Assembly (NCBI RefSeq): GCF_040253635.1
Contig: NZ_JBEJGX010000003.1
Coordinates: 5,667,501 to 5,731,500 of the forward strand
Direction: 5' to 3'
Length of the DNA: 64,000 nt
From: Streptomyces sp. Edi2
GTDB lineage: Bacteria; Actinomycetota; Actinomycetes; Streptomycetales; Streptomycetaceae
Of this stretch, positions 1 to 64,000 are shown in pieces. Numbering within the stretch: the stretch's first letter is position 1; every line of letters begins with the position of its first letter. The translations under genes and the position numbers were made by a program. A model generated the notes under the pieces. It saw nothing but the letters and a program-made list of their open reading frames with translations. It was not told the DNA's origin and did no database searches.

Positions 1-719
<719 letters not shown>

Positions 720-758
720 GGGCCGGGGCCCGCGACGGCCTGGGGCCCGGTGCTCGCT

Positions 759-775
759 GCGGGCCTGCGGCCCGC
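759..775 (+). terminator. Short hairpin after glyA
   Basis: Perfect 7-bp stem (GCGGGCC / GGCCCGC) with a TGC loop, 40 bp after the glyA stop. There is no T tract, as is usual in streptomycetes. It may act with the larger hairpin at 851-881. Confidence 0.45.
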
Positions 776-850
776 GGTGCGGCGGCTCACCGGCTGAGCG
801 CAGGCGGTCTCACCGGCTGACCCGCTTGCTGCCGCACCGGCGCCCCGCCC

Positions 851-867
851 GGCTCACCGGCCCGTGA

Positions 868-881
<14 letters not shown>
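851..881. terminator. Bidirectional hairpin between glyA and P450
   Basis: Perfect 11-bp inverted repeat (GGCTCACCGGC at 851-861, GCCGGTGAGCC at 871-881) with a 9-nt loop containing the P450 stop codon. It lies between the convergent 3' ends of glyA and the P450 gene and can serve both strands. Confidence 0.65.
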
Positions 882-3451
<2,570 letters not shown>

Positions 3452-3515
3452 CGGCACCGTCCGCGCCCGGCCGGGAGCGGTCCGCACGGCGGGCCGCAAC
3501 CGGCCGCGCGGACCG

Positions 3516-3553
3516 CACAGGACCCGGGGCCCCCACCCGTGGGGGCTCCTGTG
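3516..3553 (+). terminator. Hairpin terminator of trpS
   Basis: Nested inverted repeat: outer arms CACAGGA (3516-3522) and TCCTGTG (3547-3553), inner arms GCCCCCA (3529-3535) and TGGGGGC (3540-3546) with a CCCG loop. It lies 65 bp after the trpS stop. No T tract, typical for the genus. Confidence 0.7.
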
Positions 3554-3656
3554 CCTGCGGACAAGACGGCCGAGGACGCTCCCCGTGAAGGGCGCGTACC
3601 CGGCACACTAAGAGGGTGCGCGAGCGCGCCGCACATACGTCAGGAGGGAGAACGCA

Positions 3657-4241
3657 GTGGGGACCGTAACGCTGGGCGTTTCGATCGCGGTCCCGGAGCC
3701 GTACGGCAGCTTCCTCCAGAGGAAGCGCGAGGGCTTCGGGGACCTGGCCGCACCCGGCATCCCCACGCATATCACCCTCCTCCCGCCGACGGAGGCCGGC
3801 GCCGACGCGCTGCCCGGCATCGAACGCCACCTCGCCGAGGTCGCGGCCGGCTGCCGCCCCTTCCCGCTGCGCCTGGAAGGCACCGGGACCTTCCGGCCGC
3901 TCTCCCCGGTCGTCTATGTGAAGGTCACCGAGGGCGTGACGGGCTGCACCGCCCTCCAGGCCCGGATCCGCGCCGCGTCCGGCCCCTGCGCACGCGAGCT
4001 GCAGTTCCCGTACCACCCGCATGTGACCGTCGCCCACGGCATCGACGAAGAGGCCATGGACCGCGCCCAGGCCGGGCTCAGGGACTTCTGCGCGACGTGG
4101 ACGATCAGTGGCTTCGCGCTCTACGAGCAGGGCCCGGACGCGGTGTGGCGGCTGGAGCGGGAGTACCCCTTCGGCCCGCAGACGGCCGCCGTCCCACGCC
4201 AGGCCACCGACCTCTCCCGGCCGCCGGCACCTTCCTGCTGA
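3657..4241 (+). CDS. thpR: 2'-5' RNA ligase family protein (LigT/ThpR-like)
   Basis: 2H phosphoesterase-superfamily protein, 194 aa. Both catalytic H-x-T motifs are present: THITLL (His38/Thr40) and HVTVAH (His122/Thr124). Family members ligate or hydrolyse 2',5'-phosphodiester bonds in RNA or cyclic nucleotide phosphates; the physiological substrate in streptomycetes is not known. The start is GTG 3657 with an excellent AGGAGGGA RBS about 7 nt upstream. It follows trpS in the same direction but beyond a terminator, so it is likely its own transcript. The C-terminal 20 residues are Pro-rich and probably disordered. Confidence 0.88.
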   Translation: MGTVTLGVSIAVPEPYGSFLQRKREGFGDLAAPGIPTHITLLPPTEAGADALPGIERHLAEVAAGCRPFPLRLEGTGTFRPLSPVVYVKVTEGVTGCTALQARIRAASGPCARELQFPYHPHVTVAHGIDEEAMDRAQAGLRDFCATWTISGFALYEQGPDAVWRLEREYPFGPQTAAVPRQATDLSRPPAPSC

Positions 4242-4354
4242 CCGCGGCCGTCCGCTGCTGGAACGGTCGTCCCTGGCGCTTCTGTCGCCTCTGTCGTCCC
4301 CGTCGCCCCCGTCGCCCGTGGTGTCTGCCGCGGCCCGCCCCTGCTCCCTTATGG

Positions 4355-4480
4355 GTGTCCTGCTGCCCCCTGCGGGGTGTCCTGCTGCCCCCTGCGGGGT
4401 GTCCTGCTGCCCCCTACGGGGCGTCCTGCTGCCCCCTACGGGGTGTCCCGCCGCCCCCTGCGGGCCGTCCCGCCGCCCGG
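4355..4480 (+). repeat. 22-bp tandem repeat array of small hairpins
   Basis: About 5.5-6 head-to-tail copies with an exact 22-bp period (unit starts at 4355, 4377, 4399, 4421, 4443, 4465). Each unit carries a CCCC-TGC-GGGG or CCCC-TAC-GGGG mini-hairpin, and TGC/TAC changes keep the stem intact. The array occupies most of the 370-bp gap between the RNA ligase and the BrkB-like gene. 22 is not a multiple of 3, so it is not a coding repeat. Confidence 0.85.
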
Positions 4481-4611
4481 ATACCCGGAGGTCAGGGCGC
4501 GTCTTTCCGATCGGCCCGGACGGTTGCCTGACATCCTGCACGGACCGGCGGGCACAAGGGCACGGGGGCAACGAACGCCCGGGACGCCCGGCACCGCACG
4601 AGGGGAACGCC

Positions 4612-5655
4612 ATGGACTGGTTGAGCAAACTGCCGGTGATCGGACCGGCCGTCACCTGGCTGATGACCACCCACCTCTGGCGTGCCTATGAGCGGATGCT
4701 CCAGGTGCACTGGACCAGGCTCGCCGCCGCGATCACCTTCACCAGCTTCGTCGCGCTCTTCCCGCTGCTCACCGTCACCGCCGCGATCGGCGCCGCGCTG
4801 CTCAGCGACGACCGGCTGCACAAGCTGGAGGGCAAGATCGCCGAGCAGCTGCCCGGTATCTCGGGACAGCTCGACATCGCCGCACTCGTCGACAACGCCA
4901 CCACCATCGGCCTGGTCGCCGGTGCCGCGCTGCTGCTCACCGGCATCGGCTGGGTCGAGTCGCTGCGCGACTGCCTGCGCGCCGTATGGGAGAAGGACAA
5001 CGAGAAGACCAACTTCTTCCTCGGCAAGCTCCGGGACGGCGTCCTGCTGCTCGGGGTCGGCGGCGTCGCCGTGCTCTCCCTCGCCTGCTCGACCTTCGCG
5101 TCCGCCGCGGTGGGCAAGGTGGCCGATGCGATCGGCCTGCCGGAGGGCGGCATCGGCAGCGTCCTGCTCTCGGTCGCCGGCTTCGTCATCGCCGTCCTCG
5201 CGGACTTCCTGCTGCTGGCCTACATACTGACCAGGTTCCCCGGCGTCCATCCGCCGCGCCGCGCCGTAGTGGTCGCCGGCCTCCTCGGCGCGATCGGTTT
5301 CGAACTGCTGAAGCTGCTGCTCAGCGGCTATCTCCAGGGCGTCGCCTCCCGGAGCATGTACGGCGCCTTCGGCACTCCGGTCGCCCTGCTGCTGTGGATC
5401 AACTTCACCGCGAAGTTGCTGGTGTACTGCGCTTCTTGGACGGCCACGGAGGGGGAGCAGCGGGCGGAGGACGACGACCTGAAGAGGCCGGAGGGACCGG
5501 ACGGGCCGGAACGGCAGGAGGTGCCGGGCGGGCCGGGCGATCCGGAGCGGCGGGAGGCGCCGGACAGGCCGGACAGGGCGGCGGGTCCGGGGGAGCGGGA
5601 GCGGTCGGAGGGACGGAAGCGGCCGGAGGGACAGGAGCGCCCCCGGGCGGCCTGA
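4612..5655 (+). CDS. YihY/BrkB-family inner membrane protein
   Basis: Polytopic membrane protein of 347 aa with about six hydrophobic helices, including ITFTSFVALFPLLTVTAAIG and GLVAGAALLLTGIGW, which match the YihY/virulence factor BrkB family. Function in actinobacteria is unestablished; the family was once confused with RNase BN. The start is ATG 4612 with AGGGGA about 7 nt upstream; the longer open frame upstream runs through the 22-bp repeats and is rejected. The last about 65 residues form a low-complexity charged tail of Gly-Pro-Glu-Arg repeats, predicted cytoplasmic and disordered, encoded by G-rich repetitive DNA. Confidence 0.85.
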   Translation: MDWLSKLPVIGPAVTWLMTTHLWRAYERMLQVHWTRLAAAITFTSFVALFPLLTVTAAIGAALLSDDRLHKLEGKIAEQLPGISGQLDIAALVDNATTIGLVAGAALLLTGIGWVESLRDCLRAVWEKDNEKTNFFLGKLRDGVLLLGVGGVAVLSLACSTFASAAVGKVADAIGLPEGGIGSVLLSVAGFVIAVLADFLLLAYILTRFPGVHPPRRAVVVAGLLGAIGFELLKLLLSGYLQGVASRSMYGAFGTPVALLLWINFTAKLLVYCASWTATEGEQRAEDDDLKRPEGPDGPERQEVPGGPGDPERREAPDRPDRAAGPGERERSEGRKRPEGQERPRAA

Positions 5656-5680
5656 CGATCACCCGCCCGTTCCCCCCCCC

Positions 5681-5773
5681 CGCACCCGCGCAGGTCACTC
5701 CGCACCCGCCCCGGGTCACCCGCACCCGCGCAGGTCGCTCGTACCCGCCGGGTCACCCGCACCCGCGCAGGTC
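5681..5773. repeat. Direct repeats between convergent genes
   Basis: Three copies of CGCACCCGCGCAGGTC (5681-5696, 5721-5736, 5758-5773), spaced 40 and 37 bp, separated by related ACCCGCC-GGGTC sequence, filling the gap between two convergent genes. No T tract or long perfect hairpin was seen. Confidence 0.75.
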
Positions 5774-5790
5774 ATTCACACCCGCCCGGC

Positions 5791-7029
5791 TCACTTCCCG
5801 GACCGGCGGCCCCGCAGCCGCTCCGGCAGCGGCCGGCGCCGGTGCACGGCGAACGCCACGACGCCCAGCAGCGCCAGCACACCGCTGCCGATGCCCACCG
5901 CGGTCCACGCGCCGTTCGCAGCGCCGGTGCCGTTCAGCGCCGCCTGGGTGCTCTCGCCCTTGCCCTTGCCCTTGCCCTTGGCGCTCACGGCGCCGGTGCC
6001 GTCGTCCTCGCTCCTGGGACCGACGAGCCGGCCGACCGGGTCCACCTTGTCGGCCGCCGCGAAGCCCCAGTCGAGCAGCTTGGCGGCCTCCTTGTAGCCC
6101 TCGTTGTGCTCCTTCTTCTCCGGGTTCATGACCGTGACGAGGAGCTTGCGGTCGCCGCGCTGGGCGACGCCGGTGAAGGTCGACCCCGCGTTGGTGGTGG
6201 AGCCGTTCTTCACCCCCGCGATACCGGGGTACGGCTTGATGTCGTAATCGCCGCTGAGCAGCCGGTTGGTGTTCTGGATGCCGAACGCCGCCCGCTTGCC
6301 GCCCTTGCCCTCCTCACCGGGGAACTGCGCACTGGCCGTCGAGCAGTACTCGCGGAAGTCGGCGTTCCGCAGCCCCTCCCGGGCGAACAGGCTCAGGTCG
6401 TACGCGCTGGAGACCTGGCCCGGCGCGTCATAGCCGTCCGGGGTCACCACATGGGTGTCGTTGGCATTCAGTTCCTTGGCCCGCTGCTGCATCTGCGTGA
6501 CGGTGGCCTTCGTCCCGCCGTTCATCGCGGAGAGCGTGTGCACCGCGTCGTTGCCGGACCGCAGGAAGACGCCCAGCCACAGGTCGTGGACCGTATAGCT
6601 CAGGTTCTCCTTTATCCCCACCAGGCTGCTGCCGGCACCCATCCCCGCCAGGTCGGCGGGCTTGACGGTGTGCTTCTCGTTCTTGGGGAACTTCGGCAGC
6701 ACCGTGTCGGCGAAGAGCATCTTCAGCGTGCTGGCGGGAGCGAGCCGCCAGTGCGGGTTCTTGGCGGCCAGCACCTTGCCGGACTTGGCGTCGGAGACGA
6801 TCCACGAGCGGGCCGTCAGCGTGTCCGGGCCCGGCAGCTTCGGCGCGCCGGGCTTCAGCGCCACCTGGACGCCGGGGGTGCCCAGCCGGCCCCCGCCGAT
6901 CTGCGACATCGTCGACGGCGGCGCGGGAGCCTTGGGATCGGCATGTGCGGTGCCGGCCAGCAGCGGGGAGGCCAGCAGCCCGGAGGCGGCGAGCGCGGCG
7001 GCGGTGCGCAGGGGGAAGCCGTTGCGCAC
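5791..7029 (-). CDS. D-alanyl-D-alanine carboxypeptidase (S11, DacA-type)
   Basis: Exported penicillin-binding protein that trims the terminal D-Ala from peptidoglycan stem peptides. Active-site signatures appear in order: the S-x-x-K box (PASTLKML), SGN (RSGNDAVH) and the K-x-G box as GVKNGSTTNAG, the usual actinobacterial KNG form. A C-terminal hydrophobic segment (VGIGSGVLALLGVVAFAVH) followed by Arg/Lys anchors it in the membrane, preceded by a KGKGKGKG linker. GTG 7029 is chosen because a signal peptide (LRTAAALAASGLLASPLLAG...AHA) follows at once, giving 412 aa; an ATG at 7260 would add 77 Ala/Thr-rich residues. Divergent from the next gene. Confidence 0.88.
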   Translation of the reverse strand: MRNGFPLRTAAALAASGLLASPLLAGTAHADPKAPAPPSTMSQIGGGRLGTPGVQVALKPGAPKLPGPDTLTARSWIVSDAKSGKVLAAKNPHWRLAPASTLKMLFADTVLPKFPKNEKHTVKPADLAGMGAGSSLVGIKENLSYTVHDLWLGVFLRSGNDAVHTLSAMNGGTKATVTQMQQRAKELNANDTHVVTPDGYDAPGQVSSAYDLSLFAREGLRNADFREYCSTASAQFPGEEGKGGKRAAFGIQNTNRLLSGDYDIKPYPGIAGVKNGSTTNAGSTFTGVAQRGDRKLLVTVMNPEKKEHNEGYKEAAKLLDWGFAAADKVDPVGRLVGPRSEDDGTGAVSAKGKGKGKGESTQAALNGTGAANGAWTAVGIGSGVLALLGVVAFAVHRRRPLPERLRGRRSGK

Positions 7030-7270
7030 CGCGCGACCGGCATCGCCGGTCACGGCCGGGGCAGCCGCTGTGGCCGGGGCAGCCGATGCGGTCAGGGCAG
7101 CCGTTGTGGCCGGGTCGGTCGGATCGGTCGAAGCCGGGGAAGCCGTGGAGGCGCAGAAGGTCGTCGGCACGTCGGTGAACGTACCCGCCTTTGCCCGGGG
7201 CGCCGACAGCACCCCACGGAAGAGTGCCCCTGCCGACCGCCGGATGGAGCCGCTGCCCATACTGGGATGT

Positions 7271-7561
7271 ATGAAGCTCTCTCGCCCCGTGTCCTGGTTC
7301 CTGCTCGCCTTCGGGGTGTGGAGCTGGTTCATCTGGATCACTTTCGTCAAAAACCTCTGGAAGGACGGGAGCGGTCTCGCCTTCGACGCCGCGGGTGACC
7401 CGACGGCCTATTTCTGGGTCCACCTGATGCTCGCGGTGGCTTCCTTTCTCTTGGGGACGGCGATCGGCGTGATCGGGTTCCGCGGCGTACGGGCCCTGCG
7501 CCGCGAGGCCGCACAGGGCACGCCCGACCAGCCCTCCGCCTCCTCCCCGTCCGCCTCCTGA
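7271..7561 (+). CDS. Small membrane protein (SCO4848-like)
   Basis: 96-aa protein with two transmembrane helices (around residues 7-27 and 48-70) and a short charged/Ser-rich tail. It matches a small actinobacterial family always found next to this D,D-carboxypeptidase. Function unknown. ATG 7271 is chosen because the longer frame crosses the divergent carboxypeptidase gene. No clear Shine-Dalgarno is visible, so translation may be near-leaderless. The metallophosphoesterase start lies 22 bp downstream, suggesting co-transcription. Confidence 0.82.
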   Translation: MKLSRPVSWFLLAFGVWSWFIWITFVKNLWKDGSGLAFDAAGDPTAYFWVHLMLAVASFLLGTAIGVIGFRGVRALRREAAQGTPDQPSASSPSAS

Positions 7562-7583
7562 CCCACGGGCAGGGGCAGCCGCC

Positions 7584-9104
7584 GTGATCTTCGCCCTGAT
7601 CGTGGTCCCGGTCCTCGGACTGTTCTTCGGCGTGCACCGCTACTTGTGGTGCCGGCTCGTCCGCGACACCACCACCCCGCACAGCCGCCTCCGCCGAGCG
7701 GGCACCGCTGCCGCCTTCGCCCTCCCCCTGACCGCCCTCGCCGCCCTGCTGGCCGGCCGCGCCGGCGCTCCCTTCCCCCTCCAGCAGGCACTGGCCTGGC
7801 CCGGCTTCCTCTGGCTGGCCCTGGTGCTCTATCTCACACTGGCCCTACTGGTGGGCGAGGCGGTCCGCGCAGCGGGGCTCTGGGTACTCCGCGATGACGA
7901 GCCGGGCGGGGGGACGGGGTCGGGAATGGGGACGGTGCCGGGCGCGGGGACGCCGTCGCGCGTCGGGGGATCGTCGGGCGTCGGGACACAGTCGGACGCC
8001 GGGACATCGTCGGGCACCGGTACACCGCCGGCCGGCGGTACGCCTTCGGACGCAGGGACATTGCCGACCGCCGGTACGCCGGGGGCCGCCGGGACACCGC
8101 CGACCGCCGGGCCACCGCCGGACTCCACCCCCACCCCCGCTCCCACCCCCACACCGTCCGCGGACCCGCCCCACCCTCCATCCAGCTCCCCATCCAGCTC
8201 CCCATCCCCTCCTCCATCCCCCTCCTCGGCACCTACACTCCTGCCGCCCCGCACCCACGCCCTGCTGCCGCTCGCCGTGCCGCCCCGCCGGCTCTTCCTC
8301 GCCCGGGCGGTCGCCGCCGGGGCCACCCTCGCCGCCACGGCCGCCGTCGGCTACGGCACCGTGACCACCCTCCGCGGCCCGGCCGTGAAGCGCGTGACCA
8401 TCCCCCTGACCAAACTGCCCCGCGCCGCCCACGGATTCCGGATCGCCGTCGTCAGCGACATCCACCTGGGCCCGATCCTCGGCCGCGCTCACACCCAGCG
8501 AGTCGTCGAGACCATCAACCGCACCGACCCCGACCTGGTGGCCATCGTCGGCGACCTGGTCGACGGCAGCGTCGCGGACCTCGCCCCGGCCGCCGAACCG
8601 CTGCGCGGCCTGCGATCCCGGTACGGGTCATATTTCGTCACGGGAAATCACGAGTATTACTCGGGCGCTACCCAATGGGTCGACCACGTATGTGAATTGG
8701 GAGTACACCCGCTGGAAAATGCACGTACGGAATTGCCCGGGTTCGATCTCGCAGGCGTCAATGACCTCGCGGGCCAGACCGAACACGCGGGCCCGGACTA
8801 CGACTTGGCCCTGAGTGGACGTGATCCCTCGCGCGCCGTCGTCTTGATGGCCCACCAGCCGGCCACCATCCACGACACCGTGCGGTTCGGCGTGGACCTC
8901 CAGCTCTCCGGCCACACCCACGGCGGCCAGATGTGGCCCTTCACCTACGTCGCTGCCACCACCAACCCCACCGTCGCCGGCCTGGAGCGCTACGGCGACA
9001 CCCAGCTCTACGTCACCCGCGGCGCAGGCGCCTGGGGGCCACCGGTCAGGGTGGGCGCACCACCGGATGTCACGGTCGTCGAACTCGCTTCGGCACAGGC
9101 ATAG
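7584..9104 (+). CDS. Membrane-anchored metallophosphoesterase
   Basis: Calcineurin-like phosphoesterase, 506 aa. The metal-binding motifs are complete and ordered: SDIHLG, GDLVDG, GNHEYY, MAHQP and SGHTHGGQ. Family members hydrolyse phosphomonoesters or diesters such as lipid pyrophosphates; this one's substrate is unknown. The N-terminus has several hydrophobic helices, then about 100 residues of Gly/Thr/Ser/Pro repeats (roughly residues 105-215), another hydrophobic helix (AVAAGATLAATAAVGYG) and the catalytic domain. GTG start at 7584. Bases around 8625-8760, spanning the GNHE motif, are visibly more AT-rich with rarer codons than the rest. Confidence 0.88.
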   Translation: MIFALIVVPVLGLFFGVHRYLWCRLVRDTTTPHSRLRRAGTAAAFALPLTALAALLAGRAGAPFPLQQALAWPGFLWLALVLYLTLALLVGEAVRAAGLWVLRDDEPGGGTGSGMGTVPGAGTPSRVGGSSGVGTQSDAGTSSGTGTPPAGGTPSDAGTLPTAGTPGAAGTPPTAGPPPDSTPTPAPTPTPSADPPHPPSSSPSSSPSPPPSPSSAPTLLPPRTHALLPLAVPPRRLFLARAVAAGATLAATAAVGYGTVTTLRGPAVKRVTIPLTKLPRAAHGFRIAVVSDIHLGPILGRAHTQRVVETINRTDPDLVAIVGDLVDGSVADLAPAAEPLRGLRSRYGSYFVTGNHEYYSGATQWVDHVCELGVHPLENARTELPGFDLAGVNDLAGQTEHAGPDYDLALSGRDPSRAVVLMAHQPATIHDTVRFGVDLQLSGHTHGGQMWPFTYVAATTNPTVAGLERYGDTQLYVTRGAGAWGPPVRVGAPPDVTVVELASAQA

Positions 9105-9266
9105 TTCGGGGCCGGGTGCCCATGGGTTGATCCGGAAGGGGTGGGTGTACCGCCGCTCGGGTACTGGATAACGGACTGTCTACAAAGTGCGGTCGCATTC
9201 CGCCCGGAATCGGACAGATCACGACTTACGATCTTGCTATTTCGGTCGCCAACTCCTTAACCTTTA

Positions 9267-9297
9267 TTGACTTTACGCTGCCCGTCGGCCCTAGCCG
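9267..9297 (+). promoter_or_regulatory. Candidate promoter for the ESX-like locus
   Basis: TTGACT (9267-9272) and TAGCCG (9292-9297) separated by 19 bp, within a locally AT-richer stretch (9180-9285) of the 267-bp gap before the first ESX-like gene. The -35 match is good, the -10 weak and the spacer long; inferred by eye only. Confidence 0.3.
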
Positions 9298-9371
9298 TGG
9301 CGGCGCCGGAACGGACGGCGCGAGTGAGGTGACGGGGCCGGGCGGGTGTGCGCATAACGGGGAGAGTGGTC

Positions 9372-9683
9372 ATGGGTAAGCACTTCAAGGTTGATCTCGA
9401 CGAGCTGGACGGTGTCGTCCGTCAGCTCAGGAGCCTTCAGGGCGATATGGCGGAGACCAGCCAGAAGGTCGAGTACGGCACGAACGTCCCGAAATCGGCG
9501 TTCGGCGTCAACTTCGGCGAAGCAGAGGAAGTCTCCCGCGCCCATGACCGCATGCAGACGTATCTGAAGGACGTCATCAAGGCACTCCACGACCTCACCC
9601 ACAACTTCGGCGAGAAGACAGAGGCGAGCCGCGGTGCCTACGAGGACCAGGAGCACGAGACCAAGGCCTCGATGAACGGCTGA
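9372..9683 (+). CDS. EspC/WXG100-like type VII secretion substrate
   Basis: 103-aa helical protein with the size and pattern of small ESX substrates: a Leu-rich helix (VDLDELDGVVRQLRSLQ), a turn, a second helix, and a C-terminal Y-x-x-x-E signal (YEDQE) matching the YxxxD/E type VII export motif. It lacks a WxG turn, so it resembles the EspC/DUF2580 branch more than EsxA. ATG 9372 was chosen; upstream reading frame is not protein-like. It is followed by the WXG-containing large protein after 56 bp, probably in one transcript and possibly as secretion partners. Confidence 0.7.
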   Translation: MGKHFKVDLDELDGVVRQLRSLQGDMAETSQKVEYGTNVPKSAFGVNFGEAEEVSRAHDRMQTYLKDVIKALHDLTHNFGEKTEASRGAYEDQEHETKASMNG

Positions 9684-9739
9684 CCTCCACGGTGGTGCAG
9701 GTTTGAGGACGAGAGGGATGACGATGAAGGGGGGCCGCT

Positions 9740-11167
9740 GTGGTTAGCGCCATGGAGGAGCGCGAGAGCGCTGAGACGAGTGAGAGGCAGCAGGAGGAGG
9801 GGGCGCGGGCAAACAAGCTGAAGTCGTTCCAGGGTGAGCGACTGACCCCGCACTCTCCTTCCGACTTCCACCACCACGGCATCGACGCGCTCCGCAAGAT
9901 GATCGAGAACGCCAAGCCGGAGACGCTCGAAACCGCCGGCGACCACTGGCGCAACTCCGCCGATCTGCTCGGCGGGCACGACGGTCAGGGCGGCGTCCGT
10001 AAGAAGTTCATGGATGCCGTCGACCACGCGACGGCGCACTGGGAGGGCTCGGCGGCCGACGCGTTCCGCCAGGAAGCCGTCAAGGTGCTCGGCAAGATCG
10101 ACAGGACGTACCGGCATGCCCGGAAGGCCGAGGCGTCGCTGATCGGCTCGCGTGAGTCGGGCCCGGAGGTCGGTCTCGCCCACAACCTTCGCCGGGCCAT
10201 GGAAGCCATGTCGAAGATCCATGACCCGGGCAAGTGGGACAGTTTCACGGACGACAGCGGTGACGACGCCCAGTTCCACCGGGACATGGCGAATCCGAAG
10301 ATGGACGCCCGCCAGGCGCTGGAGCTCAACCGGGACAAGCTGTCCCTGAGCAAGGAGCGTCAGGTCGAGGCGGTCGTCGTGATGGACGAGCTGGCGAATC
10401 ACTACTCCTACCGCTCCACCGGTTTTGAAGAGTACGCCGATGACGGCGTCAACGGCGATTGGCCGAGGGAGCCCTCCAACACCCCACACCCGCCCCCGGT
10501 GCGGATGCCTGACACGGCCGACAGGCACCACCCGGATCCGTCGTCGGTCACACCGCACCACCCCCATGGTGCGGGTGGCGGAGCCGTCCCGCCCGGATTC
10601 GACGGTCCCAAGGTCAGCCGGCCGGACCTCCCGGTCCACACCGGGCTCGACAGCCTGCAGGGCGGCACCATGACGCCGCCGTCGGTTTCCGGTGGCCACA
10701 GCGGTGGCCTGCCCGGTGGTGGACATGGCGCGGTCCCCGGTCCGGGCGGCGGTACGGGCGGTGCGATGCCGCCGGGCCCCATCGGCGTGCCAGGCGGCGC
10801 CATGCGGTCCGGGGGCGGGCGCGGTGCGCCTGGCGCCGGAGGAATGCGTGGAGGCATGCCGGGCGCCGGTGGCGCGGGCGGCGCCAAGGGTGGGAAGACC
10901 GGTGTGGCCGGACGTAGCGGTGCGCAGGCGCGTACGCGTGGCGGCATGGTGGGCAAGCCGGGTGGCCCCGCCGGTGGCGCCAAGCAGGGCGGCGCGGGTC
11001 TGCACCGCAGCCGTGGTGGCCAGCAGGCAGGCATGGGTGCCGCTGGAGCCAAGGGCAAGGACAAGAAGGGGAAGGAGCGCACCACCGGTCAGCGCCCCGA
11101 CTACCTGATCGAGGACGAAGAGACCTGGACGCCGCAACGCAATGTGGCGCCCCGCGTCATCGAGTAG
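9740..11167 (+). CDS. WXG-containing, Gly-rich type VII secretion-associated protein
   Basis: 475-aa PPE/Esp-like protein. An N-terminal helical domain (about residues 30-240) contains the WxG turn HWEGSAADAF. It is followed by a long Pro/His then Gly/Met/Ala-rich disordered region (about 250-445) and a distinct C-terminal block (PDYLIEDEETWTPQRNVAPRVIE). Such proteins are exported by ESX systems; the role is unknown. GTG 9740 follows a GGGG-rich RBS; ATG 9752 is an alternative. Immediately downstream lies a mycosin protease. The codons of its last residues (NVAPRVI-) are duplicated as a relic at 12613 onward. Confidence 0.72.
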   Translation: MVSAMEERESAETSERQQEEGARANKLKSFQGERLTPHSPSDFHHHGIDALRKMIENAKPETLETAGDHWRNSADLLGGHDGQGGVRKKFMDAVDHATAHWEGSAADAFRQEAVKVLGKIDRTYRHARKAEASLIGSRESGPEVGLAHNLRRAMEAMSKIHDPGKWDSFTDDSGDDAQFHRDMANPKMDARQALELNRDKLSLSKERQVEAVVVMDELANHYSYRSTGFEEYADDGVNGDWPREPSNTPHPPPVRMPDTADRHHPDPSSVTPHHPHGAGGGAVPPGFDGPKVSRPDLPVHTGLDSLQGGTMTPPSVSGGHSGGLPGGGHGAVPGPGGGTGGAMPPGPIGVPGGAMRSGGGRGAPGAGGMRGGMPGAGGAGGAKGGKTGVAGRSGAQARTRGGMVGKPGGPAGGAKQGGAGLHRSRGGQQAGMGAAGAKGKDKKGKERTTGQRPDYLIEDEETWTPQRNVAPRVIE

Positions 11168-11284
11168 GACACACCGCCACCGTCGTATAGCGGCTGGTGA
11201 GGAGTAGCCCCGCGCCCGAGGGTGCGGGGCTTCTCTTCTGATGGAACACTGCCGCCCGGACAGCACAGCGAGAAGGAGCCAAGC

Positions 11285-12469
11285 ATGAGGGTCACCCGAA
11301 CACTGCGTGCGACGGTGGGTGCCGCGTTGACCGGCGCGCTGCTCATCACCGCGGGTGGTAGCGCCTCCGCAGATCAAACACGCAAAGATCAGTGGCCGTT
11401 GGAGGCGTTCGGGGCCGAGCAGCTGTGGAAGGAAGCCACCGGCAAGGGCGTAACGGTGGCTGTCCTGGACAGCGGTTTCCGCGAGACCCATCAGGATCTG
11501 AAGGGGCAGTTCCTACCGGAGCCGGACTTCGGCAAAGAAGCTGAGGCTGAAGCCGCGAAAAACCTCAGGGAAGGTGAAACGGACGTTCGCGAGCATGGCA
11601 CTGCGATGGCGTCGATCGTCGCGGCGCACGGTCACGGCCCGGGTGGCTCCGAAGGCGTCAAAGGACTGGCGCCCGGCGCCAAGATCCTCCCTGTGCCGGT
11701 GTTCGGTAAGAGCGGCCAGGCTACCCGTTGGGCCGTGGACCACGGTGCCGATGTCCTGAGCATGTCCTACGGCGGGATGGAGGGCGGCGATCAGTGCAGC
11801 TCCATCAACTACGCCATCTCGAAGGGTGTAGTGGTCGTGGCCTCAGTGGGCAACGAGGCCACGACAGACAGGACATTTCCGCCGGCCTGCCCCGGAGTGA
11901 TCGGCGTCGGTGCGGTTGACCAGTACGGCAAGTCGGCCGAGTTCAACAACTACAACTCCGACACCGACCTGCTCGCACCAGGGGTGAAGACCCCGGTTGC
12001 GGATGGCAAGAGCGACGCGGGCTACCGAACCACGCAAGGCAGCTCCCAGGCCGCAGCCTACGTCTCCGCCGCGGCCGCCCTCCTCAAGGAGAAGTACCCC
12101 GACCTCACTCCCGGCCAGATCGCCAACCGGCTGGTGAAGACGGCCGGCCTGCCCAAGGACCAGAAGGGCCTCAAGCTCCCGGACGCGCACTACGGCTACG
12201 GCTTCATCCAGCCCGGCCCCGCCTTGCGGAAGGACATCCCCGAGGGCTCCAAGGAGGGCCCGCTGCCGATGCCGAAGGGCAAGGCGTCCTCGCAGCTGAA
12301 CGCCGGCACGCCGGACGCCGATGCGCCGATGGGTGGCAAGGCGGCGCTGAACCAGGCCCTGCTCTACGGCGGTATCGGTCTCGGTGTTCTGGTGGTCGTC
12401 GGGGCCGTTGTCGCCATCGTCGTGGCGACCCGTCGCCGCAAGAGCGCCGGCGGCCAGAGCTGGGGCTGA
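11285..12469 (+). CDS. mycP: Mycosin-type S8 serine protease (copy 1)
   Basis: Type VII secretion-associated subtilase, 394 aa. Signal peptide (about 1-29), S8 domain with catalytic Asp62 (VAVLDSGF), His104 (REHGTAM), oxyanion Asn190 (SVGNEA) and Ser254 (GSSQAAAY), then a Pro/Lys linker, one transmembrane helix (GLGVLVVVGAVVAIVVA) and a basic tail. The Ser motif departs from the usual GTSMAAP (GSSQAAA). Known mycosins are membrane-anchored, face outward and are needed for ESX complex stability or substrate cleavage. ATG 11285 has an AAGGAG RBS. It lies 117 bp after the WXG gene, with a paralogue downstream. Confidence 0.9.
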   Translation: MRVTRTLRATVGAALTGALLITAGGSASADQTRKDQWPLEAFGAEQLWKEATGKGVTVAVLDSGFRETHQDLKGQFLPEPDFGKEAEAEAAKNLREGETDVREHGTAMASIVAAHGHGPGGSEGVKGLAPGAKILPVPVFGKSGQATRWAVDHGADVLSMSYGGMEGGDQCSSINYAISKGVVVVASVGNEATTDRTFPPACPGVIGVGAVDQYGKSAEFNNYNSDTDLLAPGVKTPVADGKSDAGYRTTQGSSQAAAYVSAAAALLKEKYPDLTPGQIANRLVKTAGLPKDQKGLKLPDAHYGYGFIQPGPALRKDIPEGSKEGPLPMPKGKASSQLNAGTPDADAPMGGKAALNQALLYGGIGLGVLVVVGAVVAIVVATRRRKSAGGQSWG

Positions 12470-12612
12470 GGCGCCTGTCGCAACCGGCGGGGCGTCACTG
12501 CGGTCTGCCGGACGGCGGTTCATCTCTCTTCCGATCTGACGTCTTCCACTGTGGCCGTTCCGTGTGTGAACGCGGCCCTGGTGCTGCATGGCCGTAACTG
12601 GTCACGTCTGCT

Positions 12613-12650
12613 CAACGCAATGTGGCGCCGCGAGTCATCGACCAGGGCGG
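12613..12650 (+). pseudogene. Relic of the WXG gene 3' end
   Basis: Bases 12613 onward match the end of the WXG gene (11135 onward) nearly base for base and still translate as NVAPRVID, but no gene body precedes them. They mark the join of the tandem duplication. Confidence 0.8.
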
Positions 12651-12759
12651 CGGACGCCGACGACGCTGTCCGCGTGAGGGTGCCCCGCGCGTTCTCGTAA
12701 CAGAGCACCTCGTCAGACGGTCATCGTCCGCCCGGAACGGAAACCATGAGGAACAAAGC

Positions 12760-13956
12760 ATGAGGGTCACACGAACTCTGCGCGCGACCATCGGTGCTGC
12801 GCTGACCGGAGCGCTGTTTCTGGCCACGGGCGGTTCGGCAGTAGCGGACCAAAACAGGGACGCTCAGTGGCCGTTGACCGCCTTCGGCGCCCAGGACATC
12901 TGGAAGAAGGCCACTGGCAAGGGTGTCACCGTGGCTGTCATCGAGAAGGCGTTCCGCACTACCCATCAGGACCTGACGGGCCAGTTCCTCCCGGGCAAGG
13001 ACTTTCCCAATCCGTCGAAGAATGATAGGCGCGGCCCGGTTCTGAAGCCGGGCGAAGACCGTCGCGATCACGGTACGGGAATGGCTGGTCTCATCGCCGG
13101 GCATGGGCATGGCCCCGGTGGCTCTGCAGGTATGAAGGGGCTGGCACCCGGGGTGAAGATTTTGCCCTTGACGGCGGACAAGATGAGCCCGAGTGCGACT
13201 CGCTATGCGGTGGATCACGGCGCCGACGTCATCAACATGTCTTTCGGGGCGGACCCGAATGCGCCGGATGTGTGTGAATCCATCCATTACGCCGTGGAAA
13301 AGGGTGTCGTGGTGGTGGCGGGCGTCGGCAATGATGGGACGCCGGAGGAGCATTTGCCGGCTGCCTGTCCCGGTGCGATCGGCGTCGGTGCGGTCGACGA
13401 GTACGGGAAGGTTTGGTCGATGAGTAACTACAACTTCGCTGTCGATCTGCTTGCGCCCGGCGTGGACGTTCCGGTCCTTGGCGGAAAGAGTGATTCACGG
13501 TACGGCACGACCAATGGTACTTCCGTTGCCACCGCCTACGTCTCCGCCGCAGCAGCCCTGCTCCGGGAAAGATACCCCGACCTCACTCCGGGGCAAATCG
13601 CCAACCGCCTTGTGAAGACGGCCAGTTTGGCCCCTTCCGTGAAAAAGAAGGACCTCAAGCTTCCTGATAATCATTATGGGTATGGCTACATCGTTCCCGA
13701 GGCAGCTCTGAACGAGAACATCCCCGCAGGCCCCGCGCAGGGCCCCCTCCTCATGCCGAAGGGCAAGGCGTCCAATTCGCCTGTCACCGCGGGCGTGAAA
13801 AATGAAGCGAACCCGAACCCTCCCATGGGTAAGAGTGAAAGGCTCATGATCTTCAGCGGTATCTGTGCCGGTGCGCTGGCCGTCGTCGGGGCCGTTGTCG
13901 CCATCGTGGTGGCGACCCGTCGCCGCAAGAGCGCCGGCGGCCAGAGCTGGGGCTGA
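12760..13956 (+). CDS. Mycosin-like S8 protease paralogue with Asp-to-Glu active-site change
   Basis: 398-aa paralogue of the preceding gene with the same layout: signal peptide, S8 domain, linker, transmembrane helix and an identical basic tail (RRRKSAGGQSWG). His104 (RRDHGTGM), Asn191 and Ser255 (GTSVATAY) are kept, but the catalytic Asp62 position reads Glu (VAVIEKAF, GAG at 12943-12945). Glu is not normally tolerated in the S8 triad, so this copy may be inactive or much slower and serve structurally. The frame is intact and well conserved, so it is not a pseudogene. ATG 12760 aligns with the copy 1 start; an upstream in-frame ATG lies in the duplication relic. Confidence 0.87.
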   Translation: MRVTRTLRATIGAALTGALFLATGGSAVADQNRDAQWPLTAFGAQDIWKKATGKGVTVAVIEKAFRTTHQDLTGQFLPGKDFPNPSKNDRRGPVLKPGEDRRDHGTGMAGLIAGHGHGPGGSAGMKGLAPGVKILPLTADKMSPSATRYAVDHGADVINMSFGADPNAPDVCESIHYAVEKGVVVVAGVGNDGTPEEHLPAACPGAIGVGAVDEYGKVWSMSNYNFAVDLLAPGVDVPVLGGKSDSRYGTTNGTSVATAYVSAAAALLRERYPDLTPGQIANRLVKTASLAPSVKKKDLKLPDNHYGYGYIVPEAALNENIPAGPAQGPLLMPKGKASNSPVTAGVKNEANPNPPMGKSERLMIFSGICAGALAVVGAVVAIVVATRRRKSAGGQSWG

Positions 13957-14133
13957 GGCCGCCTGCCGGAACCGCAGGGTGCGCCACAGCGGGCTGCGGG
14001 ACGGAGCAGTTTCACCTCCTTCGTCCTGACGGTTTCCGCTGTCACCGCTCCGTGCGTGAATGCGGCCCTGGTGCCACTGGACGCGTCTGCTTTGGAACTG
14101 GCCGAGGAATACCGGGATCAGAAGGAGATTGCC

Positions 14134-14241
14134 ATGGCGTACGACTCGGGCACTCCGGCAGTTCTGGATGCTCCTGACATAGCTCAGGTGCTGAAGCCAA
14201 CCGCCTTGCCCTGGCCCGAATCATGTTCGTGCGTCTGCTGA
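14134..14241 (+). CDS. Short ORF with strong RBS, possibly the broken 5' end of the next gene
   Basis: ATG 14134 follows a very good AAGGAG (spacing about 6), and the first 18 codons look coding (MAYDSGTPAVLDAPDIAQ), yet the frame stops after 35 aa. The next gene's frame is open from 14178 and reads AEANRLALARI up to its first ATG at 14223. A one-base shift near 14185-14195 would join the two. It may be a real small protein or the 5' end of a frameshifted gene. Confidence 0.35.
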   Translation: MAYDSGTPAVLDAPDIAQVLKPTALPWPESCSCVC

Positions 14242-14777
14242 CCAGCGTGTTTCTCGTGGCAGTCGCGGTGGTGACGTCCCGTGTGACAGGGGTGAACTCG
14301 TTCTTCCTTGTTTTGCCCATTCCTTTCGGTGTGGGTGTATTCATCCTCACGGTCTACCGCGTCATTCACGGAATCCGTGTCACCCAGTGCGCCAGAGTGC
14401 TCCGGGACTATCCCCTGGAGTTCCATCCTCGGGTGATCAAGAAGCGTGAGCGGTGGACTCAGTACGGCAACGTCTTCCAGGTCAAGGTGACAACGCGCGG
14501 GCAGCACGGGGCGCCGCTGATGCTGGCGATCAACGCGGCGGGGCATCGGCGTTGGCCCGAAGAGGCGGAAGAAGGCGCGTGGCTTGCGGGTGACCTGCCC
14601 TTCGGTGGTGTTCTGGTGGTGCCGGGGAGTAACGCGATGCTGTTCCTGAAGCCGGCGGATTGGGACAAGACCGCGCGGAAACGGGAAGAGGCCGGCGCCG
14701 AGCGCATCGCGAGGGCGCAGCGGGCGAAGCTCAACAAGAGGACGACGTACGCGGTGATGATGCGGTCGAGTGTGTGA
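14223..14777 (+). CDS. Small membrane protein downstream of mycosins
   Basis: 184-aa protein not recognised as a named family. Two adjacent transmembrane helices (about residues 4-22 and 25-46) are followed by a soluble domain with a conserved-looking core (HPRVIKKRERWTQYGNVFQV, then DLPFGGVLVVPGS) and a Lys/Arg-rich helical C-terminus. The visible ATG has no RBS, while a strong RBS/ATG 89 bp upstream lies in another frame, so the true N-terminus is probably longer. Position and orientation suggest it belongs to the ESX-like accessory locus; this is inference from context only. Confidence 0.6.
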   Translation: MFVRLLTSVFLVAVAVVTSRVTGVNSFFLVLPIPFGVGVFILTVYRVIHGIRVTQCARVLRDYPLEFHPRVIKKRERWTQYGNVFQVKVTTRGQHGAPLMLAINAAGHRRWPEEAEEGAWLAGDLPFGGVLVVPGSNAMLFLKPADWDKTARKREEAGAERIARAQRAKLNKRTTYAVMMRSSV

Positions 14778-15030
14778 GCGCCATGAGCATGAGCATCACG
14801 TAAGTGCCATGAGCATCATGAGTGTCATGAGCGTCGCGGGCGTGCCGGCTCTTCGGGCCATCGCTGCCCGGTCGGTGCCGTTGCGGCCCCGTTGCGGCCC
14901 CGCACGGACCCCGCTGCGGCCGCCCCATTGCGGCCCCCCTGGGCGCCCCGTCGCGGCCCCGTCGCAGCCCCTCCCCGCGGAGAGAAAATGAGGCGACGGC
15001 CCTCGTAGCCCGCTGTTAACTTCGGACCCC

Positions 15031-15552
15031 ATGGACCCCGTAGGTGAAAAAGCAATACGTGCCTCGTTCGTGAACTGCTCGAAGGGGGAGGCGAGCAGGA
15101 TCCATCTGCCGGTGGGGCTGTCCGAACTCCCCTGGGCGGATCTGGACTTCCTGGGGTGGCGCGATCCGGGGGCGCCGGACCGGAGTTATCTGGTTGCGCC
15201 GCGGGGCGACGGCATCGTCGGGGTGACGCTGCGGGTGCCGCAGGGTGTGCGGCGGAGCTTTACGAAGACGACGGTGTGTTCGGTCTGTGTGACCGGGCAT
15301 CCGGGGTCCGGGGTCAGCCTGCTGGCCGCGCGCCGGGCCGGTCCCCTGGGGCGGCAGGGCAATACCGTCGGGACGTACCTGTGCGCCGACCTTGCCTGCT
15401 CCCTCTACGTCCGGGGACGCAAGCGGTCCCAGCTCGCCGGGCGGCACGAGGAGACGCTGCCGCTGGAGGAGCGGATTGCCCGTACCGTGCGGAACCTGGA
15501 CGGCTTCCTGGACAAGGTCCTTGAAGGCAAGGCCCTTGAGGGCGAGCGGTAG
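15031..15552 (+). CDS. FBP-domain (EF-G-binding, treble-clef zinc finger) protein
   Basis: 173-aa protein resembling the FBP C-terminal treble-clef family related to FusB-type EF-G-binding proteins, which free EF-G from the ribosome and can confer fusidic acid tolerance. The putative zinc site is formed by CSVC (about residues 92-95) and the later C-x-x-x-x-C (YLCADLACSL). The N-terminal half contains the LPWADLDFLGWRDP block typical of this family. ATG 15031 has no clear RBS and may be leaderless. The upstream 250 bp are G/C-rich repeats without a gene. Confidence 0.72.
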   Translation: MDPVGEKAIRASFVNCSKGEASRIHLPVGLSELPWADLDFLGWRDPGAPDRSYLVAPRGDGIVGVTLRVPQGVRRSFTKTTVCSVCVTGHPGSGVSLLAARRAGPLGRQGNTVGTYLCADLACSLYVRGRKRSQLAGRHEETLPLEERIARTVRNLDGFLDKVLEGKALEGER

Positions 15553-15728
15553 TAAATCAGCGCAACTCCCCGCGCAAGTAGACGAGTTGGCTCGGCCGCG
15601 GGCGGTTTCGGAAGCTCTCCGGCGGCCGCCGGGATGCTACCCGTGGGTTTCGGTTGCGGCAATCCACTCGTCGGACAGATCCTCGTGTCCACGCCGTGAG
15701 GGCGGCGGCGCAAAGGCAGGGGGGCGAT

Positions 15729-16568
15729 GTGCTGCGAGTGCACTTCACCGCGCAGGATCTGGTGCGTACGCGAGTGGCCGACGGTGCCGACCCGCTCTGG
15801 GAGACGGTGCTGAGCCTGCACAGCCTGCGGGAGGACCGGACCGATCCGGCGCTGGCGGCCTGGCGGCAGTACGCCGTGCGGCACGGGCCGGGGCCGCTGC
15901 GGACGCTGTTCGCGCTGGTCCCGCCCTACGGGTACTTCCCGGACTTCCTCACGCCGGCTGCGTCCCAGTACGGGATCGAGTCCGGTCTGGAGGCCGTGAT
16001 GAGCACCCCGCGGCAGCGGCTGCGGACCGAGCTGACCCGGCTGTCGGGGCATCGGGCGCTGCCGGGATGGGCGCGCGGCATCGGGGAGGGGGAGCCGGCC
16101 GCACTGCGGCAGCTCGCGCGCAGCCTGCGGACGTACCACCATCTGGCGGTGGCACCGGCCTGGCCGCGGATCGCCGAACGGGTGGGCGCGGACCGGGAGT
16201 TGCGCAAGCATGCGCTGGCGCAGTCCGGGGCGGAGGCGATGCTGCGGACGTTCGGGGCGCCGATGCGCTGGCGGCCGCCGGTGCTGGAGGTCGGCTACCC
16301 GGTGGAGCGGGAGTTGCATCTGCGGGGGCGGGGACTGGTCTTCGTCCCCTCGTACTTCTGCTGTGACCACCCGCTGGCGCTGGTCGACGAGGCGCTGCCG
16401 CCGGTGCTCGTCTACCCGGCGCCGCCACCGCCACCGGAACCGGCGGGGGAGACGGCGGGCGGGCAGGCCGAAGGGCCCCGCCTCCGGGGATACGGAGGCG
16501 AGGCCCTTCGGGACGTACCGGCTCTGTTCGGCGGCCGGGCCGGAACCCGGGTCGCCGCCAGGCGCTGA
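15729..16568 (+). CDS. ArsR-type regulator truncated before its DNA-binding domain
   Basis: From GTG 15729 (GGGG RBS) the product starts MLRVHFTAQDLVRTRVADG, the N-terminal effector-like domain (DUF5937-type) of a common streptomycete ArsR/SmtB family. Homologues continue after a PPVLVYPV-like segment into a winged helix. Here the frame instead runs into Pro-rich nonsense (APPPPPEPAGETAGG) and through the sdh terminator to a stop at 16568. About 220 residues look genuine; the HTH is missing. It is therefore a 3'-truncated gene, probably unable to bind DNA by itself. Confidence 0.65.
   Translation: MLRVHFTAQDLVRTRVADGADPLWETVLSLHSLREDRTDPALAAWRQYAVRHGPGPLRTLFALVPPYGYFPDFLTPAASQYGIESGLEAVMSTPRQRLRTELTRLSGHRALPGWARGIGEGEPAALRQLARSLRTYHHLAVAPAWPRIAERVGADRELRKHALAQSGAEAMLRTFGAPMRWRPPVLEVGYPVERELHLRGRGLVFVPSYFCCDHPLALVDEALPPVLVYPAPPPPPEPAGETAGGQAEGPRLRGYGGEALRDVPALFGGRAGTRVAARR
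16469..16510. terminator. Terminator between the truncated ArsR gene and sdhB
   Basis: Two-part hairpin with one internal mismatch: CGAAGGGCC (16469-16477) with GGCCCTTCG (16502-16510), and CGCCTCC (16479-16485) with GGAGGCG (16494-16500), loop of 8 nt. It serves the sdh operon on the minus strand (sdhB ends at 16594) and lies inside the 3' end of the truncated plus-strand gene. Confidence 0.75.
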
Positions 16569-16593
16569 GCGGAAGGTGCTCCCGCGCTGCCCG

Positions 16594-17367
16594 TCAGAAG
16601 CGACGGGTGATCAGCGCCCGCTTCACTTCCTGGATGGCCTTGGTGACCTCGATACCGCGCGGGCAGGCGTCCGTGCAGTTGAAGGTCGTCCGGCAGCGCC
16701 AGACGCCGTCCTTGTCGTTGAGGATTTCGAGCCGCTGCTCGCCGCCCTCGTCGCGCGAGTCGAAGATGAAGCGGTGCGCGTTGACGATCGCCGCCGGGCC
16801 GAAGTACTGGCCGTCGTTCCAGAACACCGGGCAGGAGCTGGTGCAGGCGGCGCACAGGATGCACTTCGTGGTGTCGTCGAAGCGCTCGCGGTCCTCGGCG
16901 GACTGGCGCCGCTCACGGGTCGGCTCGTTGCCGGTCGTGATGAGGAAGGGCATCACGTCCCGGTACGCCTGGAAGAAGGGCTCCATGTCGACGACAAGGT
17001 CCTTCATCACCGTGAGGCCCTTGATGGCCTCCACCGTGATCGGCTTCTCCGGGTTGATGTCCTTGATCAGCGTCTTGCAGGCGAGGCGGTTGCGGCCGTT
17101 GATGCGCATGGCGTCCGAGCCGCAGATGCCGTGGGCGCAGGAGCGGCGGAACGTCAGCGTCCCGTCCAGCTCCCACTTGATCTTGTGGAGGGCGTCCAGG
17201 ACGCGCTCCTTGGGGTCGATCTCCAGCTGGAAGTCCTCCCAGCTGGCATCCTCCGAGACCTCCGGGTTGAACCGGCGGATCCGGAAGGTGACCGTGATCA
17301 GATGCGAAGCGCCGTCCTCGGCCGCGTCCAGTGCCGCGGAGTGCTTGTCGAGAGTCGGGGTGCTCAT
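16594..17367 (-). CDS. sdhB: Succinate dehydrogenase iron-sulfur subunit
   Basis: 257-aa SdhB, which carries electrons from the flavoprotein to the quinone site through three Fe-S clusters. The [2Fe-2S] ligands lie in CAHGICGSD and the downstream NRLAC; the 4Fe-4S/3Fe-4S ligands are in CILCAACTSSCPVFW and CTDACPRGIE. Its start codon overlaps the sdhA stop by one base (TGATG), indicating translational coupling. It is the last gene of sdhCDAB, followed by the hairpin at 16469-16510. Confidence 0.97.
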   Translation of the reverse strand: MSTPTLDKHSAALDAAEDGASHLITVTFRIRRFNPEVSEDASWEDFQLEIDPKERVLDALHKIKWELDGTLTFRRSCAHGICGSDAMRINGRNRLACKTLIKDINPEKPITVEAIKGLTVMKDLVVDMEPFFQAYRDVMPFLITTGNEPTRERRQSAEDRERFDDTTKCILCAACTSSCPVFWNDGQYFGPAAIVNAHRFIFDSRDEGGEQRLEILNDKDGVWRCRTTFNCTDACPRGIEVTKAIQEVKRALITRRF

Positions 17368-19121
17368 CAGTACTTACGCTCCATCGGCTGGTAGCGGGTC
17401 TGCACGACCGGCTTGTAGTCGAGGCGGATCGACTCTGCGCCGTCTGCGCCCACCTCGCGGTACGCCATGGTGTGCCGCATGAAGTTGACGTCGTCGCGGT
17501 TGGGGTAGTCCTCGCGGTAGTGACCGCCGCGGGACTCCTTGCGGGCCAGCGCGGACACGGCCATGACCTCGGCCAGGTCGAGCAGGTTGCCCAGCTCGAT
17601 GGCCTCCAGCAGGTCGGTGTTGAACCGCTTGCCCTTGTCCTGGACGGACACGTTCAGGTAGCGCTCACGCAGCTCGCCGATCTTCTCGACCGCGGTCTTG
17701 ATCGTCTGCTCGGTGCGGAACACCATCACATTGGCGTCCATGCACTCCTGCAGCTCCTTGCGGATCTCGGTGACCCGCTCGGTGCCGTTGGAGTCGCGCA
17801 GCCGCTCGACCTGGTCGATGACCTGCTGCGCCGGGTTCTCGGGGAGCTCGACGAAGTCGGCGGTGGCCGAGTACTCCGCCGCCGCGATACCGGCCCGGCG
17901 CCCGAAGACGTTGATGTCCAGGAGCGAGTTGGTGCCCAGGCGGTTGGCGCCGTGGACCGACACGCAGGCGACCTCGCCGGCCGCGTACAGGCCCGGCACG
18001 ACGGTGGTGTTGTCCCTCAGGACCTCACCCTCGACGTTGGTCGGGATGCCGCCCATGGCGTAGTGCGCGGTCGGCTGGATCGGGATCGGGTCCGTGTAGG
18101 GCTCGATACCGAGGTAGGTCCGCGCGAACTCGGTGATGTCCGGGAGCTTGGCGTCCAGCTGCTCCGGCGGCAGGTGGGTCAGGTCCAGGTAGACGTGGTC
18201 GCCCTCCGGACCGCAGCCGCGGCCCTCGCGGATCTCCGTGTAGATGGAGCGCGAGACGACGTCACGCGAGGCGAGGTCCTTCATGACGGGCGCGTACTTC
18301 TCCATGAAGCGCTCGCCGTCCTTGTTGCGGAGGATGCCGCCCTCACCACGGGCGCCCTCCGTCAGCAGGATGCCCATGCGCCAGATGCCCGTCGGGTGGA
18401 ACTGGAAGAACTCCATGTCCTCCAGCGGCAGCCCGCGGCGGTAGGCCGCGGCCTGGCCGTCACCGGTCAGGGTGTGGGCGTTGGAGGTCACCTTGAAGAA
18501 CTTGCCGGTGCCGCCGGACGCGAAGATGATCGACTTCGCCTGGAAGACGTGGATCTCGCCGGTGGCCAGCTCGTACGCGACGACACCCGCGGACTTCTTG
18601 ACGCCGTCGACGTCCTGGAGCAGCAGGTCGAGCACGTAGAACTCGTTGAAGAACTCCACACCCTCCTTGACGCAGTTCTGGTACAGCGTCTGGAGGATCA
18701 TGTGGCCGGTGCGGTCCGAGGCGTAGCAGGACCGGCGGACCGGGGCCTCACCGTGGTTACGGGAGTGGCCGCCGAAGCGGCGCTGGTCGATCGTGCCGTC
18801 CGGCGTGCGGTTGAACGGCAGGCCCATCTTCTCCAGGTCGAGGACCGAGTCGATGGCCTCCTTCGCCAGGATCTCGGCGGCGTCCTGGTCGACCAGGTAG
18901 TCGCCGCCCTTGATCGTGTCGAAGGTGTGCCACTCCCAGTTGTCTTCCTCGACGTTCGCGAGGGCGGCAGCCATACCGCCCTGGGCGGCGCCGGTGTGGG
19001 AGCGGGTCGGGTAGAGCTTCGTCAGGACCGCGGTGCGGCTGCGCTTGGTCGACTCGATGGCCGCGCGCATGCCCGCGCCACCGGCGCCGACGATGACGGT
19101 GTCGTACTTGTGGATCTGCAT
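17367..19121 (-). CDS. sdhA: Succinate dehydrogenase flavoprotein subunit
   Basis: 584-aa catalytic subunit oxidising succinate to fumarate with covalently bound FAD. N-terminal dinucleotide-binding motif [13 protein letters not shown], the FAD-linking His in the SHTGAAQGG block, and the substrate-site segment [13 protein letters not shown] are all present. ATG at 19119-19121 is chosen because [15 protein letters not shown] is the normal family N-terminus; the longer frame overlaps sdhD. It overlaps sdhB by 1 nt and sits 20 bp after sdhD. Confidence 0.97.
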
Positions 19122-19141
19122 GGTTCCAGTCAGCCCCGGCT

Positions 19142-19627
19142 TCAGGAGATGTTCGGGTCGAAGGTGAAGATCACCAGCGTGCCCAGAAGGACGGTGAAGA
19201 CCGTCGCGGTGTACAGCAGCATCTTCAGCCAGAAGCGGGTGTTGTCCCGCTGCGCGTAGTCGTTGATGACCGTACGCAGGCCGTTGGCGCCGTGCAGCAT
19301 GGCCAGCCACAGCATCAGCAGGTCCCAGACCTGCCAGAACGGGGAGGCCCAGCGGCCGGCCACGAACGCGAAGCCGATCTTGGAGACGCCGCCGTCGAGG
19401 ACCAGCTGGATCAGCAGGTGACCCAGGACCAGGACGACCAGCACGATGCCGGACAGCCGCATGAACAGCCAGGCCTGCATCTCGAAGTTGCCGCGGGAAG
19501 CGCTCCCGGTCTTCTTGGTGCGCTTGCGCGGCGGCTCGATGACCGGAGCCGGGTGGTCCACGTCGTAGAGCGAGGCGCCGTCGGTCGCGCCCGCCGTGGC
19601 CTCTGCGGAGGTGGTTTCAGCAGACAT
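19142..19627 (-). CDS. sdhD: Succinate dehydrogenase membrane anchor subunit
   Basis: 161-aa hydrophobic subunit with three transmembrane helices, the first with the His/Arg-bearing stretch [19 protein letters not shown] expected at the heme/quinone site. The N-terminal about 45 residues are soluble and end in a basic stretch (PPRKRTKK). It lies 6 bp after sdhC and 20 bp before sdhA. Complex II anchor in the cytoplasmic membrane. Confidence 0.93.
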
Positions 19628-19633
19628 CTCGCG

Positions 19634-20014
19634 TCAGCTCCCGAACAGCGTGCGCAGGGTGTGCTGCAGCACGGGGTAGAAGGCACCGGCCATCAGTACG
19701 ACCCAGACACCGACGACTGTCCACAGCATCTGCTTCTGGTACTTCGGGCCCTTCGACCAGAAGTCCACGGCGATGACCCGCAGGCCGTTGAGCGCGTGGA
19801 AGAGGATGGCGGCCACCAGGCCGTACTCCATCACGTTGACGATCGGCGTCTTGTATGTCGCAACGACGTTGTCGTACGCCTCGGGGGAGACGCGTACGAG
19901 AGCGGTGTCGAGGACGTGTACGAACAGGAAGAAGAAGATGAGGACGCCAGTGACTCGATGAGCCACCCAGGACCACATGCCTTCCCGGCCGCGGTACAGC
20001 GTTCCAGCCGGCAC
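19634..20014 (-). CDS. sdhC: Succinate dehydrogenase cytochrome b556 subunit
   Basis: 126 aa from GTG 20012-20014, which has a GGAGGG RBS about 8 nt upstream; an in-frame ATG at 20152 would add 46 residues unlike the family. Three transmembrane helices, with WSWVAHRVTGVLIFFFLFVH (heme ligand His) and ILFHALNGLRVI. First gene of the sdhCDAB operon; the 215 bp upstream holds the promoter and a 13-bp-period repeat of CGATCCGTTA (20211-20233). Confidence 0.94.
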   Translation of the reverse strand: MPAGTLYRGREGMWSWVAHRVTGVLIFFFLFVHVLDTALVRVSPEAYDNVVATYKTPIVNVMEYGLVAAILFHALNGLRVIAVDFWSKGPKYQKQMLWTVVGVWVVLMAGAFYPVLQHTLRTLFGS

Positions 20015-20230
20015 GGAAAAACCCTCCGGGAGCGGGGATTGGGGCCTGCCGGCTTCTCTGTCGGTCGGCCCGGCCGGGTACGGTCCACCGGCCCTGGCCA
20101 TCGTAGCGACGTGCTGTCGGTTCCTTGCGCCGGGGTCCTTAGGTGTGATCAAACAGGCACCAACGGGCTATCACGCAGGAACGAACCGGAATTTTCCCGG
20201 TCAAACGCCGCGATCCGTTATCGCGATCCG

Positions 20231-20962
20231 TTACCGCTCGGAGCTCATCAGCCGGATCAGCCGGCCGCGGGCCAGCCGGCGCAGCTCGTCCGCGGCGACC
20301 GCCCGCTCCTCGTCCGGCTCATTGCCCAGCCGGGTGCGGATGCCGGACAGCACCTGGTCGAGCAGTTCCTCGTCGCGGTAGCCGTCCAGGCAGATGACGA
20401 AGACATGACGGAAGCGCCGCTCGTACTCGGCGTGGGCGGCGCGCAGCGCGGTGTGGGCGGCGAGGGTGCCGGGCCCGCGGGCGCCGACGAGCGGCTGCGG
20501 GGAAAGGGACTCCTCGGCAAGCGCCTCGTCCAGCTCCACTGCGGTCAGGTCGTAACAGGCCTCGTCGGAGGCGGCGAGCAGCGACTCCGGATCCGGGTAC
20601 GGGCGGTGCGCGGCCACCCGCTCGGCCCAGCGGCGGCTGCCGCAACAGCTCAGGAGCGCGGCCAGGGTGTCGTCCCGGCTGAGGGCGTTGAAGCGGCCGA
20701 GCCCGATGTCCTCACGGCGGGGGCGGGGCAGGGCGGAGCCGGGGGCCCGTGACGATATGCCGCACCACGGGGGCTGCACAGGACGCAGCGTCGTCGGCCG
20801 GGCGGCCGGGGTGTCACCGGACAGCGTGGGCTCCTCGGACGGATGCGAATGGATCTCTTCGACGGGTGCGGGACGGACGACTGACGGAAGCTGGGGGAAG
20901 CGGACCGAAGCCGGGACGCGAAGCGGCGGCGGATGTGACGGTGGTGCGTGTGACCACGACAC
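20231..20962 (-). CDS. uraD: OHCU decarboxylase (urate degradation)
   Basis: 2-oxo-4-hydroxy-4-carboxy-5-ureidoimidazoline decarboxylase, which makes S-allantoin in the uricase pathway. The all-helical domain is recognisable from FNALSRDDTLAALLSCCGS through the block around RPYPDPESLLAASDE to the conserved FVICLDGYRDEELL. The catalytic His seen in the family (usually in an HP pair) corresponds here to AHRPYPD. The 243-aa frame has about 85 N-terminal Pro/Ser-rich residues; a shorter start at GTG 20779 is possible, neither has a strong RBS. It is alone rather than in an allantoin cluster. Confidence 0.8.
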   Translation of the reverse strand: MSWSHAPPSHPPPLRVPASVRFPQLPSVVRPAPVEEIHSHPSEEPTLSGDTPAARPTTLRPVQPPWCGISSRAPGSALPRPRREDIGLGRFNALSRDDTLAALLSCCGSRRWAERVAAHRPYPDPESLLAASDEACYDLTAVELDEALAEESLSPQPLVGARGPGTLAAHTALRAAHAEYERRFRHVFVICLDGYRDEELLDQVLSGIRTRLGNEPDEERAVAADELRRLARGRLIRLMSSER

Positions 20963-21158
20963 CCCGGCGGTATCCGGTGGTTCCGGGAGGGCCCTGTGAA
21001 GCGGGTGACGACTGGAACCGCCACGCTAACGACGCTTGTCGTTCGCTGTCCGAAGGATGCGCGAATTTCACCCGGATGAGAGAGCTTTCGCGCGTTCAGT
21101 GGACGACCGGCTCCACGCACCTGGCAATGCCTTCGCCCCGAAAAGTGAGGATTGCACG

Positions 21159-22871
21159 ATGTCGAACCCGATGCGGCCGCCGCGCGCCCCGCGGCCCTCG
21201 GCCTTGCTGCGCCCCCTGACGAGCCCCCGGGCGCGGACGGGCCCGGCGGCCCGGCCCGCGCTGTCGGCCGCGGCCCTCACCGGTGCGCTGCTGCTCGCCG
21301 GCTGCTCCGGCACCGCCGACACCGAGCCGCCCGGGAGCACCAGCGCCAAGGTGAACCCCTCGCCCTCCGCCGCCCCGACATGGGCGCCGGTGACCGGAAA
21401 ACCGCAGGTCATCCCCGCAGTGCGGGAATTCCATCAGGCCGACGGGCGCGGCTGGCGCCCGTCCAAGGGCGCCCGTGTGGTGGTACCGGCCGGCGAGAAG
21501 AGCAATGTCGCCGACGAGGCCCAGCGGATGGCCAACGACCTCGGCCTGGGCATCGTCTACGGCGACCAGGAGGTACGGCCCGGCGATGTCGAGGTGAAGC
21601 TGACGGGCAAGAGCAGCGACAACAACGTCCCCGTGAAGAGCGCCGCCGACGAGGCCTACACCCTCAAGGCCGCCGGGACCAAGCTCACTCTCACGGCCCC
21701 CACCGACGCCGGAATCTTCTACGGCACCCGCACCGTCAAGCAGGCCGTACGCGCCGGCGGCGGACTTCCCGAGGGCACCATCGACGACCGGCCCGACCGC
21801 CCCCAGCGCGGGATGTCGCTGGACAACGCCCGCAAGCCGTTCTCCCAGAACTGGATCGAGGCCCGGCTGCGGGAGATCGCCGACCTCAAGCTCAACCAGT
21901 TCCAGCTGCACTTCTCCGACGACCAGGGCTTCCGCATCCAGAGCGACACCCATCCCGAGATCGTCTCCGCCGACCATCTCACCAAGGCCCAGGTCCGCCA
22001 GATCATCGCGCTCGCGCGCACCCTGCACATCTCCGTGGTCCCCGAGCTGGACTCGCCCGGCCACCTGGGCGCCGTGCTGGACCACTATCCCGCCCTGCAG
22101 CTGCGCAACGTCCAGGGCCGGGTGATCCCCGGGGCGATCGACATCTCCAACCCCAAGTCCGCCCCGCTGATCGACTCGCTGCTGAAGGAGATGAGCGAGC
22201 TCTTCACCAACCCCAAGGGCGCCCCGGCGTACTGGCACCTGGGCGGTGACGAGTACCAGGCGCTGATGTCGTCCTCTCCCGCCACCAAGTACCCGCAGCT
22301 CGCGCGGGCCGCGAAGCAGAAGTACGGCTCCCGCGGCACCATCGAGGACCTGACGACCGGCTGGCTCAACGACCGGCAGAAGACCGTGGAGGCCAAGGGC
22401 AAGAACCGCATCGAGGCCTGGAACGACGGCTTCTTCGCGGGCGGCGTCGTGAGCGCGCCCAAGAGCCGGATGGTCGATTACTGGACCGGCACGGAAGCCG
22501 GCAAGCGTGATCCCGCGGAGTACTTCCACGAGGGCCGCAACGTCATGAACTTCAACGACGCGCTCCTCTACTACGTGCTCGGCGAGCCCAACCAGTTCAC
22601 CTATCCGACCGGTCAGCGGATCTACCAGAGCTGGACGCCGATGGTCCTGCGCGGCACCCGGCCGGTGGCGGTGCCCGCGAGCATGACGGGCCCGGACCGC
22701 CTCCCCGGGGCGCGCTTCGCGATCTGGTGCGACCGTGCCCAGGCGCAGACGGTGGATCAGGTGGCGGCCGGGATCCGGCTGCCGCTGGCGGCACTGGCGC
22801 AGAAGACCTGGGACCCGCGGACGCCTGCTCTGTCCTGGGCGGAGTTCAAGGCGCTGGCGGGCCGGGTGTGA
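21159..22871 (+). CDS. Beta-N-acetylhexosaminidase lipoprotein (GH20)
   Basis: 570-aa secreted glycoside hydrolase removing terminal GlcNAc/GalNAc, for example from chitobiose. A lipobox (LLAGC, Cys49) after an Arg-rich N-terminus predicts a surface lipoprotein. An N-terminal GH20b-like domain precedes the barrel. The catalytic pair is the Asp-Glu in HLGGDEYQ; LNQFQLHFSDDQGFRI is the typical early-barrel block. ATG 21159 has a GAGG RBS; the upstream in-frame ATG at 21036 has none. A strong terminator follows at 22934-22975, so it is monocistronic. Confidence 0.93.
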   Translation: MSNPMRPPRAPRPSALLRPLTSPRARTGPAARPALSAAALTGALLLAGCSGTADTEPPGSTSAKVNPSPSAAPTWAPVTGKPQVIPAVREFHQADGRGWRPSKGARVVVPAGEKSNVADEAQRMANDLGLGIVYGDQEVRPGDVEVKLTGKSSDNNVPVKSAADEAYTLKAAGTKLTLTAPTDAGIFYGTRTVKQAVRAGGGLPEGTIDDRPDRPQRGMSLDNARKPFSQNWIEARLREIADLKLNQFQLHFSDDQGFRIQSDTHPEIVSADHLTKAQVRQIIALARTLHISVVPELDSPGHLGAVLDHYPALQLRNVQGRVIPGAIDISNPKSAPLIDSLLKEMSELFTNPKGAPAYWHLGGDEYQALMSSSPATKYPQLARAAKQKYGSRGTIEDLTTGWLNDRQKTVEAKGKNRIEAWNDGFFAGGVVSAPKSRMVDYWTGTEAGKRDPAEYFHEGRNVMNFNDALLYYVLGEPNQFTYPTGQRIYQSWTPMVLRGTRPVAVPASMTGPDRLPGARFAIWCDRAQAQTVDQVAAGIRLPLAALAQKTWDPRTPALSWAEFKALAGRV

Positions 22872-22933
22872 GACCGGGTGCGGAGACCGGGCCGAGAAAG
22901 CACCCGGTAAGAAACGGGTGAGAGAAAGCGAGG

Positions 22934-22975
22934 ACGGCCGGGGCCGCCACCCCCCACAGGAGAGGCCCCGGCCGT
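22934..22975 (+). terminator. Terminator of the GH20 gene
   Basis: Perfect 12-bp stem ACGGCCGGGGCC (22934-22945) / GGCCCCGGCCGT (22964-22975) with an 18-nt loop, 63 bp after the stop codon. Confidence 0.85.
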
Positions 22976-23690
22976 CGTTCGCGAAGAGCCTGTGACGGCC
23001 CTCTATCCGGTACAGCGCCAGACGGCGCGAAAGCGTCACACGGGGTACGGGGAGGGGTACGGCTAGTGGTCCGGATGCGGGCCGGAAGGGGGCCGGGAGC
23101 GGGGTCAGCAAGAGTCCCGGCGCGGGGTCAGCAGGGGGCCTGGCGCGGGGCCGCCGGTGGTCTGGACGCAGGGCCGGACAGGCCCGTAACGTACGGTTCC
23201 GCGCTGGTCGCGCACGGTTCCGAGGCGTCGGGGCGTGGCTGGAAAAGGCCGTCATTCCGGGGGGTCCCGCGGTTCCGTCCCGGGGTTCCCTCGGTTCGGT
23301 CCTGGGGTTCCCGAGGGGTTCGTTCCGGGAGTTCCCCAGGGGGCCGTGCGGGAGCTTTCGACGAGGCCGTGCGCGCCCGCCCGCCGGAGCGCCGGCCGCC
23401 CGGTGTCCTGTTCCACCCGACTCCGTCGCAGGGGCCGGCGCACCCGTCCCGGGTTCGGATCGTTCGCCCGTACGGGATACGGTCTGCGGGAACATCCGGG
23501 TTACCAGCGGTTTCCGGCCTGCCGCGGCCGGCGCAGCACGGTGGCCCGACCCGGCTCCGGCACGGTACGGACGGGCGCCGCCCGCTCGAACGACGCCGGA
23601 ACGGGGAAGCAAGGCCGGTGGTACGGCGAGCGAAGCAGAAATGCAGTAAGGACCGGGCGGCGGACATTCCGCGTGCGACAGGATGGACCC
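22976..23690. other. Gene-poor stretch with G-rich and GGTTCC repeats
   Basis: About 715 bp with no ORF that looks coding. 23085-23160 has repeated GCGGGGTCAGCA-like and GGGGCC motifs; 23258-23345 has a run of short direct repeats built on GGGGTTCC/GGTTCG. The open frames through here give low-complexity Pro/Gly/Arg translations on both strands. The sigma-factor promoter should lie near its end. Confidence 0.6.
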
Positions 23691-24539
23691 GTGCGAGGGG
23701 ACGACATTCAGCCGGACGACCGTCGGCTGACGGTGGCCGTGCAGGCGGCACAGGGCGGTGACGAGGCGGCGTTCCGTACCGTCTACCGCGCCGTACATCC
23801 CCGGTTGTTGGGATATGTACGGACCTTGGTGAGCGAACCGGACGTGGAGGACGTCACGTCCGAGGCCTGGCTCCAGATCACCCGCGACCTCTCCCGCTTC
23901 AGCGGTGACGCCGACCGGTTCCGCGGCTGGGCCGCCCGTATCGCCCGCAACCGCGCCCTCGACCACATCAGGATGCGCGGCCGGCGCCCGGCGATCGGCG
24001 GCGACGAGAGTGAGCTGGCCGACACCCCCGGCGCGTCCGACACCGAGGGCGAGGCCTTCGAAGCCCTGGGCACCGGCCGCGCCATGCGGCTGATAGCCGG
24101 GCTGCCGCAGGACCAGGCCGAGGCGGTGGTGCTCCGGGTGGTGGTCGGACTCGATGCCAAGAACGCCGCGCAGGTGCTCGGCAAACGGCCCGGCGCGGTG
24201 CGCACCGCCGCACACCGCGGACTGCGGCGGCTCGCCGAGCTGATCGGCGACGGGCCGGACCGGAGCCGGGACGGACATCAGGACGGACGCCCGGACGGAC
24301 CTCGGGACGGAGGCCTGGATGGTCGGCGGGGAAGCCGGGGCAGTGGCCTGGGCGGTGGCGAAGACGGGGCCGACCAGGGGGAAGGAGCCCCCTCGCGGCG
24401 GCCCGCGCCGGGCCCGCCCGGCGGTGGCGGGACAATGAACGGAGTGCCCGTACAGGGCAGAAGACGCCGCGACGGCGTGGCGGAATCGTACGCACCGGGT
24501 GTGACGGAAACGGCCGCACGAACGCAGAAGGACATGTGA
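23691..24539 (+). CDS. ECF-family RNA polymerase sigma factor
   Basis: Sigma-70 family ECF protein. Region 2 (YRAVHPRLLGYVRTLVSEPD to WAARIARNRALDHIR) and region 4 (LPQDQAEAVVLRVVVGLD, then VRTAAHRGLRRLAEL) are both complete within residues about 15-190. GTG 23691 is preceded by AGGA at about 7 nt; the large upstream open frame is repetitive and rejected. The C-terminal about 90 residues are Gly/Asp/Arg-rich low complexity, an unusual extension for an ECF factor. The stop overlaps the next start by one base (TGATG), so the membrane protein downstream is translationally coupled and is the likely regulator. Confidence 0.87.
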   Translation: MRGDDIQPDDRRLTVAVQAAQGGDEAAFRTVYRAVHPRLLGYVRTLVSEPDVEDVTSEAWLQITRDLSRFSGDADRFRGWAARIARNRALDHIRMRGRRPAIGGDESELADTPGASDTEGEAFEALGTGRAMRLIAGLPQDQAEAVVLRVVVGLDAKNAAQVLGKRPGAVRTAAHRGLRRLAELIGDGPDRSRDGHQDGRPDGPRDGGLDGRRGSRGSGLGGGEDGADQGEGAPSRRPAPGPPGGGGTMNGVPVQGRRRRDGVAESYAPGVTETAARTQKDM

Positions 24540-25591
24540 TGGCCGACGACCGGTACAACTGGCTCGACAAGGACACCGCGGAGCAGTTGCTGCGCGGTGA
24601 ACCGGTCAGTGCCCGGCACGGCGACGGTGCACGCGAACTCGAACAGCTCCTGGAGGCCGCCGCCGCGGTCGCCGCCAGGACACCCGAAACCGGCCGGCTG
24701 CCCGGTGAAGACGCGGCCCTCGCGGCATTCCGCCAGGCCGCCCGCCGCGGCTCCGGCGCCCGCCGGCGCACCGCCGCCGACCCGTTCCCGGACGGCGTGC
24801 ACACCGCCCACACCGCGGACCTCACCGAACGCACCCGGCTCGGCCGCCCCTTCCGGCGCGGCTTCGCCGTGGCCCTCGCGGCCTGCGCCATCGGCGGCGT
24901 CGCCGTCGCGGCCGGTACCGGCGTCCTGCCCAGCCCCTTCCGGGGCGGCGACCCGGCACCTGCCTCCAGCGTCTCCGCCGCCGAAACCCCCCGGCCGTTC
25001 CGCACCGGCGAACCCGGCGCCGAGACCGACGGCACCACGGCGCAGACCCCCGATGCCACCCCCGGCCGGCCGGGCACCCGGCCCTCCGATCCCCCCAAAC
25101 CCGGCACCAGCCCCGGCGCCGGGACAAGACCCGGCGGCACCCCGAGCGGCGGCACGGGGCGCGACCACGGCAAGCCCGGCGGCAAGGCGACCGATCCCGG
25201 CCGCGGGGGCACGAAGAACCTTCTGCTCTCCCTCTGCCAGAACTACGAGTCCGGCAAGCGCGGCACCATGGACCGCGACATGCTGCGGCGCCTCGAAAGC
25301 AAGGCCGGCGGACCGGACAAGGTGCACGCCTTCTGCCGTGCCTACCTGGCGCGGTACGCGACCGGCGGCGGCTCGGGCGGCGACGACGGTCTCGTCGGCG
25401 GCATCGGCGGCGACACCGGCGGATCTGACGGATCCGGCCAGAGCAGCGGCGGGAAGGGCGGCGACGAGGACGACGAAGGGCACCCGGCCCAGCCGCCCGC
25501 CGGCACGTCCAGCCCGGCACCCGCCCCCTCGGCAACCGCCCCCGACGGCGGAAACGCCACGCCCAGCGGAACCGGCGACGGCCCGGTGTGA
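24539..25591 (+). CDS. Single-pass membrane protein coupled to the ECF sigma factor
   Basis: About 350 aa, not matching a classic zinc anti-sigma family. The N-terminal about 110 residues are soluble and helical (LDKDTAEQLLRGEPV, LEQLLEAAAAVAAR). One transmembrane helix follows (FAVALAACAIGGVAVAAGTG), then an extracytoplasmic Thr/Pro/Gly-rich region with a small two-Cys module (LSLCQNYESGKRG to VHAFCRAYLARYA) and a low-complexity tail. ATG 24539 overlaps the sigma stop; GTG 24536 is an alternative. Gene order and topology suggest an anti-sigma or signal-sensing partner; this is inference. Confidence 0.7.
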   Translation: MADDRYNWLDKDTAEQLLRGEPVSARHGDGARELEQLLEAAAAVAARTPETGRLPGEDAALAAFRQAARRGSGARRRTAADPFPDGVHTAHTADLTERTRLGRPFRRGFAVALAACAIGGVAVAAGTGVLPSPFRGGDPAPASSVSAAETPRPFRTGEPGAETDGTTAQTPDATPGRPGTRPSDPPKPGTSPGAGTRPGGTPSGGTGRDHGKPGGKATDPGRGGTKNLLLSLCQNYESGKRGTMDRDMLRRLESKAGGPDKVHAFCRAYLARYATGGGSGGDDGLVGGIGGDTGGSDGSGQSSGGKGGDEDDEGHPAQPPAGTSSPAPAPSATAPDGGNATPSGTGDGPV

Positions 25592-25688
25592 CGTTTTTTG
25601 AACCCGTGACGCAGTAATAAGTGAGCCGACTGGTCATCGGCTGCGCGACGAGCCGGGGTTCCCCCCGTACCTACGGCTCAGCGCATCT

Positions 25689-25727
25689 GGCGCGGGCGGG
25701 GCACGTTCCCCCGGCCCTGCCCGCGCC
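25689..25727 (+). terminator. Terminator after the sigma/membrane-protein operon
   Basis: 14-bp stem with one mismatch: GGCGCGGGCGGGGC (25689-25702) and GCCCTGCCCGCGCC (25714-25727), 11-nt loop, about 100 bp after the stop, followed by CCCTCTCTTT. Confidence 0.8.
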
Positions 25728-25730
25728 CCT

Positions 25731-25780
25731 CTCTTTGCGCCTAAACCGGCGCCACCCCTCTTTGCGCCTAAACCGGCGCC
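25731..25780. repeat. 23-bp direct repeat, two copies
   Basis: The same 23 bp occurs at 25731-25753 and 25758-25780 (27-bp period). Each holds the inverted repeat GCGCC-TAAACC-GGCGC. Position is just after the terminator and before the convergent transpeptidase gene, where it may aid termination on the minus strand. Confidence 0.75.
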
Positions 25781-25878
25781 GCTCTCGCGGAGGTGGCTGA
25801 GCCGGGTGGGGGTTGCTCAATTTTCGCTTCGGTCAGAGAGCGTGGTTGTGCCCCGCGGGAAGTTGAGGGGCGGCGGGG

Positions 25879-26754
25879 CTAGTGAAAGACAACCACCTTG
25901 GTGCCCTTCCTGGCTGTGTGGAACAGGGTGGCGATCTTGGTCTTGTCGCGGACGTTGACGCAGCCGTGTGAGGCGCCGCGGTAGCCGCGGGCGGCGAAGT
26001 CCGCGGAGTAGTGGACGGCCTGGCCGCCGCTGAAGAACATCGCGTACGGCATGGCCGTGTGGAAGAGCGTCGAGACGTGATGGCGGCTCTTGAAGGTGAG
26101 CGCGAAGACGCCCTCGCGGGTGGGGGTGTACTGCGAGCCGAAGCGGACATCCATCGCCGAGACGACCCGGCCGTCGACCATCCAGGTGAGCGTGTTGCTC
26201 CGCTTGCTGATGCAGATCACCCGGCCCGTCATACAGCGCGGGTCGGGGGTGCCGACCGGCCTGGTGGTGGGCGGGTAGAGCTCGGTGTGCGACGGCGTGC
26301 GGGTGCGGGACCGCAGCGCCCGCCAGGCCGTGGGCTGCACGGTGCCCGTACGGGGCAGGCCCTGCCGCTGCTGGAAGGCGCGGACCGAGGTCGCGGTCAC
26401 CACGGCGTAGTAGCCCGTCGGGGAGCGGTCGAAGAGGCCCAGTTGGGCCAGCCGCGCCTGGAGTTCGCGGACCTGCGCGCCGCGCGAGCCGGTTGCCATG
26501 AGCGGCCGGCCGGAGGGCGGCGTGTGGTGGACGGTGCGGTGGGGGCGCGGCGGGGTGGTGCGCCGGTCCGGGGCGGGGGGTGCGTGATGGCCGAGCGGCG
26601 GGGGAGCGGGGGAGGTGGGGGCGTAGCGGGCGCCCGTGCTTCGGGGCGAACCGGCCCCGCTGACCGTCACCGGGCGGCAGCCCATCGCCAGCGCCGCCAC
26701 CACCAGCACCGCGGCCACCGCAGGCGCCGTACGTCTTCCACTGCTCCGCTGCAT
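25879..26754 (-). CDS. L,D-transpeptidase with peptidoglycan-binding domain (lipoprotein)
   Basis: 291-aa cell-wall enzyme making 3-3 peptidoglycan cross-links or attaching proteins to them. The order is: lipobox LAMGC (Cys26), Pro/Arg/Thr-rich linker, a PG_binding_1 module ([14 protein letters not shown] to [16 protein letters not shown]), and the YkuD catalytic domain with its H-x14-17-S-H-G-C-x-N motif as [12 protein letters not shown] at 26752-26754 is chosen for the signal peptide; the longer frame overlaps the divergent mutase promoter. Confidence 0.9.
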
Positions 26755-26888
26755 GCGCAACCCCCGGATCTCGGCGGCCCGACCGGCCCTCGGAGACTCT
26801 TCCCAGCGCTGCGGGACGGCGAACCTGCGGGCATGCTGTGAGCACGGCGTATCCCCGATGCCGGTCACCCAGCGGGAGGCGTACACCC

Positions 26889-28487
26889 ATGGCGCACGAG
26901 TCGGGAAGTGAGCGGTACAACGAGAGCGGCCTGCCGATCGAGCCGGTGTACGGGCCCGGGGCGCTGGCGGGCTGGGACCCGGAGCGCAGCCTCGGCGCGC
27001 CCGGCAGCTACCCCTTCACCCGTGGCGTGTACCCGTCGATGTACACCGGACGGCCCTGGACGATGCGGCAGTACGCCGGCTTCGGCACCGCGCGCGAGTC
27101 CAACGCCCGCTACCGGCAGCTGATCGCCCACGGCACCACGGGCCTGTCCGTCGCCTTCGACCTGCCGACGCAGATGGGCCACGACTCGGACACCCCGATC
27201 GCCTCGGGCGAGGTGGGCAAGGTCGGGGTGGCCATCGACTCCGTCGAGGACATGCGGGTGCTGTTCGGCGGTATCCCGCTGGACAAGGTGTCGACATCGA
27301 TGACGATCAACGCGCCCGCCGCGCTGCTGCTGCTCCTCTACCAACTGGTGGGGGAGGAGGAAGGGGTGACGGCGGACCGGCTGAACGGGACCGTGCAGAA
27401 CGATGTCCTCAAGGAGTACATCGCGCGGGGGACCTATATCTTCCCGCCGCAGCCGTCGTTGCGGCTGACCGCGGACATCTTCCAGTACTGCCGGGCCGAG
27501 ATCCCCCGGTGGAACTCCATCTCCATCTCCGGCTACCACATGGCCGAGGCGGGTGCCTCGCCCGCGCAGGAGATCGCCTTCACCCTCGCCAACGGCATCG
27601 CCTATGTGCGGACCGCCGTGGCCGCCGGGATGGATGTCGACGACTTCGCGCCGCGGCTCTCCTTCTTCTTCGTCGCCCGTACGACCCTGCTGGAGGAGGT
27701 CGCCAAGTTCCGGGCCGCGCGCAGGATCTGGGCCCGGGTGATGCGGGAGGAGTTCGGCGCGAAGAACCCCAAGTCGCTGATGCTGCGGTTCCACACCCAG
27801 ACGGCGGGAGTGCAGCTCACCGCCCAGCAGCCGGAGGTGAACCTCGCGCGGGTCACCCTCCAGGGACTCGCCGCCGTGCTCGGCGGAACCCAGTCGCTGC
27901 ACACCAACTCCTTCGACGAGGCCATCGCCCTGCCCACCGACAAGTCCGCCCGCCTCGCGCTGCGTACCCAGCAGGTGCTCGCCTACGAGACCGATGTGAC
28001 CGCCACCGTCGACCCGTTCGCCGGTTCCTACGCCGTCGAGTCGATGACGGACGACGTCGAGGAGGCAGCCGTGGCGCTGATGCGGCGGGTCGAGGACATG
28101 GGCGGTGCGGTGGCCGCCATCGAGCGGGGCTTCCAGAAGGAGGAGATCGAGCGCAACGCCTACCGCCTGGCACAGGAGACGGACGCCGGCGAGCGGGTCG
28201 TGGTCGGCGTCAACCGCTTCCAGCTCGACGAGGAGGAACCGTACGAGCCGCTGCGCGTCGACCCGTCGATCGAGGCCCGGCAGACCGAGCGACTGGCCGT
28301 CCTCCGGGACCGCCGCAACGCCCGTGCCGTCTCCACCGCTCTCGACGACCTCCGCAAGGCCGCCGAGGGCACGGACAACGTCCTCTACCCCCTGCGCGAG
28401 GCCCTGCGGGCGAGGACGACGGTGGGCGAGGTTTGCGATGCACTGCGAGAGGTCTGGGGGACGTATGTGCCTACGGATGCGTTCTGA
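26889..28487 (+). CDS. Methylmalonyl-CoA mutase-family large subunit
   Basis: 532-aa adenosylcobalamin-dependent acyl-CoA mutase catalytic barrel without the C-terminal B12-binding domain, so it needs a separate small subunit that is not in this window. The early barrel reads [15 protein letters not shown] and [15 protein letters not shown]. Tyr after RQ favours a methylmalonyl-CoA-type substrate (isobutyryl-CoA mutases have Phe), while the PTQMG segment is nearer to isobutyryl/archaeal-type enzymes, so substrate assignment stays open. ATG 26889 has GGGAGG about 9 nt upstream. Divergent from the L,D-transpeptidase; no metallochaperone next to it. Confidence 0.9.
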
Positions 28488-28544
28488 GGGGGTCTCGGCT
28501 GCTGAGGCGGCCGGGTCTCGGATGAGTCCGGTCCACACGTAAGT

Positions 28545-29213
28545 TCAGGGAGTGAGGAGACGGCTGGTGAAGCCGTCACGGATGAGGGCCTCGTAGGCGG
28601 TATGCACGTCCTCCGGGACGTCCTGCTCGATGGCGAATCCGAGACGTGGATATTCGATGACCCGCTGCAGGTCGCCGACGAGCTGATGGACGACGAGTTG
28701 GTCGTCGCCGATCGTCTTCAGGTAGTCATCGAACTCCAGTGGCACCGAGGCGCAGATCGCCTCGACCTCGGGCCACACCTTGCGGGCAGTGGCATAGGCA
28801 CGTCGCTCCATATAGGGCATGGAGACCAGCAGCACGGTCTTCGGTGTGATCCCGGCGGCAGTCAGGACCTCCCGGGAGAGGGTGATGTTCTGCCCGGTGT
28901 TCCTCGCGCAGGGCTCCAGCAGCACCGCATTCGCAGGCACTCCGAGAGCGAGCGCATGCTCTCGGAAGTGCACCGCCTCACCGCGGGGGAAGCGTTCGGG
29001 GGCTGTGGGGTTGGAGCCGCCGGAGAACACCAGGGCCGGGAACAGACCGGCCCGGTACAGCTCGGCGCAGAAGGCCGGGACACCAAGGTCGTGGCTCCCC
29101 AGGCCGATGGCGACGTCGGCGGGCCGCACCGCGTGGTGCATCTGGTGGTGGTCCCAGATCAGCTTGGCCTGCTGCCGCTGGTCTTCGGTGATGGCCCGCT
29201 CGTTGTCCGTCAC
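28545..29213 (-). CDS. YdcF-family (DUF218) protein
   Basis: 222-aa SanA/ElyC/YdcF-type Rossmann protein. Recognisable blocks are DVAIGLGSHDLGVP near the N-terminus, LVFSGGSNPTAPERFPRGE, and ARNTGQNITLSREVL, the usual DUF218 core. Soluble, with no signal peptide. The family binds a nucleotide-like ligand in E. coli YdcF but has no settled reaction. GTG 29213 has GGGAGAG about 7 nt upstream and is preferred to ATG 29249. It begins 16 bp after the XRE-type regulator gene, forming a two-gene operon seen repeatedly in streptomycetes. Confidence 0.85.
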   Translation of the reverse strand: MTDNERAITEDQRQQAKLIWDHHQMHHAVRPADVAIGLGSHDLGVPAFCAELYRAGLFPALVFSGGSNPTAPERFPRGEAVHFREHALALGVPANAVLLEPCARNTGQNITLSREVLTAAGITPKTVLLVSMPYMERRAYATARKVWPEVEAICASVPLEFDDYLKTIGDDQLVVHQLVGDLQRVIEYPRLGFAIEQDVPEDVHTAYEALIRDGFTSRLLTP

Positions 29214-29229
29214 TCGCGTCTCTCCCTGT

Positions 29230-30330
29230 TCACCGTCGCCGGAGGCCAAAGGCCCCCTCGCTCGTCATCCGGATGCCCTCGATACTGCGGAGCTGGTGAC
29301 TCAGGCCGAACGTGGCGGCCAGCTTCGCGGCGTCGGCGAGCACCTGCAGCCCATCATCCCGGGTGGCCGGGTCGGACAGCAGGATGTGACCGTGGGCGGT
29401 GTCCAGCCGGACCTGCTGCATGGGCGAGTCGGTTGTTCCGGTGCTGCGGGCGATGTCGATGAAGTGCAGGGCCTGGGTGAGGTCACCGACCCCGCGGTGG
29501 GCCAGGGCGAGTTTCTGGTGGGCGACGGACCAGTCGTCGGGCTCGGCCAGGTCCTCGAACTCGCGCGTCGCGGCGAGCATGACCCTGGCGGCATAGTCGT
29601 TGTTGCCGTCCTTGCTCAGCGCGGTGCCCACCCACAGCCGGGCTCTGGCCCGGTCACGGCGGGAGAGCCTGTCGTCGACGGCCAGGGCCTCGTAATGACG
29701 AGCGGCCGTCTCCAGCTTGCCGGACATCTCGGCGACCACGGCGAGGGACAGGTCGAGCTGGGCGATGCGACGGGGGATGTCGAGCTGCACGAACAGCGAG
29801 CGGGCGTCGGCATAGGAGCGCTGGGCCGACAGCGGGCCGAGGACGGCTCCTTGGTCTCGCTGAAGATCGCCCATCAGTGCTGTCGAGCGGGCGAACAGGT
29901 ACATGCCCTTGTCGTCCAGCCCGGTCGGTGGGAAGCGTGTCAGCCATCGGTTCAGCAGGTTGTCGGCGAAGCCGAAGTTCTGGCGCGAGAGGGCTACGAC
30001 GGCCCGGTCCAGGTCGTCGGTCCACGTTTCGTACTCCCAGACCCGGGGGCCGCTGGTGGTGATGCGCCTGCCGCTGCCCTGGCCGGGTCGGCCGGCCTCG
30101 GACAGGAATGTCTCGAAGCGCAGGTGCGCGGCGGCGTCCGAGCGAGCCAGGGCGGTGTCCAGGACGGCCTGGGTGTCCTGCCGAGGTTCCGTTGCGACCA
30201 GCAACTTCTCCCACTTGGAGATGGTGCGGATGCCGACGCCCAGGTGTTGGGCGAAGGCGCGGACGCTCAGCCGGAGTGCGAGACGTAATGCCCGGGCTTC
30301 CAGGCCGGTCCAGTGGTGCACGGTCGCCAC
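29230..30330 (-). CDS. XRE-type regulator with TPR-like C-terminal domain
   Basis: 366 aa from GTG 30330 (GGAAGGGAG RBS); ATG 30354 is an alternative. An N-terminal helix-turn-helix (ALRLSVRAFAQHLGVGIRTI) is followed by a helical-repeat region with TPR-like pairs (RRIAQLDLSLAVVAEMSGKL, RHYEALAVDDRLSRRDRARA, WSVAHQKLALAHRGVGDLTQ). Streptomycete genomes carry many such regulators beside small accessory genes. It probably controls the YdcF gene 16 bp downstream and perhaps the divergent small gene at 30525. The much longer open frame upstream is a shadow of the GntR gene. Confidence 0.82.
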   Translation of the reverse strand: MATVHHWTGLEARALRLALRLSVRAFAQHLGVGIRTISKWEKLLVATEPRQDTQAVLDTALARSDAAAHLRFETFLSEAGRPGQGSGRRITTSGPRVWEYETWTDDLDRAVVALSRQNFGFADNLLNRWLTRFPPTGLDDKGMYLFARSTALMGDLQRDQGAVLGPLSAQRSYADARSLFVQLDIPRRIAQLDLSLAVVAEMSGKLETAARHYEALAVDDRLSRRDRARARLWVGTALSKDGNNDYAARVMLAATREFEDLAEPDDWSVAHQKLALAHRGVGDLTQALHFIDIARSTGTTDSPMQQVRLDTAHGHILLSDPATRDDGLQVLADAAKLAATFGLSHQLRSIEGIRMTSEGAFGLRRR

Positions 30331-30524
30331 GCGTCGCTCCCTTCCGTCCGCCATCGAAGCACGAGGTCGCCCAGTTCCTTCGCTGACGCCAGCCGGCGGT
30401 CTCTGCGACTCCGTCCCCGCGACGCAGGGGCCGCCCTGGGGGCCCACGCCGACCAGGTGCCCCCATCGACGGTGCGGACACGGCAGCTTGTGACCGTCGC
30501 GTGTGCCTGAGTCAGACTGGGGGC

Positions 30525-30737
30525 ATGTCGTCACCCCGCCGGGCGTGCCCCGTTTGCACCCGAGAGATCGCCGTTGTCGGCGGGCGCTTCGCTCGCCATG
30601 ACCCGCCCGGGCGGCGGACGGTGCTGGAGCTGATCTCCTGCCCGGGGTCGCGCAAGATCGCGCCGATGATGGCGCCGGCGGAGAAGCTGTTTGACCCGGA
30701 GGAGCCGCCGATCCCGGGGCAGCAGCCGTTGTTCTGA
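30525..30737 (+). CDS. Small Cys-containing hypothetical protein
   Basis: 70 aa from ATG 30525 with a GGGGG RBS. The N-terminus has a C-P-V-C zinc-knuckle half (ACPVCTREIAVVGGRFARHD) and a third Cys later (LISCPGS), suggesting a small metal-binding fold. Family without assigned function. Divergent from the XRE regulator, whose promoter region it shares. Confidence 0.65.
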   Translation: MSSPRRACPVCTREIAVVGGRFARHDPPGRRTVLELISCPGSRKIAPMMAPAEKLFDPEEPPIPGQQPLF

Positions 30738-30788
30738 GTCGGGGGCCGACGGGCCTTCGGGCCGGGGTGACTCCGACCCGGTGGGCAA

Positions 30789-31490
30789 CTACGGCGCCAG
30801 CACGTCCAGTTCGGCCATGGCGCCCGTGGTGATCTCGCGGGTCAGGGACTCCGCCCGTGCCGCGTCGCCGGTGCGTACCGCCTCGGCGACCTGGACATGG
30901 AGGGTGACCGCGGCCGGGTCGGGGTCGGTGAACATCACATGGTGCTGGGTGCGGCCGGTCAGGACTGCGGCGACCACGTCGCCGAGCCGGGCGAACATCT
31001 CGTTGCCGGAGGCGGTGAGGACGACCCGGTGGAAGGCCGTGTCGTGGACGAGGTAGGCGTCGAGTTGCTGGCCGCGTGAGGTGGCGACCATGCCCATGGC
31101 CTGTTCGGTGAGTTCGGCGCACTGCGCGGGGGTGGCGTGCCGGGCGGCGAGGCCCGCGGCGACCGGTTCGATCGCCGAGCGCAGCACGGTCAGCGAGCGC
31201 AGCTGCCGGGGGCGGTCGCGGCCGGCCAGCCGCCAGCCGATCACCCGCGGGTCGTAGACGTTCCACTCCTCGGTGGGCCGGACGGTCACCCCCACCCGGC
31301 GCCGGGAAGCGACCAGCTGCATGGATTCCAGTACCCGGATCGCCTCGCGGATGACCGTGCGGGAGACGTCGAAGCGCTGCTCCAGTTCGTCCGTGCGCAG
31401 GACCGTGCCCGGAGGGTAGTCGCCCGCGGTGATCGCGGGCCCCAGGGACTCCAGTACACGGGCGTGCAGTCCCTTCCCCTCGTTTTCCAT
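30789..31490 (-). CDS. gntR: GntR/FadR-family regulator of gluconate genes
   Basis: 233-aa repressor with an N-terminal winged helix (YPPGTVLRTDELEQRFDVSR, then TVIREAIRVLESMQLV) and an all-helical FCD effector domain whose metal-site residues are in the AYLVHDTAFHRVV and TLHVQVAEAV helices. Divergent from gntK-gntP across a 132-bp region carrying an inverted repeat (31523-31569), so it most likely represses the gluconate operon and itself, with gluconate or its phosphate as inducer. That effector is inferred from the neighbours. Confidence 0.87.
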   Translation of the reverse strand: MENEGKGLHARVLESLGPAITAGDYPPGTVLRTDELEQRFDVSRTVIREAIRVLESMQLVASRRRVGVTVRPTEEWNVYDPRVIGWRLAGRDRPRQLRSLTVLRSAIEPVAAGLAARHATPAQCAELTEQAMGMVATSRGQQLDAYLVHDTAFHRVVLTASGNEMFARLGDVVAAVLTGRTQHHVMFTDPDPAAVTLHVQVAEAVRTGDAARAESLTREITTGAMAELDVLAP

Positions 31491-31522
31491 GGGGCAAGCT
31501 TACGTTCCCGCACCCCGGCCAA

Positions 31523-31569
31523 TTAAGTATGACGTTTGCATCACAGGCTCTTGAATACGTCGTACCTAA
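31523..31569. promoter_or_regulatory. Candidate GntR operator dyad
   Basis: TTAAGTATGACGT (31523-31535) and ACGTCGTACCTAA (31557-31569) are inverted copies matching at 11 of 13 positions, 34 bp centre to centre. The spacing of about three helical turns and the place between gntR and gntK fit two operator half-regions. The right arm holds the local palindrome TACG-T-CGTA. Confidence 0.55.
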
Positions 31570-31622
31570 TGGGTTTCAGTGGGGGCCGCACGAGGTCGAT
31601 GAAGACAGCGAGGTACCACGGG

Positions 31623-32144
31623 ATGAGCACCCCCGACGTGATCGTCGTGATGGGCGTGGCCGGCACCGGCAAGACCACCATCGGCCCGTTGGTGGCCGAC
31701 AAACTGGGCGTTCCGTACGCCGAGGGTGACGACTTCCATCCGCCGGCCAATATCGCCAAGATGTCGGCGGGCATCCCGCTGGACGATGAGGACCGCGGCC
31801 CGTGGCTCGACGCCATAGGAGCCTGGGCACACGAGCGCGCCGAGCACGGCGGCGGTGTGGTCAGCAGCTCCGCGCTCAAGCGCGCCTACCGCGACCGGCT
31901 CCGGGCAGCCGAACCCCGCATCGTCTTCCTGCACCTCACCGGCGATCGTTCGCTGATCGAGGAGCGGATGGCCGAGCGCAAGGGCCACTTCATGCCGACC
32001 GCACTGCTGGACTCCCAGTTCGCCACGCTCGAACCGCTCGGACCCGACGAGGCCGGCGTCGAGGTGGAGGTGTCCGGCACCCCGGAGGAGATCGCCGACC
32101 GCGCGGTGGCGGCACTGCGCGCGATGGACCCGCCGGGCGCATAA
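31623..32144 (+). CDS. gntK: Gluconokinase
   Basis: 173-aa P-loop kinase phosphorylating D-gluconate to 6-phosphogluconate with ATP, feeding the pentose phosphate pathway. Walker A is GVAGTGKTT; the family block EGDDFHPPANIAKMSAGIPL and lid-type RMAERKGHFMP follow. ATG 31623 has a GAGG about 9 nt upstream and gives the normal family N-terminus; upstream in-frame ATGs fall in the operator region. The gene is followed by gntP after 55 bp. Confidence 0.94.
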   Translation: MSTPDVIVVMGVAGTGKTTIGPLVADKLGVPYAEGDDFHPPANIAKMSAGIPLDDEDRGPWLDAIGAWAHERAEHGGGVVSSSALKRAYRDRLRAAEPRIVFLHLTGDRSLIEERMAERKGHFMPTALLDSQFATLEPLGPDEAGVEVEVSGTPEEIADRAVAALRAMDPPGA

Positions 32145-32199
32145 CCCCCGCACCCCCACAGCACCCCCCTTCCCCCTCCGTCCAACCAAGGGAATCGCC

Positions 32200-33597
32200 G
32201 TGACTCATCTCAGCGTCGAGATGCTCGCAGCGGACGCGACCGAGCCGATAGCCTCGGCCGGCCACGCACAGCTGGGCATCGCCGTCCTGGCCGGCATAGC
32301 CGTCATCGTCCTGCTCATCACCAAGTTCAAGCTGCACGCCTTCCTGTCGCTGATCATCGGTTCGCTGGTGCTCGGCGCGGTGGCCGGCGCCCCCCTCGAC
32401 AAGGTCATCACCAGCTTCTCGACGGGGCTGGGCACGACCGTCGCGGGCACGGGCGTGCTGATCGCGCTCGGTGCCGTCCTCGGGCGGCTGCTCGCCGATT
32501 CGGGCGGCGCCGACCAGATCGTCGACACGATCCTGGCCAAAGCAGGCCGGCGGGCGATGCCCTGGGCGATGCTGCTGATCGCCGGGATCGTGGGGCTGCC
32601 GATCTTCTTCGAAGTCGGCATCGTGCTGCTGATCCCCGTGGTGCTGCTGGTCGCCAAGCGCGGCAACTTCTCGCTGATGCGGATCGGTATCCCCGCCCTG
32701 GCCGGCCTGTCCGTCATGCACGGGCTGATCCCGCCGCACCCCGGCCCGCTCGTCGCGATCGACGCCGTCAAGGCGAACCTCGGCATCACCCTCGCGCTCG
32801 GCGTCGTCGTCGCCATCCCGACCGCGATCGTCGCCGGTCCGCTCTTCTCCCGTTACGCGGCCCGCTGGGTGGACATCCAGCCGCCGGAGAAGATGGTGCC
32901 CGAGCGCGCCTCCGACGACCTGGTGAAGCGGCCCGGCTTCGGGATCACCGTGGCCACCGTGCTGCTGCCGGTGGTGATGATGCTGGCCAAGGCGCTGGTG
33001 GACATCGTCATCGACGATCCGGAGCACACCGTCCAGCGGGCCTTCGATGTCATCGGCTCCCCGCTGATCGCGCTGCTGACGGCCGTGCTCGTCGCGATGT
33101 TCACGCTGGGCCGGGCGGCCGGGTTCACCCGTGGCCGGATCGCCACCACCGTCGAGAAGTCGCTCGCCCCGATCGCCGGGGTGGTGCTGATCGTCGGCGC
33201 GGGCGGCGGCTTCAAGCAGACGCTGGTGGACTCCGGCGTCGGCCAGATGATCCTGGACATCTCCAAGGGCTGGAACATCTCCGCGCTCCTGCTGGCCTGG
33301 CTGATCGCGGTCGCCATCCGCCTTGCGACCGGCTCCGCGACGGTGGCCACCATCTCCGCCGCCGGGCTGGTCGGCCCGCTCGCCGCGGACATGAGCACCA
33401 CCCATGCCGCGCTGCTGGTGCTGGCCATCGGGTGCGGGTCGCTGTTCTTCAGCCATGTCAACGACGCCGGATTCTGGCTGGTCAAGGAGTACTTCGGGAT
33501 GAGCGTCGGCCAGACGCTGAAGACCTGGTCGGTGATGGAGACGCTGATCTCGGTGGTCGGGATCGTCTGCGTACTGCTGCTGTCGCTGGTCCTTTAG
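32200..33597 (+). CDS. gntP: Gluconate:H+ symporter (GntP family)
   Basis: 465-aa polytopic permease with about 12-14 hydrophobic segments, importing gluconate. Family markers include IALGAVLGRLLADSGGADQI, LPIFFEVGIVLLIPVV, GLIPPHPGPLVA and the C-terminal SHVNDAGFWLVKEYFGM. GTG 32200 follows AAGGGA. It completes the gluconate operon with gntK; two hairpins lie at its 3' end. Confidence 0.95.
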   Translation: MTHLSVEMLAADATEPIASAGHAQLGIAVLAGIAVIVLLITKFKLHAFLSLIIGSLVLGAVAGAPLDKVITSFSTGLGTTVAGTGVLIALGAVLGRLLADSGGADQIVDTILAKAGRRAMPWAMLLIAGIVGLPIFFEVGIVLLIPVVLLVAKRGNFSLMRIGIPALAGLSVMHGLIPPHPGPLVAIDAVKANLGITLALGVVVAIPTAIVAGPLFSRYAARWVDIQPPEKMVPERASDDLVKRPGFGITVATVLLPVVMMLAKALVDIVIDDPEHTVQRAFDVIGSPLIALLTAVLVAMFTLGRAAGFTRGRIATTVEKSLAPIAGVVLIVGAGGGFKQTLVDSGVGQMILDISKGWNISALLLAWLIAVAIRLATGSATVATISAAGLVGPLAADMSTTHAALLVLAIGCGSLFFSHVNDAGFWLVKEYFGMSVGQTLKTWSVMETLISVVGIVCVLLLSLVL

Positions 33598-33607
33598 CGG
33601 CCCTGGT

Positions 33608-33657
33608 CGGTCCGTCGGACCGCTGTCCCCCTTATCTCTCCGGACGGTTCACCGTCC
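33608..33657. terminator. Bidirectional hairpins between gntP and the EamA gene
   Basis: Two small hairpins: CGGTCCG-T-CGGACCG (33608-33622) and GGACGGT-TC-ACCGTCC (33642-33657). They separate the convergent gntP and EamA genes; the second overlaps the EamA stop codon. Confidence 0.5.
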
Positions 33658-34638
33658 CGGGCGCCCCACCCCCCTCAGGTGCCCGTCCCCGGCACGAGGC
33701 CGTACGAGCGGATGTCCGCTGGTACGGCCTCGTGCGCGTGCGGGCGAAGTCCCGGCGGGGGGTGCGGCCGAGGGGGTGGCACCGCGTCGTACGAGGGCGA
33801 CCGCCGCGAGGCCGAGCGCGAGTCCGGCGGCGGTCTGCGGGCCGAAGGGTTCGCCGAACATGGCGGCGCCCCACAGCGCGGTGACCGGTGCCATCAGGAA
33901 CATCAGGGTGTTCACCTCGGTGACGCCGACGCGGCGGAGGATCAGCCAGTACAGCCCGTACCCGCCGAAGGTCGACAGCACCACCAGCCAGCCGACCGCG
34001 ACCCAGAACGAGGGCGCGGCGGGCGGCTGTACGGTGCCGGTCGCGGCGGCGAGGGCGGTGAAGAGGACGGCGCTGGTGGTGCAGTGGACGGTCATCGATA
34101 CCGAGGGGGCGACCCGGGTGCGCGAGCGGCTCTCCAGGAAGGTGGCCGCCACCAGCGAGGACATTCCGAGGAACGGGACGAGGTAGGCCCACCAGGGCAC
34201 CTCCGCGCCGGACGCCGCGTCGGCCGTGGTGACCAGGGCGACGCCGCCCAGGCCCAGGCACAGCCCGAGCCACTGCCGACGGGAGACGTACTGGCGCAGC
34301 AACGGCCCGGCGAGCGCCCCGGCCACCAGGGGCTGGGTGCCGTCGATCAGGGCCGTGGTGCCGCTGGAGACCCCGAGCTGGATCGCGGAGTAGACGGTGA
34401 AGAGATAGCCGCTCTGCGAGAGTGCGCCGACGGCGGCCTGCCGGGTCAGGTCCCGAGCCGTCAGGTCCCGCCACGAGGCGCGGGCCGCGGTGGCCGCCAC
34501 GAGGGCGAGGGCGGCGGCGAGCGGCAGGAACCGCCACATCAGAAGCGTGGCCGTGGGCGCGGTGCCCGCGCCCAGCTTGGCCCCGATGAAGCCGGAGCTC
34601 CAACAGAGCACAAAGGCGGCCGAGAGCAGGAAGCGCAT
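33649..34638 (-). CDS. EamA-family (DMT) transporter
   Basis: 329-aa drug/metabolite transporter with ten predicted helices in two EamA repeats (FVLCWSSGFIGAKLGAG at the start of repeat 1; YLVPFLGMSSLVAATFLESR and the TLMFLMAPVTALWGAAMFGE block in repeat 2). The Arg/Gly-rich tail is cytoplasmic. ATG 34636-34638 has AAGGGGGA upstream. Divergent from a TetR regulator with a perfect operator between them, so expression is probably substrate-inducible. Substrate unknown. Confidence 0.88.
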   Translation of the reverse strand: MRFLLSAAFVLCWSSGFIGAKLGAGTAPTATLLMWRFLPLAAALALVAATAARASWRDLTARDLTRQAAVGALSQSGYLFTVYSAIQLGVSSGTTALIDGTQPLVAGALAGPLLRQYVSRRQWLGLCLGLGGVALVTTADAASGAEVPWWAYLVPFLGMSSLVAATFLESRSRTRVAPSVSMTVHCTTSAVLFTALAAATGTVQPPAAPSFWVAVGWLVVLSTFGGYGLYWLILRRVGVTEVNTLMFLMAPVTALWGAAMFGEPFGPQTAAGLALGLAAVALVRRGATPSAAPPAGTSPARARGRTSGHPLVRPRAGDGHLRGVGRPGR

Positions 34639-34656
34639 GCCGTCCCCCTTCGGTAG

Positions 34657-34695
34657 ACCGATCTGTATACCTCTCCTTTCACTATACAGATCGGT
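34657..34695. promoter_or_regulatory. TetR operator between transporter and regulator
   Basis: Perfect 13-bp inverted repeat ACCGATCTGTATA (34657-34669) / TATACAGATCGGT (34683-34695) with a 13-bp spacer. It covers the shared promoter region; the right arm lies 12 bp before the TetR start, consistent with autorepression. Confidence 0.8.
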
Positions 34696-34707
34696 ATACT
34701 TTTTGGC

Positions 34708-35328
34708 ATGGGTACTTCGCAGACACGTACTTCGCAGACGCCCCGGCGGATCGCCATGACGCCCGCCGCGCGCCGCGCCCTGGCGGCCGCCGAGCGGCTG
34801 TTCTACGAGCGCGGCATCCATGCCGTCGGGGTGGATCTGATCGCGGCCGAGGCCGGGGTGACGAAGAAGACCCTCTATGACCGGTTCGGCTCCAAGGAGC
34901 AGATCGTCGTGGAGTACCTCGCGGACCGCGATGAACGCTGGCGGGCCTTTCTGGCGCCGTACCTCGACGCCGCGGAGCCGTCGCCCGCTGCGGGGATCTT
35001 GGCCGTCTTCGACGCCTCGCGCGCCTGGTCGGCCCGGCACAGCGGCAAGGGGTGCAGCATGGTCAACGCCCATGCCGAGATCAGCGATCCGTCCCACCCC
35101 GCGTACGCGATCATCGCCGCGCAGAAGCAGTGGATGCTCGCGCTGTTCACGGACCTGGCCGGGGCCGCAGTGCCGGTGCCCGGCCGGGCCGAGCGGCTGG
35201 GCCGGGCGCTGATGCTTCTTCACGAAGGGGCCCTGGTCGCCCACGGCCTGGGCATCTTCCCCGACCCGATCGGTCAGGCCCGCGACGAGGCGGAGGTGCT
35301 GCTCGCCGCGGCGGGGGTGGAGGTGTGA
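34708..35328 (+). CDS. TetR/AcrR-family regulator
   Basis: 206-aa one-component repressor: N-terminal HTH (GIHAVGVDLIAAEAGVTKKT, then LYDRFGSKEQIV) and a helical ligand domain. ATG 34708 follows the operator by 12 bp with no Shine-Dalgarno, so the mRNA may be leaderless. It probably represses itself and the divergent EamA transporter. Ligand unknown. Confidence 0.9.
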   Translation: MGTSQTRTSQTPRRIAMTPAARRALAAAERLFYERGIHAVGVDLIAAEAGVTKKTLYDRFGSKEQIVVEYLADRDERWRAFLAPYLDAAEPSPAAGILAVFDASRAWSARHSGKGCSMVNAHAEISDPSHPAYAIIAAQKQWMLALFTDLAGAAVPVPGRAERLGRALMLLHEGALVAHGLGIFPDPIGQARDEAEVLLAAAGVEV

Positions 35329-35390
35329 GTGCCGGCCTCGGGGGTGCGGCCACGACCTTCGGCCGCCCCCCCCGCGTCGGCCGGTGGCGT

Positions 35391-36971
35391 TCAGCAGGCT
35401 GCCGGCACCGCGTCCGCGCCCGCGCCGAGGTACGTCCCCAGGGCCTCGGCCACCTGCGCCGTCGCGTCCCCGGGCGGGGCGGCGAGGGCGAGGTAGCCGT
35501 CGGGGCGGATGAGGAGGACGGCCGGGTCCGGGCCGTAGGCGTCGCGGATGTGGCCGTCGGTGTCGATCAGGTCCGGGGCCGGGCCGCCGACGCGGACGAG
35601 ACGCAGCAGGGCCGGATCGGCGGGCAGCGCACTGTCGTCGATGCCGGTGCCGCCCAGGTCGAGCAGGGTGAAGTGCGGGCCGCGGAAGGCGTCGAAGAGC
35701 CGGGTGGGCGTGCCGTCGGCCGTGGTGCACGGGGCGTCGGGGGCCCGGTCGCCCGCGGCGGGAGTGCCCTCGGCGAGGTCCGTGCGCAGCTCCCGCGTGA
35801 GCGGGCTGTCGGGGTAGCCGATGCCGAGCTGGTGGAGGTCCCGGCCGCGCCGCAGCGTACGGGAGCGGTGCAGCCGGGTGCTGGTGTCGAGGATGCTCTC
35901 GGCGATCGGGCGGCGCTCGGTCTCGTAGGTGTCGAGGAGGCTGTCGGGGGCGCCGTGCCGCAGCACCTGGCCGAGCTTCCAGCCGAGGTTGTAGGCGTCC
36001 TGGACGCTGGTGTTCAGGCCCTGGCCGCCCGCCGGGGAGTGGATGTGCGCGGCATCGCCGGCCAGGAAGACCCGGCCGGTGCGGTAGCGCTCGACCAGGC
36101 CCGCCCGGGGGCGGAAGAGGGAGGACCACAGGACCTCGCCGATCTGTGCGGCGTCGAGGTGGGTGTGCGCCGCGAGTTCGGCACGGACCGTCTCGGGTGA
36201 GGTGTCCGGTGTGCCGTCGAAGCCCCCCGCGATCATGGTCTGGAAGTAGTCGGTGCCGGCCAGCGGGAGAAGGCCCGCGAACCCGCCGGTCGGCGAGTCC
36301 CAGCGGTGCCAGTGGTCGCGGTCCAGGCCGTCCACCCGGAGGTCCGCGAGCAGCACGGCGACCGGTTCCAGCTCCGGGCCGCTCATCTTGATGCCGAGCG
36401 CGCGGCGTACGGTGCTGCGCCCGCCGTCGGTGGCGACCAGATAGGCCCCGTGGACGGTGCGCTCCGCCCCGTCGGCGTGCTGCAGACGGGCCGTCACACC
36501 GGCCGAGTCCTGGTCGAACGCGGTGAGTTCGGTGCGGAAGAGCGCGTCACCGCCGAGCTCCTGCAGCCGCTCGTACAGCAGCTCCAGGTTGCGGAACTGC
36601 GGCAGCATCAGGGCGTTGGAGTACGGCGTGGCGGGCGCCGGGTCGACCCGCTCGATCATCTCGGTGACGTCGACGATTTCGCCGTTCTCCCAGCGGGCGG
36701 TCTTCGGGTAGAGGCCGCCGGCCGCGAAGGCCGCGTCCAGCAGCCCGAGGTCGTCGTAGACCTCCTGGGTGCGCGGCTGCACGCCGGTGCCGCGGGCGCC
36801 GGGCGAGAGGCGGTCCTGCCGCTCGACGAGCAGGGCGCGCACACCGCGGCGGGTGAGGTCGATGGCCAGGGCGAGGCCGGTCGGGCCCGCGCCGGCGATC
36901 AGTACGTCGACCGTCGTGCCGTCGTCGGGCAGGGCGGCGCCAAAGGTTTCCTTAACGTTGTTAAGTGCCAT
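35391..36971 (-). CDS. FAD-dependent aromatic monooxygenase
   Basis: 526-aa class A flavoprotein monooxygenase (FAD_binding_3, rifampicin/aromatic polyketide hydroxylase type). The Rossmann motif is VLIAGAGPTGLALAIDL (about residues 23-39), the second FAD motif is GDAAHIHSPAGGQGLNTSVQ, and a thioredoxin-like C-terminal domain follows. Substrate unknown; a role in antibiotic or phenol inactivation is plausible. The start overlaps an operator: codons 3-7 (LNNVK) are part of the palindrome at 36951-36965. Divergent from its TetR regulator. Confidence 0.9.
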   Translation of the reverse strand: MALNNVKETFGAALPDDGTTVDVLIAGAGPTGLALAIDLTRRGVRALLVERQDRLSPGARGTGVQPRTQEVYDDLGLLDAAFAAGGLYPKTARWENGEIVDVTEMIERVDPAPATPYSNALMLPQFRNLELLYERLQELGGDALFRTELTAFDQDSAGVTARLQHADGAERTVHGAYLVATDGGRSTVRRALGIKMSGPELEPVAVLLADLRVDGLDRDHWHRWDSPTGGFAGLLPLAGTDYFQTMIAGGFDGTPDTSPETVRAELAAHTHLDAAQIGEVLWSSLFRPRAGLVERYRTGRVFLAGDAAHIHSPAGGQGLNTSVQDAYNLGWKLGQVLRHGAPDSLLDTYETERRPIAESILDTSTRLHRSRTLRRGRDLHQLGIGYPDSPLTRELRTDLAEGTPAAGDRAPDAPCTTADGTPTRLFDAFRGPHFTLLDLGGTGIDDSALPADPALLRLVRVGGPAPDLIDTDGHIRDAYGPDPAVLLIRPDGYLALAAPPGDATAQVAEALGTYLGAGADAVPAAC

Positions 36972-37000
36972 GTCCCGAGGATGCCTTTAACGGTGTTAAG
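36951..37000. promoter_or_regulatory. Pair of TetR operators
   Basis: CTTAAC-GTT-GTTAAG (36951-36965) and TTTAAC-GGT-GTTAAG (36986-37000): two 15-bp palindromes, 35 bp apart. The first lies within the monooxygenase coding start, the second ends 8 bp before the TetR start. The arrangement lets one dimer block each gene. Confidence 0.8.
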
Positions 37001-37008
37001 TTGTCAAC

Positions 37009-37683
37009 ATGGTTTCGCGCATTGACCGGAAACGAGTCGTGGACACCGCACTGCGGCTGCTGAACGAGGTCGGCCTCGACGGGCTGACCCTGCGGGGCAT
37101 CGCCAAGGAGCTGAACGTTCAGGCCCCCGCGCTGTACTGGCACTTCAAGAACAAGCAGGAACTGCTGGACGAGATGGCCACCGAGATGACCCGGCGGATG
37201 GCCGGGAGCCTGGACGGCGGGCCGGCCGCGGGCCCGTACGGCGGCACCTGGCAGGAGATGCTGCTCGGCAGCTGCCGGACGATGCGCCGCGAACTGCTCG
37301 GCTACCGCGACGGCGGCAAGGTCTTCAGCGGCACGCGGATGACCGACGGCGCCGCCACCGGGCCGCTCGACTTCGTGATGACCTGCCTGACGGAGGCGGG
37401 CTTCACCCTGGATGCGGCCGTGCGGGCCTGGTGGACCGCGTACAACTTCACCGTGGGCGTGGTGATCGAGGAGCAGTCGGTCCACCCGGTGCCCGGACAG
37501 CGGGAGATTCGCGACCCGGCCTATGACCAGTCCGAGCGTGAGCGGCGGATCGGGGCGGAGTATCCGCTCGCGGCGCAGGCCGGCCGGGAGATGTTCGGCG
37601 ATCTGGAGCAGGGCTTCGAGGCCGGGCTGCGGATCATCGTCGCGGGGATCGAGGCCACCGTGGGCCCGGACGCGGCGGGCTGA
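37009..37683 (+). CDS. TetR-family regulator (TetR_C type)
   Basis: 224-aa repressor with N-terminal HTH (GLDGLTLRGIAKELNVQAPA, then LYWHFKNKQELLDEMA), very close in style to tetracycline-repressor class proteins, and a C-terminal dimerisation/ligand domain. ATG 37009 has no RBS and begins 8 bp after an operator palindrome, so it is likely leaderless and autoregulated. It presumably controls the divergent monooxygenase, with that enzyme's substrate or product as inducer. Confidence 0.9.
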   Translation: MVSRIDRKRVVDTALRLLNEVGLDGLTLRGIAKELNVQAPALYWHFKNKQELLDEMATEMTRRMAGSLDGGPAAGPYGGTWQEMLLGSCRTMRRELLGYRDGGKVFSGTRMTDGAATGPLDFVMTCLTEAGFTLDAAVRAWWTAYNFTVGVVIEEQSVHPVPGQREIRDPAYDQSERERRIGAEYPLAAQAGREMFGDLEQGFEAGLRIIVAGIEATVGPDAAG

Positions 37684-37687
37684 TCCC

Positions 37688-37710
37688 GCCGCGGGCCGGT
37701 CGCCCGCGGC
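37688..37710 (+). terminator. Terminator after the TetR gene
   Basis: Perfect 9-bp stem GCCGCGGGC (37688-37696) / GCCCGCGGC (37702-37710) with a 5-nt loop, directly after the stop codon. Confidence 0.65.
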
Positions 37711-37713
37711 GCC

Positions 37714-37771
37714 GCGGAGGCCGGCCGTCCGGCCTCAGCGCCACGGAGGCCGGCCGCCCGGACTCAGCGCC
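37714..37771. repeat. Imperfect direct repeat at the acyltransferase 3' end
   Basis: A segment of about 27 bp beginning CGGAGGCCGGCCG and ending CTCAGCGCC occurs at about 37715-37742 and 37744-37771 with two differences. The second copy contains the stop codon region of the acyltransferase gene, so its last codons look locally duplicated. Confidence 0.65.
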
Positions 37772-38945
37772 GCGGGTCGATCGACCGCTTCAGAACAGGC
37801 GTCAGCGGACGCTCGACGAAGCGGTGCAGCACCCACGCGAGCAGCAGCATCAGCGCGACGGTCAGCAGCAGCGTCGCGTACGACGGCAGCCCGAGGCCGT
37901 GGTGCAGTGCGCGCACCACGACCCAGCCCAGGTGCTCGTGGACGAGGTAGAAGGGGTAGGTCAGTGCGCCCGCGACGGTGAGCCAGCGCCAGTTCGCCCA
38001 GTGGAGCTTGCCCAGGGCGACCGCGGCGACCAGGGCGAACCCCAGGGTGACCACGGCGATGATGCCGGCCGTCGAACGGTAGGAGAACGCGGTGGCCGAC
38101 GGTGCGTGCCACAGCCCGGCGACCGCGTAATGCTGGCCGATCAGCCAGCTGACCAGCACGATCGCCCAGGCGATCGGGTCGCGGGCGCCATAGCGGTGCA
38201 GCAGGTACAGGCCCACTCCGCCGATGAAGAACGGGGCGTACTCGGGCATCAGGACGGTGTCGAGGAAGGGCTGGTGGGCGGCCTGCGCGAACGCACCGGC
38301 CAGCGTCCAGCCCGCACAGAAGAGCACCACCCGGCCGCGGGTGGCACCGGGCAGGATGACGCAGAGCGCGAAGAGGGCGTAGAAGCGCATCTCCGCCCAG
38401 AGGGTCCAGCACACCCCGAGCACCCGGTCCACGCCCAACGGCTGCTGGAGCATGGTCAGGTTGGTCAGCACCTCGCTGGGCGGCAGCGCCTTGTAGGCGA
38501 CCCAGGGAAGCGCGAAGACCGCGGTGACCAGCAGGATCGCGGCCCAGTACGCCGGATAGAGGCGGGAGACGCGGGAGGCTACGAACGCGCGCAGCGTCCG
38601 GCCCCAGCCGCTGAGGCAGATGACGAAGCCGCTGATCACGAAGAAGATCTGCACGCCCAGGCAGCCATAGGCGAACAGGGGCGCGGCGGTGGGGAATTGA
38701 TGGGCGGGCGAACCGCCCCAGGCCTGGGATATCTCTCCGTTGCGGCCCCCGAAGTGGTACGCGGCGACCATCAGCGCGGCGAGCAGCCGCAGCCCGTCCA
38801 GGGCGCGCAGTCGCGACGGTCCTCCGCCGGCCTTGCGGGCCGGGGCGACCCCCGCGCTGCGCACCGGTATTGCAGGCTCCGGGGCGGTGGTGACGGGATC
38901 CGGCGCGACGGGCGGCGCGCCGGTCGTCAGCTGAGGCGCGCTCAT
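37764..38945 (-). CDS. Acyltransferase 3 family membrane protein
   Basis: 393-aa OafA/YrhL-type polytopic O-acyltransferase with about ten hydrophobic helices. The catalytic His region is LAALMVAAYHFGGR; VQIFFVISGFVICLSGWGR and SRVSRLYPAYW are standard family blocks. It likely adds acetyl or another acyl group to a surface glycan. Its start overlaps the polysialyltransferase-like gene's stop by 4 nt (ATGA), so it is the last gene of a three-gene operon with two glycosyltransferases. Confidence 0.9.
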   Translation of the reverse strand: MSAPQLTTGAPPVAPDPVTTAPEPAIPVRSAGVAPARKAGGGPSRLRALDGLRLLAALMVAAYHFGGRNGEISQAWGGSPAHQFPTAAPLFAYGCLGVQIFFVISGFVICLSGWGRTLRAFVASRVSRLYPAYWAAILLVTAVFALPWVAYKALPPSEVLTNLTMLQQPLGVDRVLGVCWTLWAEMRFYALFALCVILPGATRGRVVLFCAGWTLAGAFAQAAHQPFLDTVLMPEYAPFFIGGVGLYLLHRYGARDPIAWAIVLVSWLIGQHYAVAGLWHAPSATAFSYRSTAGIIAVVTLGFALVAAVALGKLHWANWRWLTVAGALTYPFYLVHEHLGWVVVRALHHGLGLPSYATLLLTVALMLLLAWVLHRFVERPLTPVLKRSIDPRR

Positions 38946-40297
38946 CCGAATGCGGCCCGCTTCTTCAGCCGCCGCTGCACCGCACGCGCCCGGCGCGCGA
39001 CCTTACGGACGGTGGCGTTGCGCGGCAGGAACGACAGCTGGGAGGGGATCGCGCCGGGCAGCGCCAGCGCGGTCAGCCGGCGGCGCTTGAAGTAGCGCCA
39101 GGTGACCGGGTCGAGGTGCGCCGCGAGGTAGCGCTCGGCGGCCGGCCGCAGCTCCGGATAGATCTGGTGCTGCATCGCATAGCCGACCGCGGCGACCAGA
39201 CCCTCGATGCTCTCGGCGGAGGCGAAGGCGCGCGGGCGCTCGCTGCGGTCGCCCAGGTCGGGCACCAGCGCGTCCACGATCGTGACCGGGACGCGGTTGC
39301 TGTTCTGGTACGGGGTGAGCCGTTCCAGCAGCAGGCCGGTGCCGGTCCGCGCGGTCGGCAGACCGTAGAACGTGGCCGCCGTCAGCAGCGCGGTGGAGAA
39401 GCAGCCGACGACCAGCGCGGGCCGCATCCGCTGGTAGAGCACTTCGGCCAGCACCGGGGTGTCCAGCACGGTCAGCGCGACCTCCAGCTTCGCGGCCTCC
39501 CGCTCCAGCAGCCGCGACCAGCGGGCCGGCGCGGACGGGTGCGGTTTGAAGACGATCTCGCGGTGGCCGCGCTCGGCGGCGCCGCGCACCATCCGCACAT
39601 GCAGCTCCTCTTCCTCCTCGGGAGTGAGGATGCCCAGCGCGGAGAGGTACTGGCCGAGCAGCAGCGCGGCGCCCTCCGGGGCCGCCACCTCGCCACTGGC
39701 ATCACAGAGTTCGGCCAGCACCTTGGTGAAGGCGTCGGCCGGAACGGTCTGCGGCGCGACGTCGAACTCGGTGAGCAGCAGCGGCGTGAGGCCCGGTACC
39801 AGGTCCAGGTGCAGCAGCCGGTTGATCCGGGTGCCGATCAGCGGGTCGAGCTTGTTGCGGGTGGGCCCGTAGCTCATCAGGCCGTCGGCGTAGACATCGA
39901 TCGGCGCGTCCGGGAACAGCTGGGCGACCGCCAGCGCAGGGTTGACCTGGATGGACTCCACGACCAGCTCGATGCGGTCGTCGCCCAGGCCCCACAGCAG
40001 CCGCAGATGCCGCTCCCACAGCGGGACGTCGTCCGCGCGGGGCGACCAGCCGCCGGGGTGGAACGGGCTGATCGTCTCGTTCCACGACAGCACCCGGTCG
40101 AAGCGGCCGCGCAGCCGCTCGAAGCCGGGCATGGTGTCCAGCGACGCGGTGGTCTCCGGGGTCGTGGCGTTGTTGCTGAGCAGCAGCAGGCGGCGGTCGG
40201 CCGGGGCGAAGCAGTCGGCGTCCATCGCGGCGGCGAGCGTCGCCGCACCGTAGAGCGTGGAGGCCAGGAAGATCTGGGTACGCGGGCGGGTGGACAT
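38942..40297 (-). CDS. Polysialyltransferase-family (POLYST) glycosyltransferase
   Basis: 451-aa protein with the N-terminal IFLASTLYGAATLAAAM and the nucleotide-sugar-binding block REIVFKPHPSAPARW of the alpha-2,8-polysialyltransferase family, plus VVGCFSTALLTAATFYG, the conserved GT-B-like end motif. The basic C-terminus probably binds membrane. In streptomycetes these genes sit with NeuA/NeuB-type genes and are thought to build nonulosonate-containing wall polymers. It overlaps GT2 by 1 nt and the acyltransferase by 4 nt. Confidence 0.82.
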   Translation of the reverse strand: MSTRPRTQIFLASTLYGAATLAAAMDADCFAPADRRLLLLSNNATTPETTASLDTMPGFERLRGRFDRVLSWNETISPFHPGGWSPRADDVPLWERHLRLLWGLGDDRIELVVESIQVNPALAVAQLFPDAPIDVYADGLMSYGPTRNKLDPLIGTRINRLLHLDLVPGLTPLLLTEFDVAPQTVPADAFTKVLAELCDASGEVAAPEGAALLLGQYLSALGILTPEEEEELHVRMVRGAAERGHREIVFKPHPSAPARWSRLLEREAAKLEVALTVLDTPVLAEVLYQRMRPALVVGCFSTALLTAATFYGLPTARTGTGLLLERLTPYQNSNRVPVTIVDALVPDLGDRSERPRAFASAESIEGLVAAVGYAMQHQIYPELRPAAERYLAAHLDPVTWRYFKRRRLTALALPGAIPSQLSFLPRNATVRKVARRARAVQRRLKKRAAFG

Positions 40298-41274
40298 CAG
40301 GCGGCGACCTCCGCCGGGACAGGGCGACGGCGCAGCCGCCGCAGCCGGGACGCGCGCTGCACATCCATCGAATCCAGGGCTTCCTTCAGTACGTCCTGCG
40401 GCATGCGTTTCATGGCCGCGGCGCTCATCGCGCGCAATTTACGGGCGACCTGCGGTTCGAAACGTTCGATCGAACCGAGGTGGTGGGAAATGATCGCGCA
40501 ATAGGTGCGCACCGCCTTCGGCAGCAGAAGATCGGCATCGCGGTCCTGCGCCGTTTCCTCGATCACCTGATCGAAGGCGCGAATGAAGTCCAATTGCCGC
40601 ACATCTCCGATCTGGGTGAGTGAGGACGCCACTCCGCGCCGGTAGAAAACACCGAGCTGCCCGACCACGGCCATGGACTTCGCCTCGCGGTGCAGCCGCC
40701 AGATCCACGGGCGGTCCTCCGCGGTGCGCAGCCCGTCCCGGAAATGCAGTACCCCCTCGTCCAGCAGCCGGCGGTGGTACATCCCGGCCCAGGCGAAGGC
40801 GTAGTCGACGGAGGTGGAGCGGTCGGCGGGCAGGATCACCTCGCGCGGGTCCAGCACCACTCCGCGCCGGCCGTGCGGGACACGGTGGACGCTGCGGGCG
40901 CGGGCGGTGCACTGGACGTGGTCCGTGCGGACGAAATCACACCCCAACTCCTCCATTGCCGCGAGGAGTTGGGGGTAGTAGCCGGGGGCGAGCCAGTCGT
41001 CACCGTCCAGGAAGGTGACGTACTCGCCGCGGGCCTCGTCCAGGCCGGTGTTCCGGGCGGTGGCCAGGCCGCCGTTCTGTGCGTGCCGCAGCACTCTGGC
41101 ACCCGGCAGCTCGCGCTCGGCGCGCGCAAGAATCTCCGGGGTCTCGTCGCGGGAACAGTCGTCGACGAGCAGGAATTCAAAATCTTCGCGGGCGTTGGCC
41201 GCCAGGCTTTTCAGGGTGTCGGGCGCGTATGTCTGCACGTTGTAGAACGGCACGATGACGGAGAGCTTAACCAC
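40297..41274 (-). CDS. Glycosyltransferase family 2
   Basis: 325-aa inverting GT-A glycosyltransferase. Nucleotide-sugar motifs: LSVIVPFYNVQTY, LLVDDCSRDET, ATARNTGLDEARGEYVTFLD with the DxD as DGDD. A C-terminal about 80 residues resemble teichoic/capsular glycosyltransferases. First gene of the minus-strand operon; its start faces the DUF6716 gene across a 187-bp AT-richer regulatory gap. Donor and acceptor unknown, likely wall polymer assembly. Confidence 0.9.
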   Translation of the reverse strand: MVKLSVIVPFYNVQTYAPDTLKSLAANAREDFEFLLVDDCSRDETPEILARAERELPGARVLRHAQNGGLATARNTGLDEARGEYVTFLDGDDWLAPGYYPQLLAAMEELGCDFVRTDHVQCTARARSVHRVPHGRRGVVLDPREVILPADRSTSVDYAFAWAGMYHRRLLDEGVLHFRDGLRTAEDRPWIWRLHREAKSMAVVGQLGVFYRRGVASSLTQIGDVRQLDFIRAFDQVIEETAQDRDADLLLPKAVRTYCAIISHHLGSIERFEPQVARKLRAMSAAAMKRMPQDVLKEALDSMDVQRASRLRRLRRRPVPAEVAA

Positions 41275-41461
41275 CCGGGTGACGTTAGGTGCGCGGGCGG
41301 CATTCGTCTTTACCGGGTGCAGGCCTCAAGGTGAACGAAGAATGGCGGGATGGTTAACCAGGTCGACAATCGGGCTGGTTAGCCATTCGTCGACCCGCTG
41401 TTAACCCTTTGTTGCGACCCAGTTGGCCCGCCAAACGGAATGGCTTCCTAGCGTCTGGGAC
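41275..41461. promoter_or_regulatory. Divergent promoter region of the glycopolymer locus
   Basis: 187 bp, clearly lower in GC than the flanking genes. It contains GTTAAC sites (one near 41353, one near 41399), an imperfect inverted repeat TTAACCAG/CTGGTTAG (about 41354-41382), and two GTCGAC sites. It must carry promoters for both operons; no regulator gene is adjacent. Confidence 0.5.
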
Positions 41462-42796
41462 GTGCCATCACGTACCCACTCTTCGCCGCGGGTCGCCGTA
41501 CTCGCCGACTCGGATACCCGATGGAAATGGGGCGCTTTGACAGCGTACCGAATCCAATCGGACATCCGGCTCGACGGCTACCTTCTCCGCGGCCGCGCCA
41601 CTCCCACGGTCCGACAGCTCGACGAGGTCGGTGCCCGTGCGGACGCGCTGCGCGAAATCAGGGGCGTCGACTTCGTCCGGTCCGTCGACCGTACGCGCTA
41701 CGACGTCGTCGTGCTGGCCTGTGTCGGCGGTGCGGTGCAGGCGATGCTGCACGGCCTCGGCCGCGCCTGGCGGGGAGCCGAGACCCGCCCCGTCGTCGTC
41801 ACCGGCTATGTCGGTGTGGTCTACGAGAAGCTTGCCGACGGGCTGCTGCTGCGGCACGGCGCGGATGTCGTCCTCGCCAACTCCCGGCACGACGCGGACC
41901 GGTTCCGCGAGGTCTACCGCGGGGTCGGCGCCGACGACGGCAGCGTCGTCGAATGCGCCCTGCCCTTCCTCGGCGGCGACCGCTACCGCCGCGACGGCGT
42001 AACCGGCGGGCAGCGCCCCTATACCGTCGTGTTCGCCGCCCAGCCCTCCGTCCCGGAGAGCCGCGCGGACCGGACCTACCTGCTGCGCCGGGCCGCGGAG
42101 CACGCCCGCAAGCACCCGGACCGCGAGGTGCTGATCAAGCTCCGCAGCAAGCCGGGCGAGCACACCACCCACATCGAGGAACTGCCCTACCAGAAGCTCG
42201 CCGCCAAGGCGCCCGGCAAACTGCCCGCCAACTGCCGCCTGGTGTACGGCAACATGGGCGAGGTCCTGGACCGCACCGACCTGATGGTGACGGTCAGCTC
42301 GACCGCCGCCCTGGAGTCGCTGCACCGCGGCATCCCCACCGCCGTCCTCACCGACCTCGGCATCCGCGAGGTCCTGGGCAACCACCACTTCCTCGGCTCC
42401 GGCTGCCTCGCCTCCTGGGACGAGCTGGACGCCGGACACCGCCCGGAGCCCGACGCGGACTGGCTCGCCCGGCAGGGCGTCGCCGCCCACGGTGACTACG
42501 AGCAGGCCTTCGACGCCGCCCGCGCCCGGGTCACCGCGCTGCGCACCGCCGACCGGCTGCCGCCGATCGCCCCGTACTACACACCCCGCACCGCCCCCGG
42601 CTACCTCCCCGGCATCCTCGCCCGGCACGGCCTGGACGCGCACGGCGAGCCGATCGCCGGCTACGCGGACGCCCCCGAGGAGACCGGCGGACTGCGCCGG
42701 GTCGCCCGCGAGACGGTCCGCGAGGCCGCCCGCGGCGCCTACCGCCACGGCGTCCAGCGCGTCGCCCCCGCCATCCGCCGCTGGGGGCAGCTGTGA
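41462..42796 (+). CDS. DUF6716 putative glycosyltransferase
   Basis: 444 aa from GTG 41462. GT-B-like architecture with conserved stretches RVAVLADSDTRWKWG at the N-terminus, VVVTGYVGVVYEKLADGLLL, VLIKLRSKPGEHTTH and DLMVTVSSTAALESLHRGIP (nucleotide-sugar side). The family is known only as a putative glycosyltransferase that travels with nonulosonate genes. Its stop overlaps a possible upstream start of the cytidylyltransferase gene (GTGA at 42793), so the two are tightly linked. Confidence 0.8.
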   Translation: MPSRTHSSPRVAVLADSDTRWKWGALTAYRIQSDIRLDGYLLRGRATPTVRQLDEVGARADALREIRGVDFVRSVDRTRYDVVVLACVGGAVQAMLHGLGRAWRGAETRPVVVTGYVGVVYEKLADGLLLRHGADVVLANSRHDADRFREVYRGVGADDGSVVECALPFLGGDRYRRDGVTGGQRPYTVVFAAQPSVPESRADRTYLLRRAAEHARKHPDREVLIKLRSKPGEHTTHIEELPYQKLAAKAPGKLPANCRLVYGNMGEVLDRTDLMVTVSSTAALESLHRGIPTAVLTDLGIREVLGNHHFLGSGCLASWDELDAGHRPEPDADWLARQGVAAHGDYEQAFDAARARVTALRTADRLPPIAPYYTPRTAPGYLPGILARHGLDAHGEPIAGYADAPEETGGLRRVARETVREAARGAYRHGVQRVAPAIRRWGQL

Positions 42797-42852
42797 CCCT
42801 CCCGCCGCCCGCCCGCCCCCGGAGCCCGCACGGCCCCCGGAAGGAGCCCGAA

Positions 42853-44076
42853 ATGCCGCCGAACCCGCAGAGCAGCCCGCCGACCGTGGTGGCCGTCATC
42901 CCCGCCCGCGGCGGTTCCAAGGGCGTGCCCGCCAAGAACCTCGCCGCCGTCGGGGGCGTGCCCCTGGTCGCCCGCGCGGTCCGCGAGTGCCGCGCCGCCC
43001 GCCTGGTCACCGATGTCGTGGTCTCCACCGACGACGCCGGGATAGCGGCCGCGGCCCGCGGCGCCGGAGCGGTCGTCGTGCAGCGCCCCGGCGACATCGC
43101 GGGCGACACCGCCACCAGCGAGGCCGCCGTCCTGCACGCCATGGACGCCTACGAGGCCGAGCACGGCGCCCGGGTCGACACGGTGCTGCTGGTCCAGTGC
43201 ACCAGCCCCTTCATCGTCCGCGAGGACATCGACTCGGTGGCCGCCGCGGTCGTCGAGGGCGGCGCCGACAGCGCGCTGACCGTGGCACCGTTCCACGGCT
43301 TCGTCTGGCGCGACGCCGAACCCGCGGTGGACGGCGCGACGGCCACCGACGGCGGCCACGGCGTCAACCACGACAAGTCCTTCCGGCCGCGCCGCCAGGA
43401 CCGCCCCCAGGACCTGCTGGAGACCGGCGCCGCCTACGCCATGGAAGCGGCCGGCTTCCGCGCCGGCGGCCACCGCTTCTTCGGCCGCACCGAGCTCGTG
43501 CGCACCGACCCCGCCCGGGTGCTGGAGATCGACGACCCGCACGACCTGGCCCGCGCCCGCGCGCTGGCCCCGCTGCTGGACGCCCCCCGCCCCGGCGCCC
43601 TGCCGACCAGGGACGACATCGACGCCGTCGTCCTCGACTTCGACGGCACCCAGACCGACGACCGGGTGCTGATCGACGCCGACGGACGGGAGATTGTCGC
43701 GGTCCACCGCGGCGACGGCCTCGGCGTCGCCGCCCTGCGCAGGGCCGAGCTGAAACTGCTGATCCTGTCCACCGAGACCAACCCGGTCGTCGCCGCACGG
43801 GCCCGCAAGCTGCAGGTGCCCGTCCTGCACGGCATCGACCGCAAGGACCTCGCCCTCAAGCAGTGGTGCGAGGAAGCGGGCATCGCGCCCGAGCGCGTGC
43901 TCTACGTCGGCAACGACGTCAACGACCTGCCGTGCTTCGACCTCGTCGGCTGGCCCGTGGCGGTCGCCGGGGCGCACGACGTGGTGCGCGGCGCGGCTCG
44001 CGCGGTCACCGCGACGCCCGGAGGCAGCGGCGCGATCCGCGAGATCGCCGCCTGGCTGCTGGGCCCGTCCCTGTAA
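42853..44076 (+). CDS. Nonulosonate cytidylyltransferase fused to HAD phosphatase
   Basis: 407-aa fusion. Residues about 10-240 form a NeuA/KdsB-type CMP-acylneuraminate/Kdn cytidylyltransferase (IPARGGSKGVPAKNL, LVQCTSPF). Residues about 255-400 form a KdsC-like HAD phosphatase with all motifs (LDFDGTQTDD at 261-270, LSTETN, GNDVNDLPCFD). This lets one protein dephosphorylate a nonulosonate 9-phosphate and activate the free sugar with CMP. ATG 42853 has an AAGGAG RBS at 7 nt and is chosen over GTG 42793, which would overlap the previous stop. NeuB-type synthase follows. Confidence 0.88.
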   Translation: MPPNPQSSPPTVVAVIPARGGSKGVPAKNLAAVGGVPLVARAVRECRAARLVTDVVVSTDDAGIAAAARGAGAVVVQRPGDIAGDTATSEAAVLHAMDAYEAEHGARVDTVLLVQCTSPFIVREDIDSVAAAVVEGGADSALTVAPFHGFVWRDAEPAVDGATATDGGHGVNHDKSFRPRRQDRPQDLLETGAAYAMEAAGFRAGGHRFFGRTELVRTDPARVLEIDDPHDLARARALAPLLDAPRPGALPTRDDIDAVVLDFDGTQTDDRVLIDADGREIVAVHRGDGLGVAALRRAELKLLILSTETNPVVAARARKLQVPVLHGIDRKDLALKQWCEEAGIAPERVLYVGNDVNDLPCFDLVGWPVAVAGAHDVVRGAARAVTATPGGSGAIREIAAWLLGPSL

Positions 44077-44165
44077 CCCACCCGAAGACCCCCTGCACAC
44101 CCCTGATCAACCGCTCACCCTGTTCCACCCGCACACCCCCTGATCAACACGAAGGAATCCTCCCC

Positions 44166-45095
44166 ATGAGCAACAACTCCCGCCTCCGCACCCTCGGCTC
44201 CCGCGAGGCCGGCCCCGGCCGCCCCGTCTACGTCACCGGCGAGATCGGCATCAACCACAACGGCGACCTGGAGAACGCCTTCGCGCTGATCGACGCCGCC
44301 GCCGACGCCGGCTGCGACGCCGTCAAGTTCCAGAAGCGGACCCCGGAGATCTGCACCCCGCGCGACCAGTGGGACATCGAGCGCGACACCCCCTGGGGCC
44401 GGATGACCTACATCGACTACCGCCACCGCGTGGAGTTCGACGAGGACGGCTACCGCGCCATCGACGAGTACTGCAAGAAGCGCGGCATCGCCTGGTTCGC
44501 CTCCCCGTGGGACGTCGAGTCCGTCGCCTTCCTGGAGAAGTTCGACGTGCCCTGCTACAAGGTCGCCTCCGCCTCGCTCACCGACGACGACCTGCTGCGC
44601 GCCATGCGCGCCACCGGCCGCACCGTCATCCTCTCGACGGGCATGTCCACCCCCAAGCAGATCCGGCACGCCGTCGAGGTCCTGGGCAGCGAGAACATCC
44701 TGCTCTGCCACGCCACCAGCACCTACCCGGCCAAGGCCGAAGAGCTCAACCTGCGCATGATCAACACCCTGCAGGACGAGTACCCCAACGTCCCGATCGG
44801 CTACAGCGGCCACGAGACCGGTCTGCAGACCACCCTCGCCGCGGTCGCCCTCGGCGCCACCTTCGTCGAGCGCCACATCACCCTCGACCGCGCGATGTGG
44901 GGCTCCGACCAGGCCGCCTCCGTCGAGCCCGGCGGCCTGACCCGCCTGGTCCGTGACATCCGCACCATCGAGGAGTCCCTGGGCGACGGCGTCAAGAAGG
45001 TCTACGAGAGCGAGCTCGGCCCGATGAAGAAGCTGCGCCGCGTCACCGGCGTGGTGGCCGAGGCCGAGGCCGGCGCCGAGCCGGCGGCGGTCTGA
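44166..45095 (+). CDS. NeuB-type nonulosonate synthase lacking the SAF domain
   Basis: 309-aa PEP-dependent synthase of the sialic acid/Kdn family: VTGEIGINHNGDL (metal/substrate His), AVKFQKRTPE, CYKVASASL, ILSTGMSTPKQI, LCHATSTYP, GYSGHETG and ERHITLDRAMWG are all in place. Usual NeuB enzymes are about 345 aa with a C-terminal antifreeze-like SAF domain; this one ends soon after the barrel, with an Ala/Glu tail. With the HAD-fused cytidylyltransferase next door, a Kdn-9-phosphate-type product is the likely role (inference). ATG 44166, GAAGGA RBS. Confidence 0.88.
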   Translation: MSNNSRLRTLGSREAGPGRPVYVTGEIGINHNGDLENAFALIDAAADAGCDAVKFQKRTPEICTPRDQWDIERDTPWGRMTYIDYRHRVEFDEDGYRAIDEYCKKRGIAWFASPWDVESVAFLEKFDVPCYKVASASLTDDDLLRAMRATGRTVILSTGMSTPKQIRHAVEVLGSENILLCHATSTYPAKAEELNLRMINTLQDEYPNVPIGYSGHETGLQTTLAAVALGATFVERHITLDRAMWGSDQAASVEPGGLTRLVRDIRTIEESLGDGVKKVYESELGPMKKLRRVTGVVAEAEAGAEPAAV

Positions 45096-45122
45096 CGGAC
45101 ACCGGGCGAACCGACGGGAGCG

Positions 45123-46337
45123 ATGGTGAGCTCACCTGAAGGGACCCGCGCCGGGTCCGTCACACCTGGCGCCGAGGTCCCGCCCCAGGAGACGACGGGT
45201 TCTCCCGCCCGTCGTCTCCTGGGGGTGCCCCGGCAGCGCCCCCGGCCCGCACGCACCGGCGCCGGACCGGAAGCCGCCGCCCGGGACGCCGGCACCCTCG
45301 CCTTCGTCGAGAGCCCGGTGCAGCTGCTGAACACCCTGGAATGGGCGTACACGGCACAGGCCACCGCGCTCACCGTCGTCGTGCTCTCCCCGCAGGACCC
45401 GATGACCCGCGGACAGCTGCGCCGGATGGCCGAACTCGCCCGCGACGAAGGCCATACGGTGCGCTGGGAAGAGGCCCGCGGCGGCCCCACCGCGCCGATG
45501 CGCACCATCGGCGGGCTCACCCCGCTGCTGCGCCGCGCCCGCCGGATCGTCATCGGCGACCCGTTCTCCCGCTACGTCCAGCTGCTGCTCACCCTCACCA
45601 GGGCGCGCGATCTGGTCGTCGTCGACGACGGCACCGCCACCATGGAGTTCATCTCCCAACTCGCCCGCGGTGAACGGCTGGTGCGCTGGCACCGCAACGG
45701 CAGCGGGCGCGGGGCGAGGGACCTGGCCTTCGCGCCGTTCTCGGCCACCGCCCGGCGCCGGCTCACCCCGGCGCCCGAGGGCGGCCGGCGCACCGTCGGC
45801 CTGTTCAGCTCGATGCCCGTCGAGGCACTGCCGGGCGTCGAGGTCACCAGCAACGAGTTCGCCTGGACCCGCGGCCGCTTCGGCCCGCCCCGGCTCACCC
45901 GCGCCGCCGACATCGTGGGCACCTCGCTGGTGGAGACCGGGGTCGTGGACGCCGACCGCTACCTGGCCGCCGTCGCCGCCCTGGCCCGTACGCACGGCGC
46001 CACCCGCTACTTCGCCCACCGCAAGGAGAGCGCGGACAAGCTGCGCCGGCTGGTGGCGGAAACCGGGCTGGAGATCGTCCGCCCCGACCTGCCACTGGAA
46101 CTGATCGCCCGGCGCGGCCCCATCGGACGGCTGATCGTCAGCTTCCCCTCCACCGTCGTGCACACCCTGCCGCTCGCCCTGCTGGGCACCGAGGTCAAGG
46201 TCGCGGTCTGCGACATCGACCCGGAGTGGCTGACGGCCCACGCCTCACCGCGCGCCCAGGGCTTTCTCGACGGGGTCACCGGCACCGCCCGCGACGTGCA
46301 GCGACTGCCGTACACGCAGCGGGTGGCCACCGGCTGA
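45123..46337 (+). CDS. GT52/polysialyltransferase-like glycosyltransferase
   Basis: 404 aa from ATG 45123 (GGGAG RBS). The fold begins near residue 57 with LAFVESPVQLLNTLEWAY, close in style to family 52 (lipooligosaccharide sialyltransferase-like) enzymes, and continues with LVVVDDGTATMEF, a DDG block, and SFPSTVVHTLPLALLGT. The first about 55 residues are Pro/Arg/Gly-rich and their DNA holds a perfect 17-bp hairpin (45183-45224); GTG 45225 in the same frame directly after it is a plausible true start. Probably transfers the nonulosonate made by the preceding genes. Family call moderate. Confidence 0.65.
   Translation: MVSSPEGTRAGSVTPGAEVPPQETTGSPARRLLGVPRQRPRPARTGAGPEAAARDAGTLAFVESPVQLLNTLEWAYTAQATALTVVVLSPQDPMTRGQLRRMAELARDEGHTVRWEEARGGPTAPMRTIGGLTPLLRRARRIVIGDPFSRYVQLLLTLTRARDLVVVDDGTATMEFISQLARGERLVRWHRNGSGRGARDLAFAPFSATARRRLTPAPEGGRRTVGLFSSMPVEALPGVEVTSNEFAWTRGRFGPPRLTRAADIVGTSLVETGVVDADRYLAAVAALARTHGATRYFAHRKESADKLRRLVAETGLEIVRPDLPLELIARRGPIGRLIVSFPSTVVHTLPLALLGTEVKVAVCDIDPEWLTAHASPRAQGFLDGVTGTARDVQRLPYTQRVATG
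45183..45224 (+). terminator. Perfect 17-bp hairpin inside the 5' end of the GT52-like ORF
   Basis: CCCCAGGAGACGACGGG (45183-45199) / CCCGTCGTCTCCTGGGG (45208-45224), 8-nt loop. It has the form of an intrinsic terminator of the NeuB operon, 88 bp after that gene's stop, yet lies within the annotated next gene. Either the gene starts at GTG 45225 or this is an attenuator-like element. Confidence 0.6.
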
Positions 46338-46486
46338 GGGCCGGCGCCGCCGCGCAGAAAGCCCTACTGCATACCCTTCGCATAAACCGTCCATGCGCCG
46401 AGCGGCCTAGATTTTCTTCCCCTAACGGGCTGAACTTTTGTTGATCGAGGGACAGTTGCCCCATCCAGGGCCGTAACCTTCCACAG

Positions 46487-47758
46487 GTGAACCACTCGAT
46501 CTCCCGCGATGCCGGCACCGCCCGTACTCCCGCCGGGGACCAGCTCCCCGGTGCGCTCCCCGACGCGCTGCGCGACGAACTCGGCCTGTTCCGGCGCGAC
46601 TTGCACATGCACCCCGAGCTCGGCAACCAGGAGTTCCGGACCACCGCGGCGCTCAAGGAACGGCTGGAGCGGGCCGGCCTGCGGCCCCGGGTACTGGCCA
46701 CCGGCACCGGCCTGATCTGTGACATCGGCACACCGGCCGCGACGGCGGACGGACGCGCGCTCGCCGCCGACCCCGCCCGCCCCCTGCTGGCCCTGCGCGC
46801 GGACATCGACGCCCTGCCCATCCCGGACACCAAGACCGTCGACTACGCCTCGACGGTCCCCGGCCGCGCCCACGCCTGCGGCCACGACGTCCACACCACC
46901 GTCGTCCTCGGCGCCGGCCTGGTCCTCGCCGAGCTCGCCCGCACCGGCGCTCTGCCCCGCCCGGTCCGCCTGATCTTCCAGCCCGCCGAGGAGGTGCTGC
47001 CCGGCGGCGCCCCCGACGCGATCGAGTCCGGCGCCCTGGAGGGCGTCGGCCGGATCCTCGCCGTGCACTGCGACCCGCGCGTCGACGCCGGCCGGATCGG
47101 GCTGCGGGTGGGGGCGATCACCTCCGCGTGCGACCGGCTGGAGGTCGGACTCGACGGCCCCGGCGGCCACACCGCCCGCCCGCACCTGACCACCGACATG
47201 GTCACCGCCGCCTCCCGGGTCGCCCTGGACGTCCCGGCGCTGCTGTCCCGCCGGGTCGACGCCCGCGCCGGCCTCGCCGTCACCTGGGGCCGCCTGGCCT
47301 CCGGCCACGCCTGCAATGTGATCCCGCAGCACGCCGAGCTCTCCGGCACCGTCCGCTGCCTCGACCTCGAAGCCTGGAGGCAGGCCCCTGACCTGGTCCA
47401 TGCCGCGATCGACGAGATCGCCACCCTGCACGGCGCAAAGTCGCAGATCACCTACGTCCGCGGGGTCCCACCGGTGGTCAACGAGCCGGTCACCGTCCAG
47501 CTGCTGCACTCCGCGATGGCCGCCCGCCGCGGCGAGGGCGCCATCGAGGACACCGAGCAGTCCCTCGGCGGCGAGGACTTCTCCTGGTACCTCGAACACG
47601 TCCCCGGCGCCATGGCCCGCCTCGGCGTCCACCCGCCCGCCGATACCACCCGCCGCGACCTGCACCGCGGCGACTTCGACGTCGACGAACAGGCCATCAA
47701 GGCCGGCGTGGAACTCTTCACCGCGTGCGCGCTTCTTGACGGGGACCTTCCGGACTGA
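46487..47758 (+). CDS. M20D-family amidohydrolase
   Basis: 423-aa metallopeptidase-like amidohydrolase (hippurate/N-acyl-amino acid or aminobenzoyl-glutamate type). Zinc motifs: RRDLHMHPELGNQEF, LRADIDALPI, HACGHDVHTT, FQPAEEVLPGGA and the late LGGEDFSWYLE. The dimerisation insert (DRLEVGLDGPGGHTARPH) is present. GTG 46487. The 149 bp upstream are AT-richer and likely hold its promoter. It is cytosolic; the true substrate cannot be told from sequence. Downstream hairpin CACCGCC/GGCGGTG at 47764-47790. Confidence 0.88.
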   Translation: MNHSISRDAGTARTPAGDQLPGALPDALRDELGLFRRDLHMHPELGNQEFRTTAALKERLERAGLRPRVLATGTGLICDIGTPAATADGRALAADPARPLLALRADIDALPIPDTKTVDYASTVPGRAHACGHDVHTTVVLGAGLVLAELARTGALPRPVRLIFQPAEEVLPGGAPDAIESGALEGVGRILAVHCDPRVDAGRIGLRVGAITSACDRLEVGLDGPGGHTARPHLTTDMVTAASRVALDVPALLSRRVDARAGLAVTWGRLASGHACNVIPQHAELSGTVRCLDLEAWRQAPDLVHAAIDEIATLHGAKSQITYVRGVPPVVNEPVTVQLLHSAMAARRGEGAIEDTEQSLGGEDFSWYLEHVPGAMARLGVHPPADTTRRDLHRGDFDVDEQAIKAGVELFTACALLDGDLPD

Positions 47759-48035
47759 GCCCACACCGCCCGGGACCGCTCGTGGCGGTGCTGCCCGGCT
47801 CTGCCCCCTCGGGCCGGTCCCTATAACCGTCCACTGACCCTTAAGAGCGGATATCAGCCCGTTTCGGCAGCCAGCCGGGACGGGCTTCGCATATCGGCCG
47901 CCCCCGGTTCCCCGACGTGCCCTACGCCTCGAATCGGTAACGTCCACGCAGTGGAGGGTTTTGCGCCAGGTCTACGCGCGTTAATCTCCCACAAGCCAGC
48001 GCCAAAGGGGGCGCTTAGAGCGAAGGGAAGGCCCC
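47759..48035 (+). promoter_or_regulatory. Leader of the nucleoside-uptake operon
   Basis: 277 bp without an ORF. It holds the weak amidohydrolase terminator (47764-47790), a locally AT-rich segment (47820-47870), and a small hairpin AGCGCC-AAAGGG-GGCGCT (47998-48015) just before the RBS of the BMP lipoprotein gene. No known riboswitch fold was recognised. Confidence 0.45.
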
Positions 48036-49067
48036 GTGCGTCGGGTCATCAGGATTGCCGCCGCGGCTACCGCCACCACGTGTCTCGCGTTCACCGCCAC
48101 CGCGTGCGGACAGAGCTTCGCCGAGGCCAATCGCGCCAAGCACGCGGGCGTCGGACTGGCCTTCGACATCGGCGGCCGGGACGACCACTCGTTCAACGAG
48201 GCGGCCGCCCGCGGTACCGAGAACGCCCGGAAGAAGCTGGGCGTCAACGTCAAGATGCTCACTGCCAAGAACGGCGAGACCGAGGCGGACCGCGAGCAAC
48301 GGCTGTCGTCCTTCGCCGAGGCCGGTTACAACCCGGTCATCGGCGTCGGCTTCGCCTACAGCCAGTCCGTGCAGAACGTCGCCAAGGACTTCCCCGATAC
48401 CAGCTTCGGTGTCGTGGACGCCGTGCCGCAGGGCAAGAACGTCGATGCCATGGTCTTCGCCGAGCACGAGGGCTCCTACCTGGCCGGCGTCGCCGCGGCG
48501 CTGAAGAGCAAGACCCACAAGGTGGGCTTCATCGGTGGCGTGAACAACGCACTGATCCAGAAGTTCCAGGCCGGCTTCGAGCAGGGCGTACGCGACACCG
48601 ACCCGAAGGCCAAGGTCGTCTCGCAGTACCTCTACCCGAACAACGACAAGGGCTTCAACGACCCGGCCGCCGCCAAGGCCAAGGCCGCGGGCATGACCGA
48701 CAGCGGTATCGACGTGATCTACACGGCGGCCGGGCAGTCGGGCGCCGGCTCGATCGAAGAGGTCAGCAAGCACAAGGGCGTCTGGGCGATCGGGGTGGAC
48801 TCCGACCAGTACCAGCAGCCCGGTCTGGCGAAGTACAAGAGCCACATCCTGACCTCGGTCGTGAAGAACGTCGATGTGGCCGTCTTCGACCTGATCAAGA
48901 GCTACGAGGACCACAAGCCGCTGACCGGCATCCACGCCTACGACCTCAAGCACCAGGGCGTCTCGCTCGCCACCTCGGGCGGCTTCATCAAGGACATCCA
49001 GCCGCAGGTCGACGCGGCCCGGAAGAAGATCATCGAGGGCAAGGTGAAGGTCAAGGAGACGCCGTAG
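48036..49067 (+). CDS. BMP-family nucleoside-binding lipoprotein
   Basis: 343-aa ABC-transporter solute-binding lipoprotein (PnrA/BmpA type) capturing nucleosides outside the membrane. Lipobox FTATAC (Cys24). Family blocks GLAFDIGGRDDHSFNEAAARG, VVDAVPQGKNVDAMVFAEH, GFIGGVNNALIQKFQAGFEQ and WAIGVDSDQYQQPG are clear. GTG 48036 follows AAGGGAAGG. First gene of a five-gene cluster with the ATPase, two permeases and cytidine deaminase. Confidence 0.94.
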   Translation: MRRVIRIAAAATATTCLAFTATACGQSFAEANRAKHAGVGLAFDIGGRDDHSFNEAAARGTENARKKLGVNVKMLTAKNGETEADREQRLSSFAEAGYNPVIGVGFAYSQSVQNVAKDFPDTSFGVVDAVPQGKNVDAMVFAEHEGSYLAGVAAALKSKTHKVGFIGGVNNALIQKFQAGFEQGVRDTDPKAKVVSQYLYPNNDKGFNDPAAAKAKAAGMTDSGIDVIYTAAGQSGAGSIEEVSKHKGVWAIGVDSDQYQQPGLAKYKSHILTSVVKNVDVAVFDLIKSYEDHKPLTGIHAYDLKHQGVSLATSGGFIKDIQPQVDAARKKIIEGKVKVKETP

Positions 49068-49237
49068 TCAGACGCCGTGACCAGGCGCCGTAGTCAGGGA
49101 CGACGATCCACCCCGGGGAGCCGAAGCGCCGGCCCCGGGGGCGGTCCCCGCGTCCCCCTGTGACCTTCCGGTCCCGCTTTCTCGTTCTTCCTCGTTCTTC
49201 GTCCTTTCCGCACCGTCATCCCCGAGGGGAGTGCGCC

Positions 49238-50947
49238 ATCAACGCAGCATCCACGAGCAGTGGCCGGGCCGTCCCGGACGCCCCCGCTGTAGAACTCCGC
49301 GGAATCACCAAAAGGTTCCCCGGCGTCGTGGCCAACCACGACATCCACCTCACCGTGCGCCGCGGTACCGTCCACGCCCTCTGCGGCGAGAACGGTGCCG
49401 GCAAGTCCACCCTGATGAAGATCCTCTACGGCATGCAGAAGCCGGACGAGGGCACCATCGAGCTGGACGGCGAGCAGGTCACCCTGCACACCCCGGGCGA
49501 CGCCATCGCCCGCGGCATCGGCATGGTCCACCAGCACTTCATGCTGGCCGACAACCTCACCGTCCTGGAGAACACCGTCCTCGGCGCGGAGAAGCTGCAC
49601 GGCATCGGCGCCGGCGCCCGCGCGAAGATAGCGGAGCTCTCCGACGCCTACGGGCTCCACATCCGGCCGGACGTGCTGGTCGAGGACCTGGGAGTCGCCG
49701 ACCGACAGCGGGTGGAGATCCTCAAGGTCCTCTACCGCGGCGCCCGCACCCTCATCCTCGACGAGCCGACCGCCGTCCTGGTCCCGCAGGAGGTCGATGC
49801 GCTCTTCGACAACCTGCGCGAGCTCAAGTCCGAGGGCCTGACCGTCATCTTCATCTCGCACAAGCTGGGCGAGGTGCTGTCGGTCGCCGACGACATCACC
49901 GTCATACGCCGCGGGACGACCGTGGCGTCGGTCGAGCCGTCCGCGACCACGCCCAAGCAGCTCGCCGAGCTGATGGTCGGCAGCGAACTGCCGTCCCCGG
50001 AGACCCGCGAGTCGACCGTCACGGACGAGGAGATGCTGCGCGTACGCGATCTCCACCTCTCCGCGACCGACTCCGACGGGGTGGTCCGCACCGTTCTGGA
50101 CGGCATCTCCTTCACCATCCACAAGGGCGAGGTGCTGGGCGTCGCCGGTGTCGAGGGCAACGGCCAGGCCGAGCTCGTCGAGGCCGTCATGGGGACCCGC
50201 ACCCCCGACCACGGCACCGTCACCCTGGACGGCACGGACCTGTCCGGGGCCTCCACCCGCGCCCGGCGCGAGGGCGGCGTCGGCTACATCCCCGAGGACC
50301 GCCACCGCCACGGCCTGCTGCTGGAAGCCCCGCTGTGGGAGAACCGCATCCTGGGCCATGTCACCGAGCGGCCCAACAGCAAGGGCAAGCTGCTCGACCT
50401 GGCCGGTGCCCGCAAGGACACCGCGCGCATCGTCGCCGAGTACGACGTGCGCACCCCCGGCATCGAGGTCACCGCGTCCTCGCTCTCCGGCGGCAACCAG
50501 CAGAAGCTGATCGTCGGCCGCGAGATGAGCCACCGGCCCAAGCTCCTGATCGCCGCCCACCCCACCCGCGGGGTCGACGTCGGCGCGCAGGCGCAGATCT
50601 GGGAACAGATTCGCGAGGCGCGGCGCGAGGGCCTGGCGGTGCTGCTGATCTCTGCCGACCTGGACGAGCTGATCGGGCTGTCCGACACTCTGCGGGTGAT
50701 GTACCGGGGCCGGCTGGTCGCGGACGCGGACCCCGCCGTCATCACCCCGGAGGAGTTGGGCTCCGCCATGACCGGTGCCGCCAGCGGCCACCTCACCACG
50801 TCGGAAGACGGCGCGCCGGAAGACCGCGCGTCCCAAGACGGCGCGTCGGAAAACGGAGCGTCGGAAGACGGCGCGTCGGAAAACGGTGCGTCGAACGGAG
50901 CCGACGAGTCGAACGGCGCCGGCGAGCAGGGCGGTGACCAGAAGTGA
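49238..50947 (+). CDS. Nucleoside ABC transporter ATP-binding protein (double ABC)
   Basis: About 569 aa with two nucleotide-binding domains. The first has Walker A GENGAGKST and Walker B LILDEPTAVL; the second has the signature SLSGGNQQKLIVGREM and a degenerate Walker B (LLIAAHPTRGVDVG), as in YufO/NupA-type ATPases. The start is unusual: GAGGGGAG lies 6 nt before an in-frame ATC at 49238, while the only conventional upstream start (GTG 49160) has no RBS and adds 26 non-conserved residues. The C-terminal 45 residues are repeats of a 5-residue Ser/Glu/Asp/Gly/Ala unit. The stop overlaps the permease start (GTGA). Confidence 0.88.
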   Translation: MNAASTSSGRAVPDAPAVELRGITKRFPGVVANHDIHLTVRRGTVHALCGENGAGKSTLMKILYGMQKPDEGTIELDGEQVTLHTPGDAIARGIGMVHQHFMLADNLTVLENTVLGAEKLHGIGAGARAKIAELSDAYGLHIRPDVLVEDLGVADRQRVEILKVLYRGARTLILDEPTAVLVPQEVDALFDNLRELKSEGLTVIFISHKLGEVLSVADDITVIRRGTTVASVEPSATTPKQLAELMVGSELPSPETRESTVTDEEMLRVRDLHLSATDSDGVVRTVLDGISFTIHKGEVLGVAGVEGNGQAELVEAVMGTRTPDHGTVTLDGTDLSGASTRARREGGVGYIPEDRHRHGLLLEAPLWENRILGHVTERPNSKGKLLDLAGARKDTARIVAEYDVRTPGIEVTASSLSGGNQQKLIVGREMSHRPKLLIAAHPTRGVDVGAQAQIWEQIREARREGLAVLLISADLDELIGLSDTLRVMYRGRLVADADPAVITPEELGSAMTGAASGHLTTSEDGAPEDRASQDGASENGASEDGASENGASNGADESNGAGEQGGDQK

Positions 50948-52137
50948 GCACTTCCACGAACAGCTCCACCAAGGGCCCCGCCACGAACCCCGCCGTCAAG
51001 GCCATCGCCAAGAGCGCCACCCGCGACAAGGTGATCCTCGCGATCGCCGCGCCCGTCCTGGCCATCGTCGCCGCGATAGTGATCTCGTCCCTGGTGTTCC
51101 TCGCGTCCGGCGAGAACCCCTTCCGGGCTTACGGGATCATGGCCGACTACGGCCACTACAGCGACAGCCAGGTCTGGATCATCAACAAGGCGGTGCCGTA
51201 CTACCTTTCGGCGCTGGCGGTGGCCATCGGCTTCCGGATGAACCTCTTCAACATCGGCGTCGACGGCCAGTACCGCCTGGCGGCCTTCGCGGCCGCCGCG
51301 GTGGGCGGGGCCATCGCCCTCCCCGGCGCGATCCAGATCATCCTGCTCATCGTCATCGCGATGCTGGTGGGCGCCCTCTGGTCGGGCATCGCGGGTCTGC
51401 TGAAGACCACCCGCGGCGTCAGCGAAGTGATCACCACGATCATGCTGAACGCCATCGCCGCCTCGATCATCGGCTACTTCCTGCAGGACGGCCGCCTCGC
51501 CATCAAGGACGGCAACCTCCTGCACACCAAGTTCCTCCCGGAATCCAGCCACTTCTTCTCCTTCCCGACCCACCCCAAGCCGGTCTACGGCTTCGTGGTG
51601 ATCGCGGTGCTGGCCGGCGCGCTGTACTGGTTCGGCATCAACCGCACCCGCTTCGGCTTCGACCTGCGCGCCGTGGGCGCCTCCGAGTCGGCCGCCGAGG
51701 CCAGCGGTGTCAGCGTCAAGCGCATGGTCGTCAGCAGCATGCTGCTGTCGGGTGCCGCGGCCGGCCTGGTCGGCATGCCCACCTTGCTCGGCGAGTCCTT
51801 CCAGTACGGTACGGACTTCCCGGCCGGCATCGGCTTCACCGGTATCGCCATCGCCCTGCTCGGCCGCAACCACCCGGTCGGGATGGCCTTCGGCGCCCTG
51901 CTGTGGGCGTTCCTCGACCGCACCGGCTCCCGCCTGGAGTTCGAGGGCTACGCGCAGGAGATCGTCGGCGTCATCCAGGGCGTCATCGTGCTCTGCGTCG
52001 TCATCGCCTACGAGATCGTGCGCCGCTACGGGCTGCGCCTGCAGCAGCGCAAGGTCGGCGAGGAGCTGGCCGCCCTGTCCCGCACGGCCAACACCGACAA
52101 GTCTGACAAGAGCGACAAGCCGGAGGTGTCGGCGTGA
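50944..52137 (+). CDS. Nucleoside ABC transporter permease 1
   Basis: 397-aa BPD_transp_2-type permease (YufP/NupB-like) with about nine to ten transmembrane helices. MNLFNIGVDGQYRLAAFAA and TRGVSEVITTIMLNAIAAS are the family's conserved stretches contacting the ATPase. The Lys/Ser-rich tail (TDKSDKSDKPEVSA) is cytoplasmic. GTG start overlaps the ATPase stop by 4 nt and its own stop overlaps the next permease by 4 nt. Confidence 0.94.
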   Translation: MSTSTNSSTKGPATNPAVKAIAKSATRDKVILAIAAPVLAIVAAIVISSLVFLASGENPFRAYGIMADYGHYSDSQVWIINKAVPYYLSALAVAIGFRMNLFNIGVDGQYRLAAFAAAAVGGAIALPGAIQIILLIVIAMLVGALWSGIAGLLKTTRGVSEVITTIMLNAIAASIIGYFLQDGRLAIKDGNLLHTKFLPESSHFFSFPTHPKPVYGFVVIAVLAGALYWFGINRTRFGFDLRAVGASESAAEASGVSVKRMVVSSMLLSGAAAGLVGMPTLLGESFQYGTDFPAGIGFTGIAIALLGRNHPVGMAFGALLWAFLDRTGSRLEFEGYAQEIVGVIQGVIVLCVVIAYEIVRRYGLRLQQRKVGEELAALSRTANTDKSDKSDKPEVSA

Positions 52138-53414
52138 GTACGGACCTCAAGACCGCGACGAAGCTCGCGGTCCCCGGGAAGAGCGGGCGGCGCAAGCTGA
52201 CCTACCCCTGGATCCTGCTGATCATCGCCGGCGCGCTGGTCGCGCTCTCCGTCCTGCGGGCCGTCACCGGCACCGCTGACCTCACCTCCACCGGCCAGTT
52301 CGGCGCCGCACTGAGCGCCGCCGTGCCGATCGGCCTGGCGGGCCTGGGCGGCCTGTGGTCCGAGCGGGCCGGCGTGGTCAACATCGGCCTCGAAGGCATG
52401 ATGATGCTCGGCTCGTTCGCGGCCGGGTGGGTCGGCTGGGAGCACGGCCCCTGGGCCGCGGCCCTGGCCGGCATCGCCGGCGGCGCGCTCGGCGGCCTGA
52501 TCCACGCCGTCGCCACCGTCACCTTCGGCGTCGACCACATCGTCTCCGGCGTCGCGGTCAACATCCTGGCGCTCGGTGCCACCCAGTACCTGGCCACCCT
52601 GTGGTTCGGCCAGGAGGGCAGCGCGGCAATGGCCGCCGGCGGCAACGACAAGCAGTCCCCGCCGATGCCCGACATGCCGAGCTTCACCGTCCCCGGCCTG
52701 TCGGACTGGCTCAACTCCCTCGAGGGCCACCACTGGTTCCTGGTCTCCGACGTCGCCGGCATCCTCGGCGCGGCGGTCACCAACGTCTCCTGGCTGACCC
52801 TGCTCACCATCGGCCTGTTCGCCGGCACCTTCTACCTGCTGTGGCGCTCCTCGTTCGGTCTGCGGCTGCGCTCCTGCGGCGAGGCCCCGGTCTCGGCCGA
52901 GTCCCTGGGCGTCAACGTCTACTCGTACAAGTACGCGGCGGTGCTGGTCTCCGGCGCCCTGGCCGGCCTCGGCGGTGCCTTCCTCTCCATCGGGGTGCAC
53001 TTCTACCAGGACGGGCAGACCGGCGGCCGCGGCTACATCGGTCTCGCCACGATGATCTTCGGCAACTGGCGTCCCGGCGGCGTCGCGATGGGCGCGGGCC
53101 TGTTCGGCTTCATGGACGCCATGCAGCTGCGCAGCGGCGGCCCGACCGTCCACGCCCTGCTGCTGGGCCTGGCAGCCCTGCTCGCGGTGATCGCGCTGCT
53201 CAAGCTGCGCGCCGCCAAGCGCACCCAGGCCGCGCTGTCGGCGGTGGCCGCGGTCGTCCTCATAGGCTGGTACTTCCTGGCCGACACCGTTCCGCTCGAA
53301 CTGGTCGAGGCGAGCCCGTACATCGCCACCCTGCTCGTCCTCGCCCTCTCCGCCCAGCGACTGCGGCCCCCGAAGGCGAACGGCAGGCCCTACCGCCGAG
53401 GACAAGGCAGATGA
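52134..53414 (+). CDS. Nucleoside ABC transporter permease 2
   Basis: 426-aa second permease (YufQ/NupC-like) with about ten transmembrane helices; RAGVVNIGLEGMMMLGSFAA and HIVSGVAVNILALGATQYL are the signature stretches. GTG 52134 overlaps the previous stop (GTGA) and its stop overlaps cdd (ATGA), so the operon is fully coupled. Confidence 0.94.
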   Translation: MSTDLKTATKLAVPGKSGRRKLTYPWILLIIAGALVALSVLRAVTGTADLTSTGQFGAALSAAVPIGLAGLGGLWSERAGVVNIGLEGMMMLGSFAAGWVGWEHGPWAAALAGIAGGALGGLIHAVATVTFGVDHIVSGVAVNILALGATQYLATLWFGQEGSAAMAAGGNDKQSPPMPDMPSFTVPGLSDWLNSLEGHHWFLVSDVAGILGAAVTNVSWLTLLTIGLFAGTFYLLWRSSFGLRLRSCGEAPVSAESLGVNVYSYKYAAVLVSGALAGLGGAFLSIGVHFYQDGQTGGRGYIGLATMIFGNWRPGGVAMGAGLFGFMDAMQLRSGGPTVHALLLGLAALLAVIALLKLRAAKRTQAALSAVAAVVLIGWYFLADTVPLELVEASPYIATLLVLALSAQRLRPPKANGRPYRRGQGR

Positions 53415-53830
53415 CACCACCGGTGCCGGTCGACTGGACCGCACTGCGCGCGCAGGCCCGGGACGCGATGTCCCGGGCCTACGCCCCTTATTCCGGCTAC
53501 CCCGTCGGCGCCGCCGCCCTTGTGGACGACGGCCGCACCATCGCCGCCTGCAACGTCGAGAACGCCTCCTACGGCCTGGCCCTCTGCGCCGAATGCGGCC
53601 TGATCTCCGAGCTGTTCGCGGGCCGGTCCGACGGTGACGGGCCCGCACCCCGGCTGACCGCCTTCACCTGCGTGGACGGCACGGGCGCCCTCCTCGTCCC
53701 GTGCGGCCGCTGCCGCCAACTCCTTCACGAACACGGCGGCCCCGACCTCCTGGTGGACACGATGGCGGGCATCCGTCCGCTCTCGGAGCTGCTGCCGGAT
53801 GCGTTCGGGGCGGGGCATTTGAGGGGGTGA
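53411..53830 (+). CDS. cdd: Cytidine deaminase
   Basis: 139-aa tetrameric-type zinc deaminase converting (deoxy)cytidine to (deoxy)uridine. The active site reads NVENASYGLALCAECGLISE (Glu and first Cys) and PCGRCRQLLHEHG (second and third Cys). ATG 53411 overlaps the permease stop. Placement with the transporter indicates uptake and salvage of cytidine. The next conserved operon gene expected in many streptomycetes (thymidine phosphorylase) is absent; accessory genes start here. Confidence 0.95.
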   Translation: MTPPVPVDWTALRAQARDAMSRAYAPYSGYPVGAAALVDDGRTIAACNVENASYGLALCAECGLISELFAGRSDGDGPAPRLTAFTCVDGTGALLVPCGRCRQLLHEHGGPDLLVDTMAGIRPLSELLPDAFGAGHLRG

Positions 53831-53891
53831 CGGGGAGCGGTGGGTGCCGGTGACTCCATCCCCGCCACCCACCGCCCCCGGCACCACCCGC

Positions 53892-54335
53892 TCACCGGGC
53901 AAGACGCAGGTCGATCCAGGGAATGCTGTCCCCCGGCAGCAGATAGCGCTCGATCTCGACAAACCCGTGCTTGCGCGCGAACCGCAGCCCGTCCTCGTTG
54001 GAGGACAGCACCACGGTCTCGATCACTTCGGCGCCCAACTCCCGCGCCCTGCTGAGCCCGTGCGCATACAGCTCCTCCCCGAACCCCTGACCACGATGAG
54101 CTTCCAGCACACGGGCGATCACGGTCACCGTCAGCGCGTCATCGGCAGGCGGACGCACCGTGCTGCACCCGATGAGCTCGTCACCGGCATACGCGACCTC
54201 CAAGTGGTGACGCTGCGCCCGTTCCCGTACCTCCTCCAGCGAGAGGAGGTGGGTAGGGATGATCACGTTGTGGACGTACTGCCAGTCCTTGAGGGCAGCA
54301 TCGCCCTCCGGCTGCTGAATACGAAGATCAGACAT
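53892..54335 (-). CDS. GNAT-family N-acetyltransferase
   Basis: 147 aa from ATG 54335, or 157 aa from GTG 54365, which has the better RBS (GGAG). Acetyl-CoA-binding motif A is present as VTVIARVLEAHRGQGFGEEL, followed by LSRARELGAEVIETVVLSSN and RFARKHGFVEIERYLL. Substrate unknown. It lies 36-66 bp after the P450 stop in the same direction and could belong to the peptide locus upstream, though GNATs are common and this may be coincidence. Confidence 0.85.
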   Translation of the reverse strand: MSDLRIQQPEGDAALKDWQYVHNVIIPTHLLSLEEVRERAQRHHLEVAYAGDELIGCSTVRPPADDALTVTVIARVLEAHRGQGFGEELYAHGLSRARELGAEVIETVVLSSNEDGLRFARKHGFVEIERYLLPGDSIPWIDLRLAR

Positions 54336-54401
54336 CGCAGCAGAACAGCCGAGTCCCTCCCGCACGTCAACTCCGTTCAGGTGGGACGAATGGTCAGGCC
54401 G

Positions 54402-55454
54402 TCACGGCATCGGTCGAGTCATCTGCACTTCGGACACTTCGAGCAATCCGTCGAGTTCGACCTTCCCCCTGGTCTGGCCCGGACTCACCACCAGTCCGTC
54501 CCGGCGCACGATGTCCAGGAGCCGTTCGGCCAGGGGCAGGACCATATGCCGGCCCCAGCATCGTTCGCTTACGTGGCCGAAGGGGAGATATCCGGGGTGG
54601 TTGTCTCCGTCCAGCTCTTCCCAGCGGTCGGGATGAAACGCGTCGGGTTCGTCCCAGAGATTGGGGTCGCGGTGGCTCAGCAGGGGAAGCAACAGGACAT
54701 CGTCTTTCGGGCCGATCCGTGCGTCCACGTCCGAGAACTCCGGAGAAGCCATTCGCAAGATGTTCCATGAGGGGGGAAGCAGTCGGAGTGCCTCAAGGAG
54801 GATGTTCCGATTCGATACGTCATCGCTGAACGGAGCCCCGAGCCACAGGGCGTTGGTGACCAGCGCGGATACGGTGAAGCACACTGGTGCTGCCACCCGC
54901 CGATACAGGTACATGGCATAGCGCCGGTCACCGTAGGTCTTGGAATCGAGCACGAGAGCGGCAAGTTTCGACAGCGGCACGTCCTGCCCGGGCCTGCCCA
55001 GCAAAGCGGCACCGGAGGCGACGGCCGACCAGGTCAGTTTCGGCGTCAACTCCAGCCTGCGGTCGACCAGAACCCGGAATCGCAGACGTTCGTTCCCGAA
55101 AACGAGATTCCGCAGATAAACATGCGCCACGTGCGGCCACCGGCCGGTCAGGTCGACCGCCTCATCGAGGGGACGTTGCAGCGCGTTCCGCACGTCCGAG
55201 CCCACGGCTTGCATAAAAGTGGACGCATCCGTACGGGTAACGAGCCGCCCCTGGACGGGTTTGAAGGTGGGCCTCTCCTCCGCGTTGGCCGGCCTGCTGC
55301 AGAGTAAGCGGTCCATCAGCTCGGCGCCGGATACCCCGATCGTGTCGGACTCCAGACGAAAAAGCGACGCACCACGATAACGACTTAACAGTTCGTCGAT
55401 TCTCGGCGCGAACTCGATGACCCGACCGCTCTCGCCGACGCGGTGCATAGGCAT
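54402..55454 (-). CDS. Short atypical cytochrome P450, candidate atropopeptide cross-linking enzyme
   Basis: 350 aa from ATG 55454 (CGGAG RBS at 8 nt). K-helix ExxR is EALR (residues 221-224), the PERF-like stretch is DPNLWDEPDAFHPDRW, and the heme loop is FGHVSERCWG (Cys299). The I-helix region (AAPVCFTVSALVTNALW) lacks the usual acid-Thr pair, and the protein is about 50 residues shorter than normal P450s, mainly at the N-terminus. It is 77 bp downstream of a 25-codon gene whose product ends AYAWYGWI, in the same direction. In known atropopeptide loci a single P450 cross-links Trp/Tyr side chains of such a core. No redox partner gene is adjacent. Confidence 0.82.
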   Translation of the reverse strand: MPMHRVGESGRVIEFAPRIDELLSRYRGASLFRLESDTIGVSGAELMDRLLCSRPANAEERPTFKPVQGRLVTRTDASTFMQAVGSDVRNALQRPLDEAVDLTGRWPHVAHVYLRNLVFGNERLRFRVLVDRRLELTPKLTWSAVASGAALLGRPGQDVPLSKLAALVLDSKTYGDRRYAMYLYRRVAAPVCFTVSALVTNALWLGAPFSDDVSNRNILLEALRLLPPSWNILRMASPEFSDVDARIGPKDDVLLLPLLSHRDPNLWDEPDAFHPDRWEELDGDNHPGYLPFGHVSERCWGRHMVLPLAERLLDIVRRDGLVVSPGQTRGKVELDGLLEVSEVQMTRPMP

Positions 55455-55531
55455 GGCTGAACTCCGTGGGTAGGCAGCTCGCGCCGGCCAGAATTCCTGA
55501 CCGACGCGAGCCCGGCAGGGAAGCTGTCTAA

Positions 55532-55609
55532 TTAAATCCAGCCGTACCAGGCGTATGCCTTGAGGCTCTTTTCCGGACGGAACTTCTTGACGATGCGAAC
55601 GAGTTTCAT
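55532..55609 (-). CDS. Candidate atropopeptide-type RiPP precursor peptide
   Basis: 25-codon ORF, ATG at 55607-55609, TAA at 55532-55534, with an ideal GGAGGT RBS 5 nt upstream. The product has a basic leader (begins MKLVRIVKKFRPEKS) and an aromatic C-terminus LKAYAWYGWI. The last six residues AWYGWI (20-25) line up with the AWYIWY core of tryptorubin A: same Ala-Trp-Tyr-x-Trp frame, Gly for Ile at core position 4 and Ile for Tyr at position 6. It is followed by a P450 gene on the same strand. A leader cleaved before Ala20 and P450-made aryl cross-links are inferred. No protease or exporter gene is adjacent. Confidence 0.8.
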   Translation of the reverse strand: MKLVRIVKKFRPEKSLKAYAWYGWI

Positions 55610-55953
55610 GAGCACCTCCATTTGCGTGGCGAACGGGATACTTATGCGACGGCAGAAGATGTAGAGACCGGGCGGAATTCCCGGCATTAATTTCAACTGC
55701 CGTGGAAAGTGAAGACCTATTCGGTGAATGTGTCAAGTGATCCACATCACTAGCTGAATTGCCTCATTCGCGTTTCGAATTCATCCGCATTCGCATCTCG
55801 GCAAATCATCCCTAATTAACTCATTAGCGCCCAATACGGGTATCAAAAGAGAGTGGATGGCGTCGAATGAGGTGGTTTAGTCGCATATGTATGACATGAA
55901 CATGTTCTATAGGGGCGGGTCGAAGGTCTCCGGTCCCTGCTCCGGCGCGGCGG
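55610..55953. promoter_or_regulatory. AT-rich leader/promoter region of the peptide-P450 operon
   Basis: About 340 bp, far more AT-rich than the rest of the window, without a convincing ORF. It contains CCGGG-CGGAATT-CCCGG (about 55664-55680) and the palindrome GTGAT-CCAC-ATCAC (55737-55750), a possible operator of CRP-like form. The base composition suggests recent acquisition with the peptide gene. Confidence 0.5.
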
Positions 55954-56070
55954 CTCTCCAACACGGAAAACCGTGAAGCGGTGGTGAAGCCGGCGCAGTC
56001 GGTCGTCAACTGGCCCTCAGGCCCGGATCAGTTCCAGTCCCTCGGCCACTGCGGGCAGTTCGCGATGGGG
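55954..56070 (+). pseudogene. Decayed, internally deleted copy of cutA
   Basis: Bases about 55962-56008 match the cutA 5' coding region (56130-56175), including ACGGAAAACCGTGAAGCGG against ACGGAGAACCGCGAAGCGG. Bases 56009-56065 instead match the cutA 3' end and its downstream flank (around 56417-56475, TCAGGCCCGG...CAGTTCC...GGGCAGTTCGC). So it is a tandem copy that has lost its middle. The intact gene starts 31 bp later. Confidence 0.75.
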
Positions 56071-56101
56071 CCTGTTGCCACTTCGCCACTACAGTCGCCG
56101 C

Positions 56102-56425
56102 ATGACTGACTTTCTTCAGGTGTCCACGGCAACGGAGAACCGCGAAGCGGCGGTGAAGCTGGCGCAGTCGGTCGTCTCTGCACGGCTCGCAGCCGGTGCG
56201 CAGATCGTCGGCCCCGTCGGGTCGGTGTTCTGGCACCAGGGCGAGTTCGGCTCAGGCGAAGAATGGCAACTCGTCCTCAAGATTCGTGCCGACCGTTACC
56301 ACGAGGTCGAGACGCATCTGCTCAAGCACCACCCCTGGCAGAACCCCGAAGTCTCCGCAGTGCCGATCGTTGCCGGGGCGAATGGCTATCTGCGCTGGCT
56401 GGAGACAACCACGGCACTGGACTGA
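56102..56425 (+). CDS. cutA: CutA1 divalent-cation tolerance protein
   Basis: 107-aa trimeric CutA-family protein. FLQVSTATENREAAVKLAQS at the N-terminus and GSVFWHQGEF plus EEWQLVLKIRADRYHEVETH match the family. Role in copper tolerance is historical and not proven. ATG 56102 gives the normal length; no strong RBS. A deleted second copy lies directly upstream. Confidence 0.88.
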   Translation: MTDFLQVSTATENREAAVKLAQSVVSARLAAGAQIVGPVGSVFWHQGEFGSGEEWQLVLKIRADRYHEVETHLLKHHPWQNPEVSAVPIVAGANGYLRWLETTTALD

Positions 56426-56504
56426 CGTCAGGCCCGGGCCAGTTCCATACCTCGGTCATCTCGGGCAGTTCGCCGGTGAGAGCTGAGCTGGCGCAGGGGC
56501 GATT

Positions 56505-56973
56505 TCAGCGTGTGGCGGGCATGTTGCCGTCGCGCCAGTCGTTGAGGCGCTTTCGGATGCTGGGCACCATCGGAAGCGCATCACTCTCTCCGGGCTCAAA
56601 CCACCGGACGTCCGTGGATTCTTCGGACACCGCCAGCTGCCCGCCCAACGGTCTCGCCAGGAAGCAGATGGATAATTCCTGCCGCACTTCGCCATCGTCG
56701 TAGGCGAAGACGTGATGGGGGGTTGGTGTAGGTGCCCACGATTCCTACGACTTCGACATGGAACCCGGTCTCTTCGCGGGTCTCCCGAACTGGGCAGTCC
56801 GGCAGTGACTCGCCAATATTCATGGCCCCACCGGGAAGTGCCCACATGTCGTTGTCGCGCCGACGCTGAAGCAGGACGCGCCCGGAGTCGTCGACCACAA
56901 CCGCAGATGCCACCGGAACCAAGCTGTTCGCGGCAGGGGCATGAGGGTCGTTCTCGTAGTCGCGCCTACTCAT
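56505..56973 (-). pseudogene. NUDIX hydrolase with one-base frameshift
   Basis: From ATG 56971-56973 the frame encodes MSRRDYENDPHAPAANSLVP, a complete Nudix box (GGAMNIGES, then RETREETGF) and GIVGTYTNP. It then shifts at a run of six C (minus strand; 56717-56722). The other frame continues as HHVFAYDDGE, EVRQELSICFLARPLGGQLA, VRWFEPGES to the stop at 56505. Removing one C restores a 155-aa protein. Either a true phase-type mutation in a homopolymer or a sequencing error. Family: nucleotide or related diphosphate hydrolase. Confidence 0.8.
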
Positions 56974-57131
56974 CGCCGCCGCCTTCCCGCACCGGAGAGC
57001 CCCTTCCACAGTTCTTCTACGCACTCGGGATTGCACACCCGCGCCTTTAGCTCTGCCCCGGGTATCTGCCCACGGACCCCGTACGGGCCGTACGCTGGCT
57101 GGGACGGCTACGCCACCCAGAGGGGGCACGC

Positions 57132-58360
57132 ATGGATCTGTCGGACGAGCTCGGCACCGGCGAGCGGATCAGGGTTCTGCGGGAGTCGCGCGGTATGACT
57201 CGTGCCGCCCTCGCCCACCTCTGCGGGCGTGGCCCGGACTGGCTGAAGAAGATCGAGACCGGCGAACGTGAACTCGGTTCCCATACCCTGCTGTTGCGCC
57301 TCGGTGCCGCGCTTCAGGTGTCCGACCTCTCCGTTCTCACCGGGAACAGCGACGGCCCGGCGCAGCTGGTGCCGCTCGCAGGCTGAACCATCCGGCCATG
57401 CCTGAGATCTGGACCGCGGTGATGAACCGGTCCCTGACCACCGTGGCCAGGGGCCCCCTCGAACCGGCTGTGCTGCAAGGGCGCGTCGACCAGACATGGC
57501 GCCTGTGGCACACCACCGATCGCAACCGCACCGAGGTGGGGGCCTTGCTCCCCGGCCTCATCCGCGACGGGGAAGCCGCCGTGCGGGCGCTCGACGGTGA
57601 CCAGCGCCGTGCCGCCCTGGTGGCGTTGTCCGACGTATACCGGCTCACGGGCCAGGCCACCGCCTACGTCGCTCCCGCCGAGCTGGCGTGGGTCGTCGCC
57701 GACCGTGCCCTGTCCGCTGCGCAGGACGCTGACCAGCCTGCCGCCATAGCTGCCGCCGCTTGGAACATGGGCAACATCCTGCGCGAAACGTCGTATCCGG
57801 AGGAGGCGTTGCGCATCGTCGCTGAGGCCGCCGACCTCATCCGGCCGCACCTCGATGACGCTCCCGACGACTGGCGCGGCATCTACGGTGCGCTTCAGCT
57901 GCACGCCGCGGTCACGGTGGCGCGAGAGGGCCGCGAGGGAGACGCGTGGCGGTACTGGGACAAGGGCGACCAGGCGGCGAAGTCCTTACCCGCCTCGTAC
58001 GTCCATCCCTCCACCGTGTTCGGCCGGGCCAATGTCGATTTCCACGCTGTCAGCGTCGCGACCGATCTGCGCAAGGCGCAAAAGGCCCTTGGGCTCGCTG
58101 ACGACCTTGATCCGGATGTGATGCCCTCCCGCGAGCGGCGTGCCCGGCTGTGGGTGGAAGTCGCCCGAGGGCACCTACAGCGCGGTGACCGGACCGCCGC
58201 CCTGCATGTGATGCAGATGGCCCACCGGATCGGTGCCGAGACCGTCACCTACACGCCGTCCGCCCGTGTCGTGGCCGCCGATCTGTGGCGCTCCGCGCCG
58301 CGCGCGATGCGTAAGGACGCTGGGCGGCTGGCCGAGGCCGTCGGGGCCGCGACCGCCTGA
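57132..58360 (+). pseudogene. XRE-type regulator split by a frameshift
   Basis: The first part (57132-57386) gives an HTH_XRE domain (GERIRVLRESRGMTRAALAH, DWLKKIETGERELGS) and ends at LVPLAG. The second part (57398-58360, another frame) begins MPEIWTAVMNRSL and gives the helical C-terminal domain (VDQTWRLWHTTDRNRTEVGA, LVALSDVYRLTGQATAYVAP). Together they form the about 409-aa streptomycete regulator usually encoded in one frame; a single base lost around 57384 (GGCTG before AACCATCC) accounts for the break. The regulated genes are presumably the small genes downstream. Confidence 0.8.
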
Positions 58361-58463
58361 CCAGAGGGACATACAGGGACAGGGGGACAATCTGTCCCCT
58401 TTTCCCTTGCACCGGCCCCTACGGTGGCGCACCTGCCTCCGCGCCGACCGAACGGGGTGACAC

Positions 58464-58700
58464 ATGAATCCGGGCGCCCGATTGCACGCATCGACCCGCC
58501 GGGGTGAACCGCCCTCCGGCGACGGCGTCACGGGAGAGATCCGCGTACCGCTGGCCCTGTACGCCGTCGATGAGCACCGCGGCACTGTTGACCTCGTTCT
58601 GTCGCGCGCGGATGCAGCATTGCTGCTTGCCTCGCTCGTGGAGGCCCTCGGCGCCCCCACCCACGCATCGTGGCCTCAGCGCCCGGAAGGCGCGCGGTGA
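58464..58700 (+). CDS. Small hypothetical protein, common beside XRE regulators
   Basis: 78 aa with a conserved-looking core GEIRVPLALYAVDEHRGTV and an amphipathic C-terminal helix (VLSRADAALLLASLVEAL). No known function. ATG 58464, weak GGGG RBS. It starts 103 bp after the split regulator in the same direction and precedes the graspetide remnant, in the usual streptomycete order. Confidence 0.65.
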   Translation: MNPGARLHASTRRGEPPSGDGVTGEIRVPLALYAVDEHRGTVDLVLSRADAALLLASLVEALGAPTHASWPQRPEGAR

Positions 58701-58816
58701 TCAGCCAATCCGGCTTGAGGATGTCGCGAACACCCCAAGCCCTGCCCGCCAACAAAGACCCCCGCGACGTTGCTGCGTCCGGGGGCGTGGCCATCAACCC
58801 CTGGGAGGTTGACGAC

Positions 58817-59335
58817 ATGGCGAAGACTATCGCCAGGATCTTCGAATCGCTGCTGCGGCTGTTACTGCCCGCACGAGGGCGTCACCGGTCCTTCGGCTGT
58901 CTGCCCACCGTGAGGTGTGAGGACGCGCCGACCCTCGTGCTTGCCCGTGTGCCCGGCGGAAGAGAGGGGCTGTCGAGCCCGGACGGGAAGCCGTGTTTCC
59001 TCGTGGGCGACGGGACCAGCTACGTGTCGCGGCTCGCCGACAACGTGGAGGCGGAGCAGCTCGACTCCGCCGCCGACCTCATGGACGAAGCGCGCCGCGT
59101 CTTTGCCGCCCGGACGTGGACGCCCGGAGAACTTCACCTGCTGGCCGTGGAATTGGCCAGCTCGCTCGCCAACGTGCACCGGGTGGCGAAGAGCAGAGGC
59201 GCGCGCCTGCCCGTGCCGGACGACGAGGGCCCCAATGCCGACGGTGACGGCCCCGATGCCGATGAAGCTCCGAGCGACCACGACATCAACGGCGAAGATG
59301 CCGGGCCTCGGCTTCCGGCGGAGTCGTTCGGCTGA
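58817..59335 (+). CDS. Hypothetical protein of the graspetide-type neighbourhood
   Basis: 172 aa from ATG 58817, which has GGGAGG about 9 nt upstream. A basic amphipathic N-terminus (MAKTIARIFESLLRLLLPAR, ending GRHR) suggests membrane contact. The middle is a small mixed domain (FLVGDGTSYVSRLADNVEAE, helical TWTPGELHLLAVELASSLAN), and the tail is acidic, Asp/Gly/Pro-rich. It recurs next to ATP-grasp peptide loci in streptomycetes, but its role is not known. Confidence 0.6.
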   Translation: MAKTIARIFESLLRLLLPARGRHRSFGCLPTVRCEDAPTLVLARVPGGREGLSSPDGKPCFLVGDGTSYVSRLADNVEAEQLDSAADLMDEARRVFAARTWTPGELHLLAVELASSLANVHRVAKSRGARLPVPDDEGPNADGDGPDADEAPSDHDINGEDAGPRLPAESFG

Positions 59336-59450
59336 GCCCGGCACGGTGCGCAGGCAGGCAGTCGGTTGCGCTGGCGCCACCGGAATCCATCCGCCGAGAT
59401 CCACCACCGGAATCCATCCATCGAAAGAAATTCGAGAAAAGGGGAAGCAA

Positions 59451-59525
59451 TGCCCACCACAGTTGAGGAGTGTCGGCCCGCCGGAGCAGACTGCCGCCGT
59501 GTACGCGAGTGTCGTCAACCCTGAC
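59451..59525 (+). other. 24-codon ORF with strong RBS, possible relic of a precursor gene
   Basis: ATG 59451 is preceded by AAGGGGA at a good distance and reads MPTTVEECRPAGADCRR before stopping at 59525. It overlaps the ATP-grasp remnant in another frame. It looks like the 5' end of a lost gene, possibly the graspetide precursor, joined by deletion to the ligase remnant. A 16-bp sequence CCACCGGAATCCATCC is repeated just upstream (about 59378-59393 and 59405-59420). Confidence 0.4.
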
Positions 59526-59918
59526 GACCTCCCTCATGAGGCCATCGCCACCACCGCCCATATGTTCCAGGAGTGGGTACCCAAGGCGTACGAGGTGCGG
59601 TTGACGGTCGTCGACGGCGAGATCTTCGCGGCCGAGATCCATGCCGACTCGGACGCCGGCCACATCGACTGGCGCAGTGACTACGACAGCCATACCTATA
59701 AGGTCTGTGACCCGCCGTCCGAGGTGGCCGCCGGCGTGCGGCGGATGCTGGAACGGCTCGCCCTGCCGTATGGCGCGTTCGACTTCGTGGTGACGCCGGA
59801 GGGGCAATGGCGATTTCTGGAGGTCAACCCGAACGGGCAGTACGGATTCATCGAGCAGCCGACCGGACTGCCGATCACGGCCGCGATCTGTGACTACTTG
59901 GAAGGAGCTGCCCTGTGA
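59499..59918 (+). pseudogene. ATP-grasp ribosomal peptide ligase, C-terminal remnant
   Basis: About 139 codons that match the C-terminal part of TgmB/MvdD-type graspetide ligases: TTAHMFQEWVPKAYEVRLTV, then SDAGHIDWRSDYD, FDFVVTPEGQWRFLEVNPNG and GLPITAAICDYLEG. Intact enzymes are about 320 aa; the N-terminal lobe and half of the ATP-binding core are missing, so it cannot form the omega-ester bonds made by the family. GTG 59499 is in frame but has no RBS. Its stop overlaps the methyltransferase start (GTGA), preserving the usual gene order. Confidence 0.8.
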
Positions 59919-60301
59919 CGCAGGTCCTCGAGGACGAACAGCACGTTATCCGGGCACGTGTCTCACTCACCCGGCAGATCGACCGCGGAGGCGTGGTGCT
60001 GTCGTCGCCTCTGGCAGAAGCGTTTCTCAACGTCCCCCGGCATCCGTTCGTCCCTGCCTTCTACCGGCGCCAGGGTGAACGGTTCATCCCCTGGCGGATC
60101 ACCGACGGTGACGCGGAGGCATGGCTCGACGCCGTGTACACGGACGACTCCCTCATCACCGAAGTGGACGGTGTACATGCCGAGCAAGCCGCCCCCGGCG
60201 GAGTGACCGGCGTACCTACGTCATCCTCAACCGCGCCGGGCCTCATGGCGGACATGCTCGACGCCCTCGACGTGCACGAAGGGGATGAGGTCTACCTCTG
60301 A
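59915..60301 (+). pseudogene. Graspetide-system methyltransferase, 5' part cut by an IS
   Basis: N-terminal 128 codons of a PCMT-like methyltransferase of the ATP-grasp peptide maturation system (TRQIDRGGVVLSSPLAEAFL, VPRHPFVPAFYR), ending at DALDVHEGDEVYL, immediately before SAM motif I. A stop from the IS left end follows. GTG 59915 has GGAAGGAG upstream. The rest of the gene resumes at 62225. Confidence 0.85.
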
Positions 60302-60397
60302 TCTTGCGCAGTGCTCCGTCCTTGAGGGCGGAGGTGAAGCGCATCCCTGGCCCGGAGGCGCGTAGCGCCGGAGTTCTCTGCGCCTGCGGGGCGACGG

Positions 60398-60826
60398 TCA
60401 GACAGGCCGTTTCTGGTTCTCGATGTACTGCTTTACGACGGTCAGCGGTGCGCCGCCGCAGCTTCCGGCGAAGTAGGAGCCGGACCAGAAGTGTCCGCCC
60501 CACAGGTACCGGCGGACGTGGCTGTCGTACTCCTTGCGCAGCAGGCGGGCCGAGACGCCCTTGAGGGAGTTCACCAGCTTGGAGAGCTGGACCTTGGGCG
60601 GGTAGTGCACCAGGAGGTGCACGTGGTCGTCCTCGCCGTTGAACTGCTTGAGTTCGGACTCGAAGTCCTCGCAGACCTCCCGCATGATCTCCTCACAGCG
60701 CGTGAGCATGGCGTCCGTCATAGCCTTGCGCCGGTACTTCGTGACGAAAACCAAGTGGACATGCAGGTTGCAGACGACGTGACGTCCGGTACGTACGTCG
60801 GGATTGGGGTTCCATCTCGGTGACAT
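60398..60826 (-). CDS. tnpA: IS200/IS605 TnpA, Y1 HUH transposase
   Basis: 142-aa single-strand transposase. The HUH motif is DDHVHLLV (His68, His70), the catalytic Tyr is Tyr134 in VVKQYIENQ, and the N-terminal CNLHVHLVFVTKYRRK strand is typical. Length and motifs are complete, so it is probably active. It excises and inserts the element as single-stranded circles and recognises the end hairpins. Confidence 0.95.
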   Translation of the reverse strand: MSPRWNPNPDVRTGRHVVCNLHVHLVFVTKYRRKAMTDAMLTRCEEIMREVCEDFESELKQFNGEDDHVHLLVHYPPKVQLSKLVNSLKGVSARLLRKEYDSHVRRYLWGGHFWSGSYFAGSCGGAPLTVVKQYIENQKRPV

Positions 60827-60849
60827 GAACCAAATGATAGAGTGATCGC

Positions 60850-62172
60850 GTGAACTCGGAACTTGGCCTGGTCAAGCGGAAGTTCGGGCATCGAGCCCGT
60901 CTGGCGCTGTCGCCTGCCGAGCTCCGGGCCATGGACGATCAGGCGCACGCGGCCCGTACCATGTGGAACTGCCTGCACGCGTGGTGGCAGATGATGCCGA
61001 AGGAGAAGCGGTCTCTGGCCGCTGCGGACGCGGCGATCCGCCAGGCCCGCAAGGACATCGACTTCCTCGCCGTACTTCCGGCGCAGGGCGCTCAGGCGGT
61101 CCTCAAGACGTACTTCCAATCCTGGAAGAACTGCTGGGACGGCCGCGCCGAGGAGCCGAACTTCAAGGGCCGGTTCCGGCCGGTGATGTCCATGGGCATC
61201 CCCCAGGGCCGCGACCTCCAGATCAAGCGGGTCCACCGCCGATGGGGCATGGTCAACATTCCCAAGGTCGGACGTGTTCGCTTCCGCTGGACCAAAGACC
61301 TGCCCGTCGGCAAGCAGGCAGACAGCGACAACCGGATCACCGGAGCCCGTCTGGTCAAGGACGGCCTGGGCTGGCACATCGCCTTCCGGATCACCATCCT
61401 GGACCGCACCCCCGAACCCCACTCGGGGCCGGAGGCCGGCATCGACATGGGCGTCAACATCCCCGTGGCGCTCTCCGACGGCAACCACCACGACCACGGA
61501 CGCCCGCCCCGCCTCCCCGACGGCACCTGCGACCGGGACAAGTGGCTGAACCCCGACGAGAAGGCCAAGCTGCTCCGCCTGGAACAGCGCGCCGCGCACC
61601 GCAAGACCTTCCGCAAGCCGAAGGAGAAGACCTCTCGACGCCTGCACCGCACCTACGACCAGATCCGAGCACTGCGCGCAAAAGCCACGCGCCGCAGCAT
61701 CGACTGGCAGCACAAGACCACCACGACCCTCGCCGAGCGGTACAGCGTGATCGTGGTGGAAGACCTGCACATCACGAACATGACCAAGTCCGCGAAGGGC
61801 ACCGTCGAGAACCCCGGTAAGAACGTCAAGCAGAAGTCTGGTCTCAACCGCTCCAGCCTCCAAGAGGCATGGGGCCGCACCGTGACCATGCTGACGTACA
61901 AGACCGCCCGCCAGGGCGGAGCGCTGGTCAAGGTTCCCGCGCCCTACACCTCCCAGCGCTGCTCCGCGTGTGGCTTCCTCACGCCCGGCAGCCGGGAAAC
62001 GCAGGCTCGGTTCGTGTGCAAGAACCCCGACTGCGGATGGACCGGCAACGCCGACCACAACGGAGCCCGCAACGTCTTGTACCTGTACCGGATCGGCCAC
62101 GTGGCGATCCCGGCTGCCGGGAGGGCAGTCGTCAGGCGCACTCGCGGCGTCAAGCCCGCCACCGCAAGGTAG
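60850..62172 (+). CDS. tnpB: TnpB RNA-guided nuclease of IS605
   Basis: 440-aa TnpB. The RuvC acidic residues are in place: Asp199 (AGIDMGVNIPV), Glu304 (VVEDLHITNM) and Asp402 (NADHNGARN), with the zinc ribbon Cys371, Cys374, Cys390, Cys395. GTG 60850. TnpB proteins use an RNA from the element's right end to cleave DNA next to a short motif and thereby help retain the IS. The protein appears full-length and intact. Confidence 0.93.
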   Translation: MNSELGLVKRKFGHRARLALSPAELRAMDDQAHAARTMWNCLHAWWQMMPKEKRSLAAADAAIRQARKDIDFLAVLPAQGAQAVLKTYFQSWKNCWDGRAEEPNFKGRFRPVMSMGIPQGRDLQIKRVHRRWGMVNIPKVGRVRFRWTKDLPVGKQADSDNRITGARLVKDGLGWHIAFRITILDRTPEPHSGPEAGIDMGVNIPVALSDGNHHDHGRPPRLPDGTCDRDKWLNPDEKAKLLRLEQRAAHRKTFRKPKEKTSRRLHRTYDQIRALRAKATRRSIDWQHKTTTTLAERYSVIVVEDLHITNMTKSAKGTVENPGKNVKQKSGLNRSSLQEAWGRTVTMLTYKTARQGGALVKVPAPYTSQRCSACGFLTPGSRETQARFVCKNPDCGWTGNADHNGARNVLYLYRIGHVAIPAAGRAVVRRTRGVKPATAR

Positions 62173-62218
62173 ACGGGAATCTCCTTCCTGAGCTTGCGAA
62201 GGGAGGAGAGCACTTCAA
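62080..62218 (+). ncRNA. Candidate omega RNA at the IS right end
   Basis: In this family the guide RNA overlaps the 3' end of tnpB and runs to the right end of the element. Here the tnpB end is followed by GGGAATCTCCTTCC, a hairpin and GGGAGGAGAGCACTTCAA (62201-62218). The guide would be read from the flank starting at about 62219, inside the interrupted methyltransferase gene. The 5' limit is a guess. Confidence 0.45.
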
Positions 62219-62224
62219 GAAGCA

Positions 62225-63013
62225 GGGGCCGGTAGTGGCTACAACGCCGCGATGCTCTGCCACCTCGCCGGTGACAAGCACGTCACCACCATGGATCGCT
62301 CCGGCACCCTCACGACCCTGGCCCGCGAGCGGCTCAGCGGCGTCGGCTTCGACCCGCTCGTGATCCACGGCGACGGCGCACGGGATGTCCCGCCCGAGGC
62401 GACGTACGACCGCATCATCGCCACGGCCTCGGTACGCCGCGTGCCGCCCTTGTGGCTGGAGCGATGCCGTATCGGCGGCATCCTCGTCGTGCCTCTCAAG
62501 GGCACGCTCGCCGGGGGAATGATCGCCCGGCTCACGAAGCTGCCGGACGGCACGGCGGCCGGGCGCATTCTCCCTACGCCTGCCGCCTTCATGCCGCTCA
62601 AGAGCGGTAGCGAAGCCGATGTGAAGGTACCCGAGATCCCCGACAGCCCATCGCGTGAGGCGGCGCTCTCCGGGCGTGTGCTGGATGACTGGACGTTCTC
62701 GTTCTTCGCTCAGCTTCACATGCCGCGCAGCCTCCACCGTACCTACGGCCGGAGCGAGGACGGCCGTCACATCACGACGTTGCACGACCCTGTGGACGGC
62801 TCGGCCACCCGCATCGAGGACATGCCCGAGGCGACGCCGCTGGTGAGCTCCACCGGACCGCGCGATCTGTGGGCACCGGTCGAAGACGCACACCAGCTTT
62901 GGCGGCGACTCAACCGGCCACGACGTGAGTGGTTCGGTATCGAGGCCAGCCCCGCTGGGCAGACCGTGACCTACACATCACCGAACGGCCAGGAGCATCG
63001 CTGGACGGCATAG
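62225..63013 (+). pseudogene. Graspetide-system methyltransferase, 3' part
   Basis: Resumes the interrupted gene in frame from the second half of SAM motif I (AGSGYNAAMLCHLAGD) through TTMDRSGTLTTLARERL, YDRIIATASVRRVPPLWLER and the C-terminal NRPRREWFGIEAS...HRWTA to the stop at 63011-63013. About 260 codons with no further damage. The two halves fit if the 1.92-kb IS is removed, with a few bases uncertain at the junction. Confidence 0.85.
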
Positions 63014-63189
63014 CCATGAACCGGCGACAGGGCCGATGTGCTGCTCCCCGGGGACGAGCACTCCTCCTGGATTCTGGAAGCCGTCGGCGAGTCCCGCCCC
63101 CGGTCCAAAGCGCGCGGAGGTGGCCCGCAGGAAGTGCGCGGCGGAGAAGGCCAGGCGAGTTCCCGCTCAAGGCAACCCCCGCCAGGGGG

Positions 63190-63507
63190 TTAGCTCTCGT
63201 CCCCGCCCGCCGTACGCCGTGACTCCTCGACGATCTGCTGCAGGGCCGCCGCATGCGCCTCCAGTGCCGCCCGCCCGCCGTCGCTGAGATTCACCCAGGT
63301 GCGGGGGCGGTTGCCGACGTACCCCTTGCGCACCTCGACGTATCCGTGCGACTGCAGCGTACTGATCTGCTTGGACAGGGCGGAGGGGGACAGCCCCGCC
63401 GACTCCTTTACCCAGCCGAACTCGGCCCACTGCACGCTCGCGAGCAGCGAGACGATCGTCAGCCGGGTGGGGTCAAGGAGTACGGGATCGAAGTCAGCGC
63501 GTGCCAT
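63190..63507 (-). CDS. Small winged-helix transcriptional regulator
   Basis: 105 aa from ATG 63507 with an ArsR/MarR-like winged helix: LDPTRLTIVSLLASVQWAEF, AGLSPSALSKQISTLQSHGY, VEVRKGYVGNRPRTWVNLS. Probably a one-domain repressor. The first 14 bp overlap the 3' end of the membrane-protein gene upstream, a pairing common in actinobacteria, so it likely controls that gene. Effector unknown. Confidence 0.85.
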   Translation of the reverse strand: MARADFDPVLLDPTRLTIVSLLASVQWAEFGWVKESAGLSPSALSKQISTLQSHGYVEVRKGYVGNRPRTWVNLSDGGRAALEAHAAALQQIVEESRRTAGGDES

Positions 63508-64000
63508 CGACGGTGCTGCTTCCTGTGCGACTGCCGCTGCGTACGGCGACCTTGAGCAGCGCCCGCTGCCAGCGCGGCCCGAACACGGCCAGGGCGCCGC
63601 CGCCCACCACACCCACCGCGGTCCGCCAGTACGGCACGTCGAGGTGCCAGTCCGGTTGCAGCAGTTGGAGGGCGACGCCGGCCAGGACGACGGCAAGCAG
63701 CGTCAGCAGTGCGTAGCGGCGGAACGGCGCGGAGATGTCCTCCCTGCGCGGCCGGACGGGCTGGCCCAGCATTGCCGAGCCGCTGCGTGTGTTGAGCAGC
63801 GCGACATAGCCGACGGTGAGTATCGCGATGGCCGGTGAGGTCCAACCGGCCGCTTCCTGTCCGACGAAGTCGGGGGCTGCGAAGCCCGCGCCGAGCACGA
63901 CGCCGAACAGGACCGACACCCACCGGGAGTTGGTGGCCGAGTCGTGCGCCTGGTCCCGGTGCCGGTCCATGTCCCTGAGCGCCCGGGCCGCCTCGGCTGC
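63494..64000 (-). CDS. Integral membrane protein, partial at window edge
   Basis: At least 158 aa with four hydrophobic segments (SVLFGVVLGAGFAAP, PAIAILTVGYVALLN, YALLTLLAVVLAGVALQLL, AVGVVGGGALAVFG). An ATG at 63970 exists, but the frame stays open to the edge and reads AAEAARALRDMDRHRDQAHD, which looks genuine, so the start is beyond the window. Function unknown; partner of the overlapping winged-helix regulator. Confidence 0.72.
   Translation of the reverse strand, partial: AAEAARALRDMDRHRDQAHDSATNSRWVSVLFGVVLGAGFAAPDFVGQEAAGWTSPAIAILTVGYVALLNTRSGSAMLGQPVRPRREDISAPFRRYALLTLLAVVLAGVALQLLQPDWHLDVPYWRTAVGVVGGGALAVFGPRWQRALLKVAVRSGSRTGSSTVDGTR

What the first reader, a model, noticed from the sequence alone, without database searches (positions are those of the whole stretch)
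54402..55609. Candidate atropopeptide-type RiPP locus: 25-aa precursor plus dedicated P450
Seen directly: a 25-codon minus-strand ORF (55532-55609) with an ideal GGAGGT RBS encodes a basic leader and an aromatic C-terminus AYAWYGWI, followed 77 bp later by a P450 gene on the same strand in an AT-rich island. Known: tryptorubin A (core AWYIWY) and relatives are made from tiny precursors by one P450 that joins Trp/Tyr side chains, giving rigid non-canonical atropisomers. Inferred: this locus makes a related cross-linked hexapeptide. The gene is below the usual ORF-calling cutoff, so it would be missed by standard annotation.
Basis: partly seen in the sequence, partly recalled or inferred. Interest (0 to 1): 0.95.

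Follow-up and report, generated by a model that had tools for sequence, protein, structure and literature searches.

The report
Two-gene atropopeptide operon, core AWYGWI
A probable Streptomyces genome carries a 25-residue peptide gene followed by a P450 gene, a pair that likely makes a small cross-linked peptide of the known atropopeptide family, and beside it lie two predicted control elements, a promoter switch and an RNA hairpin, whose sequences or folds recur in many relatives.

Summary
Observation and reading both hold. The 25-aa ORF matches NCBI's tryptorubin precursor family (55.6 bits, cut-off 33). The P450 is an atropopeptide P450, 75% identical to SvaB, the characterised varsorubin enzyme. 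The three published defining features (class P450, KSLK leader, Trp at core position 2) are met: a new member of a known kind. The core AWYGWI recurs in 22 of 110 loci examined (5 of 30 in the genus sample), in four genera, in one P450 clade otherwise holding only AWYGWV and varsorubin's SWYQWL. I found no AWYGWI product in the open papers held; a closed supplement may list the core. The neighbouring GNAT gene is probably not part of the cluster. Cross-links and regulator are inferred.

The parts
55737..55750 (-). Palindrome GTGATGTGGATCAC, putative operator (Crp/GlxR-like GTG-N8-CAC)
   Evidence: Only GTGA-N6-TCAC match in the 64 kb window, though 0.69 are expected by chance, so uniqueness alone proves little; together with the promoter it recurs (up to 4 mismatches) upstream of 26/110 family precursors vs 2/2337 control tiles. 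Regulator inferred.
55708..55736 (-). Putative promoter TTGACA-N17-TTCACT
   Evidence: for position; TTGAC-N17..19-TT[CGA]ACT upstream of 41/110 family precursors vs 0/2337 control tiles. Start site not measured.
55614..55619 (-). Ribosome binding site GGAGGT of the precursor
   Evidence: Read in sequence; similar purine-rich sites in the 18 clade members read
55532..55609 (-). Precursor peptide gene: leader with KSLK, then AY, core AWYGWI, stop
55476..55512 (-). Predicted intercistronic stem-loop, 16 bp stem with 5-base loop
   Evidence: Spacer MFE -36.8 kcal/mol, z -3.14; 98.4% of cells paired in 4 distinct rows (window and close relatives), 33-39% when the partner is slid, but no two-sided change and 391 of 500 shuffles score as high
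54402..55454 (-). Cytochrome P450, 350 aa, predicted peptide cross-linking enzyme
   Evidence: Pfam PF00067; atropopeptide clade; AF2 model pLDDT 86 with P450 fold

Best explanation
This is an atropopeptide gene pair, likely one operon: its P450 is predicted to bind the KSLK leader of the 25-residue precursor and to join Trp, Tyr and Trp side chains of the core AWYGWI, after which host proteases would likely cut the cross-linked penta- or hexapeptide free. Shown by sequence: precursor family, P450 clade, gene order, and the recurrence of a promoter palindrome and of a foldable spacer. Inferred from characterised relatives: the chemistry (loss of 2 or 4 H, with Trp-Trp as the most likely link) and release by proteases encoded elsewhere. 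Inferred here: the palindrome is an operator for a Crp/GlxR-type regulator, and the hairpin holds P450 expression below that of the precursor. Expected [M+H]+: AWYGWI 793.3668 (-2H) or 791.3511 (-4H); WYGWI 722.3297 or 720.3140.
For: NF038372 tryptorubin precursor, 55.6 bits vs cut-off 33. KSLK, then AY, then AWYGWI fits the published definition (PMC11450843, passages). P450 75% identical to that at L003, whose record and coordinates are those of the characterised sva cluster. P450 in a 24-row clade, SH-aLRT 100, with cores AWYGWI x22, AWYGWV, SWYQWL. Precursor next to P450 in 80/80 loci found by P450, and P450 next to precursor in 30/30 genomes found by precursor. Core codons vary only synonymously in 16 of the 18 clade members read, while leader residues vary. 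Hairpin. Promoter.
Against: No product, transcript or enzyme assay; co-transcription not shown. SvaB makes both a complex and a single-bridge product from one core, so the bridge number here is open. The regulator is unknown, and the palindrome plus promoter is missing in 8 of 24 clade members: L007, the Nocardia and all six Amycolatopsis. The published S. coelicolor Crp motif GTG-N6-GNCAC is only mildly enriched (21/110 vs 123/2337 tiles) and the window's copy does not fit it. Four loci with 43-nt spacers lack the hairpin, and 20 further spacers have z above -2. Covariation in the stem is not significant. The loci are related, so counts are not independent.
Confidence: 0.92

Rival explanations
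1. The P450 installs only one Trp-Trp bridge and proteases trim to WYGW or WYGWI: a single-bridge bitryptide-like product rather than a multi-bridged non-canonical atropisomer.
For: Scabrirubin and varsorubin B2a have a single bridge; all 110 cores have W2 and W5.
Against: Varsorubin B1, from the closest characterised P450 (75%), has two further C-N bonds, one of them Trp-Tyr; the Tyr at position 3 is kept in all 110 cores.
Confidence: 0.35
2. The GNAT acetyltransferase 36 bp downstream (53892-54365) is a third gene that N-acetylates the peptide or gives self-protection.
For: Same strand, close spacing; acetyltransferases are reported as frequent in atropopeptide clusters.
Against: Not found (tblastn, E 1e-5) in any of 80 loci with up to 6 kb flanks, including the 92% relative L001; found in L096 (97%) but in none of the other 28 short loci, which reach only about 0.3-0.4 kb past the P450. 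Fourteen loci with homologues 53-73% identical in other genomes (L142-L155, about 1.5 kb flanks) show no hit of this P450. A different acetyltransferase near other loci was not looked for.
Confidence: 0.05
3. The locus is decaying or silent, and no peptide is made.
For: No expression data.
Against: Both frames intact; core, KSLK, RBS and promoter elements conserved in relatives.
Confidence: 0.05

Closest known systems
Varsorubin cluster sva of Streptomyces varsoviensis (svaA/svaB; PMC11450843)
   Same: P450 75% identical, same clade, KSLK leader, same gene order, foldable spacer (z -2.98), palindrome GTGATCTGGGTCAC and promoter
   Different: Core SWYQWL instead of AWYGWI; products purified and solved there, none here
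Tryptorubin A / atropopeptides
   Same: Tiny precursor, KSLK, W2 and W5 in the core, one P450
   Different: Core AWYGWI has Gly for Ile at position 4 and Ile for Tyr at position 6 of AWYIWY; AWYIWY loci fall outside this P450 clade
Scabrirubin cluster sca (core TWFIWYS)
   Different: Core one residue longer at the C-terminus; single-bridge tetrapeptide product

Membership tests
Atropopeptides (definition of PMC11450843) | Family-defining P450 | tested here: met
   75% identical to the P450 of the sva cluster, clade support 100
Atropopeptides (definition of PMC11450843) | KSLK or close variant in the leader | tested here: met
   KSLK at residues 14-17
Atropopeptides (definition of PMC11450843) | Trp at core position 2 | tested here: met
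   A-W-Y-G-W-I
Atropopeptides (definition of PMC11450843) | P450-made biaryl or C-N bridges in the product | not testable with these tools
   Needs expression and NMR
Bitryptides (xWxxWx subfamily) | Trp at core positions 2 and 5 with KSLK leader | tested here: met
   definition as given in PMC11450843
NCBIfam NF038372 tryptorubin family precursor | Score above curated cut-off | tested here: met
   55.6 bits vs 33

The most novel reading that the evidence does not exclude
AWYGWI is one ancient, strictly conserved cross-linked peptide kept by Streptomyces, Kitasatospora, Amycolatopsis and Nocardia; in the Streptomyces and Kitasatospora members its operon is switched by a cAMP-receptor-type activator at a class II site, with an RNA hairpin setting the precursor-to-P450 ratio: a physiological signal peptide under global control rather than an ad hoc antibiotic.
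Probability: 0.25. Interest if true: 0.6.

Novelty: new member of a known kind. Interest (0 to 1): 0.4.

Why it matters
Few atropopeptides have solved structures, and the passages I read give no natural role for them. This locus points to a recurring core (22 of 110 loci) whose product I could not find described, in the clade of varsorubin. The recurring promoter palindrome and spacer hairpin make the family's regulation and expression tuning testable; inserting an RBS before svaB already raised yield 100-fold. The QSLK and KNLK leaders lie outside the six-motif list of the published second-round precursor search (its first round, by aromatic pairs, could still see them).

Tried and rejected
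GNAT as a cluster gene: unlikely. CutA1 beyond the promoter: among L001-L110 shared only with L096, so probably a chromosomal neighbour; no CutA1 lies within about 1.5 kb of the GNAT homologues, so no empty site was found. Plasmid origin: no near match in plasmids; relatives of the P450 on 18 Streptomyces and Embleya plasmids at about 60%.

P450 active site: a MAFFT alignment with 22 other P450s of the genome (those of 30 loci that passed a length and motif filter) put invariant Arg185-Arg186 (109 of 109 loci; L059 dropped as truncated) in the columns of the canonical acid-alcohol pair, which recalled the Arg-Pro of CYP152 peroxygenases (PMC5818669, passages). Profile-profile alignment instead placed that pair at Phe193-Thr194, with a deletion between the I and K helices, and the model has no helix of four or more residues between 206 and 215, which favours the second register. 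So the Arg-Arg idea is not claimed. In both registers the acidic residue is absent and Tyr-Arg-Arg is invariant; its role is open. The best stretches of the 60 solved chains shown (of 211 matched) all start at residue 207 or later, so sequence gives no template for the I helix.

Kitasatides 1019 and 1017 (PMC12299652, one passage) do not fit AWYGWI or WYGWI by their nominal masses. My stem-length count did not separate spacers from controls and was dropped; only z-scores are used. Rfam: no match.

'Not described' rests on searches for AWYGWI (0 papers) and WYGW (22 papers, 20 listed, none on this by title) and on word searches in the main texts of PMC11450843 and PMC12352619. Hairpin, terminator, promoter, stem-loop and Crp were searched in the main text of PMC11450843 alone. 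Of PMC11450843 I read Results parts 1-3 of 4 and passages; of PMC12352619 Results part 1 of 3 and passages. Supplements could not be opened and the founding Angewandte paper is not held, so AWYGWI may well be listed there.

Full report
What is there. On the minus strand a 25-codon ORF (55532-55609) encodes MKLVRIVKKFRPEKSLKAYAWYGWI, with GGAGGT before it. A P450 of 350 aa (54402-55454) follows after 77 bp. The precursor scores 55.6 bits against NCBIfam NF038372, tryptorubin family precursor (cut-off 33, E 4.6e-15). It is the only such hit in its 9.8 Mb genome, and none of 14 control genomes has one. The P450 hits Pfam PF00067.

Membership. PMC11450843 (Results parts 1-3 of 4 and passages read) defines atropopeptides by the class P450, a KSLK leader motif and Trp at core position 2. 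All three are met. Of 421 homologues of the P450 the best 120 were listed. L003, 75% identical, has the record and coordinates of the characterised sva cluster, maker of varsorubins. A tree of 84 family P450s, the window's included, with five other P450s of the same genome as outgroup puts the window in a 24-row clade (SH-aLRT 100) whose cores are AWYGWI (22, the window's included), AWYGWV (1) and SWYQWL (1, sva).

Conservation. A scan with the P450 kept the best 80 of 122 confirmed loci, so it is biased to close relatives; 77 of 80 have a precursor upstream by the published motif list. The other three, L019, L041 and L078, have one too, with KNLK, QSLK and QSLK, so 80 of 80. A search with the precursor family found 30 of 295 genomes of the genus, 29 over the cut-off; all 30 have the P450 beside it. 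The two sets make 110 loci and may overlap (L012 and L105 have the same P450). W2 and W5 are in 110 of 110 cores (four cores there were set by hand). AWYGWI is in 22 of 110: 17 of the 80 and 5 of the 30. Eighteen of the 24 clade members were caught by my precursor pattern (the six Amycolatopsis, whose precursors were not matched by it, were left out); among these 18, core changes other than synonymous ones occur only in L003 and L007, while leader residues vary.

What probably does not belong. The GNAT gene 36 bp downstream and the CutA1 gene beyond the precursor's promoter recur, among the other 109 loci, only in the 97% relative L096 (29 of these loci are short). Fourteen loci with GNAT homologues 53-73% identical in other genomes show no such P450 nearby.

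Hairpin between the genes. The 77-nt spacer folds into a 16-bp stem-loop (-36.8 kcal/mol, z -3.14). Over the 107 loci whose precursor has a published motif, 83 spacers have z at or below -2 (mean -3.15). The same measure gives 7 of 107 upstream of the precursor and 9 of 107 inside the P450. After removing spacers over 85% alike it is 58 of 73, against 16 of 80 co-directional and 12 of 32 convergent spacers called by a simple GC3 gene finder in L001-L080; Fisher p 7e-14 and 8e-5. Only 10 of 107 spacers hold TTTT, so most are not classic terminators. Four loci with 43-nt spacers (L024, L027, L093, L094) have none. Among the window and its closest relatives 98.4% of cells pair, but changes are one-sided only and the shuffle control is not beaten, so the case rests on the fold persisting while the sequence turns over. 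Its likely role, by analogy with RiPP operons in general (recalled, no call), is to keep precursor above enzyme.

Promoter and operator. In an alignment of the window and five relatives GTGA-N6-TCAC abuts TTGAC. In the window the palindrome is at 55737-55750, the only one in 64 kb, where 0.69 are expected, followed by TTGACA-N17-TTCACT. Operator plus promoter with up to 4 mismatches occurs upstream of 26 of 110 precursors and in 2 of 2337 control tiles; the promoter alone in 41 of 110 and 0 of 2337. The tiles come from the same loci, the pattern was derived from some of them, and related loci are not independent. 16 of 24 clade members have it; L007, L016 and six Amycolatopsis do not. GTG-N8-CAC is the GlxR motif and GTG-N6-GNCAC the strong S. 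coelicolor Crp motif quoted in PMC10033298 (passages). The window's copy fits the first but has A for G in the second; the second is found in 21 of 110 upstream regions and 123 of 2337 tiles. Taking TTCACT as -12 to -7, the palindrome is centred near -42, the place of a class II activator site (recalled). Which protein binds is untested.

Masses. AWYGWI minus 2 or 4 H gives 793.3668 and 791.3511, equal to the formulas reported for varsorubins B2 and B1 from WYQWL, because Ala plus Gly is isomeric with Gln.

Verdict. A real, intact new member of a known kind. The locus is ordinary for its family; the core's wide conservation, the two shared control elements and the variant leaders are the parts worth following.

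Noticed in passing
L019, L041, L078 (upstream of the P450 at 6001): Precursors with leader motifs KNLK (L019) and QSLK (L041, L078), outside the six motifs of CoreFinder's second round, beside family P450s.
   Followed up: yes
window P450 residues 184-194 (gene 54402-55454 -): Invariant Tyr-Arg-Arg, Pro190 and Cys192 in the I helix and no acid-alcohol pair; the register is ambiguous between two alignments, so the function is unexplained.
   Followed up: partly
window 868-2385 (-): Another P450 (PF00067, E 3.9e-31), with a canonical AGHETT I-helix stretch, so not of the atropopeptide kind.
   Followed up: no
window 42492-45095 (+): 867-aa protein with a C-terminal NeuB domain (E 1e-81), which suggests a sialic-acid-like sugar pathway.
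   Followed up: no
window 58917-59918 (+): ATP-grasp domain of the R2K clade family 3 (E 9e-7); its role here is unknown.
   Followed up: no
L024, L027, L093, L094: These loci (S. rimosus and relatives) have only 43 nt between precursor and P450 and no hairpin, a natural comparison for testing what the hairpin does.
   Followed up: no
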